Shown here one piece after another: positions 1 through 64,000 of a stretch of DNA of 64,000 nucleotides. The stretch lies in NCBI GenBank assembly GCA_020058765.1, contig JAGVDM010000006.1, forward strand, positions 117,488 through 181,487, read 5' to 3'. Position numbers and translations under genes: made by a program. How positions within the stretch are numbered: position 1 is the first letter of the stretch; each line of letters begins with the position of its first letter. Below the pieces are notes generated by a model. It had not been told where the DNA came from, did no database searches, and saw nothing but the letters and a program-made list of their open reading frames with translations. Source of the stretch: Candidatus Peribacterales bacterium (lineage in GTDB: Bacteria > Patescibacteriota > Gracilibacteria > Peribacterales > Peribacteraceae).

Positions 1-101
1 AGCCACTTTCATGCGGCGAAAAAGCTATTGATGGCACGATAAACCTCATCCGTCGGTGCATACGACATGGACGCAGATAATATGACTTTATTCGTAATTT
101 A

Positions 102-110
102 TGTTATAAT
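102..110 (+). promoter_or_regulatory. extended -10 promoter element (TGTTATAAT) upstream of the potassium channel gene
   Basis: TG-N-TATAAT in AT-rich DNA just upstream of the ORF at 125; no clear -35. Confidence 0.5.
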
Positions 111-124
111 ATCTAATAACTATT

Positions 125-997
125 ATGCCAAAAACACGCACTGCATTCCGGGGAATTGAGCGGCTTACTGAGCTCTCATACAGCACGATGCTGACGCTAT
201 GGCTCACGCAGGCAGTGGTATTCGCTGTAGTCTATTTCGCGCTGACGGTATTCGTGCCGCAGCATGGACCATCGCAACTGCTTACAGATCCCACACTGCT
301 CTCCATGTTCGGAGACAGCCTGTATTACAGCATCACTACTGCTACAACTGTAGGATACGGAGACATTACACCCCAGGGATTTTCAAAATTCGTCGCCAGC
401 CTGCAAAGCATCGTTGCGCTCTTCCTTTGGGCACTGTTCGTGACGAAGCTCGTATCGCATCGGCAGGATATCGCCCTGAAAGAAGTACACCGTATCAGTT
501 ATGAAGAGGTATTCCATAATCTGCACGAGGGGCTGTTTATTATGCGCAAAGACTTCGATCGCATCATGCGTCGCGTACGCGACCAGAAGGAACTGCATGC
601 CGACGACTGGCTCGATTTGATTACTGCATATCGCCAAGGTCAGAGCATTTTGCAGGAGATCCCGGACTTCTACGGCAGTGCGGAAAATCGCCTCTATACG
701 CTCGACGAGCGCCGCGAGCAGCTGCTCCATGAAGCGGTACACCGCACATTGCGTCGTTTGGATGACATGCTCACCACATTGAGCGAATGTGAGATCAACT
801 GGCTCTCCCACGAGAGCAATATGGCCGAGTTGAAGAATTTACTGGATGTGATTGGAGCAGTGATGCCACGCTGGCGGGACAGCTCTCCGTACGAAGGCAG
901 TGCATTCGAGGATATCATTCGTCTCCACGAGGACATTCACGCCAAACTGGCGCAGGTGCCTTTGGAGCAACCCGCGCCAGAGAAAGAAGCCAACTAA
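125..997 (+). CDS. two-TM potassium channel family protein
   Basis: Selectivity filter TTATTVGYGD flanked by hydrophobic helices; long cytosolic C-terminus. Confidence 0.85.
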   Translation: MPKTRTAFRGIERLTELSYSTMLTLWLTQAVVFAVVYFALTVFVPQHGPSQLLTDPTLLSMFGDSLYYSITTATTVGYGDITPQGFSKFVASLQSIVALFLWALFVTKLVSHRQDIALKEVHRISYEEVFHNLHEGLFIMRKDFDRIMRRVRDQKELHADDWLDLITAYRQGQSILQEIPDFYGSAENRLYTLDERREQLLHEAVHRTLRRLDDMLTTLSECEINWLSHESNMAELKNLLDVIGAVMPRWRDSSPYEGSAFEDIIRLHEDIHAKLAQVPLEQPAPEKEAN

Positions 998-999
998 GA

Positions 1000-3246
1000 T
1001 TACCGGCGAGGACCGCCACGGAACGGCGGGCGACCGCCACCTCCTCCCCCGCGTGGGCCACCGAAGCTTGGGCGTTCCACGTAGCCTTCTGGCTTTTCCT
1101 GCATCTGCTTCAAGGACATACGTGTCTTGCCGTCGACGGGATCGTACTCAACGCACTTCGCCTTCACTTCGTCACCCATCTTGAGCACATCTTCCACATT
1201 TTCCGTGCGTGACCACTGCAGCTCGGAAATATGGATCATGGCGTCTTTGCCCTTCAGGAACTCCACGATGGCACCGACGCCATCGATGATACGGACGACT
1301 TTGCAGTCGTAGACCTTGCCAATTTCTGGCTTGGCCACGATGCCCTCAATCCATTCGCGTGCCTTGATCATGCTATCGCCATCCTTGGCAGTCACGAATA
1401 CGAGGCCGCTATCTTCGATGTCGATCTCGACATTGAGCTCCTTGGTGATCTTCTGAATGGTTTCACCACCCTTACCAATGACCAGACGAATGTCATCTGG
1501 ATTGATAGTGATGGTCTCGATGCGAGGCGCACGAGGACTCAGTTCTTTGCGAGGCTCGGCAATCGTCTGCAGCATGGTTTCCATGATTTCCAGGCGGCCA
1601 ACGCGTGCGCGCTCCAATGCTTCCACAAACACTTCGTCGGGTAGACCCTGTACTTTGATATCCATCTGAATGGCCGTGATCCCTTTCTTGGTGCCTGTGA
1701 CTTTGAAGTCCATATCTCCACCGAAGTCTTCTTCGTCCTGCAGGTCCGAGAGAATGATGTACTTGCCCTTCTCTTCGTCGGACATGAGGCCCATGGCAAT
1801 ACCAGATACCGGATCGCTGATTGGAACTCCCGCAGCCATAAGACACAACGTAGATCCGCAAGTAGCAGCCATGGAAGAGGAGCCATTGCTTTCCAAGATC
1901 TCCGTTACCGTACGGATGGTGTAGGGGAACTCTTCTTCGGAAGGGAGAACTGGCTCAATTGCGCGCTGCGCAAGGTTTCCGTGTCCGATTTCGCGGTTAC
2001 CCACGAACAACCTGTTGCTCGTTTCGCCTACGCTGAATGGAGGGAAGTTGTAGTGATGCATGTATCGCAGCTCTTTTTCGCCTTCCATGCCCTCCACAAG
2101 CTGCTTGTCTCCTGGGGAGCCCAATGTGCATGTGGTAAGGCCCTGTGTTTCTCCGCGCTGGAACAACGCGCTTCCGTGCACAATGTTCGGGAGAACGTCG
2201 ATCATGGCACCGAGCGGACGAATTTCTTCGATCTTGCGGCTGCTCATGCGAATGCCTTCTTCCAAAATGAGACGGCGCACCTCACCCTTAATCACTTTAT
2301 CCATCAACTTTCCTGCGTTTGCATAGAGCTCCGTGAGCTCAGCATTGCCATCGGCAGAACCGTACTTCTCTTCAAGCTTGGCAGCTGCACCCTCCATCAG
2401 TCCATTGAAGAATGCACGACGCTCAAGCTTTGGCATGGTGTCCTTGATCGCCTTGTTAATAGCGGGCAACGCATCCTTCGCCAAGTATTCCAGAGCCTCC
2501 TTATTGGCCTCAGGAACAGCTTCGAGTTCCACCTTTGGACGACCGAGTTCTTTTTGGATTCCCTCGAAGAAACTTGCGATCTTCTTCGCCCACTTCTTGC
2601 CGAATTCGATTGCACGAAGCATGTCTGCCTCAGGAATCTGATTGGCACCTGCTTCAATCATCACCACACGATCACCGGATACTGTGACAAACAAATCCAG
2701 ATCGCTCTTTTTGAGAACTTCGACACTCGGATTCAGTACCAATTGCCCCTCGACCATACCGACGCGGACAGAGCCGAGTGTGCCCTCGGATGGAGCTGCA
2801 GAAAGCCCGACAGCAAGGTTGGCTGCATTCGCGGAAGCCACATCGTGCATGTTTTCGGAGTCATACGAGAGCACGGTGCAAAACACCTGAATATCGTTAT
2901 GAAAGTTCTTAGGGAATGTAGGACGCAAGCCGCGATCTACGATACGACCCATAAGAACGAAATCATCACCGGGGCGACCTTCGCGCTTGCGGTAACGACC
3001 TCCGGAAATACGACCTCCGGCATAGTATTTTTCCTGATACACCACTTGCAGTGGCAAAAAATCGACGCCGCTGCGGGCGCTAGCGCTGAGCGTAACGTTG
3101 CTCATGCAAACAGTGTCGCCCATCTGACACAGCACCGTAGCGCTGGTCTGATTGGCGAGCATGCCGGTTTTGACCGTCATAGACTGGTCACCGAGCTCAA
3201 GCGTGTACTCCTTTTGTGGAGCGAACGCGTTCTGTGAATTGGACAT
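1000..3246 (-). CDS. pnp: polyribonucleotide nucleotidyltransferase (PNPase)
   Basis: RNase PH-like domains, KH motif (VIGKGGETIQKI), S1 domain, Gly/Arg-rich tail; start chosen at MSNSQNAF. Confidence 0.95.
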   Translation of the reverse strand: MSNSQNAFAPQKEYTLELGDQSMTVKTGMLANQTSATVLCQMGDTVCMSNVTLSASARSGVDFLPLQVVYQEKYYAGGRISGGRYRKREGRPGDDFVLMGRIVDRGLRPTFPKNFHNDIQVFCTVLSYDSENMHDVASANAANLAVGLSAAPSEGTLGSVRVGMVEGQLVLNPSVEVLKKSDLDLFVTVSGDRVVMIEAGANQIPEADMLRAIEFGKKWAKKIASFFEGIQKELGRPKVELEAVPEANKEALEYLAKDALPAINKAIKDTMPKLERRAFFNGLMEGAAAKLEEKYGSADGNAELTELYANAGKLMDKVIKGEVRRLILEEGIRMSSRKIEEIRPLGAMIDVLPNIVHGSALFQRGETQGLTTCTLGSPGDKQLVEGMEGEKELRYMHHYNFPPFSVGETSNRLFVGNREIGHGNLAQRAIEPVLPSEEEFPYTIRTVTEILESNGSSSMAATCGSTLCLMAAGVPISDPVSGIAMGLMSDEEKGKYIILSDLQDEEDFGGDMDFKVTGTKKGITAIQMDIKVQGLPDEVFVEALERARVGRLEIMETMLQTIAEPRKELSPRAPRIETITINPDDIRLVIGKGGETIQKITKELNVEIDIEDSGLVFVTAKDGDSMIKAREWIEGIVAKPEIGKVYDCKVVRIIDGVGAIVEFLKGKDAMIHISELQWSRTENVEDVLKMGDEVKAKCVEYDPVDGKTRMSLKQMQEKPEGYVERPSFGGPRGGGGGGRPPFRGGPRR

Positions 3247-3431
3247 ACGGAAGAGAGGAAAACAGATAATTCTGCCCCTTCCTCCATCGGATTCCGAACG
3301 CACCCTATTGCGGGTGGATTCACATGCGAGACCCGGCAAGCGGAACTCAAACGTAAACCCAGGGCAAGAGATGCGGGAGCGGTGGGGGAAGGAACTGCGC
3401 GAATTCTACGCCCGCAGCAGGAACAAAGAAA

Positions 3432-3463
3432 GCCCCTTCCCTGCGAAAATGCAAGGAAGGGGC
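3432..3463 (-). terminator. rho-independent terminator after the ORF at 3489-3782
   Basis: GCCCCTTCC...GGAAGGGGC stem followed on the minus strand by TTTCTTT. Confidence 0.65.
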
Positions 3464-3488
3464 GAGAAAGTACCCAGCGGGCAAATAC

Positions 3489-3782
3489 CTAGACTGCAGT
3501 CGTCTCGGGAAGCTTTTCCCTACTCCATGGATCGTACTTCCAGTGTGTCGGATACTCGGATCCTTCAAGATAGTATCCACGCGCACCGTCGCTGATGCAT
3601 TCAAGCAAAACCGTTTCGGCATTCTGATCCCAAGGACCTTCGGACACGTAGTAACAGAACCGGCGTGACCGAAAACAATAATCGAGCTCGGCGAGGAAAT
3701 GGCCCGTAACCGGGTGATAGGTCATTCCACATCCTATCTCCAATGTTGCGACGTGATAGCCGCGAGAGAACGTAGCAGCCAT
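3489..3782 (-). CDS. hypothetical protein
   Basis: ORF with downstream terminator; MAATFSRGYHVATLEIGCGM start. Confidence 0.5.
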   Translation of the reverse strand: MAATFSRGYHVATLEIGCGMTYHPVTGHFLAELDYCFRSRRFCYYVSEGPWDQNAETVLLECISDGARGYYLEGSEYPTHWKYDPWSREKLPETTAV

Positions 3783-3892
3783 GATTGGCCCTTTGCTGAG
3801 AAAGATCAATTGCATTCGCATACAGCGAACGGCTCCGCAAACAAGAAGCAGAGCGGACTACTGACCAGATTCGATCGGCAAACCGCTCCGCT

Positions 3893-4252
3893 CTAGGCGG
3901 AGCGGCGCCATGCGCCCTCACGATGTGCCGCAGGTACTGCAACACTCTCTTTCTGTTCTTCGTACGCAGGTGGTAATTCGCCATCCACCATTGGGATGGG
4001 AATGCTGGCATACACCACAGTGCGCTGCGGATCGTGATAATCATGCGTGGATTCAAACCGGAACCCAGACGCGTAATGGGTTTCCGGGGATTGCAGCAGT
4101 GCAATCACCTTTGCGCGCACATCGGCTGGCGCGCCGTAGGAGGAGAGGAGATGCTCCACATCGCTCTGTATGCGTTCCGCATCTGTGCGGAAACGTTTGT
4201 ACTGATTGCCGTGCGAGCAGAACGCGGCCAGTGATGATGCAGGTGTATTCAT
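3893..4252 (-). CDS. hypothetical protein
   Basis: ORF in the minus-strand gene series; hairpin 3883-3905 over its stop codon. Confidence 0.5.
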   Translation of the reverse strand: MNTPASSLAAFCSHGNQYKRFRTDAERIQSDVEHLLSSYGAPADVRAKVIALLQSPETHYASGFRFESTHDYHDPQRTVVYASIPIPMVDGELPPAYEEQKESVAVPAAHREGAWRRSA

Positions 4253-4307
4253 GTACTGGTACAACAGTACACACTGCACACGCAGAAATCAAGAGAAATA
4301 CGAAAAA

Positions 4308-4604
4308 TTACTTGGAACGAAGTTTTTTGAGGAAATATGCGAATCCCCCGCTGCCGAATTGCAGCTGGCGGGAACCTCGTGTGACCTTACTGATGCTAAT
4401 ACCGAGCTTTTTGGCGATATCGCGTTGCGGTACACCCGCGTGCAGCGACTGCACCAACTGCCATCGTTCAGCAAGACTCTCGAGCTCTTGCGGCGTGAGA
4501 ATATCTGTAAGGAGCTTCTCTGCATCGCTTTCCGTTTTCACCGAAGCAAACAGGCGGTACAAATCGCGCAGATGTGCCGCAGAAACGGAAGATCGAAGAA
4601 CCAT
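4308..4604 (-). CDS. TrpR/YerC-YecD family DNA-binding regulator
   Basis: LTPQELESLAERWQLVQSLHAGVPQRDIAKKLGISISKVTRGSRQL matches the Trp repressor HTH pattern. Confidence 0.85.
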   Translation of the reverse strand: MVLRSSVSAAHLRDLYRLFASVKTESDAEKLLTDILTPQELESLAERWQLVQSLHAGVPQRDIAKKLGISISKVTRGSRQLQFGSGGFAYFLKKLRSK

Positions 4605-4671
4605 CCACGACAGTATACAGTGCGCGAGGCACTGCGATCACTCGACCGAAAACACGGAAGGCCGCGAAGTA

Positions 4672-4941
4672 CTACTTCTTGAGCTTGTTCGTTTCCAGCA
4701 CTTGCTGGTAGCTCTCTGCGTCATTCATACGCAAGTAGTTGAGCAACGTACGGCGGCGAGCCACTTTGCCAAGCAGACCCCGGCGAGCGGAGTGGTCCTT
4801 CTCATGTTCCTGCAAATGCTTGGTAAGCATGCCGATTTCCTTCGTCAGAATCGCGATCTGAACCTCGGGGGAGCCCGTGTCCTTATCGTGTCTGCGGTGC
4901 TTCTTGATCAGAGTCTTCTTCGTAGTACCCTTGAGAGACAT
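4672..4941 (-). CDS. rpsO: 30S ribosomal protein S15
   Basis: DTGSPEVQIAILTKEI...LTKHLQEHEKDHSARRGLL...RRTLLNYL. Confidence 0.95.
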   Translation of the reverse strand: MSLKGTTKKTLIKKHRRHDKDTGSPEVQIAILTKEIGMLTKHLQEHEKDHSARRGLLGKVARRRTLLNYLRMNDAESYQQVLETNKLKK

Positions 4942-5142
4942 GATGGTTGAGGGGGGAGGAAATGTGCGATGAGAACCAGTGCCCCTTCCACCAAGAGCAC
5001 CGTCCTGCGCATTGCGCGCACAGGAGCTAATTCTACGAATAGCGAAGTTCTGCGCAAGTCTTTGAGTAAGTTTCCACGTGAAACAGAATAGGAGGCTCGC
5101 AAAATGGGTAGACAGTCGTTCACCCTGTGCTAGCATGCGGAC

Positions 5143-6264
5143 ATGCAGGAAATGCTTTCGTTCGCGGTTGGCATGGTTCTGGGTCTCGTGGCCGGTGGAG
5201 CCGTTGCGTTCTGGTTTGCTCGCAAGGGGCAGCAGGAAGCCTCCTCTCTTGTGGAAGCCCTTTCTGCCAGAGTGGTGCAACAGCAAACCGCACAGATTTT
5301 GGAATTAGCGGAAACGAAACTCACCGGAAAGAAAGAAGCGATCGATGGGACATTGAAAAACATGAAAGACGATCTGAATAAAGTGGAACAACTCATGCAT
5401 CAACTTGGCAAAGGCCATACAGAAACGAATACGCGCCTCGGCGAAGCTGCCAAAGTAATTGGCGAATTGCGAGACACGGCAGGCGGCCTAAAGAACGCAC
5501 TGGCAAGCAACAGCAGCCGCGGGCAATGGGGGGAACGTATGGCAGAAGACGTACTGCGCCTGGCTGGAATGGTGGAAGGCATCAACTACATCAAACAGAC
5601 GAAGTTGCAGGACAGTGGATCACGACCAGACTTCACGTTCATTCTGCCGCAGAAACTCACACTGAACATGGATGTGAAATTTCCGTTCAGTAACTATCAG
5701 TACTACGTAGACGCTACAACAGACACTGAGCGAGAGAAGTACAAGAAGGAGTTCCTGAAAGACGTGCGCCTACGCATTAAGGAATTACAGACCAGGAGCT
5801 ACGTAAATCCAGAAGAGAACACCATGGACTACGTGCTGCTCTTTATTCCAAACGAGCAGATATTCTCGTTCATTAACGAAGTGGGTCGCGACATCGTCGA
5901 TGAAGCCATGCAGAGCAAAACGATTCTCTGCTCCCCATTGAGCCTATACGCAATCCTTGCCGTGGTGCGGCAGTCGATCGATAACTTCCGCATGGAGAGC
6001 AAATCGCGCGAAATGCTCTCACTGTTCGGCAAGTTCAAAGAGCAATGGGAGAAGTTTAAAGAGCAAATGGAAACCGTGAAGTCACGATTCGATACGGTGC
6101 AACGCGGATATGATGAGCTCATTGGCGCACGCACCAAACAGCTGGATAGACCTCTCGAAAAAATCGATGAGTTGCGTGTAGAGGGTGGTATACCAATTGC
6201 ATCGATTGATGATGTAATTGAGAAAGCAACGAAAAAACAAATCGCTTCGTCCGTCACACGCTAG
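5143..6264 (+). CDS. rmuC: DNA recombination protein RmuC
   Basis: N-terminal TM, coiled coil, GQWGE...RPDFTFILP core typical of RmuC. Confidence 0.92.
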   Translation: MQEMLSFAVGMVLGLVAGGAVAFWFARKGQQEASSLVEALSARVVQQQTAQILELAETKLTGKKEAIDGTLKNMKDDLNKVEQLMHQLGKGHTETNTRLGEAAKVIGELRDTAGGLKNALASNSSRGQWGERMAEDVLRLAGMVEGINYIKQTKLQDSGSRPDFTFILPQKLTLNMDVKFPFSNYQYYVDATTDTEREKYKKEFLKDVRLRIKELQTRSYVNPEENTMDYVLLFIPNEQIFSFINEVGRDIVDEAMQSKTILCSPLSLYAILAVVRQSIDNFRMESKSREMLSLFGKFKEQWEKFKEQMETVKSRFDTVQRGYDELIGARTKQLDRPLEKIDELRVEGGIPIASIDDVIEKATKKQIASSVTR

Positions 6265-6274
6265 AATCAGCGCC

Positions 6275-8533
6275 GTGACGAGTATTGATCCGATCTTCGG
6301 GAACTTAAACGAGCCGCAGCGCCAAGCCGTAGAGCGTGCAAAAGGCCCTACGCTGATTTTGGCCGGCGCAGGCAGCGGCAAAACCCGTGCACTCACGCAC
6401 CGCATTGCATACCTGATCCAACAAGGCGTACCGCCATGGCAGATTCTGGCAGTCACGTTTACGAACAAAGCTGCGAGTGAAATGAAAGAGCGTATTCGCA
6501 CGCTCTTGCGGATCACCGAACCCGAGACAGCCAACCCGTGGAGTTTTGGATCAGGCCAGCTCCCGACCATGGGAACATTCCACTCCATTTGCGCCAAGAT
6601 CCTGCGTCGCGACATCGAGAAACTCGGGCGCGATCGATCGTTTGTCATCTACGACAGCGACGACCAGCAGCGCCTCATGAAGGAAGTGCTCAAGGAATTG
6701 GGGATCGACGAAAAGGAAATGAAGCCAAAGGCGGCACTCGGATACGTGGGACGCTTTAAGTGCGAAGCCATCACGCCCAAAGAAGCAGTGGCACAGGCAA
6801 CGAGTGATCGCATGCAAACGGTTGCGCAGGCATTCCAGAAGTATCAAGGCGCGCTCAGAGAAGCCAACGCACTCGATTTCGATGACATCATTCTGGAAAC
6901 AGTGCGCCTCTTCCATGAGTGCCCAGATGTGCTCGATCGTTACCAGGAAACATGGCAGTTCCTGAACGTCGATGAGTATCAGGACACAAACCATGCACAG
7001 TATCTGTTCATCACCATGTTGGCACAGAAATACCGCAACCTCTGCGCCATCGGCGATCCGGATCAGTCCATCTACGCATTTCGCGGAGCGGACATTCGCA
7101 ATATTTTGGAATTCCGGAAGGAATACACAGACGCAGCCGAGATCAAGCTGGAGCAGAACTACCGTTCCACACAATTAATTCTTACGGCGGCCGACAGCGT
7201 GATTGCCCTAAACCCCAATCGCCCAGAGAAGAAGATGTGGACGCAGCGCACAGAGGGGCCAAAGGTTCTCGTGCATGAACTGCGTGACGAACGCGCCGAA
7301 TCGCACGAGGCAATCCGCATTGCCGAACTGAAGAGATCCGAAGGTGTGGCATTTAGCGATCAAGCGATCCTGTACCGTACGAACGCACAATCTCGCCTGT
7401 TCGAAGAGGCCTGCATGCGTGCGGGCATCCCCTACCGCATTGTTGGCGGCGTGAAGTTCTACGCACGCAGAGAAGTGAAAGACGTACTCGCGTATTTGCA
7501 TGCAATCCTGAACCCCAATGATACTGTCGCGTTGCTGCGCATTATTAATGTGCCTTCGCGCAAGATCGGCCTAACGACCATTAGCAGACTGCAAGCATAC
7601 GCGAGCGAACATGGCCTCAGCTTCTGGGAAACGCTCAAGCAAGCACAGGAAATACCCGATCTCGGCGATGCCGTCATACGGCGCATCAGCGAATTCACAG
7701 CGCGCATTGAGCACTACCGTACCAAAGTCGATGAGGTCGTCGTCTCACATCTCATTCTCGATCTTCTGCATTCCATAGGCATGGAGAAGTGGCTCCGCGA
7801 CGACAGCGAAGAGGGGGAAACACGATGGGAAAACGTGCAAGAGCTCGTGACTGTGTCGCACAAATACGACTCACTGGAACCGCGTGTATCCCTCACAAGC
7901 TTCCTGGAAGAAGTGGCGCTCGTATCCGAGGTGGACGCTCTCACAGAGGAAGGAGGTGATGCGCTCACGCTCATGACACTGCACCTCTGCAAAGGATTGG
8001 AATTTGAACATGTGATTATTGGTGGGTGCGAGGAAGGTGTATTCCCCCATACCAATGCGTTGCTGGATAAGGCACAGCTCGAAGAGGAATGCCGATTGAT
8101 GTACGTAGGAATGACGCGCGCAAAAACGCACCTCACACTGCTGCATGCACGCACTCGCAGCCAATGGGGTGATGTGCAGAACAATGCCCCGAGCCGGTTT
8201 TTGGATGAACTGCCCGAGAGCGTGATTGAACGACGAAGCGATGATGTGTTGAGCGCGTTCGCTTGGGCATCCAGCGCAGGTGAGCGCAAAGCCCGTGTGG
8301 GGCTACAGCCGTTCCGGCAAGGGCAGAGCGACATGCCAGACCCGGACTTCAATCAAGAAATCGATTTCGACGAAAGCAATCAAGATGCAATCGCCGAAGG
8401 AACACGTATTCGGCACCCATCGTTCGGCGCGGGAACTGTGCTTTCACGACGCGGAGATGTGGCAACCATTCAGTTCGACTCTGGCGAACGCAAGACGTTC
8501 GCGCTGAGCATTGCTCCGCTCACGATACTTTAG
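6275..8533 (+). CDS. UvrD/PcrA-family ATP-dependent DNA helicase
   Basis: GAGSGKTRALTHRIAYLI, VDEYQDTN, GDPDQSIYAFRGA, MTLHLCKGLEFEHV; GTG start at 6275 preferred. Confidence 0.95.
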   Translation: MTSIDPIFGNLNEPQRQAVERAKGPTLILAGAGSGKTRALTHRIAYLIQQGVPPWQILAVTFTNKAASEMKERIRTLLRITEPETANPWSFGSGQLPTMGTFHSICAKILRRDIEKLGRDRSFVIYDSDDQQRLMKEVLKELGIDEKEMKPKAALGYVGRFKCEAITPKEAVAQATSDRMQTVAQAFQKYQGALREANALDFDDIILETVRLFHECPDVLDRYQETWQFLNVDEYQDTNHAQYLFITMLAQKYRNLCAIGDPDQSIYAFRGADIRNILEFRKEYTDAAEIKLEQNYRSTQLILTAADSVIALNPNRPEKKMWTQRTEGPKVLVHELRDERAESHEAIRIAELKRSEGVAFSDQAILYRTNAQSRLFEEACMRAGIPYRIVGGVKFYARREVKDVLAYLHAILNPNDTVALLRIINVPSRKIGLTTISRLQAYASEHGLSFWETLKQAQEIPDLGDAVIRRISEFTARIEHYRTKVDEVVVSHLILDLLHSIGMEKWLRDDSEEGETRWENVQELVTVSHKYDSLEPRVSLTSFLEEVALVSEVDALTEEGGDALTLMTLHLCKGLEFEHVIIGGCEEGVFPHTNALLDKAQLEEECRLMYVGMTRAKTHLTLLHARTRSQWGDVQNNAPSRFLDELPESVIERRSDDVLSAFAWASSAGERKARVGLQPFRQGQSDMPDPDFNQEIDFDESNQDAIAEGTRIRHPSFGAGTVLSRRGDVATIQFDSGERKTFALSIAPLTIL

Positions 8534-10239
8534 AACTCAAAGCGTGTGCCGTTGGCCACAGGATCTTCGCCAGGCACCCAGTGGAATTGGTTGGTGCCGT
8601 CTGTCCAACGAACTGCACCGGATTGCTGCACACTTCCCGCTGCATTCAGGCTCAGCTGAATTGCGGCACTGGAGGCACCGCCCGGAACGGAAATATCACC
8701 GTACACGGTGACAATACGCGGCCGATCTTCGAATGTGCCAATGGCGACAGGAATGCCCGTACAGGTGATGTCATTACCAGACACCGTACAATTCGAATAC
8801 TGATCTGTTGCATCCGCACCTATCTGTACATTCGAGACAGTGACTCCACCTGTGGCATTCAAGGTGAAGTGTAACTCTTCTAATGCAAGTTCGGCATTAT
8901 TTGCTCCTTCTGCGTTGCGTCCTTCAAAGCGGAAGGAACCCATGCGCAAATGATTGCCCGCAATCAAGAAGTTTCGGTCACTCTCAGGATTGCTGACTTC
9001 TATCACGAGTGACTCTGCTGTTTCAAACGACGGGAATGTTTCGCTGGAAAAGGCTGATTGATTCTTATTGTTCCAAGCACCGTTGCCCTCCACGCCCATG
9101 CGTTGCACCTGCACTAATTCGCCGCCCTGCCCACCGCGGTCTTCACTCTTTATCACAGCACGCACATAGAAGGAGAATTCTGTACCCTTCGGGATCGTAA
9201 GATTCCCCCGCTTGATCGGTAAACGGTATTCGCTGTACGACCCCTGCTGCAGGGTATCGAGGAATGCACGACCGAGGAGTCGCGCATCCTCGTCGTACAC
9301 CAACAGGGAATCTATAGAGGTGACTGAATTCAAGCGAATGACGAATGACGTGACATCCAGGGGTTGTGATTCACTAAACACAGAAGCACCGCCCAATACT
9401 GGTGATGTCTCTCCAAGGCCGAGGAAGCTCTGCCGAACGGTAGTGTCTTCATCGGGATCGAACTGATCAAGCTCCATTTCTTCCGTTCCTTCCTCAAGGA
9501 GACCAGTGGAAGATGTTTGAGAACCGCTACCAAGATCCGGCTGTTCTGGGTCAGGCTCCGGTTCTGGCTCCGGCTCGCGGTCAGGCAGGGCAATATTCCC
9601 CTGTTCTGCAGCGATCAATGCTGGCAATTCCCCGTCGCTTTGCGCAAGGAACCGAGTGACCAACCGCGCCATATCGCCGCGTGTGAGCGGCATATCTGGA
9701 GCGGGATCTTCTGGCAAATGCGTGCCGAGAGACTTGGCATTCTGCAAATACCGCTCATACCATGCGCCTTGTATTGAGGGTACCGGCTTGCCCATGACGA
9801 TCTGAATAATCTTCAACGCCTCTACGTACTGCACCGTGCGCGCAGGCACGAATCTCCATTCGTCCTTTGGCACTTCGGGCTCCGCATTGCCCTCCACAAT
9901 ACCTAGAGCCTTTGCGCGGCACACGTAGGGTGCATACCACGCATTTACGAAGATATCTGGGAAACACGTAAGCTCGAATTCTACTTCTGGCGTCGTATCG
10001 GGCAGTAAACCCATCGCAATTTTCAAGAATTCCGCACGATTGAGGAGTGCATCGGGGCGGAATGTGCCGTCGGGATTCCCCTGCACAATCTTCTCTGTGG
10101 TGAGCACACTGACCGCGATCGCAGTAGAACGATCTTGCGGTGCATCGCTATAAGGTAAATTACTTGTGTCGTAGACGCGCGCGAATGCTGCTACAGGCAA
10201 GAGTGACGTGAGAGTGACGATGGCAAGGATACGACGCAT
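8530..10239 (-). CDS. secreted S-layer homology (SLH) domain protein
   Basis: Signal peptide, SLH-like repeats (VQGNPDGTFRPDALLNRAEFLKIAMGLL), acidic EP linker, beta-rich C-terminus; paralog of 24802-26496. Confidence 0.85.
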   Translation of the reverse strand: MRRILAIVTLTSLLPVAAFARVYDTSNLPYSDAPQDRSTAIAVSVLTTEKIVQGNPDGTFRPDALLNRAEFLKIAMGLLPDTTPEVEFELTCFPDIFVNAWYAPYVCRAKALGIVEGNAEPEVPKDEWRFVPARTVQYVEALKIIQIVMGKPVPSIQGAWYERYLQNAKSLGTHLPEDPAPDMPLTRGDMARLVTRFLAQSDGELPALIAAEQGNIALPDREPEPEPEPDPEQPDLGSGSQTSSTGLLEEGTEEMELDQFDPDEDTTVRQSFLGLGETSPVLGGASVFSESQPLDVTSFVIRLNSVTSIDSLLVYDEDARLLGRAFLDTLQQGSYSEYRLPIKRGNLTIPKGTEFSFYVRAVIKSEDRGGQGGELVQVQRMGVEGNGAWNNKNQSAFSSETFPSFETAESLVIEVSNPESDRNFLIAGNHLRMGSFRFEGRNAEGANNAELALEELHFTLNATGGVTVSNVQIGADATDQYSNCTVSGNDITCTGIPVAIGTFEDRPRIVTVYGDISVPGGASSAAIQLSLNAAGSVQQSGAVRWTDGTNQFHWVPGEDPVANGTRFEF

Positions 10240-10311
10240 AGTGGAGGCACTATACGCGCAAACCGCACTGCAGAGAACACTGCAGCACATCGATTTGTGA
10301 GAGCGCAAGGC

Positions 10312-11349
10312 TCAGGCGAGCAGCTGCATAAACCTCTCTCTCCCCAGCGATTGTACGTGTGCGGCACCAATCCGAATAGGAACAGCGATGCGCACCTCAT
10401 TTCCGACATTCTTTTTGTCATTGCGCATAATGTCCCACAGTGCGCGCACATCGATATCGCGAGGAATATGCACGGGCATATCGAGTATTTCCAGTGCACG
10501 GAGAACACGCTGGCGATCGGGGAAATCGGAGAGTGCCATTTCACAGGACATACCAATACTCACCGCCTTGCCATGAGAAAGAGAAAATTGTGACAACGCT
10601 TCAAGCGCATGCCCCACAGTGTGACCGAAGTTCAACGTATGCCGCAGTTCGATGCCGTGACCCATGGCTTCTGTTTTGATACGCGCGGCATTCTCTACTG
10701 CAGCCTCCAAAGCACCATCCTCACGTGCAACCACTCGCTCGAGATTCTCTTCCAGCCAACCAAAGTACTCGCTATCTAACACGGCGCCGAGTTTTACGGC
10801 TTCCACGAGGCCTTCGCGCAGTTGCGCATCGGGCAATGATCCTAGGATATCCAAATCAACCAAAACGGCTTCTGGATACCACTCATGACCAATGACATTT
10901 TTCACTGGCCCAGCATTCACATACACCTTTCCACCAATGGCGGCATCGGCCATACCGAGCAGGGTCGTGGGAATATTCACAAAACGAATTCCGCGCATGT
11001 ACACAGCTGCAAGGAATCCTCCAAGATCAGAAATCATCCCGCCGCCCACGTTCACAAGGAGAGAATGACGTGTGGCGTGCTGCAGAAGCAGTTCGCGAAC
11101 TAATGCATCAACTGTTTCGAGCGATTTGGATGCCTCACCGGAAGGCACAGGAAGCAGAACGGAATCGGGCACGAGAGACTGCACACGCTCTGCAATATCC
11201 TGCAATGCGGTGTCATGAAGAATAAAGACGCGATCTACATCTGCCAGGCGCTCCAAGAGGCTTAAAATGCCTTGAGCGGCACCATGACCAACTGTCACCG
11301 CACATGCGCGAACAGGAACAGCGGCGATGTGCAGGTTAAAGGTCTTCAT
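10312..11349 (-). CDS. aroB: 3-dehydroquinate synthase
   Basis: NVGGGMISDLGGFLAAVYMRGIRFVNIPTTLLGMADAAIGGK and HTLNFGHTVGHALE motifs. Confidence 0.95.
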   Translation of the reverse strand: MKTFNLHIAAVPVRACAVTVGHGAAQGILSLLERLADVDRVFILHDTALQDIAERVQSLVPDSVLLPVPSGEASKSLETVDALVRELLLQHATRHSLLVNVGGGMISDLGGFLAAVYMRGIRFVNIPTTLLGMADAAIGGKVYVNAGPVKNVIGHEWYPEAVLVDLDILGSLPDAQLREGLVEAVKLGAVLDSEYFGWLEENLERVVAREDGALEAAVENAARIKTEAMGHGIELRHTLNFGHTVGHALEALSQFSLSHGKAVSIGMSCEMALSDFPDRQRVLRALEILDMPVHIPRDIDVRALWDIMRNDKKNVGNEVRIAVPIRIGAAHVQSLGRERFMQLLA

Positions 11350-11383
11350 CCGAACGGGGATTGTACATCTTCTGCTTTGCAGG

Positions 11384-12904
11384 TCACGCACGACGACGCA
11401 CAACTGCAAATGCAGTCGCATTTCGCGGATCGTGGTGCACGGATTCCGCGAGGACTTTCAGGCCGTAAAACTCCGCTGCACGCTTGGAGGCAAACACGCC
11501 CTTCGTTTTTGGCAATGCTCCCGTTGCTAGCAGCTTGGCAGAAAGCGCTGTATCCATTTCGTCTGTTGCTGGCTCCACAGGGATATCCGGCCAACGTTGT
11601 GCAAGCGTAAGCCTGCATTGGCTCAAGGCAATTGGATGGCCAAAGAAAGCATCGAGCTGATAAATATCGTGAATATCCGGATGCCCAAGAATGCACATGT
11701 TGATCGGCATGGTAAACAGTGCGAGCACGTCGAATTGGTACTCACCCATTGCCTGAATGGATTCGACGTATCCGCCCGAACCGGAGTTGGCGAATGCGAA
11801 AATACCGCGATCCACTTCGCCCTGTGCAACGGCACGCAGCACGTTTGCAGAGTGTACAAGCTCAACAACAGAAAAACGCGATTCGGGGACATGGAGAATC
11901 TCCGTCGCAAAGCGGTGCCACGCCTCATCGGTAAATGCGCCGCGTATCCCATGAATCCCAACCGAAACCTGCGATCCTTCCGGCAGAATATCTCCAATCG
12001 GTGACAACTTTTGCACGTATAAATCGGAAGCGGTTGCTGCCGCTCGGCCGAGGAATGTTTCATTCATGAGGTGAAAATCCTGCGTGACGTATTCGAGTAT
12101 CGTGGACTCGAAATTCTGCGGTGCACGAATGGCGCGCGCATCTTTGAGTTGCTGCTGCATGAATGCATCAATGCGCTCGAAAAATGCATCGTCGGCTAAT
12201 GCGCGGAACACCTCCTGGCATGTATCGAGAAACTTTGGCGATACATCGAGCAAAAGATCTTTCCGGAGCCACAATGGCACCGAATAGACTGCCTGAAAAT
12301 GCGCTTTAATCAGCGATGCAAATGATGGCGATGTGCACTTCAGCACGTTTTCGAGTGTGAGTGTTTCTGAAGACTGCGCCGCATATCTGCGCAGGAATTC
12401 CGAGAGGAAGACCGACACCATCTGCGGCATCCCAAGCACGATGGACATAAGAAGATCATGCTCCTCTGCACTCGTCACCGAGTGCATCATGACTTTCTTT
12501 TCTGAGAGCAAATCCAGAAACCACTGTGCGCGCGGATGATTGGGGATCTCACCAACCGTTACCCACTTCTGTCGCGTCCATGGAGTATGGGGCCCGTTCA
12601 TTGGATGCACAGAAAAGTACTGCGCGCCCGTAGCTGTGACGGTTTCACGTAAGTTGTGTTTCACGCTGCAAATATCTATGACGAGCTGAGACGGTGAAAG
12701 CTGCACTCCTCGCAAAACATCTTCCACCGCGGATTGTGGCACCGAGAGAATGATAATTTCCGATGTGAGTGCACGAGAAATCTCTTCAGCACTCGACGTT
12801 CTCCTTAGTGGAAAAAGCTGAGATTTTTTCTCGAGTAGGGGCGTGAGCACATGTGCCCCCATATCACCGCGAGCGCCGAAGAGAGCGACTGTAGGAAGTG
12901 TCAT
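11384..12904 (-). CDS. fused prephenate dehydrogenase (TyrA-like) / prephenate dehydratase (PheA-like) protein
   Basis: N-terminal Rossmann TyrA region (VALFGARGDMGAHVLTPLL, HPMNGP) and C-terminal PheA-like region (GIHGIRGAFTDEAW, ANSGSGGYVESIQ, ASKRAAEFYGLKVL). Confidence 0.85.
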   Translation of the reverse strand: MTLPTVALFGARGDMGAHVLTPLLEKKSQLFPLRRTSSAEEISRALTSEIIILSVPQSAVEDVLRGVQLSPSQLVIDICSVKHNLRETVTATGAQYFSVHPMNGPHTPWTRQKWVTVGEIPNHPRAQWFLDLLSEKKVMMHSVTSAEEHDLLMSIVLGMPQMVSVFLSEFLRRYAAQSSETLTLENVLKCTSPSFASLIKAHFQAVYSVPLWLRKDLLLDVSPKFLDTCQEVFRALADDAFFERIDAFMQQQLKDARAIRAPQNFESTILEYVTQDFHLMNETFLGRAAATASDLYVQKLSPIGDILPEGSQVSVGIHGIRGAFTDEAWHRFATEILHVPESRFSVVELVHSANVLRAVAQGEVDRGIFAFANSGSGGYVESIQAMGEYQFDVLALFTMPINMCILGHPDIHDIYQLDAFFGHPIALSQCRLTLAQRWPDIPVEPATDEMDTALSAKLLATGALPKTKGVFASKRAAEFYGLKVLAESVHHDPRNATAFAVVRRRA

Positions 12905-14055
12905 GCGCGCAGAGAACGGAGTTCTGCTTGAGTGTACGGCGTACCAAGGGTGAATACCATCATGGGGCTACCGAACGAATGGATCTTCGTAAGCTCCTGC
13001 TGATCACGGGTACCAATGCGACCGCTCTCAGTAGTAATGCAGTATTCCACCTCGCGGTTGCGCACCATGTCGGCAGCGGCGGCGTTGGATGTTGCATCCA
13101 CCCATTCGGCATACGGATCTTGCCCTGCAATCCATGGTTGCATGAGCGGTTTTGGAGAACCATGTGTTGCTACACGAGGCCGATGACCATTGCTCTCCAC
13201 ATCACCAAGTGCAGCGAGCTGCATTTCATCAAGAGGCATGTACTGGTGATCGGCAAAGAGAAGCTCCATGCGTTCGCGTACGCGGTCTTGATACAATTTG
13301 GGCATACCGAAGTACACGGCACATTCCATATGCAGCGGTACCGTGCCTGCGCGCTTCTCTGCGGCGGCAAGTTCAGCATACTGTATCGGTGTAATGCCAC
13401 GAGGGTGCACGGTCAGATCCGACTTCCCTGCAATGCCAAGATTGCGAAGGTACAGCTCCGATGCCTGTGCAATATTAGTACCCTGCGGACCAAGTGCATG
13501 AAGACGCACGTGTTCCACAGCGGGTGATGCAAGAATCTGGCGCAGATCGTGGTTCGTGACGATGTCCGAACCCATCACTGCCTTCATGCTCTCAGAGCGC
13601 TCTCGCTCGAGTACAGCTGTTGTAGGGCGAGTGGATGATGCCTCGGTTTGGCGAAGGCCGTGTGCAGTGGTACCGATGGTTCGCAGTGTGAGGGCGTCTG
13701 CGCCACCGGGGTCGCGAATGTACTGATGATCCACAAAGCTCGCGACTCTTGGCGTACCGAAGTATCGCTTTGGTAGATCGGGATTGGTAGCGCTGTCGAT
13801 GAAGAGCGGCACAACACCATGAGCGTCTTCATCTGCCAATGCCTCGTACGGAATACCGCCTGAGACTTCTGTCACTTGCAGCTTGGATCGTATGCCAAGC
13901 ACACGCGCATAGATCTCAGCAGCTTCGCGGTTTTGTGGTTCACAAACGCAATGTAATGTGCGCACGTCTGGATGACGCAATGCATGACCGAACTGTTCGG
14001 GCTCAGGCTGCGTGCCTGTTGGGAACGAAGAGAGGGATGGAAGAGTAGTAGGCAT
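12901..14055 (-). CDS. internally duplicated protein resembling the prephenate dehydratase/BacA-type prephenate decarboxylase fold
   Basis: LGPQGTNIAQASELYLRNLGI and DATSNAAAADMVRNREVEYCITTESG motifs; two related copies of about 90 aa; overlaps the TyrA-PheA start by 4 bp. Confidence 0.55.
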   Translation of the reverse strand: MPTTLPSLSSFPTGTQPEPEQFGHALRHPDVRTLHCVCEPQNREAAEIYARVLGIRSKLQVTEVSGGIPYEALADEDAHGVVPLFIDSATNPDLPKRYFGTPRVASFVDHQYIRDPGGADALTLRTIGTTAHGLRQTEASSTRPTTAVLERERSESMKAVMGSDIVTNHDLRQILASPAVEHVRLHALGPQGTNIAQASELYLRNLGIAGKSDLTVHPRGITPIQYAELAAAEKRAGTVPLHMECAVYFGMPKLYQDRVRERMELLFADHQYMPLDEMQLAALGDVESNGHRPRVATHGSPKPLMQPWIAGQDPYAEWVDATSNAAAADMVRNREVEYCITTESGRIGTRDQQELTKIHSFGSPMMVFTLGTPYTQAELRSLRA

Positions 14056-14067
14056 AAGGAATAGGAA

Positions 14068-14490
14068 TCAGGCGGATACAAGTTCATCGGAATGCACAGC
14101 AATAGGCTCCTGCGCTCGCGCTGGCTGCTTGTCTCCCACGGTAATATGCGAACCATTGTGGTTGCGAACGAGCATACGGATTGTTTCAACCGTTCCTTCG
14201 CGATCTTGCTCCAGACGATCCAGCACTGCTTGCACGCACTCTGCACGAGGCAGCATTTCAACGGAGAGCGATGGGATGGAAATAGGGACATGCGACAGGT
14301 GCGGTGCATTCCTGAGCGGCACAACCAATTCAATCGCCTCACGAATATCGAGAGTCTGAGGTTCTGCGGCAGCATCGCGTTCCTGCATTGCAGCAAGTTC
14401 TTCTGTTGTAGGTGGAAGATTTGCTCTGTAGGTTCCCGCACGCCCTTCGGCGCGGAGAAGAAGGAATTGTTCTGATGGAAGAGATGGCAT
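14068..14490 (-). CDS. hypothetical protein, first gene of the aromatic cluster
   Basis: ORF 12 bp upstream of the 12901-14055 gene, same strand. Confidence 0.55.
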   Translation of the reverse strand: MPSLPSEQFLLLRAEGRAGTYRANLPPTTEELAAMQERDAAAEPQTLDIREAIELVVPLRNAPHLSHVPISIPSLSVEMLPRAECVQAVLDRLEQDREGTVETIRMLVRNHNGSHITVGDKQPARAQEPIAVHSDELVSA

Positions 14491-14505
14491 GGGATTGGAT
14501 GGGGG

Positions 14506-15504
14506 ATGAGAAATACAGAAAACACACTCCTCCGCTTGGGGAGAGGAGCTCGCTTGCTGGAACCAATTCTTGCGTTACCAGCTCAGACGCGACGTCTCCT
14601 GTCCCCGACTAAACGGGAACCAATAGAAGCCGTACGCAAACACCTGACTGGTCATGTGCGGGTACTGTACTTCTCTCACGGCAGATGTCAAGATTGTGCC
14701 ATCGCTTCATTGCAAGACGACGTACGGCAGTTCTGTATCCGCAATCATCTGCGGCTGAATACCGATTTGGGGCAGCACTTCCTCATAGATCAAGAAGTGC
14801 TGGACCGCATTATCGAAGCAGCTCACCTCGTAGAAGGAGAGCGCGTCGTAGAGATTGGCCCCGGTATTGGCGTGCTCACGCGGGAGCTGCTCAAGCGCAA
14901 AACGAATGTTACCGCGATAGAGATCGATGAACGGTTCGTGCCGCTCGTAGGGTACTTCACAAGAGAATATGGTAAAGCGACCATTATTCAAGGAAATGCT
15001 CTGCAGGTAGATCTACCGCAGGAACCCTACAAGATGGTGGCCAATATCCCCTACCACATTACCTCTCCGCTCTTCCGCCACGCATTCCTGGAATCCCCCA
15101 CACCGCCGATCAGCATGACACTGCTCATACAGCGTGAGGTGGCGGAGAAAATCTGCAGCACGAAAGACCGGGGAATTCTGTCGGTCATCGTGCAGCTCTT
15201 TGGAATTCCAAAAATTGTGACACACGTGCCACCACGTTCGTTCCTGCCGCCGCCGAAAGTGGATTCATCGGTGATCCACGTAGAGTGCTTCAAAGAACCC
15301 AAAGCCACGGCAAAAGAGATGGAAGAAATCTTGAAGCTGACCAAGATTGGCTTCGCGCAGAAGCGCAAGATGCTACGCAATTCGATTGGGGGTATGCCAG
15401 ATGGTATGGAGCGAATGGAGAGTGCGGGCATCGAAGCAACACGCCGCCCGCAAACGCTCACAATTGAAGAGTGGATCGCGCTAGCGCGCACACGTTCCCT
15501 ATAG
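14506..15504 (+). CDS. rsmA: 16S rRNA dimethyladenosine transferase (true start probably downstream, e.g. TTG at 14710)
   Basis: LGQHFLIDQEVLDRI, VVEIGPGIGVLTRELL, MVANIPYHITSPLF motifs. Confidence 0.93.
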   Translation: MRNTENTLLRLGRGARLLEPILALPAQTRRLLSPTKREPIEAVRKHLTGHVRVLYFSHGRCQDCAIASLQDDVRQFCIRNHLRLNTDLGQHFLIDQEVLDRIIEAAHLVEGERVVEIGPGIGVLTRELLKRKTNVTAIEIDERFVPLVGYFTREYGKATIIQGNALQVDLPQEPYKMVANIPYHITSPLFRHAFLESPTPPISMTLLIQREVAEKICSTKDRGILSVIVQLFGIPKIVTHVPPRSFLPPPKVDSSVIHVECFKEPKATAKEMEEILKLTKIGFAQKRKMLRNSIGGMPDGMERMESAGIEATRRPQTLTIEEWIALARTRSL

Positions 15505-15708
15505 AAGAAGAACTGCGCGAAGCAATCCGCAACAGGAGAAGAGCTGTGTGACGAGTGCAATCTATCGATATGCCTGATGTGGAGCGCGTGTATTGATTGG
15601 ATCATCCCTGCATGCACGCAATGCGAGCCAATGCAGGGTGGGATCCGCGCGCCACGGGGGGTGTTGCGGCAAACAGAGAGGTTTTGGCGCGCGGTGCGTT
15701 TTCTTTGT

Positions 15709-15739
15709 TTCTTTCTTTGTCGGGAAGACAAAGAAAGAA
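15709..15739 (+). promoter_or_regulatory. leader hairpin immediately upstream of the comEC start codon
   Basis: Perfect 13-bp inverted repeat TTCTTTCTTTGTC-GGGAA-GACAAAGAAAGAA ending 12 nt before the ATG at 15752. Confidence 0.5.
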
Positions 15740-15751
15740 GCGATCTGCGCT

Positions 15752-17251
15752 ATGACTACTTCTCGCATCGCCTACGCATTCCTCCTTGGCTTTCTTGCTA
15801 CTGTGTTCTGCCTGCAGTGGTGGCAATTTCTATTGTATTGGCCTCTTGTGGCAACACTCTTCCTCGTACTATTGCTGAGTGCATTACTGAGGATACGATC
15901 GAAAAATAGCCTATGGATATGCGCTGTATTCGCAGCATTCGGCTGCATAATCGCCTGCTGGGTGGTGATGGCATCCACGCATGTATCGACTGCGACTAGC
16001 GTGGAAATGCACGCCAACGGAGAAACAGTCACGCTCACAGGTTGGGTAGATGAGGAACCAGATCGTCGTCCTCTACAGACGAAGTACACCGTTCGTGTGC
16101 ATCTGCTCACGAATGGATCAGGCGCTACCGCGGCGGTGCACGGGCGCGTGCTCGCAACGGATCATCGGCAGTGGCCGGAGTTCTCCTACGGCGATCCCGT
16201 ACACATACGCGGACTCCTCGAGCGACCAGGGGCAATCGAAACGTTTCGGTACGACAACTACCTCAGTCTTTCGGACATCTATGCAGTCATGTATCGCGCA
16301 AGTATCCAAAGAGCCGAGGGGGTGAAGAGTGGCAACGCACTATTCGCAATACTCTTTCATACAAAGCAGCAATTCGAGGCGCAGATCAACAGGCTGTACC
16401 CTGAGCCGCATGCATCGTTCATGGCAGGAATCCTCACCGGTTCCCGAAAGGGCATCCCCGATGCAGTGCTCGAGGATTTCAATACAACTGGCCTCACACA
16501 CATCATTGCTATATCGGGGTACAACATCACGATCGTCGTGAGCGTAGTAAGCGCAGCGCTGTTCTGGGTACCCCTGCGATGGCGACTAGTACCGTCCATG
16601 GTTGCCATCATTGCATTCACACTCTTTGTGGGAGCAAGCGCTGCCGTCGTCCGCTCTGCAATCATGGGAATACTCGGCGTGTGTGCGCTCACGCTTGGGA
16701 GGCAATACCACGTACGGCTTGCGATTCTTTGGGCTGCGTTTGGCATGCTCTGCTGGAACCTGAAATTCCTCTGGTACGACGCGGGCTTCCAGCTTTCGTT
16801 TTTGGCAGTGATCGGCCTGACGGAATTGAGCCCTCTGCTCAATCGAATATTCGCACGAGTACCCGCTGTGCTCGGACTGCGCGAAGGATTGCAAATGACC
16901 TGTGCCGCGCAGGTGTTTGCCGTGCCACTCATCGTACTGCTCTTTGGGAGGCTCTCGCTCATCGCCCCAATCGCAAATGTGCTGGTAGCACCGTTCATTC
17001 CACTCGCGATGCTCTTTGGATTTTTGGGAACCATTGTGAGCACTGTCGCGTTCGTACCAGGGCAGATTATTGCCTACTTGGGGTGGGGATGCTTGGAATG
17101 GATTCTGCAAGTCAGTCAGCTCCTTGCACGAATCCCATTCGCATCAATACACACTCCCATCATCAACACATGGGGAATCGTGCTTTATTACACTCTGCTT
17201 CTCATTGGTATTTTGCGGGCCAATCGTACACAAATATCTTGTGATCCCTGA
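15752..17251 (+). CDS. comEC: ComEC/Rec2-family competence membrane protein
   Basis: Competence-domain sequence GLTHIIAISGYNITIVVSVV; many TM helices; HMAFMAGILTGSRKG-like region. Confidence 0.88.
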   Translation: MTTSRIAYAFLLGFLATVFCLQWWQFLLYWPLVATLFLVLLLSALLRIRSKNSLWICAVFAAFGCIIACWVVMASTHVSTATSVEMHANGETVTLTGWVDEEPDRRPLQTKYTVRVHLLTNGSGATAAVHGRVLATDHRQWPEFSYGDPVHIRGLLERPGAIETFRYDNYLSLSDIYAVMYRASIQRAEGVKSGNALFAILFHTKQQFEAQINRLYPEPHASFMAGILTGSRKGIPDAVLEDFNTTGLTHIIAISGYNITIVVSVVSAALFWVPLRWRLVPSMVAIIAFTLFVGASAAVVRSAIMGILGVCALTLGRQYHVRLAILWAAFGMLCWNLKFLWYDAGFQLSFLAVIGLTELSPLLNRIFARVPAVLGLREGLQMTCAAQVFAVPLIVLLFGRLSLIAPIANVLVAPFIPLAMLFGFLGTIVSTVAFVPGQIIAYLGWGCLEWILQVSQLLARIPFASIHTPIINTWGIVLYYTLLLIGILRANRTQISCDP

Positions 17252-17756
17252 CCCTCGCGCGCACCAAATACGTTGTCGTCGGCTCGCGATCTGGGAACGG
17301 AAAGTCGTGCGACACCACGCGTGCTCCCGGCCGCAATTCACGGTCAAGCTTCGGCAACAGTTGCTGCATGACTTTTGGGTACAGGTACAAGAAGAGGCAA
17401 TCTGCATGGCGCACGTCATAGTCGAACAGAGAACCACGATGCCACAGGATGCCATCTCGCGTGCACCACGAACGCAGCCACCCCACAAAACACGTGGTAG
17501 GCACGGCTTCCACACCTATCGCTCGTAGCCCAGGGCACGCACGGCAAGCCTCGCGAAGCACTCTCCCATCACCCGCACCCAAATCGAGAATCGTCTGCCC
17601 TGAGCGCAGTTCGGCAGCTTGCACCATGGCACGTACAGCTGCCTTGGAGCTGGGTACAAAAGGCACCGGTACGCTGAATTGCCATATCGTGGAAACAATC
17701 AACAGAACAATGAGCAGCGCCGCAAGAACGAGAAGAACGACTGGGAGCAAAGGCAC
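17202..17756 (-). CDS. class I SAM-dependent methyltransferase with N-terminal TM
   Basis: LRSGQTILDLGAGDGRVLREA motif I; N-terminal hydrophobic helix. Confidence 0.75.
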   Translation of the reverse strand: MPLLPVVLLVLAALLIVLLIVSTIWQFSVPVPFVPSSKAAVRAMVQAAELRSGQTILDLGAGDGRVLREACRACPGLRAIGVEAVPTTCFVGWLRSWCTRDGILWHRGSLFDYDVRHADCLFLYLYPKVMQQLLPKLDRELRPGARVVSHDFPFPDREPTTTYLVRARVRDHKIFVYDWPAKYQ

Positions 17757-17847
17757 GGACGAAGCCTACCGCAGAATACGGCGAAACAGATATCGAAATA
17801 CACTATGCCCCTGCTACAGTGGCGGAGAATTTTCTTCGCTTTTCCTC

Positions 17848-18498
17848 ATGCGCCTTTCCAAAGAACTCAAGCTTCGCCTCCTCCTCGGCCTCTTCGTGGG
17901 GCTCTTGGTTGGCATGAACCTGCTTGGGAACAAGATCACGACGCTCCTTGGTATTTCGGTCTCTGTGAGCATTTTCATGGTGCCGCTCACCTTCCTCATT
18001 ACCGACATTGTGGAAGAGGTATACGGCAAAGACGAAGTGCTGCAATTCATTATCGCTGGCGTGGCAACCATCGTGATCATGATGGCGTATACAGCGCTCT
18101 TTGTGATCCTGCCACCAAACGAACGCTTCGAACACAATGAGGCGTACAGCACGATCTTCGGCTCAAGCCTGCGCATCATGACGGCGAGCGTGATTGCGTT
18201 CCTGCTCGCACAGCTGCATGACATGTGGTCGTTCGCCTTCTGGAAGCGCAAGACGAAAGGCAAGGCACTCTGGCTCCGCAACAATCTTTCCACCTGGGTA
18301 TCACAGGCGATCGACACACTCGTATTCATGATGATTGCGTTCTACCAAGTGAGCGATCGCTTCACGTTCGCATTCATTATTCAGCTGTCGATCCCCTACT
18401 ACCTGTTCAAGTTGGTATTTGCAGCACTGGATACGCCCTTCGTCTACCTCGGCGTCCATTGGCTACGCGGTAAAGAAGCAGAAGCGCCCGTTGCCTAA
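17848..18498 (+). CDS. VUT (YhhQ/DUF165) family queuosine-precursor transporter
   Basis: Six-TM protein with LTFLITDIVEEVYGKDE and ISYxxxD-type family pattern; paralog of 31902-32564. Confidence 0.8.
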   Translation: MRLSKELKLRLLLGLFVGLLVGMNLLGNKITTLLGISVSVSIFMVPLTFLITDIVEEVYGKDEVLQFIIAGVATIVIMMAYTALFVILPPNERFEHNEAYSTIFGSSLRIMTASVIAFLLAQLHDMWSFAFWKRKTKGKALWLRNNLSTWVSQAIDTLVFMMIAFYQVSDRFTFAFIIQLSIPYYLFKLVFAALDTPFVYLGVHWLRGKEAEAPVA

Positions 18499-18965
18499 GC
18501 AGAGAGCTCGTCTATATCCGCGAGGATCTGATGTGCATGGGCTTCCACATCTATCCCTTCGTATATCTTCGCAATGTTGCCAGCGGGATCAATGAGGAAA
18601 GTAACGCGGGCAATGCCAAAGCCGAGCTTGCCGTAGAGCGTGCGCTCGCGCCATGCGCCATAGGCTGTACTCACTACACCGTCCGCATCGCTCAAAAGCG
18701 GGAAGGGCAGTGAGAACTTCTCGGCAAACTTTGCGTGGCTCTCGACAGTATCTCGACTCACGCCAAAGATCACTGCATCGCGTTCGCTAAACACTTCTGT
18801 GTTATCACGGAAGCCACATGCCTCCTTGGTGCACCCAGGTGTATCGTCCTTGGGGTAGAAATACAGCACCACCCATTGGCCGAGGTACTGCTCTAGCGCA
18901 TGGATTGTGCCCTCTTGATCCGGAACAGAGAACAACGGAGCGGATGACCCAACGGCAAGACTCAT
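18495..18965 (-). CDS. bcp: thioredoxin-dependent thiol peroxidase (BCP-type peroxiredoxin)
   Basis: VLYFYPKDDTPGCTKEACGFRD. Confidence 0.95.
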   Translation of the reverse strand: MSLAVGSSAPLFSVPDQEGTIHALEQYLGQWVVLYFYPKDDTPGCTKEACGFRDNTEVFSERDAVIFGVSRDTVESHAKFAEKFSLPFPLLSDADGVVSTAYGAWRERTLYGKLGFGIARVTFLIDPAGNIAKIYEGIDVEAHAHQILADIDELSA

Positions 18966-18981
18966 AGAAACAAGGCGGGAA

Positions 18982-19569
18982 TTATGCGGAAGGCCATGTG
19001 TCATGGAACACGAATGCGGATTGCGGATTGCGCACTCGTGGTGATGCCTCTCGTGCATGCAATTCTGCTGCGGCACTATCATCGTGATACCCAATCGCAG
19101 TCATGCTCGCAGCAATGTAATCATCGGACACGCCGAGGCGCACGTTTGCCCCTTGCCAATCAAAACCGGCCATGGAATGGCCGATCAAACCGAGGGAGGA
19201 AAGCTGTAAAAGCACATAGCCTGTCGCACATCCCGCATCATGCATGGCATGCCGATTCTCTTTGCCGTTACGATCGAATGTCTTCTTCGCAAAAGTGACC
19301 ATCAAGAACCCTGCATTCTTTGCCCAAGCGTTCCCTTCCACGAGGAGCGACTCTATTGCGGCACGAGCTTCACCATCATCTTTCTGTGCATACACGTATC
19401 TCCACGGCTGTTCGTTGTAGCTGCTTGGCGCCCAGCGTGCGGCTTCGAATAGTGTGCGAATTTTTTCCGGCTCCACCGTGCGCGGAGAAAACGCCACCGG
19501 ACTCCAGCGATCACGAATGGGATCAAGAATAGGCACATCTGCCGGTGCGGGTTTCTGCGGAAAGTGCAT
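18982..19569 (-). CDS. nitroreductase family protein
   Basis: DRWSPVAFSPRTVEPEKIRTLFEAARWAPSSYNEQPWRYV. Confidence 0.9.
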   Translation of the reverse strand: MHFPQKPAPADVPILDPIRDRWSPVAFSPRTVEPEKIRTLFEAARWAPSSYNEQPWRYVYAQKDDGEARAAIESLLVEGNAWAKNAGFLMVTFAKKTFDRNGKENRHAMHDAGCATGYVLLQLSSLGLIGHSMAGFDWQGANVRLGVSDDYIAASMTAIGYHDDSAAAELHAREASPRVRNPQSAFVFHDTWPSA

Positions 19570-19617
19570 GGGCGCACTATAGCAGACGGCTCAGCAGAAC
19601 TTTTCTTAAGAAAACGC

Positions 19618-21768
19618 TCAGTGATGCGGCATGTGTTCTTTCACAGTATCTACCAAGCCGTGACGAGGATGACCATGCATCACATGTGTCGCCTGTTTCA
19701 TGGAATCCTTTGCCATATGCTTGATGCGCTTGAGAAGACGATATCGACGATGGGTGTGATGTGCGAGGTACCCCCCGCCGCCCACAATCACTCCGCCGAT
19801 GATGAGCCAGAACACTGCCACGCCTGCACTGCGCAGGAACGCAACGAACGATGCCCACGCAGATGGAAACAGTTCCAGCTGTTGCGCAACAGACAGGCGA
19901 GAAAGAAGCATGTCGCGCTGTGCGTCGTTGAACGGGGCAAAGAGCGTGTCGCGCTGCTCCTGAGATAAGCGCGAGAGCGTGCCAAACAGTGCCCAAGGAC
20001 TGAGCTTATTGAGCACCCGAAACAACACAGCAGGATCAATCGATTCAAGAATGTCGTAGAGGAAGTCCGCCGGCAGTTTGGCAAAAATCTCGGCAAGAGC
20101 GTCACCATCGAGCTGTTCGAGCACCATGCCACGATGATCAGGACTCATAAGACCAAGAGCAGCACCAAGCTGTTCAGGGGAAAGCCGAGCAAGGAAATCG
20201 CGGAGCACGCCACCCTTGAGCGTAGGCACGAGTGCCGCGAGCGCATCGGGGCTCAAGTTGTTTATAAGCTGCCGGTACTCCTCGTCTGTAACGGACGGAA
20301 ACAGAATTTCCCGCTGTTCATCGCCAAGTTTCGCGAGTAGCTTCGCCTGCTCTGCAGGAGGAAGTGATCGAAGCAATGCATCACGCTCTTCTAGAGTGAG
20401 CGTCTCCAACACAGTGCGGAGATCATCGGAAGAGAGTTTGTTCAAAATTTCCGCCTTCTTTGCCGGATCCAGCATGTCGAGCGTCTTGCGGAGATCAGCC
20501 GGTGAGAGCGTGGTGAGCACATCGCCCAGTGCCTCCGAAGGAAGTGTGGAGAGCACTTGGCCAAGTGCTTCTGGCGGCAAAGTGGTAAGCACATCTGCAA
20601 GTGCCTTAGGAGGCAGCTTCGTAAGAATATTTGCGAGATCGGTGGGCTGGAGCCGCATGAGCGTGCGTGCACGATCTTCTGGCGGCAGCGACGTGAGCAC
20701 GTCTGCTACATCTTCGGGCGACAATGATGTAAGTACAGTGCCCAACTCTTCTGGTGGCAGCTTGTCGAGAGTCTTTGCAAGCTCTTCGGGAGGCAAGGTG
20801 GTCAGCACTTCTCCGCGTTCCTCAGCGGAGAGTGACATGAGCACTTTCGCAAGATCTTCACCTTCCAACGCACCGAGCGTGGTGGCCAAATCTTCCGGGG
20901 ACATCTCTGTAAGCAGACTGGCGAGTTGCTCTGGTGGAAGGGTGGTGAGCAACGCGCCAAGTTGCTCCGGAGGGAGAACATCAGCAAGATCGGCAACACC
21001 CTCTGGTCCGAGTGTACTCACCATCTGTTGCACCTGTTCAGGGCGGAGTTTTCCAAGCAATGCAAAGAACGACTGCGCATCGAGACTGCTCAGGAAATCA
21101 ATGAGCCCATCGGGAGACAAGCGAGAGAGAATTTCGCTCCACTCATCGGGGCTCAGACGCTCAAGTAAATCGCGAAGTGCATCGGCATTCAAACGAGAGA
21201 GGAAACCAGCAAGACCATCGGGAGTGAGTGATCGCAGGCTTTCCATAATTGCCGACGGTGAGAGCTTGTCGAACAGTGCTCGCAGCGAATCGGGAACGAG
21301 CCCTGCCAAGAACCTGCCAAGCTGATCTGGCGTGAGGCTGCGTAAAAAATTCTGCAATTGTTCGGTGGGCACACCGTCCAAAATGCTGGAGAAGTCATTG
21401 GGTCCAAGATTGATAAGATGATCAACGAATGAGTCCCGTGCGGCAACGGGATCACCTTCTGCGCCGCACTCGGTAGTATCTCCTTCTCCTCCGGCAAGTG
21501 TGCCAAAGCAGCGAATCGCCCATCGACGATCGCGCGAAGGCAAATCGCTTCTTGGCCGATTGGTGGTGCCACCACTCTCACGATCAAGAATCTCTCTGTC
21601 TGATTGGCCAGAGGGTGTCAGCGAGCCTCCATCGAGAAGATTGGGAATACGACCCAAACGACCTTCATTATCGAAATACGTTGCCTGTGCAGGTGCTACG
21701 GCACAAAGCGCTGCGGCACAGGCCAACACGCTGCAGAACACCCGACCCAAGGAACGCACAGAATGCAT
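19618..21768 (-). CDS. secreted, membrane-anchored 12-residue-repeat solenoid protein
   Basis: Signal peptide, 43 contiguous 12-mers of type LPPEELAxxLxx, C-terminal TM and His-rich cytoplasmic-like tail. Confidence 0.85.
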   Translation of the reverse strand: MHSVRSLGRVFCSVLACAAALCAVAPAQATYFDNEGRLGRIPNLLDGGSLTPSGQSDREILDRESGGTTNRPRSDLPSRDRRWAIRCFGTLAGGEGDTTECGAEGDPVAARDSFVDHLINLGPNDFSSILDGVPTEQLQNFLRSLTPDQLGRFLAGLVPDSLRALFDKLSPSAIMESLRSLTPDGLAGFLSRLNADALRDLLERLSPDEWSEILSRLSPDGLIDFLSSLDAQSFFALLGKLRPEQVQQMVSTLGPEGVADLADVLPPEQLGALLTTLPPEQLASLLTEMSPEDLATTLGALEGEDLAKVLMSLSAEERGEVLTTLPPEELAKTLDKLPPEELGTVLTSLSPEDVADVLTSLPPEDRARTLMRLQPTDLANILTKLPPKALADVLTTLPPEALGQVLSTLPSEALGDVLTTLSPADLRKTLDMLDPAKKAEILNKLSSDDLRTVLETLTLEERDALLRSLPPAEQAKLLAKLGDEQREILFPSVTDEEYRQLINNLSPDALAALVPTLKGGVLRDFLARLSPEQLGAALGLMSPDHRGMVLEQLDGDALAEIFAKLPADFLYDILESIDPAVLFRVLNKLSPWALFGTLSRLSQEQRDTLFAPFNDAQRDMLLSRLSVAQQLELFPSAWASFVAFLRSAGVAVFWLIIGGVIVGGGGYLAHHTHRRYRLLKRIKHMAKDSMKQATHVMHGHPRHGLVDTVKEHMPHH
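19861..21408 (-). repeat. 43 x 36-bp coding repeat array (12-aa units)
   Basis: Manual alignment of translated units from LGPNDFSSILDG to LSVAQQLELFPS without insertion or gap. Confidence 0.9.
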
Positions 21769-21877
21769 CGAAATATGATACCACAAAAACGCCCCTTTGG
21801 GCAGCCCCCTGGCACGCATACAGCCAAACAGCACCGTCCTGGTTGCCCGAGCACCGCTGAACACGTAGGCTGCACCC

Positions 21878-22555
21878 ATGCAAAAAATCCTCATCCCCCT
21901 CCTTTCATTTACGTTGCTTGCGGCCTGCGCAAGTGGCAGTTCCAACCCAGAAAATATGCATACTGTAATTCTGCACACCTCACTCGGCGATGTGACGGTG
22001 GAAATTGATGGAAACGCTGCACCAAAAACAGCGGAGAACTTCCTTACACATGCGCGGAACGGCTACTACGACAATCTCACGTTCCACCGTGTCATCCCCG
22101 ATTTTATGATCCAGGGTGGTGACCCAACCGGCAATGGTTCGGGTGGCGAGAGCATCTGGGGAGGCAAGTTCGAAGATGAAATGAACGCGGAGAGCTACAA
22201 ACTGCACCGCACTCGGCTGGCAGAAATAACCGATGAACCGCTCCCAGCAGAATTGGCGAACATGACCGTACAGGAGTACTACGAACGCCAAGGCTACCAG
22301 TACGATGACTCGCTAGAATCCCACCCAATGGAACGCGGATACCTTGCAATGGCGAATGCTGGTCCCAATACAAACGGCAGCCAGTTCTTCATTATCACGC
22401 GCAAGGAAGGCACAGATTGGCTCAACGGAAAGCACACGGTATTCGGGAAAGTGCTCGAGGGCATGGAGATTGTAGATGCCATCTCCAACGTCGACCGTGG
22501 AGCAAATGATAAGCCAGTTACGCCTGTGACATTCACCGTAGAGGTGATCGACTAG
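21878..22555 (+). CDS. cyclophilin-type peptidyl-prolyl cis-trans isomerase lipoprotein
   Basis: Lipobox LLAAC; YYDNLTFHRVIPDFMIQGGDPTGNGSGG; NGSQFFI. Confidence 0.94.
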   Translation: MQKILIPLLSFTLLAACASGSSNPENMHTVILHTSLGDVTVEIDGNAAPKTAENFLTHARNGYYDNLTFHRVIPDFMIQGGDPTGNGSGGESIWGGKFEDEMNAESYKLHRTRLAEITDEPLPAELANMTVQEYYERQGYQYDDSLESHPMERGYLAMANAGPNTNGSQFFIITRKEGTDWLNGKHTVFGKVLEGMEIVDAISNVDRGANDKPVTPVTFTVEVID

Positions 22556-23567
22556 TCGGTCGCATCTCCTTGCGGAAAATCTCGAGGAGACCGAACAGAA
22601 GGCTTAAGACAAGTGGGCCCAAAATGAACCCGACGAGACCGAACACGGTAATACCTCCAATCACAGCAAAGAGGATGAAGAATGGATGTAAGCGCATTCC
22701 TCTGCCCACGAGTAGCGGGTGGAGGAATGTGTCGATCAACCCGACTGCGGTAGCACCCCAAATAGAAAGGCCTATCGCCATCCCCATGTCCCCGCGAACG
22801 AACAGATACACAACTGCAGGAACGATGACGATGCCGGTACCAATGCCCGGCACCAATGCACCTACACCGGCAACCGCACCAAACAACACCGCATTTCCCA
22901 CGCCAAAAATGGCGAAACCAACGCCAGTCGCCGTGCCCTGCAATATGGCAATAATCAGTGAACCACGAATCACCGAGTCTACAGCTCGTCGCAATCGCAG
23001 AAGGATTTCTTCATCATCTTCATTGTTGAGCGGGCTCAGTTCCACAACGGCATTGAGGAACTTTGGGCCGTCTTTGAGCATGTAATAGTACGCAATCATG
23101 CCCAAGAACAGGTGTAGTACCGTGTTCAATGTGCCTGCCAATAGTGAACCAACGCTGCTTGCAAGCCAGCGAAGTCCCTGACCAACATACTGCTGTAAAT
23201 TGAGCTCCATGCCGGGCATGAAGCGCTGCAAATACAGTTCCACTGTACTAAGCATGTCATTGACGATCGACGTAGGATCACCCGTAAGCTGTGCATACAC
23301 ATCCAATGCCTGCCGCACGATGTGCACACCAATAAAGGTGAGCGGTAGTAATAGGATTACAAACGTGAACACCACCATGATCAGTGCCGCGATACGCTCA
23401 CGCCCTCTGCATACTCCTACCGTCCGTCTGTACAGAGAGTGGAACACGATCGCCGCGGTGGCAGCGAGCGAGAGGGTAATGAAGTACGGCATGAAAATCT
23501 GTATGGCGAGATACAGCACACCGAGCAAAAGCCCAAGGAAGAACACCAGACGAACGTTCGATTGCAT
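22533..23567 (-). CDS. AI-2E family transporter/permease
   Basis: PF01594-like pattern: LVPGIGTGIVIVPAVVYLF, FLHPLLVGRGMRLHPFFILFAVIGG. Confidence 0.85.
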   Translation of the reverse strand: MQSNVRLVFFLGLLLGVLYLAIQIFMPYFITLSLAATAAIVFHSLYRRTVGVCRGRERIAALIMVVFTFVILLLPLTFIGVHIVRQALDVYAQLTGDPTSIVNDMLSTVELYLQRFMPGMELNLQQYVGQGLRWLASSVGSLLAGTLNTVLHLFLGMIAYYYMLKDGPKFLNAVVELSPLNNEDDEEILLRLRRAVDSVIRGSLIIAILQGTATGVGFAIFGVGNAVLFGAVAGVGALVPGIGTGIVIVPAVVYLFVRGDMGMAIGLSIWGATAVGLIDTFLHPLLVGRGMRLHPFFILFAVIGGITVFGLVGFILGPLVLSLLFGLLEIFRKEMRPTSRSPLR

Positions 23568-23615
23568 AGGTGGGAGTATAGAGTAGATACAACAAAAAAA
23601 GATGCATGTCGCAGA

Positions 23616-23652
23616 ACAAAAAATCCACACCCTAACTTTTAGAATGTGGATC
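23616..23652 (-). terminator. rho-independent terminator of the cold-shock gene
   Basis: Minus-strand ATCCACAT...GTGTGGAT stem followed by TTTTTTG. Confidence 0.7.
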
Positions 23653-23669
23653 TGTGTTGGCAGTCGCAA

Positions 23670-23879
23670 TTATGCGGCGTTCTCGTCCGCGGCAACCACG
23701 TTCTCCGCCTTCGGCCCCTTCTCCCCCTGCTTGAGGTCAAAGTTCACCGTCTGGCCCACCTGCAAACTATCAAATGCACCATTGCAGGCGGAATTGTGGA
23801 AGAACACATCGTCCGAACCTTCCACGGAAATAAAACCGAAGCCCTTATCGGTCTTCGTCTTGATAATACCTGTAGCCAT
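23670..23879 (-). CDS. cspA: cold-shock domain protein
   Basis: GIIKTKTDKGFGFISVEGSDDVFFHNS. Confidence 0.95.
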   Translation of the reverse strand: MATGIIKTKTDKGFGFISVEGSDDVFFHNSACNGAFDSLQVGQTVNFDLKQGEKGPKAENVVAADENAA

Positions 23880-24073
23880 ACTAATAGAAAGAATGTAGGT
23901 AAATGTCTGTAAAGACATATTGACCGTACGCGCTCTCACGAGAGAACACCATGCACAATTGTGGAATTCCTGACAAAAGTGAGAGAAAAAGGCCATAATT
24001 CGCCCTTTATGCGCAAAAAGAGAGTAGTGTCATCCGTGAAACAGTACAGAGCTTCTCTTTACCCCCGTCATCC

Positions 24074-24310
24074 ATGCAGAAACACCGCGTCATCTGCCTG
24101 GTGAAAGACTGTGGGAAACCCTCGATGGGCAAACAGTACTGCTCCAAGCATCTCGCAGTGAGCGAGCGGAGAAAATTGCCAGCCAACATGCGCACTGTCA
24201 TCCGGTCTTTGTGCTGCAATGCCAAATGCGAAAGTGGTGCCGGGCATGATAATGGGGAGCAATACTGTACTGCATGCAAAGAACCGTGCCTGTGGAAGGC
24301 AATGCCATAG
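24074..24310 (+). CDS. small Cys-rich (zinc-binding-like) protein
   Basis: 78 aa with spaced Cys/His pairs (CLVKDCG, CSKH, CCNAKC, CTACKEPC). Confidence 0.55.
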   Translation: MQKHRVICLVKDCGKPSMGKQYCSKHLAVSERRKLPANMRTVIRSLCCNAKCESGAGHDNGEQYCTACKEPCLWKAMP

Positions 24311-24351
24311 GGCACTGCATGAAAAGTACTGACGTGCTATAACACTGTTGC

Positions 24352-24735
24352 ATGCCTCTTTCGGATGCCGAATTCGACCGCATAGTGCAGGAAGCAATCG
24401 TTGCACTGCCTAAGCATATTCAAGAAAAACTTCACGACGTGGCGATTGCTGTGGAGCCCCGCGCCAAAGGGCCCCGTGGCGAAACCTTGTTGGGATTATA
24501 CGAAGGCGTGCCCCTCACAGCGTGGGGACGTAATTACAGCGGCAAGGCAACGGATAAGATCACCCTCTACAAAGAAACGATTGAAGCATACGCACATACT
24601 CCAGAAGAAGTGCCGAATGTGATTCGCGATACCCTGCTCCATGAAATCGCACACTACTTCGGATTTGATCACGACAAGATTCACATCATGGAACGGCGCT
24701 GGCGTGCCGCCCGAAAAGAGAAGAAATCGGTGTAA
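24352..24735 (+). CDS. MMP37-like/metallopeptidase family protein (zincin fold)
   Basis: LLHEIAHYFGFDHDKI motif and GLYEGVPLT pattern of this small zincin family. Confidence 0.85.
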   Translation: MPLSDAEFDRIVQEAIVALPKHIQEKLHDVAIAVEPRAKGPRGETLLGLYEGVPLTAWGRNYSGKATDKITLYKETIEAYAHTPEEVPNVIRDTLLHEIAHYFGFDHDKIHIMERRWRAARKEKKSV

Positions 24736-24801
24736 CCGTAAGATTGCTCACACGTAGTCGTCTACTGCTACGTAAGACTGTTTGTATTCCCCAATCTGGC
24801 T

Positions 24802-26496
24802 ATGCAGTACAACGACTATTCCCTTCTTCGGATCATTACCGGCATAACGGCACTCTCGCTTGTGCTTTCACCTTTTACGATTGTGCGCGCAGCAGACTAC
24901 GATCTGGAACCTCATGAATTGCCATATACGGATCGCGCATCAATCGACATGCAAACTGCCGCAGGGCTAGGCGTGCTCACGGAAGCGGGTATTTTTCGCG
25001 GAAACGATGATGGCACATTCCGCCCAGAATCGTACTTAAACCGTGCAGAATTCGTCACGATCATTCTGCGACTCCTTGGTGACGACACCACTGCACCAGC
25101 CACACGATGCTTCCCAGATGTAGCAGAAAATGTGTGGTACACAGAAGATGTGTGTCATGCAAAAGAGCTCGGCATCATTCGTGGAAATGCCGATCCAAAC
25201 CTTATGGAATCACAATGGCGCTTCGAACCGAATCGAGCCACAAACTACGCAGAAGCAGTGAAGATGCTCGTTGAGCTCTATACATTCCCTGTACAAGGTG
25301 AGGTGGAAGGGAGTGATTGGTTTGTGCCATACATGAATGCAGCCAATGAACGTGGCCTTGGTTTGCGCGGTATTCGCCCAGCAGATCTCATCACCCGCGC
25401 AGAAATGTCACGGCTCACGGCGCGCTTCTATGCACACAGCACAGGTGAGTTGGATGCATTGATCGAAGCAGAGATGCGCAACGAAGAATCGACTAGCAGC
25501 TCTGTATCTTCAACCTCTTCAGTTTCGTCTACACCTACCAACACATCGTCGGTAAGCAGCAGCACGAATGCCACGAAGGATCCCCTCCCTTGGTCGGCAG
25601 CCATCTCCGGATTCTTGGCTGCAGGGAATACATCGCAAATACTCGCGCAAGCAGATGTCTTCCTGGAACAGGAACCTCTGATGGTAGACGTAATTGTCAT
25701 TGCACTCGATACACCTACAGTAGAAGTGGAAGGATTCCTTGTGTACGACGAGAATGCTACGTTGCTCGGCCGTGCCGGACATGATCTAAGCAGAGGCAAC
25801 GGCGTGTACACGCTGCACATGCGAAACGACGAACTCACGATCGCAAAAGCAAAAGAATTTACCTTCTATGTGCGTGCCATTCTGCGCAGCGTAGATCGCG
25901 GCGCACAGAGCGGAGTGCCAGTAGAAGTGGAAAGCCTGAGCGTGGAAGGCACGGGCGAATGGAGCACGCGAACCTACGCACGTAGCACCACCGAAACCTT
26001 CCCCTCATTCATGACGGCCCACGGCACGCTCATGATCGAAAATGGCGGTGTATCTTCCGCAGTACTCGTCCCCGGGACGAACATAGAGATCGGCGCATTC
26101 CGATTCTCGATGCAAGCGGAGGACAGCCAAACAGATGTGCAAGTGGAAGACATTACATTCACTCTCAATCGCACATCCAACGTGGTCGTGTCGGATGTGA
26201 TCATGCGGCACCCCGAAAGCGGAGCAGAAATGCCCTGTTCGGTGACGTCTATCACCATTGAATGTACGAATATCACCGCAGGCCTAAGCACATTGGACGC
26301 AGATACCCCACGCACATTCAAGCTCTACGCAAACGTGCAGGTGACTACCGGAAACTCTGCAACATTGAGCTTGAGTATCTCTGATCCGGGCAACTCGACA
26401 TCAGCAGGAGACGTCACATGGACGGATGGTGAAACGACATTCCAGTGGCTCCCAGGCGGACAACCCGTTGTAACCGGTACCACCTACTCCTTGTAG
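24802..26496 (+). CDS. secreted S-layer homology (SLH) domain protein
   Basis: Signal peptide, SLH repeats (FRGNDDGTFRPESYLNRAEFVTIILRLLG), Ser/Thr linker; full-length paralog of 8530-10239. Confidence 0.85.
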   Translation: MQYNDYSLLRIITGITALSLVLSPFTIVRAADYDLEPHELPYTDRASIDMQTAAGLGVLTEAGIFRGNDDGTFRPESYLNRAEFVTIILRLLGDDTTAPATRCFPDVAENVWYTEDVCHAKELGIIRGNADPNLMESQWRFEPNRATNYAEAVKMLVELYTFPVQGEVEGSDWFVPYMNAANERGLGLRGIRPADLITRAEMSRLTARFYAHSTGELDALIEAEMRNEESTSSSVSSTSSVSSTPTNTSSVSSSTNATKDPLPWSAAISGFLAAGNTSQILAQADVFLEQEPLMVDVIVIALDTPTVEVEGFLVYDENATLLGRAGHDLSRGNGVYTLHMRNDELTIAKAKEFTFYVRAILRSVDRGAQSGVPVEVESLSVEGTGEWSTRTYARSTTETFPSFMTAHGTLMIENGGVSSAVLVPGTNIEIGAFRFSMQAEDSQTDVQVEDITFTLNRTSNVVVSDVIMRHPESGAEMPCSVTSITIECTNITAGLSTLDADTPRTFKLYANVQVTTGNSATLSLSISDPGNSTSAGDVTWTDGETTFQWLPGGQPVVTGTTYSL

Positions 26497-26584
26497 TTAT
26501 GGAGACGACGCATGCTCGCATTCTCAGGATCATCCCCATTGCAGCAATAGTTGTAACTGCATTATGCATCGTATAACTACAGGC

Positions 26585-26617
26585 CCCAGGCAAAGAGCAG
26601 TATGTTCTCTGCCTGGG
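26585..26617. terminator. strong hairpin between SLH gene and downstream membrane protein gene
   Basis: 15-bp imperfect stem CCCAGGCAAAGAGCA/TGTTCTCTGCCTGGG with 3-nt loop; no T-tract, so function uncertain. Confidence 0.4.
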
Positions 26618-26685
26618 CGAAGCCATTGGTCTTCAAAGAGGAGGGGAAATTGTGCATACTCCTCGATGTTCTTCCTTCTCTTTCT

Positions 26686-27180
26686 ATGAATAAGAAACAA
26701 CAACCACTCCAAGATTTGCACAGAGAATCTGTAAAAAAGATGGCTGCACTAGAAGGTTGGCTGGAGCCGATCTTCACCAAAGCGCCACACCTGCCGCGCA
26801 ACATTCAGGAGACGCTGGTGCAAATCGCACCCTGGCTCGCGCTGATCTTTGGTGTACTAGGCATTGCGAGCATTCTCTCAGCTGGGATGTTCATGCCGTA
26901 CGTGATGTCCTTTGGGTGGGTAGGAGGAGGAGCAATGAAAGTGGCGATGGGACTAGGCGTAATCGCCACATTGCTGGCATCTGTACTGAGTTTGCTGGCA
27001 TGGCAACCGCTCAACGCACGCAAAAAACTGGGCTGGGATTACCTCTTCTACGGCACCGTACTCACGGCTGTATCCGCCATCCTCAACCTCTTCTTTGGTT
27101 ATGCCACAGTCGGTTCAGTCCTTGGGGCAGTGATTGGGTTCTGGCTGCTCTTCGAGATCCGGAGTTTCTACAGGGCGTAG
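26686..27180 (+). CDS. membrane protein, unknown function
   Basis: Four predicted TM segments; MNKKQQPLQDL start. Confidence 0.65.
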   Translation: MNKKQQPLQDLHRESVKKMAALEGWLEPIFTKAPHLPRNIQETLVQIAPWLALIFGVLGIASILSAGMFMPYVMSFGWVGGGAMKVAMGLGVIATLLASVLSLLAWQPLNARKKLGWDYLFYGTVLTAVSAILNLFFGYATVGSVLGAVIGFWLLFEIRSFYRA

Positions 27181-27241
27181 AGCACCCGAATCTTCAGCAT
27201 CTGCTCGCGCAGCATATCGCGTTGCGATAGCGTTTGTCCGC

Positions 27242-28423
27242 ATGTCCACGTACCCGATTCTCACCCTGAAGGCTGGCAGAGAAATCTCACTGAAAAACCG
27301 TCACCCCGCGGTATACGTGACGGCAGTGGAGCATGCGCCAGAGGTGCAGAACGGCGGGATTGTGGAAGTACAAAGCAGCACCGGTGAATTCCTCTGCTAT
27401 GCCACATACAATCGCAGAGCATACATCTGCTTGCGCGCGATTGGCTTTGCCAAGCGCGATCCACTTGAGCAGATACGCGAAGCAATTGAGCGCGCGATTG
27501 CCCTGCGAACAATGCTTGCAGAGAAAGAAGACACCACGGCCTGGCGACTGGTGAACGCTGAAGGGGACGGCATCCCCGGGCTCATTGTGGATCGCTACGG
27601 TGATGTGCTCACTGTGCAGTTCACCACGCTCGGTATGGATCGCCTGCGTGAATGGGTAACGGAAACACTCATAGCACTCCTGAAGCCGAAAGCTATCTTC
27701 GAAAAATCGACCGGCAGCGCACGCAAAAAGGAAGGGCTCGAGAACGTGGAACATTGGATACGCGGAGGAGTAGAAGGCGGCATTGAAGTGCGCGAGCGCG
27801 GTGTGCGGTACAAGATCGAATTACACGGGAGTCAGAAGACGGGGCTATTTTTGGATCAACGAGAAATGCGTTCGATGGTGCGCGAATTCGCAAAGGATAG
27901 AACAGTGCTCGACATCTGCAGTTACGTTGGAGGGTTCAGCGTGAACGCACTGCTCGGCGGTGCCATAGCGGCAGACGCGGTGGACTACGATGCACTCGCA
28001 CTGCAGCGCGCAACGGAGCATGCGACCATGAACGGCATCGATGCAGGAAACTTGGGAACGTATGCGGAAGACGCATTCGTATTTCTGCGACGAGAACCGA
28101 TGCCACACACGTACGACTTCATCATTCTAGATCCCCCTGCATTCGCAAAACGTAGCGCAGACTTGGACCCAGCCAAGAAGGCGTACACCGATTTAAACCG
28201 CCTAGCGCTGCAACGCATTGCGCCCGGCGGACTGCTGCTGACATGTTCGTGCAGCTATCAAATGCAGCCCGACATCTTCCAAACCGCAGTGTTCCACGCC
28301 GCAAGGCAGGCTGGGAGAAACGTACGCATCCTGCAGCGACATAGGCAAGCGATGGATCACCCTGTGAGCCTCTACCACCCAGAAAGTGATTATTTAAAGA
28401 GCCTACTGCTCGCAGTGGAATAA
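27242..28423 (+). CDS. RlmI-like class I rRNA (cytosine-C5)-methyltransferase
   Basis: N-terminal PUA-like region, TGLFLDQREMR, DICSYVGGFSVNAL, FIILDPPAFAK. Confidence 0.88.
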   Translation: MSTYPILTLKAGREISLKNRHPAVYVTAVEHAPEVQNGGIVEVQSSTGEFLCYATYNRRAYICLRAIGFAKRDPLEQIREAIERAIALRTMLAEKEDTTAWRLVNAEGDGIPGLIVDRYGDVLTVQFTTLGMDRLREWVTETLIALLKPKAIFEKSTGSARKKEGLENVEHWIRGGVEGGIEVRERGVRYKIELHGSQKTGLFLDQREMRSMVREFAKDRTVLDICSYVGGFSVNALLGGAIAADAVDYDALALQRATEHATMNGIDAGNLGTYAEDAFVFLRREPMPHTYDFIILDPPAFAKRSADLDPAKKAYTDLNRLALQRIAPGGLLLTCSCSYQMQPDIFQTAVFHAARQAGRNVRILQRHRQAMDHPVSLYHPESDYLKSLLLAVE

Positions 28424-28465
28424 GGGCATTTGCTCGGCGCACCAGCAACTGTAGAATCCTCCGGC

Positions 28466-29125
28466 ATGTTCGAAGGTGTCATTGCCTGGCTAGAACAGAT
28501 GGCGCTCTCGGTACCGCTCCCGCTTTTTGTGAGTGTGGGCGGCATTGTGGAAGAAATTCTTGCACCTATCCCCTCGCCGCTCGTGAGCGTAATGGCGGGC
28601 AGCGTAACTGCGGCGCAAGAGTGGGGCGTCACCTACCTACTGTGGATCTGTGCGATTGCTACAGTGGCAAAAACCGTGGGTGCGTGGCTCTTTTACGTCC
28701 TCGGCGACAAGCTGGAAGACGTCGCTGTACCGCGCTTTGGAAAGTATATCGGCGTGTCGCACCAAGACCTGGAGCACTTCGGCGAGCACTTTAATGGCAC
28801 GCAGAAAGACACACTCATTCTGCTTATTATCCGAGCGATCCCTGTGATGCCGAGCACGCCGATTTCCCTACTGTGCGGCATTCTCAAAATCAGGATGCAC
28901 ACCTTCGTGCTGGCTACCTTGATTGGCTTCTATATACGCAATCTAACGTTCATGTTGATTGGTTACACGGGTTTGCATGCGATGGAATCGCTCATGCAAG
29001 GAATAGATATGGCGGAGACTGTATTGAAACTCGCCATTGTAGGCGGCGGCCTTGCTGTGTTGGCATGGCTCTACTGGAAACGCCGCACCGGGCACCCGGC
29101 AAAGTGGCTTAAATGGAAGCGCTAA
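28466..29125 (+). CDS. DedA/VTT-domain membrane protein
   Basis: GGIVEEILAPIPSPLV and FFRAIPVMPSTPISLLCG-like pattern. Confidence 0.8.
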   Translation: MFEGVIAWLEQMALSVPLPLFVSVGGIVEEILAPIPSPLVSVMAGSVTAAQEWGVTYLLWICAIATVAKTVGAWLFYVLGDKLEDVAVPRFGKYIGVSHQDLEHFGEHFNGTQKDTLILLIIRAIPVMPSTPISLLCGILKIRMHTFVLATLIGFYIRNLTFMLIGYTGLHAMESLMQGIDMAETVLKLAIVGGGLAVLAWLYWKRRTGHPAKWLKWKR

Positions 29126-29173
29126 AGCGGCTGGAGGTTTTGCGCATGATGCGTTTCATGGAAGAATGCTTCC

Positions 29174-31891
29174 ATGCCTCACGAGAAACCAGCAAAAGCC
29201 CCGCCAAGACACCGATTTGCCGCAACCGCCTGGCACACGCTCGATGCGGATGAAGCACTTCGTCGCTTAGCATCCCGAACGTCGCAAGGCATTTCCCAAG
29301 AAGAGGCAGAATCCCGCCTACAGGAATTTGGTCTCAACCAGCTTGCAGAAGCGGTACGCGTTTCGCCGTGGACACTCCTACTTTCGCAATTCAAGAACGT
29401 CCTCATCATTATTCTCCTTATTGCCGCAGTACTGTCTGGAGCATTGGGACACGGTGTAGAAGCCGGAGCTATTGGAGCTATTGTGCTCTTTGCTGTGCTG
29501 CTTGGGTTTGCACAGGAGTTTCGAGCGGAACGCGCAATTGAAGCACTACGCAAAATGGCGGCGCCCACAGCAACTGTACTGCGCGGCGGTGAAGAGGTGG
29601 AAGTGCCGGCGAATATGCTGGTACCTGGGGATATCATCCTACTAGCTGCAGGAGACAAAGTGCCTGCGGATGCACGCGTAGTGGAAAGTGTGAATCTGCA
29701 CGCAGACGAGGCGGCGCTCACTGGCGAGTCTGTGCCTGTACAAAAGCAGACGGCAACTCTACAAGGAGAAAAACTCCCCGTTGGGGACCTGCGGAATATG
29801 GTGCACGCGGGAACAATCATCACCTACGGACGCGGTCGTGCCGTGGTAACCACCACAGGCATGCAAACAGAATTTGGTAAAATCGCCGGATTGCTCCAGA
29901 CGGTGGAAACAAGTGAAACACCGCTGCAGCAAAACTTAGATCGGGTAGGCAAAGCCCTCGCAAAAGCTGCGCTGGTAGTGGTGTTCTTGATCAGTTGTGT
30001 GGGAATCCTGCGTGGGCAACCAGTGCTGGAAATGATCATTTTCGGCATTGCCCTCGCTGTTGCGGTGGTGCCCGAAGCACTCCCTGCAGTAGTCACCATT
30101 TCACTCGCGATCGGTGTGCAGCGAATGGTGAAACGACACGCACTGGTGCGGCGACTGCCTGCGGTGGAAACACTGGGCTCCACCTCTGTGATTTGTTCCG
30201 ATAAAACAGGAACGCTCACCAAAGATGAAATGACTGCACGCAAAGTCTACGTAGCCCGCACAACGGTACTGATCGATGGATTCGGTTACGAGCCACATGG
30301 GGAATTCTCGCTTGATGGTCGCGTGTTGGAGCCATCTTCAGCGCTCATGGATCTGCTCACTGCGGGTGCACTGGCATCCGACGCAACGCTCACCAAAACA
30401 GAAGACGGATGGGATATAAAAGGTGACCCGACGGAAGGCGCGCTCGTTGTAGCGGCAGCCAAAGCAGGGCTGCAGAAGAAAGTACTCGACGAGCAATTCC
30501 CTCGCACGGCAGAGATTCCATTCACATCGGAAACCAAACGCATGACCACGCTGCACCACGGCGGAGGCGGCGAAACGGCATATGCCAAAGGTGCGCCAGA
30601 AATATTGCTGGGCTCCTGCACATTGGAGCGCGGAGAAGCAGGCACCGTGCCACTCACTCCGGAGCGGCGGACGGAGATCCTTGCAGCGGCTAAGCAGATG
30701 GCAGACGACGCACTGCGTGTGCTTGCAGTGGCAATGAAGGAGAACGCCACACTCGCGGATGCCGAGAGTAAAATGACGTTCCTTGGGCTCGTCGGCATGC
30801 TCGATCCGCCCCGCCCAGAAGCAAAGGAAGCGGTCGCCAAATGCAAAGCAGCAGGGATCAAAACCATCATGATCACCGGGGATCACCCTGCAACAGCCAT
30901 GGCCGTTGCCAAGGAGCTCGGCATTTTGGATGGTGGGAGAGCAGTAACAGGTGCGGATGTGGATGCCATGGACGATGCGACATTCGAGAAGGCAGTGCTC
31001 GAAATCGATGTGTACGCGCGCGTTTCCCCAGCCCATAAGCTGAAAGTCGTTACTGCACTGCAGAAGCTCGGCCACATTGTGGCAATGACGGGTGACGGCG
31101 TGAACGATGCACCCGCACTCAAGAAGGCAGACATTGGTATCGCTATGGGGATCACAGGAACAGACGTCACCAAGGAAGCCGCCGCAATGACGCTGACCGA
31201 TGATAACTTCGCCTCGATTGTTGCAGCAGTGGAAGAAGGCCGCGGCATCTTCGGCAACATTAAGAAGTACCTGATGTACCTACTCTCCTCGAACATTGGG
31301 GAGATTCTGCTTATGACAGGCGCGAGCATCTTGGGGATGCCGCTCCCCCTCACTGCCGTGCAGATCCTCTTTGTAAACCTCGCAACGGATGGGCTCCCCG
31401 CCCTCGCACTGGCAGTGGATCCACCGGAGCATGACCTGATGCAACGCAAGCCTCGCAATCCGCGCAGGAGCATCTTCACCCCTTCAGTGATCGCGCTCAT
31501 GGTGACCGGAGGTGCGTGGTCGATGTTGATCAACTTGGGACTCTTCTGGTGGGCGCTGCAGTCTGGCAGGAGCATGTCAGAAGCCATGACGATGACGTTC
31601 GTTTCACTTGTACTCATTCAGTTCTTTAAGGCGTACAACTTCCGCTCGGATCATAACTCCATCTTGCAGAAGCCCTTCGCAAACACATGGCTCAATATTG
31701 CAGTATTTGTAGAGTTCCTGCTCTTGATCCCTATGGTCTACGTCACAGCTTTCCAACCAGTATTCGATACCGTGGCATTACCACTCGACGACATTATTAT
31801 TATCGGCGTGCTTTCGGTAACCATCGTGCCGGTGCTGGAGCTCGCCAAATGGATCATCCGCAAGCAGCGAGGCTCTCTCGCAGCTGTATAA
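29174..31891 (+). CDS. P-type cation-translocating ATPase (Ca2+-type, P2)
   Basis: LTGESVPV, ICSDKTGTLTKDEM, MITGDHPATA, TGDGVNDAPALKKADIGIAMG. Confidence 0.95.
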   Translation: MPHEKPAKAPPRHRFAATAWHTLDADEALRRLASRTSQGISQEEAESRLQEFGLNQLAEAVRVSPWTLLLSQFKNVLIIILLIAAVLSGALGHGVEAGAIGAIVLFAVLLGFAQEFRAERAIEALRKMAAPTATVLRGGEEVEVPANMLVPGDIILLAAGDKVPADARVVESVNLHADEAALTGESVPVQKQTATLQGEKLPVGDLRNMVHAGTIITYGRGRAVVTTTGMQTEFGKIAGLLQTVETSETPLQQNLDRVGKALAKAALVVVFLISCVGILRGQPVLEMIIFGIALAVAVVPEALPAVVTISLAIGVQRMVKRHALVRRLPAVETLGSTSVICSDKTGTLTKDEMTARKVYVARTTVLIDGFGYEPHGEFSLDGRVLEPSSALMDLLTAGALASDATLTKTEDGWDIKGDPTEGALVVAAAKAGLQKKVLDEQFPRTAEIPFTSETKRMTTLHHGGGGETAYAKGAPEILLGSCTLERGEAGTVPLTPERRTEILAAAKQMADDALRVLAVAMKENATLADAESKMTFLGLVGMLDPPRPEAKEAVAKCKAAGIKTIMITGDHPATAMAVAKELGILDGGRAVTGADVDAMDDATFEKAVLEIDVYARVSPAHKLKVVTALQKLGHIVAMTGDGVNDAPALKKADIGIAMGITGTDVTKEAAAMTLTDDNFASIVAAVEEGRGIFGNIKKYLMYLLSSNIGEILLMTGASILGMPLPLTAVQILFVNLATDGLPALALAVDPPEHDLMQRKPRNPRRSIFTPSVIALMVTGGAWSMLINLGLFWWALQSGRSMSEAMTMTFVSLVLIQFFKAYNFRSDHNSILQKPFANTWLNIAVFVEFLLLIPMVYVTAFQPVFDTVALPLDDIIIIGVLSVTIVPVLELAKWIIRKQRGSLAAV

Positions 31892-31901
31892 CCCCTCTCC
31901 C

Positions 31902-32564
31902 ATGCCTGCTAAACACTACGCAACCGTCATGGCGACATTCGTCGCCGTCGTCATCGTGAGCAATGTAAGCTCTGCCGCAAAGATCGTGGACTTCGGCTTC
32001 CCGCTCTTTGGCATGCAGCTCGCGTTCGATGCCGGAACGCTGCTGTTCCCGATCAGTTATATTTTCGGCGACATCCTTACCGAGATCTACGGCCTCGCGC
32101 GGGCACGCCGCGTGATCTGGACGGGCTTTGCACTGAGCGCCGCTACAAGCGCGTACCTATGGCTTGTAGGAGTAATGCCTGGTGAGGCGCAGTGGCAGCA
32201 ATACGCAGGTGACGACGCCTATGCAGCGATCCTTGGTGGCATTAGCTCCGGAGGCATTGTGATCGCGAGCTTGAGCGCATACTTGCTGGGAGAGTTCTCC
32301 AACTCGTACGCAATGGATCGCATAAAACGATGGACGGCAGGCAAGCTGCTCCCATTGCGTACTATTACCTCTACACTCATTGGCCAAGGGTTGGATACCG
32401 TGACCTTCGTACTGATCGCCTGTGCATTCGGCGTGTTCCCATGGGAAATCGCCACGAGCCTGATCGTCGCAAACTACGTATTCAAAGTAGCCATCGAGGT
32501 GCTCTTCACCCCTATCACCATTGGCGTAATCGGGTGGATGCGACGTGAGGAAGCACGCGCATAA
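31902..32564 (+). CDS. VUT (YhhQ/DUF165) family queuosine-precursor transporter
   Basis: FDAGTLLFPISYIFGDILTEIYG, SNSYAMDRIKRWTAGKLLPLRTITSTLIGQGLDTVTF. Confidence 0.9.
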   Translation: MPAKHYATVMATFVAVVIVSNVSSAAKIVDFGFPLFGMQLAFDAGTLLFPISYIFGDILTEIYGLARARRVIWTGFALSAATSAYLWLVGVMPGEAQWQQYAGDDAYAAILGGISSGGIVIASLSAYLLGEFSNSYAMDRIKRWTAGKLLPLRTITSTLIGQGLDTVTFVLIACAFGVFPWEIATSLIVANYVFKVAIEVLFTPITIGVIGWMRREEARA

Positions 32565-32963
32565 TCAGTGATGCCCGCAACGGCAGCGCTTGCCAATGTG
32601 GTCATCGAAGTAATCCTTCCCGTAATCGTAGGTAAGCTCCTCGCCCGGTTTGATGCCGCGTTTCGCGTAAATGAAAATCCGTTTGCCATCCACAACAGGC
32701 TCGCAGTTGGGTTTGCAGGAATGATTGATATACCTGGCGATGTTGGCGCGGATACTGCCATCAATCGTCCATGGGCTATCCATGATATCGAACAGATACT
32801 TCCCTCCTTTCTTTTCTGCCGCTTCGTCGGTGATCACCGGCCCCCAGTACTCAATCACAAAATCACCGCGCTTCATGGGCGACACGGCAAACAGACCAAA
32901 GCCAGAAGATCCGCGTTTCACTTGGAGTGTGTGCTTTGATGGACGAGGGTGACGGTAGGGCAT
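32565..32963 (-). CDS. SET domain protein-lysine methyltransferase
   Basis: GFGLFAVSPMKRGDFVIEYWG, ARYINHSCKPNCEP, GEELTYDYG, post-SET-like RCRCG. Confidence 0.9.
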   Translation of the reverse strand: MPYRHPRPSKHTLQVKRGSSGFGLFAVSPMKRGDFVIEYWGPVITDEAAEKKGGKYLFDIMDSPWTIDGSIRANIARYINHSCKPNCEPVVDGKRIFIYAKRGIKPGEELTYDYGKDYFDDHIGKRCRCGHH

Positions 32964-32971
32964 ACAAAAGC

Positions 32972-33046
32972 TGGCAGCCTCACGGGGAATCGAACCCCGA
33001 TTACGGGAATGAGAATCCCGTGTCCTAACCGTTAGACGATGAGGCC
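32972..33046 (-). tRNA. tRNA-Glu (CTC)
   Basis: Cloverleaf read by hand; anticodon stem CGGGA-TTCTCAT-TCCCG; encoded CCA. Confidence 0.95.
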
Positions 33047-33163
33047 GTGGCGCAGAGTGTACGGAAAACAGGGTTTGCATGCAAAAGAGAGACCGACCAT
33101 TTTTGTGCGGAATTTGGGTTCTGCCATTCCCCTAGGCACCAAGAATGTTCTACTCTGTTCCCT

Positions 33164-33736
33164 ATGCGAATCTTCGCACTGGAAACAGACAAGCGGCAGG
33201 TGATCAAGCGCTTCTGCCATGATCACGAGGGTGAGTGCGTCGTGCTGCTCACGCACTACCATATGCTCTACTTCCTGTTCGCTATTGTGCGAGAGGTGTT
33301 CCTTACTGTGATCTTTGTAGCTATTGCCTTTGGGCTGGGTGCATCTGGGCTATTCCCTTTGGGTGGGCTCCTGATGACTGTAGGCACACTGTGGTTCCTG
33401 TTCGTGTTCCTCAACGTATTCAAATCGTACATCGACTGGAAGTTCGACTTCATGGTGGTCACGACCGATAAAGTGATCATCGTGGATCAAACGTCGATTT
33501 TTCGGCAGGAAGTAAAACCTATTCATCTTGAGAATATTGGCGGTATTAGTTCGTTTACACAGTTTGGCAGCATCTTCAACTTTGGAGGGATCACCATTCA
33601 CCTCAAAGAAGGATTGGGCGGAGACCAAATGACACTGCGATACGTGCCGAAGGCGCAGGAGGTATCTGCGCGCATATCGGACGTGGTCACGCGCTACCAG
33701 CGCCGCCAGTACCGATCGAACATGGCCGGCGGCTAG
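33164..33736 (+). CDS. bacterial PH-domain (bPH2-like) membrane protein
   Basis: Two TM helices followed by VVTTDKVIIVDQTSIFRQEVKPIHLENI. Confidence 0.7.
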   Translation: MRIFALETDKRQVIKRFCHDHEGECVVLLTHYHMLYFLFAIVREVFLTVIFVAIAFGLGASGLFPLGGLLMTVGTLWFLFVFLNVFKSYIDWKFDFMVVTTDKVIIVDQTSIFRQEVKPIHLENIGGISSFTQFGSIFNFGGITIHLKEGLGGDQMTLRYVPKAQEVSARISDVVTRYQRRQYRSNMAGG

Positions 33737-36036
33737 AGCGCTGCGCGCAATGCGGCCAGCTGTGCCGGGGAGAGAATAGTACGCAGCTCCGTGTCGCTCG
33801 CGCTGCGAATACCGGCAACGGAACCAAATGCAGTCAGGAGCTGTCGTTTGGATTCCTCTCCAATGCCGGGAATGTTATCGATTGCAGATTCTACTGCGTG
33901 CTTGGCGCCGCGTTGCTCACGATGGCGATTGGCAAAGCGGTGCGCTTCGTCCCGCAACCGCATGAGCAGGAACTTCGCCTGTGCATCCTGCGGGAACACA
34001 ATAGGCACAGGATTGCCGGGGACGAAGACTTCTTCTTCGCGCTTGGCGAGGGATACAACGTGCAGATCCAAGCCCGATTGCTTGAGTGCTTCCAGCGCCG
34101 CAGAGAGCTGACCTTTGCCGCCGTCGATTACCAGCAGATCGGGACGGGCAGTAAGTGATGGATCGATCTTGCGTTCGGACGGGAGCGATACGAGGAGGGT
34201 GGTACCGGGCAACACACGATCGGCAAAGAGCTTGGGGATTGTTTGTACATGACGGAATCCCAGCTCGCCGTAGTCTTCGACTTCTGCATCGGGCACGATG
34301 ATATAGAGCTTCTCTTTTTTTGCAGATGCAAGACTGCGGCGAAGGAGGAATTGCCGCAGCTCCAACGTATCGGCAACTGCAGGCAGCAATTCCACTGTGG
34401 AAGGAGCATGCAACAGAGCGCGCTGTCCGCCCACTACAGCATCATCTTGCCGCACGAGCAGATCGGCATATTCCACCTTCGGAGGAGCCTCTCCAAGCAC
34501 ATCTGCAATGCGCTCGACCTCTGCCTTGCGCGGCCTGCCGAAGCTCACACCACGTTCTTTGAATGCAGCTTCTTCCAGCTTCAGATCGCGCGACAGGTGG
34601 CGTAGGCGGCGCTTGAGCACCTCACGCAATGCGGCGTAGTCATCGATCTGCCCATCTTTGAGTGTGCGGATGGTGAATGAACGATAGTGGTCGTTGGCTG
34701 TTTTGCCATCTTTGAGTACTACCATACTGCCCACGGTCTCAGTACCGCCAAGATGGGAAATATCGTAGCCCTCTATGCGCTTTGGTGGCGCGGGCAACTG
34801 GAGCAGCTCGGCCAATTGTTTGAGTGCATCATCCAAGCGCTTGGCAACCGCTTCCCATTTGGCGAGTTGTTGTTCGATTTTTTCCTCCGCATTGCGGCTG
34901 GCCATGTGCAAGAGTTGCACTTTTTTGCCGCGCTCGGGCACTGCCACCTCCACACGTTTGCCGCGGCGCTCGGTGAGCCACTCAGAAAGCGTGTCTGCAT
35001 CTTCCGGTGCCTGGGCAACCAGAACGGTATCGGGGAAATCTGTAACCGTGGAGTAGTACTGCGGCAAGAATTGGCTGACGACATCGGCAATATCCCCTGC
35101 CTGACCTACAAGCGAAAAACTCATTTCGCCGATCAGCTTGCCACCGCGCTCACGGAGCAGCACCACTTGTGCGCGTTCCTTGAGGAGTGCCACACCAATA
35201 ATATCTAAGTTGTCGCCTGTAGTGTCGGATACCACCTGCTTCTCCTCATCCATTTCGCGGATGATCGCCACGGCATCGCGCAGTTGGCCTGCACGTTCGA
35301 ACTTCCGATCCAGAGCGGCCTGTTGCATTTCGCGCTGGAGTGCTTCGGCTGCAGGCTTATGATCCCCACGGAAGAAGCGAATGAGCTCGTTAAGAGCCTC
35401 CCAATACTGCTCGCGGGAATAGAGCCCGCAACCAAGGCCGCAGTGCCTGCCAATCTGCACTTCGAGCGGCGGAGCAGGGTACAAAGACGTGGTCGTGTCC
35501 TCTCCTTTTTCTACTTTGCGATTCAGGCGGTCGAGTGTCTCCTTTGCTGTGCGATACGGGAACGCCTCGTGCAGTGCATCGAGGAGATTGCGCACCTTCC
35601 ACGCCTGTAAGTACGGCCCGAAGTACTTGGCCTTGTCTTCTTCCATGCGGCGCACCACCGTTACCGAGGGGAACGCCTCTTGTACGGAAATGCGGACGTA
35701 CACGTAATTCTTATCGTCCTTCATCATCACGTTGTATTTGGGCTTCAGCTCTTTAATAAGGTTGGTTTCGAGCACGAGTGCCTCCAGCTCGCTACGAGTG
35801 ACTGTCACTTCCACATCTGCAATCTTGCCAATGAGCGCGGTCTTCCATGGCCCAAGCGACGGATCTTTGGCAGGCAGAACGTAGCTCTTCATGCGGCTGC
35901 GCAGATTCTTGGCTTTGCCGACGTAGAGCACATCGCCCTTGGCATCCAACCAGCGATACACACCGGGTGCCGTGGGTGCTTTGGCCACAATGGCACGCAA
36001 GCGCGCCAAGGAATCGGATGCTGCGGACTTACGCAT
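33733..36036 (-). CDS. uvrC: excinuclease ABC subunit C
   Basis: GIY-YIG (PGVYRWLDAKGDVLYVGKAKNLRSRM), UVR motif, C-terminal HhH (IDNIPGIGEESKRQLL). Confidence 0.94.
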   Translation of the reverse strand: MRKSAASDSLARLRAIVAKAPTAPGVYRWLDAKGDVLYVGKAKNLRSRMKSYVLPAKDPSLGPWKTALIGKIADVEVTVTRSELEALVLETNLIKELKPKYNVMMKDDKNYVYVRISVQEAFPSVTVVRRMEEDKAKYFGPYLQAWKVRNLLDALHEAFPYRTAKETLDRLNRKVEKGEDTTTSLYPAPPLEVQIGRHCGLGCGLYSREQYWEALNELIRFFRGDHKPAAEALQREMQQAALDRKFERAGQLRDAVAIIREMDEEKQVVSDTTGDNLDIIGVALLKERAQVVLLRERGGKLIGEMSFSLVGQAGDIADVVSQFLPQYYSTVTDFPDTVLVAQAPEDADTLSEWLTERRGKRVEVAVPERGKKVQLLHMASRNAEEKIEQQLAKWEAVAKRLDDALKQLAELLQLPAPPKRIEGYDISHLGGTETVGSMVVLKDGKTANDHYRSFTIRTLKDGQIDDYAALREVLKRRLRHLSRDLKLEEAAFKERGVSFGRPRKAEVERIADVLGEAPPKVEYADLLVRQDDAVVGGQRALLHAPSTVELLPAVADTLELRQFLLRRSLASAKKEKLYIIVPDAEVEDYGELGFRHVQTIPKLFADRVLPGTTLLVSLPSERKIDPSLTARPDLLVIDGGKGQLSAALEALKQSGLDLHVVSLAKREEEVFVPGNPVPIVFPQDAQAKFLLMRLRDEAHRFANRHREQRGAKHAVESAIDNIPGIGEESKRQLLTAFGSVAGIRSASDTELRTILSPAQLAALRAAL

Positions 36037-36065
36037 AACGGGAACATGGTACACTCCGGCTCCTG

Positions 36066-36878
36066 ATGGTGCAGTCACCTTTGCTCACCGTGCTCGTGCT
36101 CAATTACCGGGGTCCGCAGGACACCGTGCAGTGCGTACAGCAGCTTGACCAGCAGACCATTGCCGATCGTATGGAAATTCTGGTGATTGATAACGGATCG
36201 CAAGATGACTCCGCTGGTGTGCTGCGCAACAGACTGGGGCACATGGAGAATGTGCGCATTATTGAAACGCCCAAAAACTTAGGCTTCGGTGGCGGCAACA
36301 ATTACGGTGCTCGCTATGCCAGCGGGGAGTATCTGCTGATACTCAATCCAGATACCGCGCCGGAACCAAAAGCACTGCAGCAAATGATCGACATACTGCA
36401 GCACGATCCGCAGATTGGGATTGTGGCGCCTGCACTCGTATTTCCAGATGGAACCGTACGCGAATCGCATAGGAATTTCCCTACCCTACGAGCCGTGGTC
36501 GCCAAGCGCACTCCCTTGGGGAAGGTGATGCCACAGGTACTCGATCGCTATCTGCACAGGGGCGCAACAAGTGGTATGCAGGATGTAGACTGGGTAGTGG
36601 GTGCATGCATGCTCATGCGCAGGGCGCTCTATGAAGAACTCCAGGGATTCGACGAGCGGTTCTTCCTCTTTTTAGAGGATACCGACCTCTGTCGCCGCTG
36701 CTGGAAGGCCGGTAAGCGCGTGGTGTACTGCAGCGATATCCGTGCAGCCGATGGCAAGCAACGGCTGAGCGGCGACGGTTTCTTTCCACTCATCACCAAG
36801 AAAACCGGGCGTATTCATTTGCAGAGTGCCTGGAAGTACTTTTGGAAGTGGCGAGGCAGCCCGCTAACACGGCCATAA
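36066..36878 (+). CDS. glycosyltransferase family 2 (rhamnosyltransferase-like)
   Basis: VLVLNYRGPQDTVQCV, VIDNGSQDDS, LNPDTAPEP, FFLFLEDTDLCRR. Confidence 0.92.
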   Translation: MVQSPLLTVLVLNYRGPQDTVQCVQQLDQQTIADRMEILVIDNGSQDDSAGVLRNRLGHMENVRIIETPKNLGFGGGNNYGARYASGEYLLILNPDTAPEPKALQQMIDILQHDPQIGIVAPALVFPDGTVRESHRNFPTLRAVVAKRTPLGKVMPQVLDRYLHRGATSGMQDVDWVVGACMLMRRALYEELQGFDERFFLFLEDTDLCRRCWKAGKRVVYCSDIRAADGKQRLSGDGFFPLITKKTGRIHLQSAWKYFWKWRGSPLTRP

Positions 36879-36956
36879 AAAGATGAGGAAATCCCTTGGA
36901 GAGTAGTTGACCGCAGATGCGGCCATCCCGTACCCTCTGCAAGCTGAAAAGCAGGT

Positions 36957-37616
36957 ATGAACATTGTCCCACTCGCAGCACAGGCACGGTCGAAAGACCG
37001 CACATCCCGAGCTCTCCGCAGGGCAGAGACTGTTCCGTGCGTGTTGTACGGCAACGATGTGGAGAACACGCAGCTGCAGTGCGATCACAAAGAATTGCTC
37101 AAAACCTACGCACAGGCAGGTGAGAGTACATTGGTGGAGCTGGATATTGCCGGTAAAAAGGTGCCAGTGCTCATTCATGCTATTGATTTCGCTCCAGTGA
37201 GCGACCGCATTACACACGTCGACTTCTACGCCGTGAACATGAAGAAGGAAGTGGAAGCACACGTTCCAATGCACTTCGACGGCGAATCCCCTGCTGTGAA
37301 GGAATTGGGTGGTGTGTTGGTGCATTCCCTCGATCACATTTGGGTACGCTGCCTCCCAGCAAACCTGCCACACGAGCTGCATGCGGATATCTCCAGCCTC
37401 AAGGAATTTGGTGATCAACTCACGATAGCGGACATCAAAGTGCCCGCAGGTGTCACGATCAACGAAGAGAGTGATCAGGTGATTGCAAGCGTGCAGGAGC
37501 CACGCCGTATAGAAGAAGAAACGCCAGCTGAACCTGCAGAAGGAGCCGAAGGCGCTGCTGCAGGCGCAACTGCCGAGGGCGGCGCTGCCGAGGGCGGCGA
37601 CGAGAAGAAGGAATAA
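36957..37616 (+). CDS. rplY: 50S ribosomal protein L25 (CTC form)
   Basis: L25/TL5 pattern with acidic Ala/Gly-rich C-terminal tail. Confidence 0.9.
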   Translation: MNIVPLAAQARSKDRTSRALRRAETVPCVLYGNDVENTQLQCDHKELLKTYAQAGESTLVELDIAGKKVPVLIHAIDFAPVSDRITHVDFYAVNMKKEVEAHVPMHFDGESPAVKELGGVLVHSLDHIWVRCLPANLPHELHADISSLKEFGDQLTIADIKVPAGVTINEESDQVIASVQEPRRIEEETPAEPAEGAEGAAAGATAEGGAAEGGDEKKE

Positions 37617-37624
37617 CCCTGCTC

Positions 37625-38674
37625 ATGCGACTACTGGTTCGTATACTCAACTGCTGTGTCCTACTACTCGCAGCCATCTACGGGCTGCTTATTCTGTATG
37701 CGGTAGCCACGCAGGAACCACTCGAAAGCGATGTGCCACCGCAGCAGGTGGCGCAAGAGGAACGGCTGAACCCTTTGGAATGGCTACGTTCGCATGTATC
37801 ACTTCCCTCGTTCCTGCGTCGGGAAATACCACTTGTTGTAGTGATGATCGAAAATCAGGAACATGCGCGACCGCATCAACAAGGATTGTCAGATGCGCTG
37901 CTTGTGGAAGAGTGGCCTGTGGAAGGCTTCATTACCCGTTTCGCGGTAGTCTTCAATGGCAATGATCTCCCAAAAAAGGCAGGACCTGTACGATCCATTC
38001 GACCGTACTTCATCCATAGTCTTGCACCATGGCCGGTACTCCTCCTGCATGCAGGCGGCAGCCCAGAAGCATTCGAGGCGGTGAACGCCTCAGCCACCAT
38101 CGAAGCAGCAAACGGGATCGGCGGCACCTACTACGAGTTCTTCCATCGCGAAGATGGCATCCCTGCACCACACGACCTGTTCATTGATCGCGCAAACATG
38201 CAGCACATTGCACTGGAACACGATATGGACACCATGCGATGGCCTCCATACAACACAGGGATTGCTGCCAAAGGCGAACCTGTATCGCAGATCAGTGTGA
38301 ATTTCTACAACCCAGATCACGATACATCGTACGAGTACGATCCACGAACGCAGCGGTACATTCGTACCAATGGTGACGTGGAGAACCAGGCATCACCCGC
38401 AAACGTGCTCTTCTTGGAGATCCCTGTGACCGGTATCGGCGAATTTGGTCGACTGCAGATCCCCGTACGGGGAGATGGTGCGCTTCTCCTCTTCCGCAAC
38501 GGCATGTTGGCGCAAGGTACATGGGAGAAAGCCAACGATACCGAAGCATTCCACTTCCTGGCGCAAGACGGCTCTCCGCTCAATCTTGCTCGCGGGCAGA
38601 CATGGATGACCGTGCTTCCGTCTTTTGATCGGATCACGTGGGGCAACGGCACCGAAGACACTCCGCAGGAGTAA
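37625..38674 (+). CDS. DUF3048 (YerB-like) domain secreted protein
   Basis: VVVMIENQEHARPHQQGLSDALLVEEWPVEGFITRF...AGPVRSIRPYFI. Confidence 0.85.
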   Translation: MRLLVRILNCCVLLLAAIYGLLILYAVATQEPLESDVPPQQVAQEERLNPLEWLRSHVSLPSFLRREIPLVVVMIENQEHARPHQQGLSDALLVEEWPVEGFITRFAVVFNGNDLPKKAGPVRSIRPYFIHSLAPWPVLLLHAGGSPEAFEAVNASATIEAANGIGGTYYEFFHREDGIPAPHDLFIDRANMQHIALEHDMDTMRWPPYNTGIAAKGEPVSQISVNFYNPDHDTSYEYDPRTQRYIRTNGDVENQASPANVLFLEIPVTGIGEFGRLQIPVRGDGALLLFRNGMLAQGTWEKANDTEAFHFLAQDGSPLNLARGQTWMTVLPSFDRITWGNGTEDTPQE

Positions 38675-41089
38675 TTACTTCTTTGACCTCGTCTTCTTGC
38701 GTGGTGCAGCAGCAGCTTGTTCGCGGAGAAACTCGGGCAGCAGTAATGGCTGTTGCAGATCTGGCAGCTTCTCCACAAGCTCCAGATCCTCCAGAGCAAT
38801 TTTGCCAACGTACAAACGTTGCAATTGCCCTCCTTCTGCGAGGAACCGCTCAATGGCACGTACACCTCGAAAGTACACCACACTCTTGGTGAACCCACCG
38901 TTATCAGATGTATTGGTCAGGCCACGCTTAATGATGATCGCCTGAGAAAGAGCTTTCTCACGATCGTACCCGAGTTCCTCGGACAGATACTGCCGAGTAT
39001 CGGCAAACGAGTGCTCCAAGCCATAGGCGAGGCCGAGCAGATTACGAGGTGGGTTATACCGCTTCTCATGCGTGTCGCCATACACACGATTCTGGTTGTA
39101 GATCGCGAGCCCTTCCTGGGTATCCAGATATCCCGCGCAACCCCGACGGAAAATAGCATAGGGCTGATGTGCACCATTCTCTGCGGTAAGGATGTGCGTC
39201 TCGATTTCGTGGCGGATGAGTGCATCGATGCGCGTGTCGGAGAATGTAGCGCCTTCGCGCAAATACACATGTCGACCACCCACCGTACAATCTGCCACAA
39301 GCTTCGCGCGGATGGCTACTTGCCACTCATGCAAACCATATTTGGCAAGCACCTGCTCAAAGCGCTCCTTTACATACTCAGCGGATCGAGTGGGTGCGTC
39401 TCGTTCGGAAAGATCGCATGCTGGTCGATTGTGCAGCAGTGCGTCTGCCGCCCGAATAAGCGAGGAAGTAGGCTTACCAAAGAGTGCCACAGATAACGCA
39501 GTAAATCGTTCACTGTCTCCACGTGCTTCAAGGAGCAGAATACGCTGGGTATGCTCCTTGCGCTTCTTCTCTAGTAGTACGCCGAGCGGCGACGTGTCGA
39601 GCAGTGGCTCTGCCAAACGTTCCCGAATATCCGCGATATTCGGCAGTGGCGGATAGGAAAACACGGGATTGTAGCGCACATCTTCGCGCAGTCGCTTGCG
39701 CTCTTCAGCTAAGTTAATGGGCTTGATGTATTTGAGCAGCAACAGCTCACGATCGTACTGCGAGAGCAGTTTATCCACAGCGCGCAGGTCGATCTTCACG
39801 CCGGATGCCGTGGGTTTTTGACGCTGACGAGATGGATCGATGAGAAAGTCAGCCAGATCTCGACGGCCAATGATGGCGCGATCGGAACCCGGCAGATCAG
39901 CCGCAAGTACGACTGTTTGGATCTTGCGTCCTGCGAGTGTGAACTTCACGCGATATCGCTCGGCATCGTCACCTTCCTGTTCTACCGCACGATGTGCGAT
40001 CAATTCTGTAATGAGTTCGCGTGAGAAGACTGTTCTCTCACGATCCGGCGCTATGGCACAGGGCTCTTCCACACTCGCTCCCACCCCAGCAATCGTGATA
40101 ATTTCATGCAGGCCAAGGAGCGGGCGCTCTTCGGGCTTCTTGCCTGTGCTCTTGCTACGAATCTTCTCGCCAAAAAGCTCCTGCCCAATACGCACACCCT
40201 TCTCGGGCGAGCTCACCGTGAGCCCCTGAACACGTTCCAGGCGCGCTCGGAGCGGCGCAAGATTCGCAATCTGCACACTCAATCCAGCACGCGCGTTCAC
40301 TTCGAGCACCGCAGGCCCCATTTGTGCATCGAGCGTAATATCTGCAGCCAAATACCCGATGTTGGTAATCTGCTGAATACGCGAACAAATGAGGAGAATT
40401 TCCTCCCAGAAGGGAATTTGATGACCCGATGGCGAGCCACCATGCGGTAGTTCTGTAATCATATGATGGTACTGCGCTGCATGTGTGGTAACCCCCTTGG
40501 CAATGTCGATACCAATACCCATGCCACCAAGGTGTAGGTTTGCCTTTCCGTCACTTACAGCGGTAGGAATGCGCAACATCGCCATGATCGGCACAAGGTT
40601 GAACACGATTACGCGGATATCCGGCATACCCACAGGTCGAAACGGCAGGAACGACTCATGGGGGATGAGCAGCTGCTCAAAGAAGGCAGTATCGCGGCGA
40701 CCACCGAGCGAAAAGCGCCCATCGAGGATGTCTCCCATATGCTCACGAAGCTCCTGTGCGGCAATGGGACGCTTGCCACTGCGCAGGAACTGCCCCTGTT
40801 TATCGCGACCACGCAGAATAATGATCCCCTCTCCTCCAAACCCATAATTCGGCTTAAGTACACAGTCGTCTGGGAGTGATGAGAAATCGAACGCGCGCAA
40901 TTGTTCGCGGTTCTCGATACGTGCAAAAATCTTCGCAGCAGGAATGCCGCGCGCGGTAAGGAATGCCTTGGTCTTCAATTTGTCATCGGCAAACGCAATA
41001 GCCTTCTTTGGATTAAACGGCTTCACGTAGAGGAGGTTCCTCGCGTTGATGCCGAGCACGCCGCGACTGGAGAAAAATGGAGTGAGCAT
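38675..41089 (-). CDS. fusion of RimK-related ATP-grasp ligase (TIGR02291-like) and QEGLA-motif peptidase-like domain (DUF1704)
   Basis: N-terminal ATP-grasp (LKPNYGFGGEGIIIL, VLEVNARAGLSVQIAN); C-terminal RHEIETHIL and TQEGLA. Confidence 0.85.
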   Translation of the reverse strand: MLTPFFSSRGVLGINARNLLYVKPFNPKKAIAFADDKLKTKAFLTARGIPAAKIFARIENREQLRAFDFSSLPDDCVLKPNYGFGGEGIIILRGRDKQGQFLRSGKRPIAAQELREHMGDILDGRFSLGGRRDTAFFEQLLIPHESFLPFRPVGMPDIRVIVFNLVPIMAMLRIPTAVSDGKANLHLGGMGIGIDIAKGVTTHAAQYHHMITELPHGGSPSGHQIPFWEEILLICSRIQQITNIGYLAADITLDAQMGPAVLEVNARAGLSVQIANLAPLRARLERVQGLTVSSPEKGVRIGQELFGEKIRSKSTGKKPEERPLLGLHEIITIAGVGASVEEPCAIAPDRERTVFSRELITELIAHRAVEQEGDDAERYRVKFTLAGRKIQTVVLAADLPGSDRAIIGRRDLADFLIDPSRQRQKPTASGVKIDLRAVDKLLSQYDRELLLLKYIKPINLAEERKRLREDVRYNPVFSYPPLPNIADIRERLAEPLLDTSPLGVLLEKKRKEHTQRILLLEARGDSERFTALSVALFGKPTSSLIRAADALLHNRPACDLSERDAPTRSAEYVKERFEQVLAKYGLHEWQVAIRAKLVADCTVGGRHVYLREGATFSDTRIDALIRHEIETHILTAENGAHQPYAIFRRGCAGYLDTQEGLAIYNQNRVYGDTHEKRYNPPRNLLGLAYGLEHSFADTRQYLSEELGYDREKALSQAIIIKRGLTNTSDNGGFTKSVVYFRGVRAIERFLAEGGQLQRLYVGKIALEDLELVEKLPDLQQPLLLPEFLREQAAAAPRKKTRSKK

Positions 41090-42612
41090 TATTCTTCCTG
41101 CAGATGGCGGAACACTTCACGGAATCGGAAGTACTCCACAAGCCGCAGTCCCGCCCACTTCCCCAGCACAATGTTTACGAGCAACGTGACGAGAATGGTC
41201 TCCGGATAGGCAAGAATGAATGACTGCAATGCAGGCCACTGCACAATGAACACACACAAGAGAGAGGCAATCACTGTTTCACCAACGCCCATCACAGCGC
41301 TCCACAAGCCTTCTTCAGTCTTCACGTTGAGGAACGTTTCCGAGAGCGTAGACATGATGAGCAGAATGAAGATCGTGTCACCCGAGAGTGTAAGACCGAA
41401 GTACGCGCCGAGGCCGAGGAGCAACAGGAGCGTCAGGCTCACAACCGTAAGAATGATGGCAACTTTCGGTACATAGAGCAGGCGCCATCCGCGCATGAGC
41501 GATCGAGTGGCGTAGCCAGTCACCAAGATGAAGAGCAAGAATGCCACACCGATCTGCCACCCAAGTGCAAGAAAGCTCAGGGCAATCACCGAGGGCGTAT
41601 ACAAGCCAAATGTTGTAACACCAATCACCTGCTTGAGGAAGGCAAGGATCGTAGCAATGAGCGGCAATATGAGGAGCAAAATCGCCGTGCGCGTGGAAAC
41701 ACCGTGCGTGAGCATGTAATTCACGAGTGACGACAGCACATTCCACGGGCGCAGTGCCGCCGTGGATTCATCCACGATTTGAAAGTCGAAATCCCACTGG
41801 GTAAGGCGCTCAAGGAATTGGTCAACATTCTCGGCAGTCAGCAGCGCACTCATCGCCTCTTTGCGCGTGATGATGATGCGACTAGGGTCGAGCACAGAGA
41901 ACGGCCCACGCGCAGTGCGCGCAAGCGTGTTCAAGCTGCGCTCGGTAATGAGCATGATGGTCTGGCGAGGCAGCTCATTCATGCGATCGGCATCGCCCTC
42001 TACTGCACGCTGCAATGCCTGTAAGCCAGAAATCCCATCGGACCAAATCACAATCGCCTCCGCGCCGGCAAGGGCACCGTTGGATTCTTTAATCACACGC
42101 GTGAGAAGCGAATCATCCCCGATAGGGATGGTGTTTTCGGTGGGGCGGATAATGCGCAAATATGTGCCACCACGCTCCGCCTCCTGCTGATGCACAAGGA
42201 GCTTTTCTGCGGCAACCGTGGCATCCGCGATCAGTACGATTTTGCGCTGGTACACGATAACCTCATGCACAGCTTCTGCAGTGACCTCTTCGCCGTCAAT
42301 TGTCATGGAGATCACCAGACGAATGACGGTTCGACCAGGCTGCTCAGGCGTGTAGACCGCCTCGAGCGTTCGGCTGATTGGCTGAGTAACCCCCTCGCGA
42401 AACCAGCGGTACTCCGCCGTTTCGTCTACACCAGCACTTGCCGATGCATCGAGCACCAAGGTACGGCCGACCGCAATATCGCTCGGGCCGCTAATGACCG
42501 GAGTAATACTTGCTGCGCTGTGATCTTCTTCGATGACCTCCATACCCAAAACTGGCACTGCAGACGCGAGCAGAGCCAGGAATACCCCGGTGTTAAGAAA
42601 AAATCGATGCAT
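41089..42612 (-). CDS. membrane protein with PKD-like N-terminal domain and 7TM region of the transglutaminase-associated type
   Basis: Signal peptide, Ig/PKD-like region, seven hydrophobic helices incl. FGLYTPSVIALSFLALGWQIGV; stop overlaps next ATG. Confidence 0.75.
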   Translation of the reverse strand: MHRFFLNTGVFLALLASAVPVLGMEVIEEDHSAASITPVISGPSDIAVGRTLVLDASASAGVDETAEYRWFREGVTQPISRTLEAVYTPEQPGRTVIRLVISMTIDGEEVTAEAVHEVIVYQRKIVLIADATVAAEKLLVHQQEAERGGTYLRIIRPTENTIPIGDDSLLTRVIKESNGALAGAEAIVIWSDGISGLQALQRAVEGDADRMNELPRQTIMLITERSLNTLARTARGPFSVLDPSRIIITRKEAMSALLTAENVDQFLERLTQWDFDFQIVDESTAALRPWNVLSSLVNYMLTHGVSTRTAILLLILPLIATILAFLKQVIGVTTFGLYTPSVIALSFLALGWQIGVAFLLFILVTGYATRSLMRGWRLLYVPKVAIILTVVSLTLLLLLGLGAYFGLTLSGDTIFILLIMSTLSETFLNVKTEEGLWSAVMGVGETVIASLLCVFIVQWPALQSFILAYPETILVTLLVNIVLGKWAGLRLVEYFRFREVFRHLQEE

Positions 42613-42622
42613 ACAACACAGG

Positions 42623-42949
42623 TTAGCTGCTCTTCTTTTTGGTGTCGTTCTTGTCTTTGTACTTCTTGAGCTGCGGCTCAAGCTTCTCTGCGCAACGATC
42701 CACTGCTTCAATTACATCGGGGCGTCGTGATTCTGCATAGAGCGACTTCCCTGGGAGCTCCACCGTAATTGTCACCTTAATTTGGTCACGCTCTTTTTTC
42801 GTGTTACGACGCTCGGTATTCACACGAATAACCGACGCTTCATCTTTGAGGCGGCGACAGTAGGTAGCAAGCTTGCCTAGTTTGCGCGCTAACACGAGCA
42901 ATTCACGATCCGTGTACTGAAAGTTCTCCTCATAATGCAGGATGTTCAT
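42623..42949 (-). CDS. hpf: ribosome hibernation promoting factor (HPF/YfiA family)
   Basis: Short HPF-like fold: KLGKLATYCRRLKDEASVIRVNTERR...YAESRRPDVIEAVDRCAEKLEPQLKKYK. Confidence 0.8.
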   Translation of the reverse strand: MNILHYEENFQYTDRELLVLARKLGKLATYCRRLKDEASVIRVNTERRNTKKERDQIKVTITVELPGKSLYAESRRPDVIEAVDRCAEKLEPQLKKYKDKNDTKKKSS

Positions 42950-43046
42950 GGTGGTACAGGAGAAGGAAACACGGCCAGCATATCACGTTCATAAGAGGAT
43001 GGCACCCCGGGTATTCGCCCGAAAATTGTGCGCCAAACCACAGAAT

Positions 43047-43071
43047 TATCACTCTTCTAGAGAGAGTGATA
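43047..43071. promoter_or_regulatory. inverted repeat (possible operator or hairpin)
   Basis: TATCACTCT-TCTAGAG-AGAGTGATA. Confidence 0.5.
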
Positions 43072-43124
43072 GACACGCAGAAAAAGGCAGTGTAGACTTG
43101 GCATGTTTTCTACCCCACTCCTTC

Positions 43125-43169
43125 ATGATGTGTTGTGATGGTCAGGGCGGATGCGGCTGCGGTTGCTAA
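43125..43169 (+). CDS. putative 14-aa Cys/Gly-rich micropeptide MMCCDGQGGCGCGC
   Basis: Tiny ORF between an inverted repeat and a plus-strand terminator; no obvious Shine-Dalgarno. Confidence 0.3.
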   Translation: MMCCDGQGGCGCGC

Positions 43170-43201
43170 GCAACTGTTGGCTCATCCCCACAATCAAACG
43201 G

Positions 43202-43226
43202 AAAGCGCCCGCCTTGGGCGCTTTTT
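43202..43226 (+). terminator. rho-independent terminator with plus-strand T-tract
   Basis: AAAGCGCCC-GCCTT-GGGCGCTTTTT. Confidence 0.8.
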
Positions 43227-43232
43227 CGTATG

Positions 43233-43559
43233 CTATACGGCGTGCACCGGCACCCGTCGCGGGCTACGCAAGGAGTACCATACATTGAACCCAAAACCGA
43301 GAATCACGAGTAATACCCCAATGCATAGTGCTGTTTCCGCATTAGACTGCACAGGGGCACTTGCGTGTAGCGAACCCTGCACGAGCATTGCTGTTGCTTC
43401 CGGCTGCACGGCATTCGTCGGCAGCACCAAAGTGCCTTGCCCAACTAGCTGAGCAAGTTGGCGGGAAAACGAGGACTGTACTCCCGTGACGACGAGAACC
43501 AAGCCTCCTGCAACGAAAGACGCATTGCTGGTGAATCGAAGAATGTTATTCATATTCAT
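43233..43559 (-). CDS. small two-TM membrane protein
   Basis: ORF with two hydrophobic segments and extended -10 (ATGTTATAAT, 43565-43574 minus) upstream. Confidence 0.6.
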   Translation of the reverse strand: MNMNNILRFTSNASFVAGGLVLVVTGVQSSFSRQLAQLVGQGTLVLPTNAVQPEATAMLVQGSLHASAPVQSNAETALCIGVLLVILGFGFNVWYSLRSPRRVPVHAV

Positions 43560-43564
43560 GTAAT

Positions 43565-43574
43565 ATTATAACAT
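43565..43574 (-). promoter_or_regulatory. extended -10 promoter element for the 43233-43559 gene
   Basis: Minus-strand TTGTAA-16-TATAAT within AT-rich upstream DNA. Confidence 0.55.
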
Positions 43575-43673
43575 ATTTTATATTTTTTACAATAATCATG
43601 CCCCACGGAGAACTTGTGGACTTCTGCGCTTTTCTTGGCAGGAAAGTCATCGTACACTACGCCCGCTTTCCGT

Positions 43674-43748
43674 GGCCCCATCGTCTAACGGTTAGGACGC
43701 CAGGTTTTCATCCTGGTAACGGGAGTTCGATTCTCCCTGGGGCTGCCA
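43674..43748 (+). tRNA. tRNA-Glu (TTC)
   Basis: Cloverleaf read by hand; CCAGG-TTTTCAT-CCTGG anticodon arm; encoded CCA. Confidence 0.95.
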
Positions 43749-43783
43749 GTCAAATATTAAACCGTTTCGATACACTAAAACTC

Positions 43784-44320
43784 TCATGCGGGCGGCGCGC
43801 CTCTCCCCGGCACGCTCTGCCGCACGCCGAATTTACTGTGCACGAATTGGTTCAATGCATGTTCGGAGAGCAAGTTCATCATCTTCTCCCGGATCTCATC
43901 TCTCCTTTGAACACATGCCAGAATATCCCCCCTCAGTTGTGCACCTTGCGGGAGCCGGCTCCGGTTCACCAAGTCGGTAAAGTGGACGAAGCTCTCCAGA
44001 ATGACCCGGTCTCTGCTCAGTATGAATCCACTGTCTTTCTCGAGTGTCATTACCAAAGCATCGCGCAATCCCATGGCAAACATTTCCGCGTACGGTGCAT
44101 TGTCGAACGCATCAGCCGCCAACGCATTCGCAAGGCGTGTCGGCCCTGTTCCGCCGTAGCCCCAGTTAAAATCCTGGGAGCCATCGGGCGATTGGAGATC
44201 CGGCTTCTGGATTCCCCCTTCCCAAATGGCCACTTGCCTCGTGCCAACAGCGGGGATGATCCCGTGGTACGTGCGTAACGGCGGGCCGCTGATCCGTTCT
44301 CGGTATAGATCTCGGGGCAT
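43784..44320 (-). CDS. DUF6166-like protein
   Basis: SPDGSQDFNWGYGGTGPTRLANALAADAF resembles the DUF6166 core. Confidence 0.6.
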   Translation of the reverse strand: MPRDLYRERISGPPLRTYHGIIPAVGTRQVAIWEGGIQKPDLQSPDGSQDFNWGYGGTGPTRLANALAADAFDNAPYAEMFAMGLRDALVMTLEKDSGFILSRDRVILESFVHFTDLVNRSRLPQGAQLRGDILACVQRRDEIREKMMNLLSEHALNQFVHSKFGVRQSVPGRGAPPA

Positions 44321-44482
44321 AATGGGTATATTTCATACTTCTTCTGTAATTGTCAATAAGTCCTGAAGAATGATCGTGCTCTTCAGAGATTTCTGAGTAC
44401 AGAGTGCCAATACACTATTGCACCAAGCACCCCTGTTTGAAAAAGTCTTCGGGCTGCCACTCTCCCAAGCCAAGAAACACCC

Positions 44483-44519
44483 CTATAATTGACAATTATA
44501 GCATTTTAGTTTAATAATA
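44483..44519 (+). promoter_or_regulatory. sigma70-type promoter with a palindrome overlapping the -35
   Basis: TTGACA-17-TAATAA; perfect palindrome CTATAATTG-A-CAATTATAG at 44483-44501. Confidence 0.65.
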
Positions 44520-44630
44520 TATGCTTTCGCACTGCGCGAGAGGCATGTTCATTCTCTTCACCGGCTTTTTTCGTTTGACGAAAGGAGTGTATACAGCCGG
44601 ACCCGTGTGAGCGGGTGACAGTGGGGCATT

Positions 44631-45773
44631 ATGTTTCATGTCACTCAATGTAAGGAATTTGCTGTGTTGTTTTCTCTTGAACGGTTTTGGTCGCGCCGAA
44701 AGCGACCTGTGTCTTCGAGTCGTAACCCCTCCAACGTCGTATTACGTGGAGAGCAACTCGAGAGTCGTGATCTCTGTGCGGCGGACATGCACTATGTCCC
44801 CAATCAGCAGGATGGCGGCGGTACGCTGACATTCGTAGGCGATAAGCGTTTCGCCAATAACGCCAAGTTCGGCGCTGCCGAAATTGGTGGGCAAACGGTC
44901 GGTGTCGCAACGCTAAATGGACGGGAGAAATTCTTCCAACCTGGCAGCGTCACCGAGATTGTCTACGTCGGCGGACGCACCACCGACACAGTCGAGATCA
45001 AGTCCGAAGCGGGCGATCTCGGCCTCCGAAAAGTGCGGGCAAACTTGGGCCGAGGATTCGACAACTTCGCGTCGTCGAGCCCCTGTGTTCAGGTAACCGT
45101 GCTGGGCGGAGCCCACAACGATCTGATCGTGGTCTATGGCCACGGTTCGGTCATGAAGGGTGATGGCGGACATGATCGCATCGACTTCTTTGGGAGCGAT
45201 GGGCAACTCTACGGAGGTGCAGGCAACGATCAGCTCCGGGCAGTTCGCTCCGGCAACTACCTGGAAGGAAAATCGGGGAGAGACATCCTCGAAACCATCA
45301 TTGGTCAGCTCGCCTGGGATCAGGTTGGGCGCGCCAATACTGTCAATCCCGGCTCTGGGAAAGACAAACTGATCGTCGATCCGTTCGACGTTCAGCTCGG
45401 AAAAATCGGCAGCAGGTGGGGCGACATCGTGATCTACGTCACGGCCACACCGGTGTCTCAGCCGATTCCAGAGCCGTATCCCGAACCGCAACAGCCCGGG
45501 TCTGGGCCGACGGTAACGGAATACATCAATCCCCAAACCGGGGATGCGGTATACACCGCAACGACGATCCGGCTTCATCTGCAAGCCACGAGCCCTTCGG
45601 GGCTGGTGCTCTACAGTGTAGAAGCGAACGGGGCATTCCTTGGGGGACAACGCCAGGCAAACGGCACACGCATTACTGCGGATGTCGCCAATCCAACGAC
45701 GGACTTCGTCGTGGTTGATCCCTTCGGGCTCCTTCCTGCACTGCAGGCAACTACACAACTGATCGTCATCTAA
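44631..45773 (+). CDS. planctomycete-like secreted protein with LExRxLxA motif and RTX-like glycine repeats
   Basis: N-terminal basic region then LRGEQLESRDLCAAD; HDRIDFFGSDGQLYGGAGNDQL; Pro-rich linker and C-terminal beta domain. Confidence 0.75.
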   Translation: MFHVTQCKEFAVLFSLERFWSRRKRPVSSSRNPSNVVLRGEQLESRDLCAADMHYVPNQQDGGGTLTFVGDKRFANNAKFGAAEIGGQTVGVATLNGREKFFQPGSVTEIVYVGGRTTDTVEIKSEAGDLGLRKVRANLGRGFDNFASSSPCVQVTVLGGAHNDLIVVYGHGSVMKGDGGHDRIDFFGSDGQLYGGAGNDQLRAVRSGNYLEGKSGRDILETIIGQLAWDQVGRANTVNPGSGKDKLIVDPFDVQLGKIGSRWGDIVIYVTATPVSQPIPEPYPEPQQPGSGPTVTEYINPQTGDAVYTATTIRLHLQATSPSGLVLYSVEANGAFLGGQRQANGTRITADVANPTTDFVVVDPFGLLPALQATTQLIVI

Positions 45774-45788
45774 CGACAAAAGCCACCC

Positions 45789-45826
45789 ACCCGTTCTCCG
45801 CTGTAAAAAGTGGAGAACGGGTTTTC
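45789..45826 (+). terminator. rho-independent terminator
   Basis: 11-bp stem ACCCGTTCTCC/GGAGAACGGGT followed by TTTTC. Confidence 0.85.
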
Positions 45827-45938
45827 TTGATACGAATACAAAAAAATCGGAGAGAGGTGATTCCCTCGCAACTGTCATCTTTCAAGATAATCCAAAACGC
45901 TTGCGACGAAGAACGCATGCGGTAGCATCGTCCTTCCT

Positions 45939-46550
45939 ATGGCAATGGAAAACCCGCAGCATCGCGCACAAATTCCATCCAACAGAATGGAACAGATGAT
46001 CCCCGAGCTTGCCGACTTCTGCCAGATGTACGCAGACATCACGAGGCTCAACGTGCTGCTGCTCTTGCGCAATGGCGAGATGGGCTTCGGCGAACTCGAG
46101 AAGCATTCTGGTAGCAGCGGACCACTGCTGTCGCATCATTTGGCGCTGCTTGCAGACGGAGGATTGATTACGCAGCGCAAGGAAGGACGACATACATATT
46201 GGTCACTCACACCTCGCACGCGGCAAATGGAGCAACTCCTGAACATCATGCTCACAGGAGCGTCACCACAAGATGATGGGGAAACGATCGATTGGAACCA
46301 CGATCCGTTCTTGCGGAGTGAAGAGCCAATAGAAGACGCATTGGAATATGTATTCAATGCAGTCGATGCGGTGCTCCCCACGCCGGAGGCAAGGAGAGCG
46401 TGGAGACAGGATTGGGTACACGATACGGAGGCAAAAACCGGGAATCGCTACTTTGCAGAACAGTTGCTGCACACATGTAGCGAAGATCAGTGCATTGCGC
46501 GTCTTAAGGCATGTATTGCAGAACAATGGGGCATTCCCCTGGCTGAATGA
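45939..46550 (+). CDS. ArsR-type winged-helix transcriptional regulator with C-terminal extension
   Basis: DITRLNVLLLLRNGEMGFGELEKHSGSSGPLLSHHLALLADGGLI. Confidence 0.85.
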   Translation: MAMENPQHRAQIPSNRMEQMIPELADFCQMYADITRLNVLLLLRNGEMGFGELEKHSGSSGPLLSHHLALLADGGLITQRKEGRHTYWSLTPRTRQMEQLLNIMLTGASPQDDGETIDWNHDPFLRSEEPIEDALEYVFNAVDAVLPTPEARRAWRQDWVHDTEAKTGNRYFAEQLLHTCSEDQCIARLKACIAEQWGIPLAE

Positions 46551-46647
46551 CCACGAATTTTGAGATGGGCGATTGCTGTGTAGTAGGATATGTTTTACCC
46601 CACGCAACCGCACTTGCGATTGCAGAATCGAACCCCTTCCCTTGCCC

Positions 46648-47811
46648 ATGTTTTCACTGGTCAAATCTACGTTCTACAGGGAAGAGGAGACGAAAAAATC
46701 GCTCTGCGAGTTCATTATGCAGGCAAAGCAGTTGAGCATGGGGGAACAATGCATGCTCTTTGAAAGGGAATTCGCAGCATGGCAAGGGAGGAAGCACTGC
46801 GTCAGTTTCAATAGCGGCAGCTCGGCGAATTTGGGGCTCATACGCGCGCTCTGCAATCTGGGCATTCTTTGCTCAGGGAATACAGTGGGATTTGCCGCGA
46901 TCACGTGGGCAACAAACGTGATGCCACTCATTCAAAATGGACTGGTGACATCCCCCATCGACATCAACACTGCAACACTCAATGTCTCCCCTACAACGGT
47001 GCTTGAGGCGTTGGAACGCACAAATATGCAGGCGATATTCCTCACGAATGCATTGGGAATGAGCGATGACATTGCATCCATCAAGGCAATATGCGACGAG
47101 AGAGGCATACTCCTGCTGGAAGATAATTGTGAATCGCTTGGCTCGGAATACAACGGGGTCAAGCTGGGGAACTTTGGCATGGCATCTACATTCTCATTCT
47201 TTGTCGGCCATCATTTATCCACTATTGAAGGCGGAGCTGTGTGCACAGACGATGATGCACTGGACGAAGCTCTCCGCATGGTTCGATCGCACGGTTGGGA
47301 TCGACACTTGGCGCCAAGTGCACAGCAGCGACTACGCGCGGATCACAATGTGGATGACTTCAACGCGAAGTACACATTTTACGACTCCGCATACAACATT
47401 CGACCAACCGAGATCCAAGGATTTTTGGGAAGGAACCAATTGGCATATCTCGATGAAATGACCAAAAAGAGAGCGGAGAATTTCGTAGCACTTACCCCGA
47501 TTTACGATAATCCGCAGTTTGAAAGGATGCAGCCACAGATGAGTACGCATTCTAGTTTTGCCTTCCCGCTCCTGTGTAAGACAGAAAAAATTAAAGATGA
47601 GTACATCCAGAAAAGTACAGCAGCAAATATTGAAATACGACCGATTATCAGCAGCTACATGCCCCATCAGCCATTCTATAAAAAATATGTGCCAGCTGTA
47701 GAACACGAATTGCCAGGTGCATATGCAGTGCACAAAAAAGGCTTCTACTTCGGCAATAATCCCGAAGTGACTCCTGAGGACATTGCGATGTTACTCGAAA
47801 CATTCAAATAA
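46648..47811 (+). CDS. DegT/DnrJ/EryC1/StrS-fold enzyme, probable sugar 3-dehydrase (RfbH/ColD-like)
   Basis: SFNSGSSANLGLIRAL, EDNCESLGSEYNG, STFSFFVGHHLSTIEGGAV (His at PLP-Lys position). Confidence 0.85.
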   Translation: MFSLVKSTFYREEETKKSLCEFIMQAKQLSMGEQCMLFEREFAAWQGRKHCVSFNSGSSANLGLIRALCNLGILCSGNTVGFAAITWATNVMPLIQNGLVTSPIDINTATLNVSPTTVLEALERTNMQAIFLTNALGMSDDIASIKAICDERGILLLEDNCESLGSEYNGVKLGNFGMASTFSFFVGHHLSTIEGGAVCTDDDALDEALRMVRSHGWDRHLAPSAQQRLRADHNVDDFNAKYTFYDSAYNIRPTEIQGFLGRNQLAYLDEMTKKRAENFVALTPIYDNPQFERMQPQMSTHSSFAFPLLCKTEKIKDEYIQKSTAANIEIRPIISSYMPHQPFYKKYVPAVEHELPGAYAVHKKGFYFGNNPEVTPEDIAMLLETFK

Positions 47812-47812
47812 A

Positions 47813-48616
47813 TTATGCCGGCTTACTTGGTCCAATTAGATAGTATCCGCACGTGGTATAAAAATTCCTGACATAGGGCATGTCACGAAGGAGCGGAAGT
47901 TGTTCCCTTGGCTGCAAATTGAACTTCAGAGAATAAATGGGATTAATGAGCCAAAGCGTTTTGCCAATTATTGTAAGTCCTGAGCTCTTCGCAGAACGTT
48001 CGAACCTTTCGATAGTGATACGTGTGGATTTTACATCGGCGAGCTCTGCAATCATCTGCTCCGATTGACCAAGGAGTCTATAAAGATTGAGGTACAGCAT
48101 GTTCGGAAGTATGTGCACCCAAGGGAGAACGCCAGCAATACCTTTGCAGCCTTGCTGATGACCACCAAATGGCATTTGCCAAGGTGGGAAGCCAAAAAAA
48201 ATACGCCCATTTGGACGAAGGAAACTGTGCAGTGTTTTGAGGAGTTTCAGCGTATCGGGAATATGTTCCACCACATCTTTCAGAACGATGAGGTCAAAAT
48301 GTGAAGCAAATTCTTCTGCGATCTTTGGGTCATAAATATTTTTGTGGAAAATGCGACACGTATCGTTCTCTAGCTCCTTGGCGAGAAAACGTTTTGCCTG
48401 GTTATAGTTACCTTCATGGAGCTCTACACCCGTTCCAATGCATCCTTCATCGAGGAAAGCTTTGAGTACGCCTCCTTGCGCACAGCCCACTTCTAACACA
48501 CGCATACCCGGCTGGAAGGTCATGTATTTCCGCAGAAATGGAAGAATGTACTGGCGAGTAGTCTCCAACTGGTATTGAAAGTAAGTATCTTGACTGTGGT
48601 GAAAGGCAAACGTCAT
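47813..48616 (-). CDS. class I SAM-dependent methyltransferase
   Basis: MRVLEVGCAQGGVLKAFLDEG; LIVLKDVVEHIPD. Confidence 0.85.
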   Translation of the reverse strand: MTFAFHHSQDTYFQYQLETTRQYILPFLRKYMTFQPGMRVLEVGCAQGGVLKAFLDEGCIGTGVELHEGNYNQAKRFLAKELENDTCRIFHKNIYDPKIAEEFASHFDLIVLKDVVEHIPDTLKLLKTLHSFLRPNGRIFFGFPPWQMPFGGHQQGCKGIAGVLPWVHILPNMLYLNLYRLLGQSEQMIAELADVKSTRITIERFERSAKSSGLTIIGKTLWLINPIYSLKFNLQPREQLPLLRDMPYVRNFYTTCGYYLIGPSKPA

Positions 48617-48734
48617 ATCCAAGTGCAAAAACAAATACTGACCAAAAATCGTCAATACAAAGATTGTATCACGACCCACTGAGTACTCTCGAAAGAGTAG
48701 AATCCGCACATCTCGGCATCTTCCCCAATCAAAT

Positions 48735-49238
48735 ATGTCTCTCTATCGCACAATGCAAACAGTCTGTATTGGATCGAGCTGCCTTCTGCTACTAGCTGGT
48801 TGCAGTTCCCCAACCGAACAGGCTGTGGAGAATGCGATTGAAAACGACACGGGCGAGAATGCGGAAGTAAACATGGATGGTGATTCGATGCGCATTGAAA
48901 CTGATGAGGGTGTATTCACCACGGGCCAGGAGCTCCCTGCAGATTGGCCGAGCGACGTACCTGCGTATCCAGAGGCAGAAGTGCAGTTCTCTGCGGCAAT
49001 GAACGGCAATACCGGTGATCCGGGAGCAGGCGCCTTGTTTGTCACCCCGGATACCGTGGCAGACGTTATGGGCTTCTATCGCACCGAACTGGAGCAGAAC
49101 GGCTGGACGATCAGCGGGAACATGGAGGCTGCTGGTACAAGCTTTGTAGGTGCCACCAAAGATAACCGCGTCGTGTCTGTAGCAGTCACCGACGTTGATG
49201 GACAAACATCCATCACTGTCGGCATCGGCGAACAGTAG
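48735..49238 (+). CDS. lipoprotein, unknown function
   Basis: Lipobox LLLAGC; acidic mature protein. Confidence 0.7.
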   Translation: MSLYRTMQTVCIGSSCLLLLAGCSSPTEQAVENAIENDTGENAEVNMDGDSMRIETDEGVFTTGQELPADWPSDVPAYPEAEVQFSAAMNGNTGDPGAGALFVTPDTVADVMGFYRTELEQNGWTISGNMEAAGTSFVGATKDNRVVSVAVTDVDGQTSITVGIGEQ

Positions 49239-49239
49239 C

Positions 49240-49608
49240 CTACTTCTTGTCCCGGAGCAGATCGCGGATCTCCATGAGCAGCTGCACGTCGGCAGAAGGT
49301 GCGGCGATCTCTTCTGGTTTTTTGGGTTTGAAGCGATTGAGCTGCTTAATGAGCAAGAAGATGCAGAATGCGACGATGACGAAATCGACGACGGATTGAA
49401 TGAACATACCGTACCCGATCTGCGATTCACCAATCGTAAGCGCAAGCGTGGAAAATTCGACCTTCCCAAGGAGCAATCCGACTGACGGCATCAGCAGATC
49501 GTTGACGAGCGAAGTCACAATTTTGCCGAATGCCGCACCGATGATAATACCCACTGCAAGGTCAATGACATTGCCACGCATGGCGAAATCACGAAATTCT
49601 TTGAACAT
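49240..49608 (-). CDS. mscL: large-conductance mechanosensitive channel
   Basis: [41 protein letters not shown]. Confidence 0.95.
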
Positions 49609-49638
49609 AGAAAGAATGGAAAGAATGCCACCAGGGTA

Positions 49639-50850
49639 TCACACCCGCTTGGGAGTACGAATGCAGAGCAGTAGCAAGCTACCAAGAGCGGTGAGCACGA
49701 ACGAGAAGAGGAACGGCAGTGTCGATGATCCAGATGCATCCCATAACCAACCTGCAAGCAGTGAAGATGGGAGGCTTACTGCACCCATAATGAGCTGAAA
49801 GCCGCCGAACACGCTGGCGACGTGTTCTGGCGGAGAGAGCTCTGCGAGCATAGATCGTTGCACAGGATCATAGAACCCCTTGTGGACACCGTAGAGCACG
49901 AATGCGAATGCAATGACCGCTGCATTGGAGGTAAACGGCATGCAGAGAGCAACGCCTGCCCATGCGAGCATGGAAACAGCAAACACCGTCTTGCCACCAA
50001 TACGATCCACAAGCCGACCTGCCGGAGAAGATGTGGCCGCTGCAACGATGTTGAACAGCAAATAGAGCACTGGTACCGACGCCGTCACAATACCGTGATC
50101 GTTGGCTGCAAGAAGGAGAAAAGAGTAACTGAACGTGGCAATGTTGAAGACGGCATTGAGCAGAATAAACAGCTGCAAGTCGGAGGAAAGATCCGTAAGG
50201 CGAATGCCGCGGAAAAGCCCGTTGTGTTCCGGCTTCCGTTCTTTGACTGCAAACACCACAAGCACCGTGGCGAGAATCGATGGAATTGCCGCGAGTAGGA
50301 AGATCGTACGGTACTCAAGGAAGCGGATGAGCACGAGCGCGATCAGCACTCCCGTCACCGCACCAAAGTTATCCATCGCACGCTGGAAACCGAAGTGTCG
50401 GCCACGGTTTGCATTCGTGGAGAGATCCGCAATGATCGCATCACGCGGAGAGCCTCGCATCTTTCCCGAACGATCAAGAATACGGAACGGAATGATTGCC
50501 TGCCATGTATGTGCGTAGGCATAACCAAAACGTGCAATGGCACCAAAGAGGTACCCCATCCACACAAAGACTTTTCGCTTCCGCAGTCGATCGGAATAGT
50601 AGCCCGATACCGCCTGCGACAGTGCGACGAATGCATCACCAATACCATCTACCAAACCCACTGCAGTCATACTGGCGCCCAGCGTATTGCGCAGGAAGAG
50701 CGGCCAAATGGAGAACACCATATCTGCACCCATATCGTGCAGGAACGACGCCACCCCAAACGTACGCACAACACGTTTGGTCTCGCCGGGTGACACAACA
50801 ACCGTCATGGCTCCACGGTGTACCACAAAAGGCGCCCGGTGCGCGAGCAT
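49639..50850 (-). CDS. MFS transporter
   Basis: About 12 TM; DRSGKMRGSPRDAIIADLS pattern of a common MFS subfamily. Confidence 0.88.
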   Translation of the reverse strand: MLAHRAPFVVHRGAMTVVVSPGETKRVVRTFGVASFLHDMGADMVFSIWPLFLRNTLGASMTAVGLVDGIGDAFVALSQAVSGYYSDRLRKRKVFVWMGYLFGAIARFGYAYAHTWQAIIPFRILDRSGKMRGSPRDAIIADLSTNANRGRHFGFQRAMDNFGAVTGVLIALVLIRFLEYRTIFLLAAIPSILATVLVVFAVKERKPEHNGLFRGIRLTDLSSDLQLFILLNAVFNIATFSYSFLLLAANDHGIVTASVPVLYLLFNIVAAATSSPAGRLVDRIGGKTVFAVSMLAWAGVALCMPFTSNAAVIAFAFVLYGVHKGFYDPVQRSMLAELSPPEHVASVFGGFQLIMGAVSLPSSLLAGWLWDASGSSTLPFLFSFVLTALGSLLLLCIRTPKRV

Positions 50851-50852
50851 AA

Positions 50853-50886
50853 CAAAAGAGCCGAGGCATAAAGCCCCGGCTCTTTC
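50853..50886 (-). terminator. rho-independent terminator
   Basis: Minus-strand AAGAGCCGGGGC-TTTAT-GCCTCGGCTCTTTTGTT. Confidence 0.8.
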
Positions 50887-50913
50887 TGAAGCGCGAAGTG
50901 AATCGCGAGCTGC

Positions 50914-51207
50914 TTACCGACCGCGTGAAGCGGAGAAGCAGTCACGACAGAGCACCGGCTTGCCACCTTCCTCTACAGGACGTGGCTTGAACGGCACCTG
51001 GCAGTTTGCGCCACACTGGGCGCACACTGCATCGTGCATCTGGGCGGGTCCACCGCCACCACCTCCGCGCTGCGACTTGCGAGCACGGCGGCAATCGGAG
51101 CAACGCTTAGGCGTGCTCAGATCTTTAGAGGCGTAAAATTCCTGCTCACTTTCAGTGAACACGAACGTCGCGCCGCAATCAGAACATGTAAGTTCCTGAT
51201 CAGACAT
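50914..51207 (-). CDS. zinc-ribbon domain protein
   Basis: LTCSDCGATFVFTESEQEFYASKDLSTPKRCSDCRRARK and CAQCG...CRDC. Confidence 0.85.
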   Translation of the reverse strand: MSDQELTCSDCGATFVFTESEQEFYASKDLSTPKRCSDCRRARKSQRGGGGGGPAQMHDAVCAQCGANCQVPFKPRPVEEGGKPVLCRDCFSASRGR

Positions 51208-51331
51208 GGGATAAGAAGGAAAAGAAGAGAAAGGATCGACAGCTTCCTTCTCAAGGGCTCTGATTGGAACAGGACTTTCGAAGTACACTGTGATGTGAAC
51301 AATTATTGGCAGATACGCCCAAATTTGTCAA

Positions 51332-52123
51332 TTATTTTGCGAGAAGATAGTGCTGCCGAAGTGATTCTGGAAACCGCTCAATCGCATATCGCAACATCGT
51401 ACGCGGCATACATACGGCATTCTTATCGAGGAATGCACAAAGGGCAGTTTTATTGCGTTTTCCCACTTCTCTGAGCATCCAACCCGTGGCCTTGTGCATA
51501 AGGTCGTGCGGATGACACAAAAAGCCCTCAGCAAGGCGGAATGTATGGGAGAAATCGCCCTCCCGAATGAACGCATACGTGGCAACCACGGCAGTGCGCT
51601 CACGCCAAAGGTGACCAGAAGCCGCCAGACGATCGAGAATTGCCGGGTCTTTGGTGCCCAGAAGATGACGACCGAGAATTTTGTATGCGGACGCATCGAC
51701 TAAATCCCAATTATTCGCATAGTCGAGATGCTCTGTATAGAAACGAACAACACTCACTCTGTCGCTGTCATTCCCACGTTCATACTGCAGTACGAGTAGG
51801 AGGAAACCCGCCAAACGCTCTTCGTGCCACTTGCTCTGTAAAAGAGCATGAATGTCGTCGAGCGGAAGATTCGCATACTGCTTCATAATGCTGCGCACCT
51901 GCGGCACGCTCAGCCCAAGGAACTGATCGCCTTCTGCGTACTCTCCCTTCCCTGCCTTAAAAAACTTGGGGAAAAACGCTGCCTTTACAGGGTCAGCAGC
52001 AGCCCGAAGATCACGCTGAATGGCAAGCACAGCACCAGCATAGCGGTTGAGCCAGCGCAGATGCACGCCTATGCTTCCGCGTACATGCCAGCACTTTCCC
52101 TGCAACAGCGGCAAACACTCCAA
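51332..52123 (-). CDS. DNA alkylation repair protein (AlkD-like); 5' end uncertain
   Basis: HEERLAGFLLLVLQYERG, NNWDLVDASAYKILG, RRTAVVATYAFIR, DLMHKATGWMLREVGKR. Confidence 0.85.
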   Translation of the reverse strand: MECLPLLQGKCWHVRGSIGVHLRWLNRYAGAVLAIQRDLRAAADPVKAAFFPKFFKAGKGEYAEGDQFLGLSVPQVRSIMKQYANLPLDDIHALLQSKWHEERLAGFLLLVLQYERGNDSDRVSVVRFYTEHLDYANNWDLVDASAYKILGRHLLGTKDPAILDRLAASGHLWRERTAVVATYAFIREGDFSHTFRLAEGFLCHPHDLMHKATGWMLREVGKRNKTALCAFLDKNAVCMPRTMLRYAIERFPESLRQHYLLAK

Positions 52124-53599
52124 GATCTGCTGCTCCTATGCATCACCGCGGTTTCCGGCGGATGTGTGATGGTGGTGGAATTACTCGGCACACGAATTCT
52201 TGCTCCATATGTAGGAACGTCACTCTACGTGTGGACCAGTGTGATCGGAGTGGTACTAGCGAGCTTGAGCATAGGCTATGTGATAGGCGGAAGAATCGCT
52301 GACAGTAAAAACTGTGGCGTGTGCTTGCCAATAGTTCTGATGAGCGGAGGAGTACTCACATGGGCACTCGCCATCGTGTATCAACTCATTCCTATGAGTT
52401 ATGTGGGAGGCAATATCGTGCGTGCATCACTGATTGCATCGGGGCTCCTTTTTGGACCACTCACAATGGTGTTGGGTATGGTAACTCCAATCGCAGTACG
52501 TTTGCGATACAACCTGCGAGGCACCATCGGCAGATCGGCAGGGAGTATTTATGCGGCATCAACCATAGGGAGCATTGCCGGAACATTCCTCTCTGGATAT
52601 TGGCTCATTCCGAACTTCGGCATGCAGGTACTGCTATTTGGCATTGCAGTGATTCTTTTTGGCATCGGCATCATTGCGTATTGGCTATTGCGAGGCGCTA
52701 CACAACAATGGATTGCCCCCGCTGCGGTCGCCTGCATTGGCATCGCAACGTGGTGTGGAACCACGGTAGTCATGCAAGACTACGCAGTGGCAGCAACGCC
52801 GTACATGCAGGTGGTCGCAGATATCAACACGCCATATCGCCGTGCATACGTGTGGGACACATGGATGAATGATGAACCCGTACGCGTACTCGCCGACTGG
52901 CAGTCGGCCATCTACCTCAATGAGGAAATCCGCGAACGCCCCGTAGCAAACTACGCACGACAATTTCGCCTGGTAACCCATTTTGCCAACAAGCGTGCCC
53001 GCGCAATGATGATCGGCGGCGCAGGATACATTCTGCCAAGGCTCCATTTGGAGTGGTACCCCAGTAGCACAATAGACGTCGTGGAAATCGATCCGGCCAT
53101 GCCGGAAATCGCCGCAAAGTACTTCTTCCTTGAAGAGGATGAGCGCATACGGACAATCATCGAAGACGGTCGAATCTACCTGAATACGACAGAAGAGGAG
53201 TACGACATCATCTATATGGATGCCTTCGCGCCAGAGGCGATCCCCTTCCACCTGGTCACCAAAGAATCATTTACGCAGATGCATCGGGTGCTCACAGACG
53301 ACGGCGTACTGGTAATGAACATGATCGCGAGCACAGAAGGAGTACGACGAGAGCTCTTTCGATCGACGTATGCCACGATGTCGGAAGTGTTCCCCTTCGT
53401 GCGTGCCTACGTGTTCGCACCGGCGAATGAAGCGTGGAATATGGTGCTTGTCGCCTCACCTTCACCCGGGCCCTTTGAAAGCGAAAGCGAAGACAGAGTG
53501 CTCAATGGCTACTTACAGAAAGCATGGAAAGGCTCCACCGATGGAGCAATCATCCTTACGGACGATTTTGCACCAGTGGAACATTTGAACCTGCAATAG
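52061..53599 (+). CDS. spermidine synthase-like protein with N-terminal MFS-like TM domain
   Basis: GTRILAPYVGTSLYVWTSVIG TM region; MMIGGAGYILPR, VVEIDPAMPEIAAKYF, DIIYMDAFAPEAIPFHLVTKE. Confidence 0.88.
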   Translation: MHAYASAYMPALSLQQRQTLQDLLLLCITAVSGGCVMVVELLGTRILAPYVGTSLYVWTSVIGVVLASLSIGYVIGGRIADSKNCGVCLPIVLMSGGVLTWALAIVYQLIPMSYVGGNIVRASLIASGLLFGPLTMVLGMVTPIAVRLRYNLRGTIGRSAGSIYAASTIGSIAGTFLSGYWLIPNFGMQVLLFGIAVILFGIGIIAYWLLRGATQQWIAPAAVACIGIATWCGTTVVMQDYAVAATPYMQVVADINTPYRRAYVWDTWMNDEPVRVLADWQSAIYLNEEIRERPVANYARQFRLVTHFANKRARAMMIGGAGYILPRLHLEWYPSSTIDVVEIDPAMPEIAAKYFFLEEDERIRTIIEDGRIYLNTTEEEYDIIYMDAFAPEAIPFHLVTKESFTQMHRVLTDDGVLVMNMIASTEGVRRELFRSTYATMSEVFPFVRAYVFAPANEAWNMVLVASPSPGPFESESEDRVLNGYLQKAWKGSTDGAIILTDDFAPVEHLNLQ

Positions 53600-53713
53600 C
53601 CAGTTTCTTGGAGGGTAGATCGTGCGGCTATGGTCATAAACTTGAATAGGCGCGCGATTTGTGCTATTCTAATCTGATTTCGCGAACGTCGCGCCAACAC
53701 ACATACAAACAAG

Positions 53714-54928
53714 GTGTCTATCCACACGCTCATGTTCGGCTGGGAATACCCTCCGCTTCACCTCGGTGGTCTAGGTGTGGCATGCCAAGGCCTTGTACAA
53801 GGATTGCTCAAAACAGGCGTACAAGTGACGTTGGTGTTGCCGCACCCGCATACGCAGTCGCAAGAGCATGATGTGATCTCTCCAAAAGAACACACCACAC
53901 ACACGGTTCGCGTACAAAGCATGCTCGGACCATACATGAACCATGATCAGTATTTCCGCACCATCAGCGCTGTTTCCAAGGAAATGCAGCAGGTATACGG
54001 CCACGATTTACCGGAGGCCGTAATGCACTTTACGGAAACGAGCGTGGATCTCACGAAAGATGTGGAGGCAGATGTGGTGCATTGTCATGACTGGATGACT
54101 TACGGAGCAGGCGCACGCGCAGCCAAGCATCACAACAAACCTCTCGTTGCGCACATTCACGCAACCGAACTTGATCGAACCAACTTCAGCCCAAACCAGT
54201 GGATCTACGATCAGGAGCGCATGGGGTTTGAAGCAGCGGACCGCGTGATTGCTGTGAGCCAATACACCAAGAACATTCTGGTGGAGCATTACGGAATTGC
54301 TGCAGAAAAAATTCATGTTGTGCACAACGGCTCAAGCGAAGACCACTTGCCACACAATCGGGTGACAAGCATTACACGAACAAAGAAGCAGGAACCCATG
54401 GTGCTCTTCCTTGGGCGACTCACCCTGCAGAAGGGACCAATTCAATTTTTGGAGATGGCAAAGCATGTGCACCAGCACCGCGCAGAAGTGCAGTTCGTTG
54501 TCGCGGGCGAAGGGAACATGCTCGGCGAAATGATCCACAAAACCAAAGAACTTGCGCTCGAGAAGAACGTGACGTTCCTCGGGAAAGTAACTTCAAAAGA
54601 AGCGCGCAAGCTCTACCGCACGGCAGATTGCTTTGTGATGCCATCACTCTCCGAGCCATTCGGGCTTGTAGCGCTGGAAGCTATTTCCCACGGCACACCT
54701 GTTGTGATTTCCAAGCAGTCCGGCGTGAGCGAAGTAGTGGGTCACGGATTTAAAGTAGATTTCTGGGACACGGCAAAAATGGCCGACTGCGTACTTACAA
54801 TTCTGCGAGAAACTCCTCTCGCCCAACAGTTACGATCAGAAGCACCACGTAGCCTCGCATACCTGCGATGGGAACACCAAGCAGGGCACGTGCGCTCGGT
54901 GTATCAGGATCTTCTCAAACCCCGCTAA
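53714..54928 (+). CDS. glycosyltransferase family 4 (glycogen synthase-like)
   Basis: MFGWEYPPLHLGGLGVACQGL; LFLGRLTLQKGP; PSLSEPFGLVALEAISHGTPVV. Confidence 0.9.
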   Translation: MSIHTLMFGWEYPPLHLGGLGVACQGLVQGLLKTGVQVTLVLPHPHTQSQEHDVISPKEHTTHTVRVQSMLGPYMNHDQYFRTISAVSKEMQQVYGHDLPEAVMHFTETSVDLTKDVEADVVHCHDWMTYGAGARAAKHHNKPLVAHIHATELDRTNFSPNQWIYDQERMGFEAADRVIAVSQYTKNILVEHYGIAAEKIHVVHNGSSEDHLPHNRVTSITRTKKQEPMVLFLGRLTLQKGPIQFLEMAKHVHQHRAEVQFVVAGEGNMLGEMIHKTKELALEKNVTFLGKVTSKEARKLYRTADCFVMPSLSEPFGLVALEAISHGTPVVISKQSGVSEVVGHGFKVDFWDTAKMADCVLTILRETPLAQQLRSEAPRSLAYLRWEHQAGHVRSVYQDLLKPR

Positions 54929-54934
54929 CATTTC

Positions 54935-56206
54935 ATGCAACACAAACACTCTCACCCATCGGTCTGCTTCTACTTCCAAGTGCACCAGCCCTACCGCCTG
55001 CGCGACCTGCGCTTTGGCGATGTGGGCGCAGAAGGCACAGAATATTTTGACGAGGTGAAGAACCGCGACATCTTCAGAAAAGTAGCAGAGAAGTGCTACC
55101 TGCCAGCAAACAAATTAATCCTAGATCTGGTGCAGCAGTACCCGGACTTTCAAGTGTCGTATTCGCTCTCCGGTGTGTTCCTGCGGCAATGCCAAGAGTA
55201 CGGACCAGATGTTCTTGAGTCGTTCAAAGCTCTCGCACAAACTGGCAAAGTGGAATTCCTCGCGGAAACATATTTCCACTCATTAAGTTCGCTCAAATCA
55301 CTCTCGGAATTCGTAGAACAAGTAAGCACACAAGTGGAGCTGATTGAGAATATCTTCGGAGTACGCCCACGCGTGTTCCGCAATACCGAGTTGATCTACA
55401 GCAACGAACTGGCGCATATCGCACGCCTCATGGGCTTTAGCGGCATGCTGGCAGAAGGAGCGGACCACTTGCTTGAGGGGCGAAACCCAAATGATCCATT
55501 CATCCCCCCGCAGTTCACACTGCCGAATGACGTGCAGAAGATCGTGCGAAAATTCCGACCATACGCAAAGGCACCGCGAAACATTTCGGTGCTGCTCAAG
55601 AATTACAAATTGTCAGATGACGTAGCATTCCGCTTCTCGGATCGCTCGTGGATCGGCTACCCGCTCACAGCGGAACGGTTTACGGATTGGCTTATGCAAA
55701 GCGGAGGAACAAGCGTGAACCTGTTCATGGACTATGAAACATTCGGCGAGCACCAATGGGCCGATACAGGCATCTTTGATTTTCTACGTTCACTGCCAAA
55801 GATTTGGCAGGAGCGTGGAATTCGAGCCATCACCCCATCGGAAGTAATTCGCACGCATCACCGCAGGTTTAAGCATGTGTACGATGCACATACACACGTA
55901 TCGTGGGCAGACAGCGAGCGTGACCTCTCCGCATGGCAAGAGAACCACATACAGCGAAGCGCATTAGATGCGCTCTTCGCTCTGGAAGAAAAAGTGAAGG
56001 CGACACGAGATCCAGAACTACTCGACATCTGGCGCAAGCTCCAAACATCCGACCACTTCTACTACATGTGCACCAAGTACTGGAGCGACGGTGACGTGCA
56101 TAAGTACTTCAGCCCGTACGATTCGCCCTACGAAGCCTACCGCCGCTTTAGCCATGCGGTCTGCGATTTACGCGAACGAGTCGCCCGGTACCCATCCCAC
56201 AAGTAA
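54935..56206 (+). CDS. glycoside hydrolase family 57 alpha-amylase-like protein
   Basis: VCFYFQVHQPYRL; SGVFLRQCQEYGPDVLE; FMDYETFGEHQW. Confidence 0.93.
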   Translation: MQHKHSHPSVCFYFQVHQPYRLRDLRFGDVGAEGTEYFDEVKNRDIFRKVAEKCYLPANKLILDLVQQYPDFQVSYSLSGVFLRQCQEYGPDVLESFKALAQTGKVEFLAETYFHSLSSLKSLSEFVEQVSTQVELIENIFGVRPRVFRNTELIYSNELAHIARLMGFSGMLAEGADHLLEGRNPNDPFIPPQFTLPNDVQKIVRKFRPYAKAPRNISVLLKNYKLSDDVAFRFSDRSWIGYPLTAERFTDWLMQSGGTSVNLFMDYETFGEHQWADTGIFDFLRSLPKIWQERGIRAITPSEVIRTHHRRFKHVYDAHTHVSWADSERDLSAWQENHIQRSALDALFALEEKVKATRDPELLDIWRKLQTSDHFYYMCTKYWSDGDVHKYFSPYDSPYEAYRRFSHAVCDLRERVARYPSHK

Positions 56207-56208
56207 CC

Positions 56209-58248
56209 ATGCCAAGACAGCTCGTCATCGGCAACGGCTCAATGCTCGCAACATTCGACGAGCACTTGGAAATGCGCGATTTCTACTTTCCGTATGTGGG
56301 AATGGAAGACCATTCCGCATACAAAGATCACCACCGCATCGGCGTGTGGGTACAGGGGAAAGGATTCCGCTGGATCAGCGATGGTAGTTGGAAAATCACG
56401 CCACGCTATAAGCCAGAAACCATGGTGGGAAGCTCGCTTATTCAAAACGATGCACTCGGTATCAAGATCGTGGCAGAGGACATGGTGCACCCTGTGAGCA
56501 ATATTCTCCTACGACGTTGGCGTATAAAGAATCTGGAGAATGACGAGAAGGAAGTGCGACTGTTCTTCCATCACGATCTCCACATTTACGGAGACAAACA
56601 GAAAGACACTGCCTTCTATGAACCGTATACGAACTCGGTGATTCATTACCGCCAGAAGCGCTACTTCTTGGTGGGGGGAGAGACCGATAAACCCACGGAA
56701 TGCGTCACTGGTATTCACGGCGGAAAGTACGCCTCTGCATTGCAGCAGATGGAGCACTTAAAAACCTGTGGTATTTCCTCGTTCACGGTTGGCAAAAGCG
56801 AATACCAAGGACTAGAAGGCACATGGCGCGATGCAGAAGACGGTGAATTAGCTCGGCATACGATCGAGCAAGGGTCAGTGGATTCCACCGTGGCAATCCA
56901 CTGCAAGCTGAATGCGGATGCAGAAACGAAAGTATGCGTGTGGCTCTGCGCAGGCAAAAGCCTCAATGAAGTACTGGAACTGCAGGAGCGTATTCAAAAG
57001 GACACGCCAGATCGCATCCATCGTAACTGCACCAACTACTGGAAAAGCTGGGTGAACAAAACAACGTTCAACTTCGGCTCACTTTCTACAGAAACAGTCG
57101 ATCTCTTCAAGCGGAGCCTGCTCATGATCCGCATGCACTGTAACGACAACGGCGGCATCGTAGCCGCTGCCGACAGCGATATCATGGCATTCAATCGCGA
57201 TACCTATACATACGTATGGCCTCGTGACGGTGCGTTTGTAAGTTTGGCGCTGGATCAGGCCGGATACACAGAAGTCACACGACGCTTCTTTGAATTCTGC
57301 GCAGATGTCATCACCAAAGATGGGTACCTGCTCCACAAATACAATCCCGATAAATCGGTGGGATCCTCGTGGCACCCGTGGTTCCGCGACGGCGAACCGC
57401 AGCTGCCTATTCAGGAAGACGAAACTGCACTCGTGATCTACGCATTATGGAAACACTTCGAGCAAGTGCGAGACTTCGAATTTCTGCAGCAGATGTTCGA
57501 AAAGCTTGTATTACGTGCGGCGAACTTCCTCTGTGAATTCCGCGAAACAGAAAGCGGATTGCCGCTGGCGAGCTACGACCCGTGGGAGGAGCACCGCGCT
57601 GTATTTACCTACACGACCGCGTGCACCATTGCGGGTCTACATGCCGCAGCACACATTGCCAATATTCTAGGGCACCACCGCCACTCGGAGCGCTACCAAA
57701 CGGTGGCGGATCAAATGCAGCAAGCAATGATCTTCCATCTGTACGATGAACAAACGGGCATGTTCTTGAAGAGCATCAAACGCAAAGACGGCAAAACCAC
57801 TGCTAAAGACGCCACACCCGATGCGAGTGTCGGGGCGGTGTGGAGGCTGGGCGTACTGCCTTTTGACGATCCTCGCAGCACATCAAGTATGCAGAAATTG
57901 CGAGATACACTCACCGTGCGAACACCTATTGGCGGTATCGCTCGCTACACCAACGACTACTACCACGCAGCCGTACCTCCGAGCGCGGAAGTGCCGGGGA
58001 ATCCGTGGATCATCACTACACTGTGGGATGCACAATGGACGATTGCACATGCAAAGACTGCAGCGGATCTGGAACCTGCAAGAACAATTCTCGATTGGGT
58101 ACGACAGTACGCCACACGAACAGGTATTCTGGCTGAGCAGCTGCATTCCACCAACGGAGCGCCACTCTCGGTGGCGCCACTCACATGGAGCCACGCAACA
58201 TTCGTAGAAACCGTGCTGCAATTCGCAGCAAAGGAGAACGCTCTATAA
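56209..58248 (+). CDS. glycoside hydrolase family 15 (glucoamylase-like)
   Basis: TYTYVWPRDGAFVSLALDQAGY; QEDETALVIYALWKH; LPLASYDPWEEH. Confidence 0.93.
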   Translation: MPRQLVIGNGSMLATFDEHLEMRDFYFPYVGMEDHSAYKDHHRIGVWVQGKGFRWISDGSWKITPRYKPETMVGSSLIQNDALGIKIVAEDMVHPVSNILLRRWRIKNLENDEKEVRLFFHHDLHIYGDKQKDTAFYEPYTNSVIHYRQKRYFLVGGETDKPTECVTGIHGGKYASALQQMEHLKTCGISSFTVGKSEYQGLEGTWRDAEDGELARHTIEQGSVDSTVAIHCKLNADAETKVCVWLCAGKSLNEVLELQERIQKDTPDRIHRNCTNYWKSWVNKTTFNFGSLSTETVDLFKRSLLMIRMHCNDNGGIVAAADSDIMAFNRDTYTYVWPRDGAFVSLALDQAGYTEVTRRFFEFCADVITKDGYLLHKYNPDKSVGSSWHPWFRDGEPQLPIQEDETALVIYALWKHFEQVRDFEFLQQMFEKLVLRAANFLCEFRETESGLPLASYDPWEEHRAVFTYTTACTIAGLHAAAHIANILGHHRHSERYQTVADQMQQAMIFHLYDEQTGMFLKSIKRKDGKTTAKDATPDASVGAVWRLGVLPFDDPRSTSSMQKLRDTLTVRTPIGGIARYTNDYYHAAVPPSAEVPGNPWIITTLWDAQWTIAHAKTAADLEPARTILDWVRQYATRTGILAEQLHSTNGAPLSVAPLTWSHATFVETVLQFAAKENAL

Positions 58249-59135
58249 TGCCCGCACATTCCATGCAGAATCGCACGATCATCGGCGTGGATCTGGGCGG
58301 CACGAAAATAGATGTGGCGCGTTATGACGCTGCCACATGGGAGCGCCAAGCAGCAGAACGATACCCTACACACGCAGATCGTACGTTTGGCCACGTGCTC
58401 GATGATTTGGTTGCGGCAATCGAGCAGATCCGCACGGCAGACACCGTGGCGATCGGCATCGGTGTGCCGGGGCTAGTACGCCAGTCTGATGGCACCATTG
58501 TGACATTGCCGAATATTCCGGGGGCAGAAGGGGCGCCACTCAAACAGCAATTGGAGCAACGCACTGACCTGCCTGTAACGCTCGAGAATGACGCTAACTG
58601 CTTCACCCTTGCAGAAGCGCTACGCGGTGCAGGGAAGGGGCAGGACGTTGTTGTAGGTATCACACTTGGTACGGGTGTAGGTGGCGGGATTGTTATCAAC
58701 GGCACGCTATTCCGTGGTGCACACGGGTACGGCGGAGAAATAGGGCACATGTTGCTCCAACCCGGGCAGCCACCCTTTGCAACGGAAGACAAGCGGGGTG
58801 ACGTGGAGCAATTCCTTTCGGGCAACGCCATGGGCAAGCGCTGCGAGCAAGCAAAGAACCCCGGCGAATACCTCTCGGGTGATACATGTTCCTTCATGCA
58901 TCCCGACCTATTCCGTGAGCTTGCATGGCTCTGCACCAACCTTGTACATGCGCTTGATCCATCTGCAATCGTACTCGGCGGGAGTGCGGGCAGGGCACTC
59001 AAGCCTCACCTGAAAGACATTCAGCGCGAGCTCCATCAATGGGTACTCCCCGGCACGCCGCTGCCTGCGCTCGTCACTGCCGAATTGGAGGACAGCGCAA
59101 CACTGGGGGCAGCCCTCTTGGCGGCACACAGCTGA
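58248..59135 (+). CDS. ROK-family sugar kinase (glucokinase-like)
   Basis: IGVDLGGTKIDVARYD; LENDANCFTLAEA; GITLGTGVGGGIVINGTLFRGAHGYGGEIGHM. Confidence 0.93.
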   Translation: MPAHSMQNRTIIGVDLGGTKIDVARYDAATWERQAAERYPTHADRTFGHVLDDLVAAIEQIRTADTVAIGIGVPGLVRQSDGTIVTLPNIPGAEGAPLKQQLEQRTDLPVTLENDANCFTLAEALRGAGKGQDVVVGITLGTGVGGGIVINGTLFRGAHGYGGEIGHMLLQPGQPPFATEDKRGDVEQFLSGNAMGKRCEQAKNPGEYLSGDTCSFMHPDLFRELAWLCTNLVHALDPSAIVLGGSAGRALKPHLKDIQRELHQWVLPGTPLPALVTAELEDSATLGAALLAAHS

Positions 59136-59906
59136 TTATTCAGCGAGCCATACGTTCTCGCTGCCGCTTGGCGCTTCACCGAGCAGCGCGCCTTCGCTAT
59201 TCACGAACATCACCGACGACTCCCATGGATCTGCAGGCGTAGAAATAATGGCCCATTTCTGCCAGAGGGTTTCTGTAATGCGCAATCGCTGATCGCGAGG
59301 CAACTCGAGCCATGGTGTGGTCACAGTGACAAAGAGCATGTTGCGATCGATGGGATCTTGAGCCGATCGTTCCACATACTGTGAGAGATCACCTTCGCTT
59401 AGACTACGTTCATACCGTTGCACCGTTTGCACGGCAGCATCTAGGGATTCTTGCTCGCGTTGGAACCGCACGCTCTCTTCTTGATCGCGTCGATCTTGTG
59501 CATCATTCACTACACCAGCACGCATATCTGCAAGCGAACGTGGGAACCCCGGGCAACCGAGGAATGAAGCGCGGTCATCGATAGCAAGCCGCCATGCGAG
59601 CACATCTGCGTGATTCTCCTCCTGCCACAATTGTGTGAGAGCGCTGCAATGTTGCTGGCCATCGAGGTACGCCACGTGGAGCGTGCGTGCACAGGCTTCA
59701 TCGCAACGATTGAGCCACGCTGGTGTGCGAGTGTACTTGAGCGCAAGAGTAGCTGGGCTAGAGAGCAAGTCGCGAATGGGCAACACCAGCACAGCAGTGG
59801 AGAGCACTGTGCACACAATAAGTACTGCTCCAATGGTGTGGTGCCACGTCCACTCCCAAGAGGACGCTTTGGATTCGCCGAGATCCTGCCACGACAGTTC
59901 TCCCAT
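59136..59906 (-). CDS. membrane-anchored hypothetical protein
   Basis: ORF with one TM near the N-terminus and Cys-containing extracellular-like region. Confidence 0.65.
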   Translation of the reverse strand: MGELSWQDLGESKASSWEWTWHHTIGAVLIVCTVLSTAVLVLPIRDLLSSPATLALKYTRTPAWLNRCDEACARTLHVAYLDGQQHCSALTQLWQEENHADVLAWRLAIDDRASFLGCPGFPRSLADMRAGVVNDAQDRRDQEESVRFQREQESLDAAVQTVQRYERSLSEGDLSQYVERSAQDPIDRNMLFVTVTTPWLELPRDQRLRITETLWQKWAIISTPADPWESSVMFVNSEGALLGEAPSGSENVWLAE

Positions 59907-59921
59907 AGCTCTAAGTATACG

Positions 59922-60392
59922 TTAGTCCGCGTGATGATACCTACTCCCCTTCATGATCTGTGTTGCGCGATAGAGCTGCTCCACAAAGAGCAGCTGACAC
60001 AGCTCGTGCGGCAGTGTCATTGCGCTCAACGCAAACACGCGATCTGCACGAGTGCGCACTGCATCAGTAAGGCCGTACGCACCACCAATAACAAACGTCA
60101 TTCCCTCGCCACGATCACGACTGCCGCTGATCGCGTCAGCAAACTGGAGAGAAGGCATCTGCTTCCCCCGTTCATCCAGCACCCAGATCTGCCCGCTGCG
60201 ATCGGCGAGTGCGTCCAAGATGCGCTGCGATTCCTCTTCGCGCTGTCTCTGCGGATCATTCACTTTGGATGCAGGCAACGAGACCACATCGAACCGCACG
60301 GCATGCTCTATGCGCTCCGTGTATTCGGCTACACCGTCACGTGCCCAGACCGCACGCGGGGTGCCGATCGTGAGGAGCGTGATGCGCTGCAT
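59922..60392 (-). CDS. rlmH: 23S rRNA (pseudouridine1915-N3)-methyltransferase
   Basis: VLDERGKQMPSLQFADAI; FVIGGAYGL; LSAMTLPHELCQLLFVEQLYRA. Confidence 0.94.
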   Translation of the reverse strand: MQRITLLTIGTPRAVWARDGVAEYTERIEHAVRFDVVSLPASKVNDPQRQREEESQRILDALADRSGQIWVLDERGKQMPSLQFADAISGSRDRGEGMTFVIGGAYGLTDAVRTRADRVFALSAMTLPHELCQLLFVEQLYRATQIMKGSRYHHAD

Positions 60393-60393
60393 A

Positions 60394-61845
60394 CTACTGC
60401 TTCTGCAAGACAGCGACTGTTTCGATGTGCGCGGTATGCGGGAACATATCCACCGGTTGTACCGACCGCAACTCGTAGCCCTTTTGCAGGAAGAACCCCA
60501 GATCGCGTGCAAATGTTGCCGGATTGCAGGAGACGTACACGATCTTCTGTGGACTGTGTGCGATAACTGCCTCACGCGCATCTGGGTGCAAACCCGCACG
60601 CGGAGGATCCACAACAATAGTGGAGAATGCGTACTTCGCACCCGCTTTGAGCTGATCTTGCATGACCTGTTCTACCCGGCCTTTATAGAAGCTAATGTTC
60701 CCAATCCGATTCTTCCCTGCGCTACGTAAAGCATCTTCTACGGCATCAGGATGACTCTCAATACCCACGACCTTCTCGCAGAATCGAGCCAGGTACTGAC
60801 CAATGGTACCCATGCCGCAATAGGCATCGAGTACCACGTCTCGTGGCCCAAGGTCGGCTGCCTGCGCGATTGCCTGGTAGAGCTTTTCTGCACCAAACGT
60901 ATTGGTTTGGAAGAACGAGAACGGAGAAATGTCGAACCGTAGATCGAAGAGCTGCTCAGTAATGGTGGTGCCACCAACGAGGGGATGCACTTTCGCCTGC
61001 TCCACCCGATCATTCATACCAGTGTTCTCTACAATCAGGAGAGACTTGAGGCCGCTGCGACCGGCGAACCGCATGAAATGCTGGAACAGTGGTTCGAGTT
61101 CGCGCTTCTTTGCATTCACCACAAAGCCAATCATCTGCTCCCCTGTATGAATACCTCTACGTAGTAGCAGCGTGCGCAGTATGCCCCTGTGCGTTTTCGG
61201 GTTGTGCACGGAGATACGTGTTTCCTGCATAAAACGTCGCACATCGGCAATGAGCGATGGAAGTTGCTCATCGTATAGATGGCACTCTGTTACCGGGAAC
61301 ACTGTCGACCACTGGCCGGGCTTGTGGTAGCCAATGGTGGGATTTTCATCAAAGTACACACGCTTAGTGCCCTGCTGTTCACTGCGCATGTTTTCGTACC
61401 CAAAAGACAACTCCAGCTTGTTGCGATAATGGAACACCTGCGGGCTCGGAATAATCTTGAGCACACGACCGGGCAAGCGCTTGCGCTCTTCGGGATCAAT
61501 TGGTGTGAGGTGCTCCAAGGTCTCGCGAACGATGTCTTCCTTGTAGGCGATCTGCTTGTTGTAGGCGAGGTTCTGCCAAACACAACCGCCACAATCCGCA
61601 AAGTGCTTACACCGCGGCATGATTTCATCTTTCGACTTTTTAAGGACTGCATCGACGCGCGCCTCGCAGTAGGAATCCTTCTTCCGAGTGATCGTAATCT
61701 CCAGCTGCTGCCCTGGAATACCGCCCGTAATAAACACTGCCATACCGTTCACATGCGCCAATCCAGCACCACCGAATGTGAGCTTCTCCACGGTAACCGT
61801 ATGGCGGCTTCCGCTGTGCAATGTAGGGGCTTCGGTACTTGACAT
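60394..61845 (-). CDS. rlmD: 23S rRNA (uracil-C5)-methyltransferase RlmD/RumA family
   Basis: TRAM domain, CKHFADCGGCVWQNLAYNKQIAYKE cluster motif, VVDPPRAGLHPD, VYVSCNPATFARDL. Confidence 0.93.
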   Translation of the reverse strand: MSSTEAPTLHSGSRHTVTVEKLTFGGAGLAHVNGMAVFITGGIPGQQLEITITRKKDSYCEARVDAVLKKSKDEIMPRCKHFADCGGCVWQNLAYNKQIAYKEDIVRETLEHLTPIDPEERKRLPGRVLKIIPSPQVFHYRNKLELSFGYENMRSEQQGTKRVYFDENPTIGYHKPGQWSTVFPVTECHLYDEQLPSLIADVRRFMQETRISVHNPKTHRGILRTLLLRRGIHTGEQMIGFVVNAKKRELEPLFQHFMRFAGRSGLKSLLIVENTGMNDRVEQAKVHPLVGGTTITEQLFDLRFDISPFSFFQTNTFGAEKLYQAIAQAADLGPRDVVLDAYCGMGTIGQYLARFCEKVVGIESHPDAVEDALRSAGKNRIGNISFYKGRVEQVMQDQLKAGAKYAFSTIVVDPPRAGLHPDAREAVIAHSPQKIVYVSCNPATFARDLGFFLQKGYELRSVQPVDMFPHTAHIETVAVLQKQ

Positions 61846-61890
61846 TATTGGTAAATTGAAGTATAAATTGCTACTTTCGCACTACGCGTC

Positions 61891-62799
61891 TTGAAAACAA
61901 GACTACTACTCAGCATAGGCGTTCTTCTCTGCAGCAGCGGACTCTCTCCGCAGACCCTGCAGGCCGCAAGCGTACCACAGCAGAGTACTGCTGCAAGTGT
62001 AAAACTGACTGTACGTCGGGCAGCGCCCATCTTCTTTTTGGGTGCACCTGGCACTACCAAGAAGCAGGTGGCATCGCCATTCCTCGCCAGTGTACGCACG
62101 AGTGCCGTCGGAGTAGCACCGAAGCAGCGTGTGCAAACATTGCTCCCCGTAGTAGACCAAAAGGATATTGCCATGAAGCACCGGCAGATCGCCGATGAAG
62201 TACTGCGACTCATGCCAAAACCCTGCCGTGACACACTGAAGAATTTTTACGTACGCTACGACAACCCGAAGCAGCGCGGGCTCGCCGGCAAGAACACACT
62301 CATTCTTTCGGGCAACGTTTCCAATGAGGAATTCCGCGCATTGCTCGTACATGAACTAGGACACGTGTTCGACCTCAGCGAATCCACTGCTTGCCTGAGC
62401 GGCACGGCCAAGAGCGGTGAAAGTGAATTTAAAGATGGTAACGACAAGGTGTACCTGGATGATCCAAGCGTGCACTTTTACCGAATTTCCTGGAGCAATG
62501 AGAAGACAACACGTGCTGGCTCCAAGCCAGAGGATTTTGTGACGGGGTACGCATCATGGGATGCCTTCGAGGATTTCGGTGAAAGTATGGCGTACTTCGT
62601 GCTGCACAATGATGTGTTCCGTGAACGCGCCAAAACCAACGCTGCACTCGCTGCAAAGTATGCATGGTTCCAAACCTATCTGTTCCCGAATGGGATTGAA
62701 GTAGCCACAACGGAACACACCTGGACGGGCAAGGTGCCATGGGATGCTACCAAACTCCCTTACGTGTGGCTGGCACAGCAGATGATCGCAAAAAAGTAG
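61891..62799 (+). CDS. secreted HExxH putative zinc metallopeptidase
   Basis: Signal peptide; LLVHELGHVFDLSESTA; downstream EDFGESMAYFVLH. Confidence 0.7.
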   Translation: MKTRLLLSIGVLLCSSGLSPQTLQAASVPQQSTAASVKLTVRRAAPIFFLGAPGTTKKQVASPFLASVRTSAVGVAPKQRVQTLLPVVDQKDIAMKHRQIADEVLRLMPKPCRDTLKNFYVRYDNPKQRGLAGKNTLILSGNVSNEEFRALLVHELGHVFDLSESTACLSGTAKSGESEFKDGNDKVYLDDPSVHFYRISWSNEKTTRAGSKPEDFVTGYASWDAFEDFGESMAYFVLHNDVFRERAKTNAALAAKYAWFQTYLFPNGIEVATTEHTWTGKVPWDATKLPYVWLAQQMIAKK

Positions 62800-62849
62800 C
62801 AACGGTCTGCTCCCCATCGCTACAGGTTTAGGGTACGCTGCCGCGCAGA

Positions 62850-63653
62850 ATGCAGCGTTATTTTGCACTTCTCGTCTGCTGGCTCCTAGGCGATCTTGTC
62901 GTCTTCGTGGCAACGTACGCTCTCGCGTATTTCATTCGTGTTGGCTGGATCTTCTCTACCGATTTCCCATTCGAACGCTTCCTTGCTGTCTCTATAGTGG
63001 TAGCACCCCTCTGGCTGATGGTACTTATTGGTACGCGCACCTTTGCACTCACGCGTAGGCAGCGCAGCCCCCGCAACATGGCATACATCCTGTACGCAAC
63101 GGTAGTAGGTGTAGCGCTCTTCGCGCTGGCGTACTACTTCACGTTCGGCCTCTTCTTTAGCAGGCGCTTGCTTCTCTACGCACTCGCATTGAGCGCAACA
63201 GGCACGTGGGTATGGCACGTGCTCTTTGAGCAGATACTGCGCAGAGCGTTGCACACAAAACCGGTCTTCCGCGCGCTTGTGATTGGCGTTACCCGCGAAT
63301 CGAAAGAATTGATCGAAACACTCAACCGGGCACGCAGCCCCGTTGTGCCGGTAGCTATCCTGGACGGACGAGGAGCAAAAGAAACGGAGATCGATGGCGT
63401 GCCAGTACGCGGCAAGCTCAACAAATTGGAAGACGTAATACAGGGCGAACGCATTACGCACCTAATCCAATGTGCGGATCTGGAGCAATCGCTCAATCTG
63501 CTCTCCGCCTGCCGCCAGCACGGCATCACCTATATGCTGCTGCCCTCGGTGCTCGGCATTGTGGAGCGCGACGACCGGGTGACACCATTGGAGGGATTCC
63601 AAGTAACAGCAGTGCACCCCAGGGGCGGGCTCGTTTCGTGGTTGTTTGAATAA
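62850..63653 (+). CDS. membrane protein resembling the N-terminal region of polyprenyl glycosylphosphotransferases, lacking the catalytic domain
   Basis: Four TM helices then CoA_binding_3-like Rossmann region (RALVIGVTRESKELIETLNR...VPVRGKLNKLEDVIQ); stop before any transferase motif. Confidence 0.75.
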   Translation: MQRYFALLVCWLLGDLVVFVATYALAYFIRVGWIFSTDFPFERFLAVSIVVAPLWLMVLIGTRTFALTRRQRSPRNMAYILYATVVGVALFALAYYFTFGLFFSRRLLLYALALSATGTWVWHVLFEQILRRALHTKPVFRALVIGVTRESKELIETLNRARSPVVPVAILDGRGAKETEIDGVPVRGKLNKLEDVIQGERITHLIQCADLEQSLNLLSACRQHGITYMLLPSVLGIVERDDRVTPLEGFQVTAVHPRGGLVSWLFE

Positions 63654-63663
63654 ACACACTGTC

Positions 63664-64000
63664 ATGCATGCTCTCATCCTCGCCGGCGGCTTTGCCACCC
63701 GGCTGTGGCCACTCACCGAGAAGCGCGCCAAACCGCTGCTTCCGCTCGCAGGAAAGCCAATTGTGCAGTACCTAGTGGAGAACATCCCTGCGCACATCCC
63801 TATTATTGTGAGCACCAATGCCGCATTTGCCGACGGGTTCACAGAATGGATTGCACGCATGGGGCGGAGCAACCTCACGCTCGCGGTAGAGGATGCACAT
63901 CATGATGACAAAAAGCTCGGCGCACTCGGTGCGGTGGCCGAATGGATCACGAAGGATGCGATTCATGAAGATCTTCTTTTGCTCACAGGAGACAACTACA
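63664..64000 (+). CDS. nucleotidyltransferase (sugar-nucleotide pyrophosphorylase), truncated by window end
   Basis: MHALILAGGFATRLWPLTEKRAKPLLPLAGKPIVQYL. Confidence 0.92.
   Translation, partial: MHALILAGGFATRLWPLTEKRAKPLLPLAGKPIVQYLVENIPAHIPIIVSTNAAFADGFTEWIARMGRSNLTLAVEDAHHDDKKLGALGAVAEWITKDAIHEDLLLLTGDNY

Follow-up and report, generated by a model that had tools for sequence, protein, structure and literature searches.

A putative TdaC-like member of the prephenate dehydratase superfamily with a duplicated N-terminal lobe, encoded beside tyrosine and phenylalanine biosynthesis genes in Peregrinibacteria

Introduction

TdaC, from a poorly understood branch of the prephenate dehydratase superfamily that also includes BacA, is encoded in the tropodithietic acid (TDA) gene cluster of Phaeobacter. 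Its role has been called obscure (PMC7497051), and TDA is also made by a strain without TdaC (PMC13163973). TdaC and TdaC-like proteins consist of a single domain of approximately 175-210 aa, and their genes lie in or near apparent biosynthetic clusters. BacA, likewise a single-domain protein (approximately 200 aa) from an antibiotic cluster, is a non-aromatizing prephenate decarboxylase involved in bacilysin formation (PMC9147277). Canonical prephenate dehydratase (PDT, PheA; PF00800), in which the TRF motif has been described as critical (PMC10845154), belongs to the same superfamily.

A 384-aa open reading frame (ORF) in the window, the 64,000-nucleotide stretch of Candidatus Peribacterales DNA analysed here, had been described in a first-pass annotation as an internally duplicated PheA/BacA-like protein and a possible prephenate-processing enzyme. 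The sequence bears out this ORF at the stated coordinates, together with the peptides quoted in that annotation and the motif at the C-terminus (Table 1).

Results

Homologues of the 384-aa protein

Homologues were found in two other genomes among 353 searched in the class, G210 and G311, both metagenome-assembled genomes (MAGs) of Candidatus Peregrinibacteria. The G210 homologue (382 aa, 45% identical) has the same duplication and the G311 homologue (222 aa) is a single-domain form. A contig search with the full-length window ORF as query returned nothing. A sample of 380 genomes from across the phylum yielded one marginal match (E = 0.0026) and no additional clear member of the family. No phage match was found, and the viral contig search gave one short, unusable match. 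The family, known here from these three members, is rare.

Table 1. Features of the locus and of the 384-aa protein (window coordinates).
Feature	Position	Strand	Evidence or remarks
AroB-like 3-dehydroquinate synthase, next gene downstream	10312..11346	-	TIGR01357, 280.6 bits (below the cut-off of 305)
TyrA (prephenate dehydrogenase)-PDT fusion	11384..12904	-	PF02153, E = 3e-9; PF00800, E = 1e-26
TdaC-like/PDT-superfamily protein with duplicated N-lobe, 384 aa (predicted)	12901..14055	-	frame-specific codon-usage signal; homologues in two other genomes
C-lobe and tail, residues 278-384	12904..13224	-	motifs THxSP, TSNAAA, CITT, FGxPxMxFTLG
Copy 2, N-lobe of complete PDT-like domain, residues 181-277	13225..13515	-	alignment to TdaC-like proteins
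LGPQGTN motif, residues 188-194	13474..13494	-	common to TdaC-like proteins; as LGPxG also in E. coli PheA
Linker between copies, residues 118-180	13516..13704	-	alignments; no recognisable C-lobe motifs
Copy 1, N-lobe-like half-domain without LGPxGT, residues ~31-117	13705..13965	-	self-alignment, hhalign
ORF of 140 aa, function unassigned, upstream; membership of the unit uncertain	14068..14490	-	coding signal; no family match

Duplication of the N-terminal lobe

The coding signal of the 384-aa ORF, derived from codon usage, was confined to its own frame. Smith-Waterman alignment of the N-terminal with the C-terminal part of the protein gave a score of 90, compared with 31 ± 5 (s.d.) for 1000 shuffled versions, none of which reached 90. 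The related stretches covered residues ~44-126 and ~197-286. An hhalign comparison of copy 1 (two sequences) with copy 2 plus C-lobe (three sequences) yielded a probability of 96.9% over 80 columns. These results confirmed the doubled segment and the unusual architecture proposed in the first-pass annotation, and the LGPQGT that it had placed at the start of the second copy was found there as part of LGPQGTN. The proposed extent of the duplication had to be reduced: the approximately 100 residues that follow the second stretch have no clear counterpart behind the first, indicating that one lobe of ~85-95 aa was duplicated and not a whole PDT domain.

Judged from its sequence, the protein is composed of a predicted half-domain, a linker and one complete, two-lobed PDT-like domain (residues 181-384). 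Residues ~31-117 are interpreted as a copy of the first lobe that arose long ago and in which LGPxGT was later lost. At the DNA level, the sole surviving direct repeat between the copies measured 14 nt, which indicated that the duplication is old. A low-confidence AlphaFold model predicted a beta-alpha-beta-alpha-beta order for copy 1. In the published literature searched, no duplicated form of such a protein was found.

Copy 2 resembled the N-lobes of TdaC-like proteins (Smith-Waterman z of ~13-15 against Pxia and SS70), and copy 1 showed no detectable resemblance to them. All copies nevertheless formed a single group against the TdaC-like proteins (support 100/99), which places the duplication in the lineage of the Peregrinibacteria family. 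The N-lobe of the G311 protein grouped with copy 1 (89/87) and has no LGPxGTN, its C-lobe matched the copy-2 side, and block identities along this protein were mixed. Unequal crossover between the copies would be the simplest account of the G311 form.

Placement in the prephenate dehydratase superfamily

On its own, the window ORF gave no significant Pfam or NCBIfam match. The C-terminal half of its G210 orthologue gave a hit to the NCBIfam prephenate dehydratase model (E = 2.7e-7) that spanned nearly all of the domain. In tblastn searches of a plasmid collection, the window C-half retrieved TdaC-like proteins of Pantoea SS70 (5e-6) and Pseudoalteromonas xiamenensis (3e-5), and the G210 C-half retrieved Phaeobacter TdaC (~1e-7). 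Matches of annotated BacA proteins to the G210 C-half were weak (E ~0.1). The PDT/BacA-type profile match expected from the first-pass annotation was obtained, hhalign aligning the family with a TdaC-like profile at 99.5% and with canonical PDT at 93.7% probability.

In a 22-row tree, with a midpoint root only and a long branch to the window family, this family grouped with the TdaC-like proteins (99/96), and the TdaC-like proteins, BacA and the window family together were split from canonical PDT (100/99). BacA fell outside the group of TdaC-like and Peregrinibacteria proteins, farther away than TdaC. TdaC and TdaC-like proteins aligned with the window protein over the whole domain and shared with it the motifs LGPxGTN, THPAP, SNxxAA, CITT and FGxxPMxFT; unlike the window protein, they have no extra lobe. 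BacA lies on the same side of the superfamily as the window protein relative to canonical PDT but is without the CITT and FGxPM motifs. The PheA/BacA-like identity assigned in the first-pass annotation therefore stood as regards the superfamily and the affinity to the BacA side, supported by profiles and tree, but the nearest described relative is TdaC rather than BacA.

Both AlphaFold models, built from three and five sequences, were poor (mean pLDDT 53 and 46), and Foldseek with the first of these yielded only weak, scattered matches and none at E ≤ 0.001, so that the fold assignment rests on sequence. In a comparison of the window ORF with PDB sequences, the top match, a capsid fusion protein, involved short, weak segments and was discarded as unusable. 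By the homology described above, residues 181-384 are assigned to the prephenate dehydratase superfamily but not to canonical PDT, and the 384-aa protein is most likely a divergent member on its TdaC/BacA side.

Gene neighbourhood

The start codon of the TyrA-PDT gene overlaps the stop codon of the 384-aa ORF by 4 bp, in the window as in G210, and its translation is probably coupled to that of TyrA-PDT. G311 has the ORF first, then PDT, then TyrA, with a 3-bp gap behind the ORF. The family gene thus directly precedes PDT/TyrA genes in all three genomes, and the branching order of the partner PDTs in a tree matched that of the ORFs. The TyrA-PDT proteins of the window and G210 are 58% identical, with catalytic positions kept. 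The partner PDTs (L040, 3256-4770; the fusion in the window; L041, 2632-3285) form a distinct subgroup with FAFANS for PIENS and NxTxF for NxTRF, and that of G311 has Met at the Gln215 position.

Among the three genomes, an AroB-like gene behind TyrA-PDT occurred in the window only. Its product may be a different sugar-phosphate cyclase; it reads GGKVYVN where G210 AroB has GGKTGVN. The upstream 140-aa ORF was considered as a conserved partner and dropped, because the equivalent position in G210 is occupied by an ORF with no similarity to it. Elsewhere in the window, the product of positions 19618-21978 is large, repeats a short leucine-rich unit (LPPEELxxVLxxLSPED) many times and has a hydrophobic stretch at its C-terminus.

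With TyrA-PDT and AroB-like genes as its neighbours, the window locus is without bacilysin-type neighbours. TdaC-like genes, for their part, had no TyrA-PDT partner at the loci viewed. Several of them (L047, L048, L053, L054 and L055, on plasmids of Pantoea, Pseudoalteromonas, Serpentinimonas and Staphylococcus) lie beside genes for DUF6421, ATP-grasp and transporter proteins, with partners that vary. These surroundings suggest an unrecognised biosynthetic cluster.

Residues of the complete domain

Alignment with canonical PDT showed that LGPxG is kept in the complete domain. E159-N160 is replaced by V247-Y248, SHP by T-H298-G, Q215 by L304 and TRF by T369-L-G, of which the threonine alone is kept; the equivalent of T369 is invariant in the family. 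The canonical signature of Asn160, Gln215 and TRF was thus not found in the window protein, which differs from PheA also in its separate clade and added lobe. Asn160 and Gln215 are important for catalysis by E. coli PDT. Within the family, the Asn160 position varies (Tyr in the window, Phe in G210, Asp in G311); Tyr at this position also occurs in BacA and TdaC-like proteins. Two blocks, ADHxxMPLDEMQLA and CITTESGR, are nearly invariant in all three proteins. The PDT domain of the adjoining TyrA-PDT retains all three of Asn (N373), Gln (Q429) and Thr (T497) and is therefore likelier to act as dehydratase than the 384-aa protein.

Shikimate-pathway genes

Family searches of the window's genome (99.3% complete) did not detect chorismate synthase, AroE or DAHP synthase as represented by PF00793. 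This genome keeps the AroB-like, TyrA-PDT and TdaC-like genes. Its single EPSP-family protein reads as MurA, and its sole chorismate mutase candidate, below the PF01817 cut-off, is a 78-aa ORF (L058, 1489-1725, minus strand). The latter adjoins a gene resembling a type IV pilus ATPase. For G311, no chorismate synthase was among the matches listed, and neither AroE nor an EPSP-family protein was matched. G210 carries the full shikimate and tryptophan gene set in one operon, on another contig than the family gene. With the aro genes organised in this way, one loss event or a gap in the assembly would suffice to account for the lack of them in the window's genome.

Discussion

From homology, repeat architecture and gene linkage we infer, with moderate confidence, a divergent protein, coupled to tyrosine and phenylalanine synthesis and on the TdaC/BacA side of the superfamily, that binds prephenate or a closely related cyclohexadienyl acid and catalyses a non-canonical reaction. 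The cleft of the complete domain would accommodate this ligand, which would then undergo a reaction other than that of the canonical dehydratase, and the extra lobe may serve as a packing or interaction module. This proposal is supported by the shikimate/tryptophan operon kept in G210, by the invariance of T369 and by the linkage in three genomes. The position of the P. xiamenensis TdaC-like gene near a DAHP synthase/chorismate mutase gene is consistent with a prephenate substrate. Several observations argue against this proposal: the equivalents of Asn160 and Gln215 are replaced, the former at a variable position; the G311 protein has no LGPxGTN; chorismate synthase, DAHP synthase (PF00793) and AroE are missing from the window's genome; and the neighbouring PDT probably supplies dehydratase activity already. 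We know of no pathway in these bacteria that uses decarboxylated prephenate, and TdaC, whose role has been called obscure (PMC7497051), offers little guidance as to the reaction. Given the operon context, the label of prephenate-processing enzyme proposed in the first-pass annotation appears plausible, although the canonical residues are replaced.

The chief alternative to an enzyme is a non-catalytic regulatory subunit, a PDT-like sensor of prephenate, phenylalanine or tyrosine that would control TyrA-PDT as a substitute for an ACT domain, contacting it via the extra lobe. Its standing as main rival derives from the replaced Asn160 and Gln215 and from the TyrA-PDT fusion of the window, which ends with its PDT domain and gave no ACT match. 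Variation at one canonical position within the family, the near-invariance of the two sequence blocks and the adjacency to PDT/TyrA genes in all three genomes also fit such a role. Retention of T369 and of the HxSP motif argues against it, as does the occurrence of the nearest branch, TdaC and BacA, in biosynthetic clusters, BacA being a demonstrated enzyme (PMC9147277); we consider a regulator possible but doubtful.

A second prephenate or arogenate dehydratase, that is, an ordinary diverged PDT forming phenylpyruvate or phenylalanine, would agree with membership of the superfamily and with the precursor-supply role by the same reaction suggested for TdaC (PMC7497051). It is improbable, as the protein falls outside the canonical PDT clade (100/99) and essential PDT residues that the adjoining PDT has retained are replaced in it. 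That the gene is a decaying relic, without function in the window's genome since this lineage lost the shikimate pathway, as the genes missing from a 99.3% complete genome might imply, is very improbable in view of its intact reading frame with coding signal, the 4-bp overlap retained as in G210, the conserved TyrA-PDT with intact catalytic positions, and the retention of both pathway and gene in G210.

The family bears on TdaC as well. TdaC is a protein of an antibiotic cluster, and from the linkage of a relative to TyrA/PDT in three genomes it would seem that this branch handles prephenate-type compounds; the three proteins offer a short set for testing the chemistry of this branch. In the same family, a PDT-type domain acquired an additional lobe, which one lineage may have lost again by recombination. 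More tentatively, a new lobe-duplicated PDT-family protein may serve tyrosine and phenylalanine synthesis in Peregrinibacteria, either as a prephenate enzyme whose reaction is new to primary metabolism or as an allosteric subunit, derived from PDT, that replaces the ACT domain.

Follow-up and report, generated by a model that had tools for sequence, protein, structure and literature searches.

A twelve-residue-repeat solenoid with MgtE_N-like units, predicted to be exported, in Candidatus Peribacteraceae

What would a Candidatus Peribacteraceae cell use dozens of MgtE_N-like helices for outside its membrane, and is that where they lie? The question is raised by one gene in a 64,000-nucleotide stretch of contig JAGVDM010000006.1 (assembly GCA_020058765.1), the whole of which is here called the window. 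A preliminary description of this DNA reported 43 uninterrupted 12-mers (516 aa, 19861-21408) in the encoded protein. Coordinates, count and pattern were all correct on unit-by-unit division: the array runs from LGPNDFSSILDG to LSVAQQLELFPS as 43 x 12 residues, or 516 aa, with no insertion or deletion.

Layout of the gene and its repeats

The gene divides into the parts below, listed with the cyclophilin gene that faces it.

19618..21768 (-), whole gene: 716-aa twelve-residue-repeat solenoid, predicted to be exported; ATG start; same architecture in the orthologue
21682..21768 (-), predicted signal peptide, residues 1-29; hydropathy peak 2.07 at residue 7
21535..21681 (-), Gly/Ser/Arg-rich linker, residues 30-78, predicted disordered; 20% identity to the orthologue
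21409..21534 (-), conserved N-terminal cap, residues 79-120; 55% identity to the orthologue
19861..21408 (-), 43 twelve-residue helical units, residues 121-636; net charge about -38, pI 4.3, Cys-free
19774..19860 (-), predicted C-terminal transmembrane helix, residues 637-665; hydropathy 2.09
19621..19773 (-), basic tail, residues 666-716, pI 10.7, predicted cytoplasmic; His-rich here
21769..21877 (.), 109-bp intergenic region between the head-to-head array and cyclophilin genes; about 100 bp at the orthologous locus
21878..22555 (+), exported cyclophilin-type peptidyl-prolyl isomerase with a lipobox (LAAC); Pfam PF00160, 165 bits

The unit consensus is L-[SP]-P-[ED]-x-L-[AG]-x-[LV]-L-x-x. Leucine occupies position 1 in 37 of the 43 units, position 6 in 25 and position 10 in 34. 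Proline stands at position 3 in 27/43 and glutamate or aspartate at position 4 in 30/43, so the position counts bear out the Pro-acidic and Leu pattern originally described. At lag 12, the identity of 0.327 compares with 0.095 +/- 0.012 (maximum 0.141) for 5000 shuffles of the residues, giving z = 19. Lags 24 and 36 score as high as lag 12 in the protein, and the remaining lags are near background; a three-unit period in the window protein is not significant (344/2000 unit shuffles). At the DNA level, identity at lag 36 is only 0.45, which marks the units as old and diverged and not as a recent microsatellite. Proline makes up 8% of the array.

By hydropathy, the protein has a hydrophobic stretch near its N-terminus (about residues 6-28) and a single one near its C-terminus (about 637-665). 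In the predicted signal peptide, R5 and R9 are followed by a hydrophobic core and then by AQA. With a signal peptide, one C-terminal transmembrane helix and a basic tail, all read from hydropathy, the array is expected on the outside of the cell, and by the positive-inside rule the protein would be a type I membrane protein. We regard the overall architecture of the protein as well supported and hold it with high confidence. Cysteines are limited to the signal and a pair in the N-cap; the array has none, and the mature chain contains Cys87 and Cys101. Both belong to the cap motif RDRxWxIxCFGTL..CG..GD....FVDHL, both are kept in the orthologue, and they could form a disulfide. No known adhesin domain appeared in a Pfam scan of the 716-aa protein.

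Relation to MgtE_N and predicted fold

The units had been likened to those of MgtE and FliG, a relation supported by Pfam, solved structures and fold search. Pfam MgtE_N (PF03448) matches the window protein at 216 bits, against a gathering cut-off of 25.9 (E 1e-64, seven stretches), and FliG_M, FliG_C and FliG_N are likewise above their Pfam cut-offs. The best solved chain by sequence is the MgtE cytosolic domain 2yvy (E 9.2e-9). HeliScrew4 (9zem) is a weak PDB sequence match, and no literature trace of it was found. RPAP3_C, CSTF2_hinge and F-box also passed their cut-offs, at 25-42 bits, and were regarded as short-helix coincidences.

The full-length MgtE equivalog TIGR00400 scores 77 bits against a cut-off of 232.75, and the full-length FliG model TIGR00207 scores 38.7 bits against 226.7. 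Scores so far under the cut-offs indicate that the unit is present, not the transporter or the rotor. The transmembrane channel domain PF01769 is absent from the window protein (Pfam) and from its genome, and the Pfam scan found no CBS domain in the protein. No YscJ_FliF match (the FliF MS-ring) was found in the host genome, which is 1.17 Mb and 99.3% complete. Since this genome has neither the MgtE channel domain nor FliF, the array is neither a transporter subunit nor an E-ring protein.

An AlphaFold2 model of the whole protein, made from an alignment of two rows, has a mean pLDDT of 78.7; most of the array scores 85-96, and values drop below 50 in residues 1-78 and in the C-terminal tail. 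Nearly every unit is modelled as one helix of 7-10 residues. Two neighbouring unit pairs merge into longer helices (243-264 and 471-489), and a long coiled-coil helix is absent from the confident part of the model. A long helix at 637-663, of low confidence, coincides with the predicted C-terminal transmembrane segment. Modelled alone, an 11-unit fragment reaches pLDDT 90 and pTM 0.81. As a prediction, then, the alpha-solenoid fold first proposed holds.

A PDB fold search with this fragment returned MgtE cytosolic domains at ranks 1-7 (TMq 0.35-0.47, E 1e-4 to 2e-3, rmsd ~6). ARM, PUF, FliG and designed solenoids follow, PUF at TMq 0.52-0.53, and a FliF-YlxF model is also among the matches. 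MgtE comes top but with moderate TMq (~0.45) and high rmsd, so the local packing is MgtE-like while the global curvature differs. The whole model found generic solenoids only, with no global match to a solved solenoid (TM <= ~0.25 among the matches listed). A single BFVD match (E 4e-4, TM 0.31) was judged not meaningful. ARM solenoids extend by about 3 Angstrom per helix, and at that rate 43 helices would span very roughly 13 nm. The handedness would be right-handed if it follows the MgtE/FlgY fold.

An orthologue with 46 units and the history of the locus

The sole orthologue is found in Ca. Peribacteraceae bacterium STF1_71, a member of the same family but of another genus, and is 49% identical. 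Comparing repeat number between carriers, a check named at the outset, gives 46 units there against 43 here; in the alignment the difference is one 36-residue (three-unit) block. The core of the orthologue has a three-unit, 36-aa super-period (3/2000 unit shuffles), and the array's middle portion is homogenised and differs in length from one orthologue to the other. Both arrays are strongly acidic (pI 4.3-4.4).

Identity is 55% in the N-cap and 54% in the array, against 20% in the linker, 28% in the signal and 21% in the transmembrane segment. The orthologue nevertheless keeps a hydrophobic N-terminus (site VQA, against AQA), a C-terminal transmembrane segment and a basic tail. Hydrophobicity of signal and transmembrane segment maintained at such low identity argues that hydrophobicity is the selected trait. 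Hydropathy and the retained N-terminal segment support the extracytoplasmic placement originally drawn from the signal peptide. The claim of a C-terminal transmembrane anchor with a His-rich tail fares less evenly. Its anchor stands, by hydropathy and by retention in the orthologue. The tail of the window protein is indeed His-rich (11/52 residues), but the corresponding tail of the orthologue is rich in Lys/Arg, so the abundance of His is not conserved. Conservation of surface positions between the two proteins is 0.51 in the membrane-proximal third, 0.36 in the distal and 0.39 in the middle part, values to be read as weak arguments because only two sequences are known.

The 46-unit orthologue lies at the corresponding locus. 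Both carriers have the gene order KsgA-ComEC-methyltransferase-Vut1-array-cyclophilin, with a peroxiredoxin and a nitroreductase additionally between Vut1 and the array in the window. The array-cyclophilin pair is also found in STF1_71, and the cyclophilin lipoprotein could plausibly assist the folding of an array with so much proline. As the cyclophilin gene itself occurs in 73/74 family genomes, this link is only suggestive. In 20 family genomes, the surroundings of the cyclophilin gene contained no array, and Vut1 was not next to it.

Several other genes were recorded as separate observations. An S-layer homology (SLH) domain protein lies near the array (window 24802-26496, +), and related SLH proteins adjoin KsgA in sister genomes (L109, L110, L114). 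A small, apparently secreted Cys-rich protein of the CGERVCHSYDxNGxCNNYTC type adjoins Vut1 in sister genomes (L110:7302-7796, L111:4131-4595, L112:6950-7429, L114:4024-4563); none was seen beside Vut1 in the two array carriers. At window 11384-14055 (-), two adjacent ORFs appear by eye to be prephenate dehydrogenase/dehydratase-like, in a reduced genome.

The array gene occurs in 2/74 family genomes, the other seven weak matches being frames of 448-559 aa, and class-wide there are again only two carriers among 353 genomes. Searched against genome contigs, the single protein found no relatives, and the two-sequence alignment found STF1_71 only. For the N-cap, 341 class genomes gave no clear match beyond the two carriers, with one weak match at E 0.002. 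A phylum sample of 380 genomes contained no comparable array; its weak matches, up to 45 bits, were frames of 409-480 aa with, by eye, a PRC-barrel-like start, and were not long arrays. Viral contigs and phages contained no relatives of the array protein. A plasmid search matched 16 records, most of them Streptomyces pentapeptide-repeat proteins (25-35% identity) taken as composition-driven; the Sarcina and Legionella matches ran antisense to the annotated gene, and the Tsukamurella match turned out to be a genuine array of 12-residue units. Rhodococcus opacus also gave a match.

A distinct group of proteins came to light in these searches. Frames of about 410-520 aa, mostly without a predicted transmembrane segment, were seen in phylum genomes (L076-L082) and at L011, L013, L014, L016 and L017. 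By eye they combine a PRC-barrel-like start with MgtE_N-like repeats. Several Patescibacteria families have them, and they seem to be something other than MgtE channels.

In sister-genus genomes the KsgA-ComEC-methyltransferase-Vut1 block is present without the array. The two carriers form a group (support 97 and 0.96) in a tree built on KsgA, ComEC, Vut1 and cyclophilin. The simplest history is a single gain in the ancestor of the two; loss in other lineages is possible.

Possible roles of the array and comparison with known systems

The reading we lean towards, tentatively, is an acidic, length-variable stalk that presents the N-terminal cap. The signal peptide would direct export. Outside the membrane, the 43 short helices would form a continuous right-handed MgtE_N/ARM-like alpha-solenoid, anchored by the single C-terminal transmembrane helix and the basic cytoplasmic tail. 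This solenoid would carry the Cys-pair cap at its membrane-distal end, reaching towards the S-layer or through it, to make contact or to bind. Its length would change as three-unit (36-aa) blocks are added or lost, and the head-to-head exported cyclophilin may assist folding of the proline-rich repeats. Such a stalk is favoured by a conserved cap beyond a non-conserved linker, by orthologue lengths that differ by exactly one three-unit block, and by weak surface conservation in the distal and middle array. An adhesin or episymbiotic role is possible.

The membrane-proximal third, as the best-conserved surface, is at odds with a mere spacer whose active part is the distal tip, and it makes binding by the solenoid itself the main rival. 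Here the concave groove would grip an extended ligand (a peptide, glycan, pilin or S-layer protein), as in ARM, PUF and MgtE superhelices, and the N-cap would merely be a folding cap. The ARM- and PUF-type solenoids among the fragment matches and the 36-aa super-period of the orthologue, which resembles three-helix solenoids, also fit a groove. A homogenised, length-variable middle and poorly conserved distal and middle surfaces, judged from two sequences only, do not, and we consider groove binding rather unlikely.

Further down in probability, and in our view improbable, is a self-assembling scaffold, in which ARM-like units stack between molecules to build a lattice or layer, either under the S-layer or inside it. 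Repeats of this kind stack into rings in FlgY/FlbB dimers and in FliG (PMC13023049, PMC11870540), the array protein is predicted to be exported and membrane-anchored, and an SLH protein is encoded nearby. The genome, however, has no flagellar partner, FliF being absent, and the confident part of the model has no long coiled-coil helix. A net charge near -38 also disfavours close packing without cations.

That same acidity could suit a surface buffer or sensor that binds extracellular Mg2+ or Ca2+, a use derived from the MgtE N domain. The MgtE_N relation, the low pI of both orthologues and a host genome without the MgtE channel are in keeping with this. Mg2+ sensing in MgtE, however, needs the N and CBS domains together, and the window protein has neither a CBS nor a channel domain; acidity is also a result of the P-E/D pattern at the helix N-caps. 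We give cation buffering very little weight. A cytoplasmic or pseudogene product, whose hydrophobic N-terminus is no signal peptide, is already disfavoured and the least probable reading: MgtE_N and FliG domains are normally cytoplasmic and export is predicted from hydropathy, but the frame is open, the architecture recurs at 49% identity in another genus with its AQA/VQA site, transmembrane segment and basic tail, and cysteines are kept out of the array.

Among known systems, the MgtE N domain (PF03448; 2yvx, 2yvy, 2oux, 8gpv) has the same short-helix unit of about 12 residues and gives the best sequence and fold matches. In MgtE, about 100 residues of such units lie in the cytoplasm and are followed by CBS and channel domains, whereas the window protein has 43 units, is predicted to be exported and has no channel. 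FliG shares the ARM-like middle and C-terminal domains that pass the Pfam cut-offs here, but it is a cytoplasmic rotor protein with short arrays and neither signal peptide nor transmembrane segment. FlgY, FlbB and MotE are exported proteins of the flagellar E-ring with one small MgtE_N-type domain (PMC11870540, PMC13023049). These and YlxF are exported or membrane-anchored and carry an ARM-like domain of this type (PMC11870540, PMC13023049). The window protein passes the MgtE_N cut-off, and its export is predicted from hydropathy. The E-ring proteins have a single four-helix domain carried by a coiled coil and are flagellar, in contrast to 43 helical units in a genome without FliF. ARM, HEAT and PUF alpha-solenoids follow a similar three-helix, 36-42-aa logic and superhelical shape, with no sequence relation seen and no close whole-model match among those listed.

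A second long array is found in the hypothetical protein WP_068740634.1 of Tsukamurella tyrosinosolvens (plasmid NZ_LR134454.1, 1276-3378; L121). It too begins with a hydrophobic N-terminus, and its long array of 12-residue MgtE_N units scores 122 bits, with period 12 at 0.23 against ~0.11. It is 22% identical to the window protein (BLAST), shows no common N-cap and, unlike the window protein, continues after the array into hydrophobic and Ala/Glu/Pro-rich parts. Its array is probably an independent elongation. Long exported arrays may thus have arisen at least twice. The novelty that the preliminary description implied for an exported MgtE_N fold is accordingly lower, given exported FlgY, FlbB and MotE (PMC11870540, PMC13023049) and the secreted Tsukamurella array; a literature search for a long secreted MgtE_N array found no paper. 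It is conceivable, though we would hold the idea loosely, that the two arrays stand for an undescribed architectural class, in which MgtE_N/ARM-like single-helix units, repeated in dozens, build exported length-variable rods for cell-surface contact, independently in Ca. Peribacteraceae and Mycobacteriales. If so, the fold of an intracellular sensor and rotor (MgtE_N/FliG) would have been recast as a giant exported rod.
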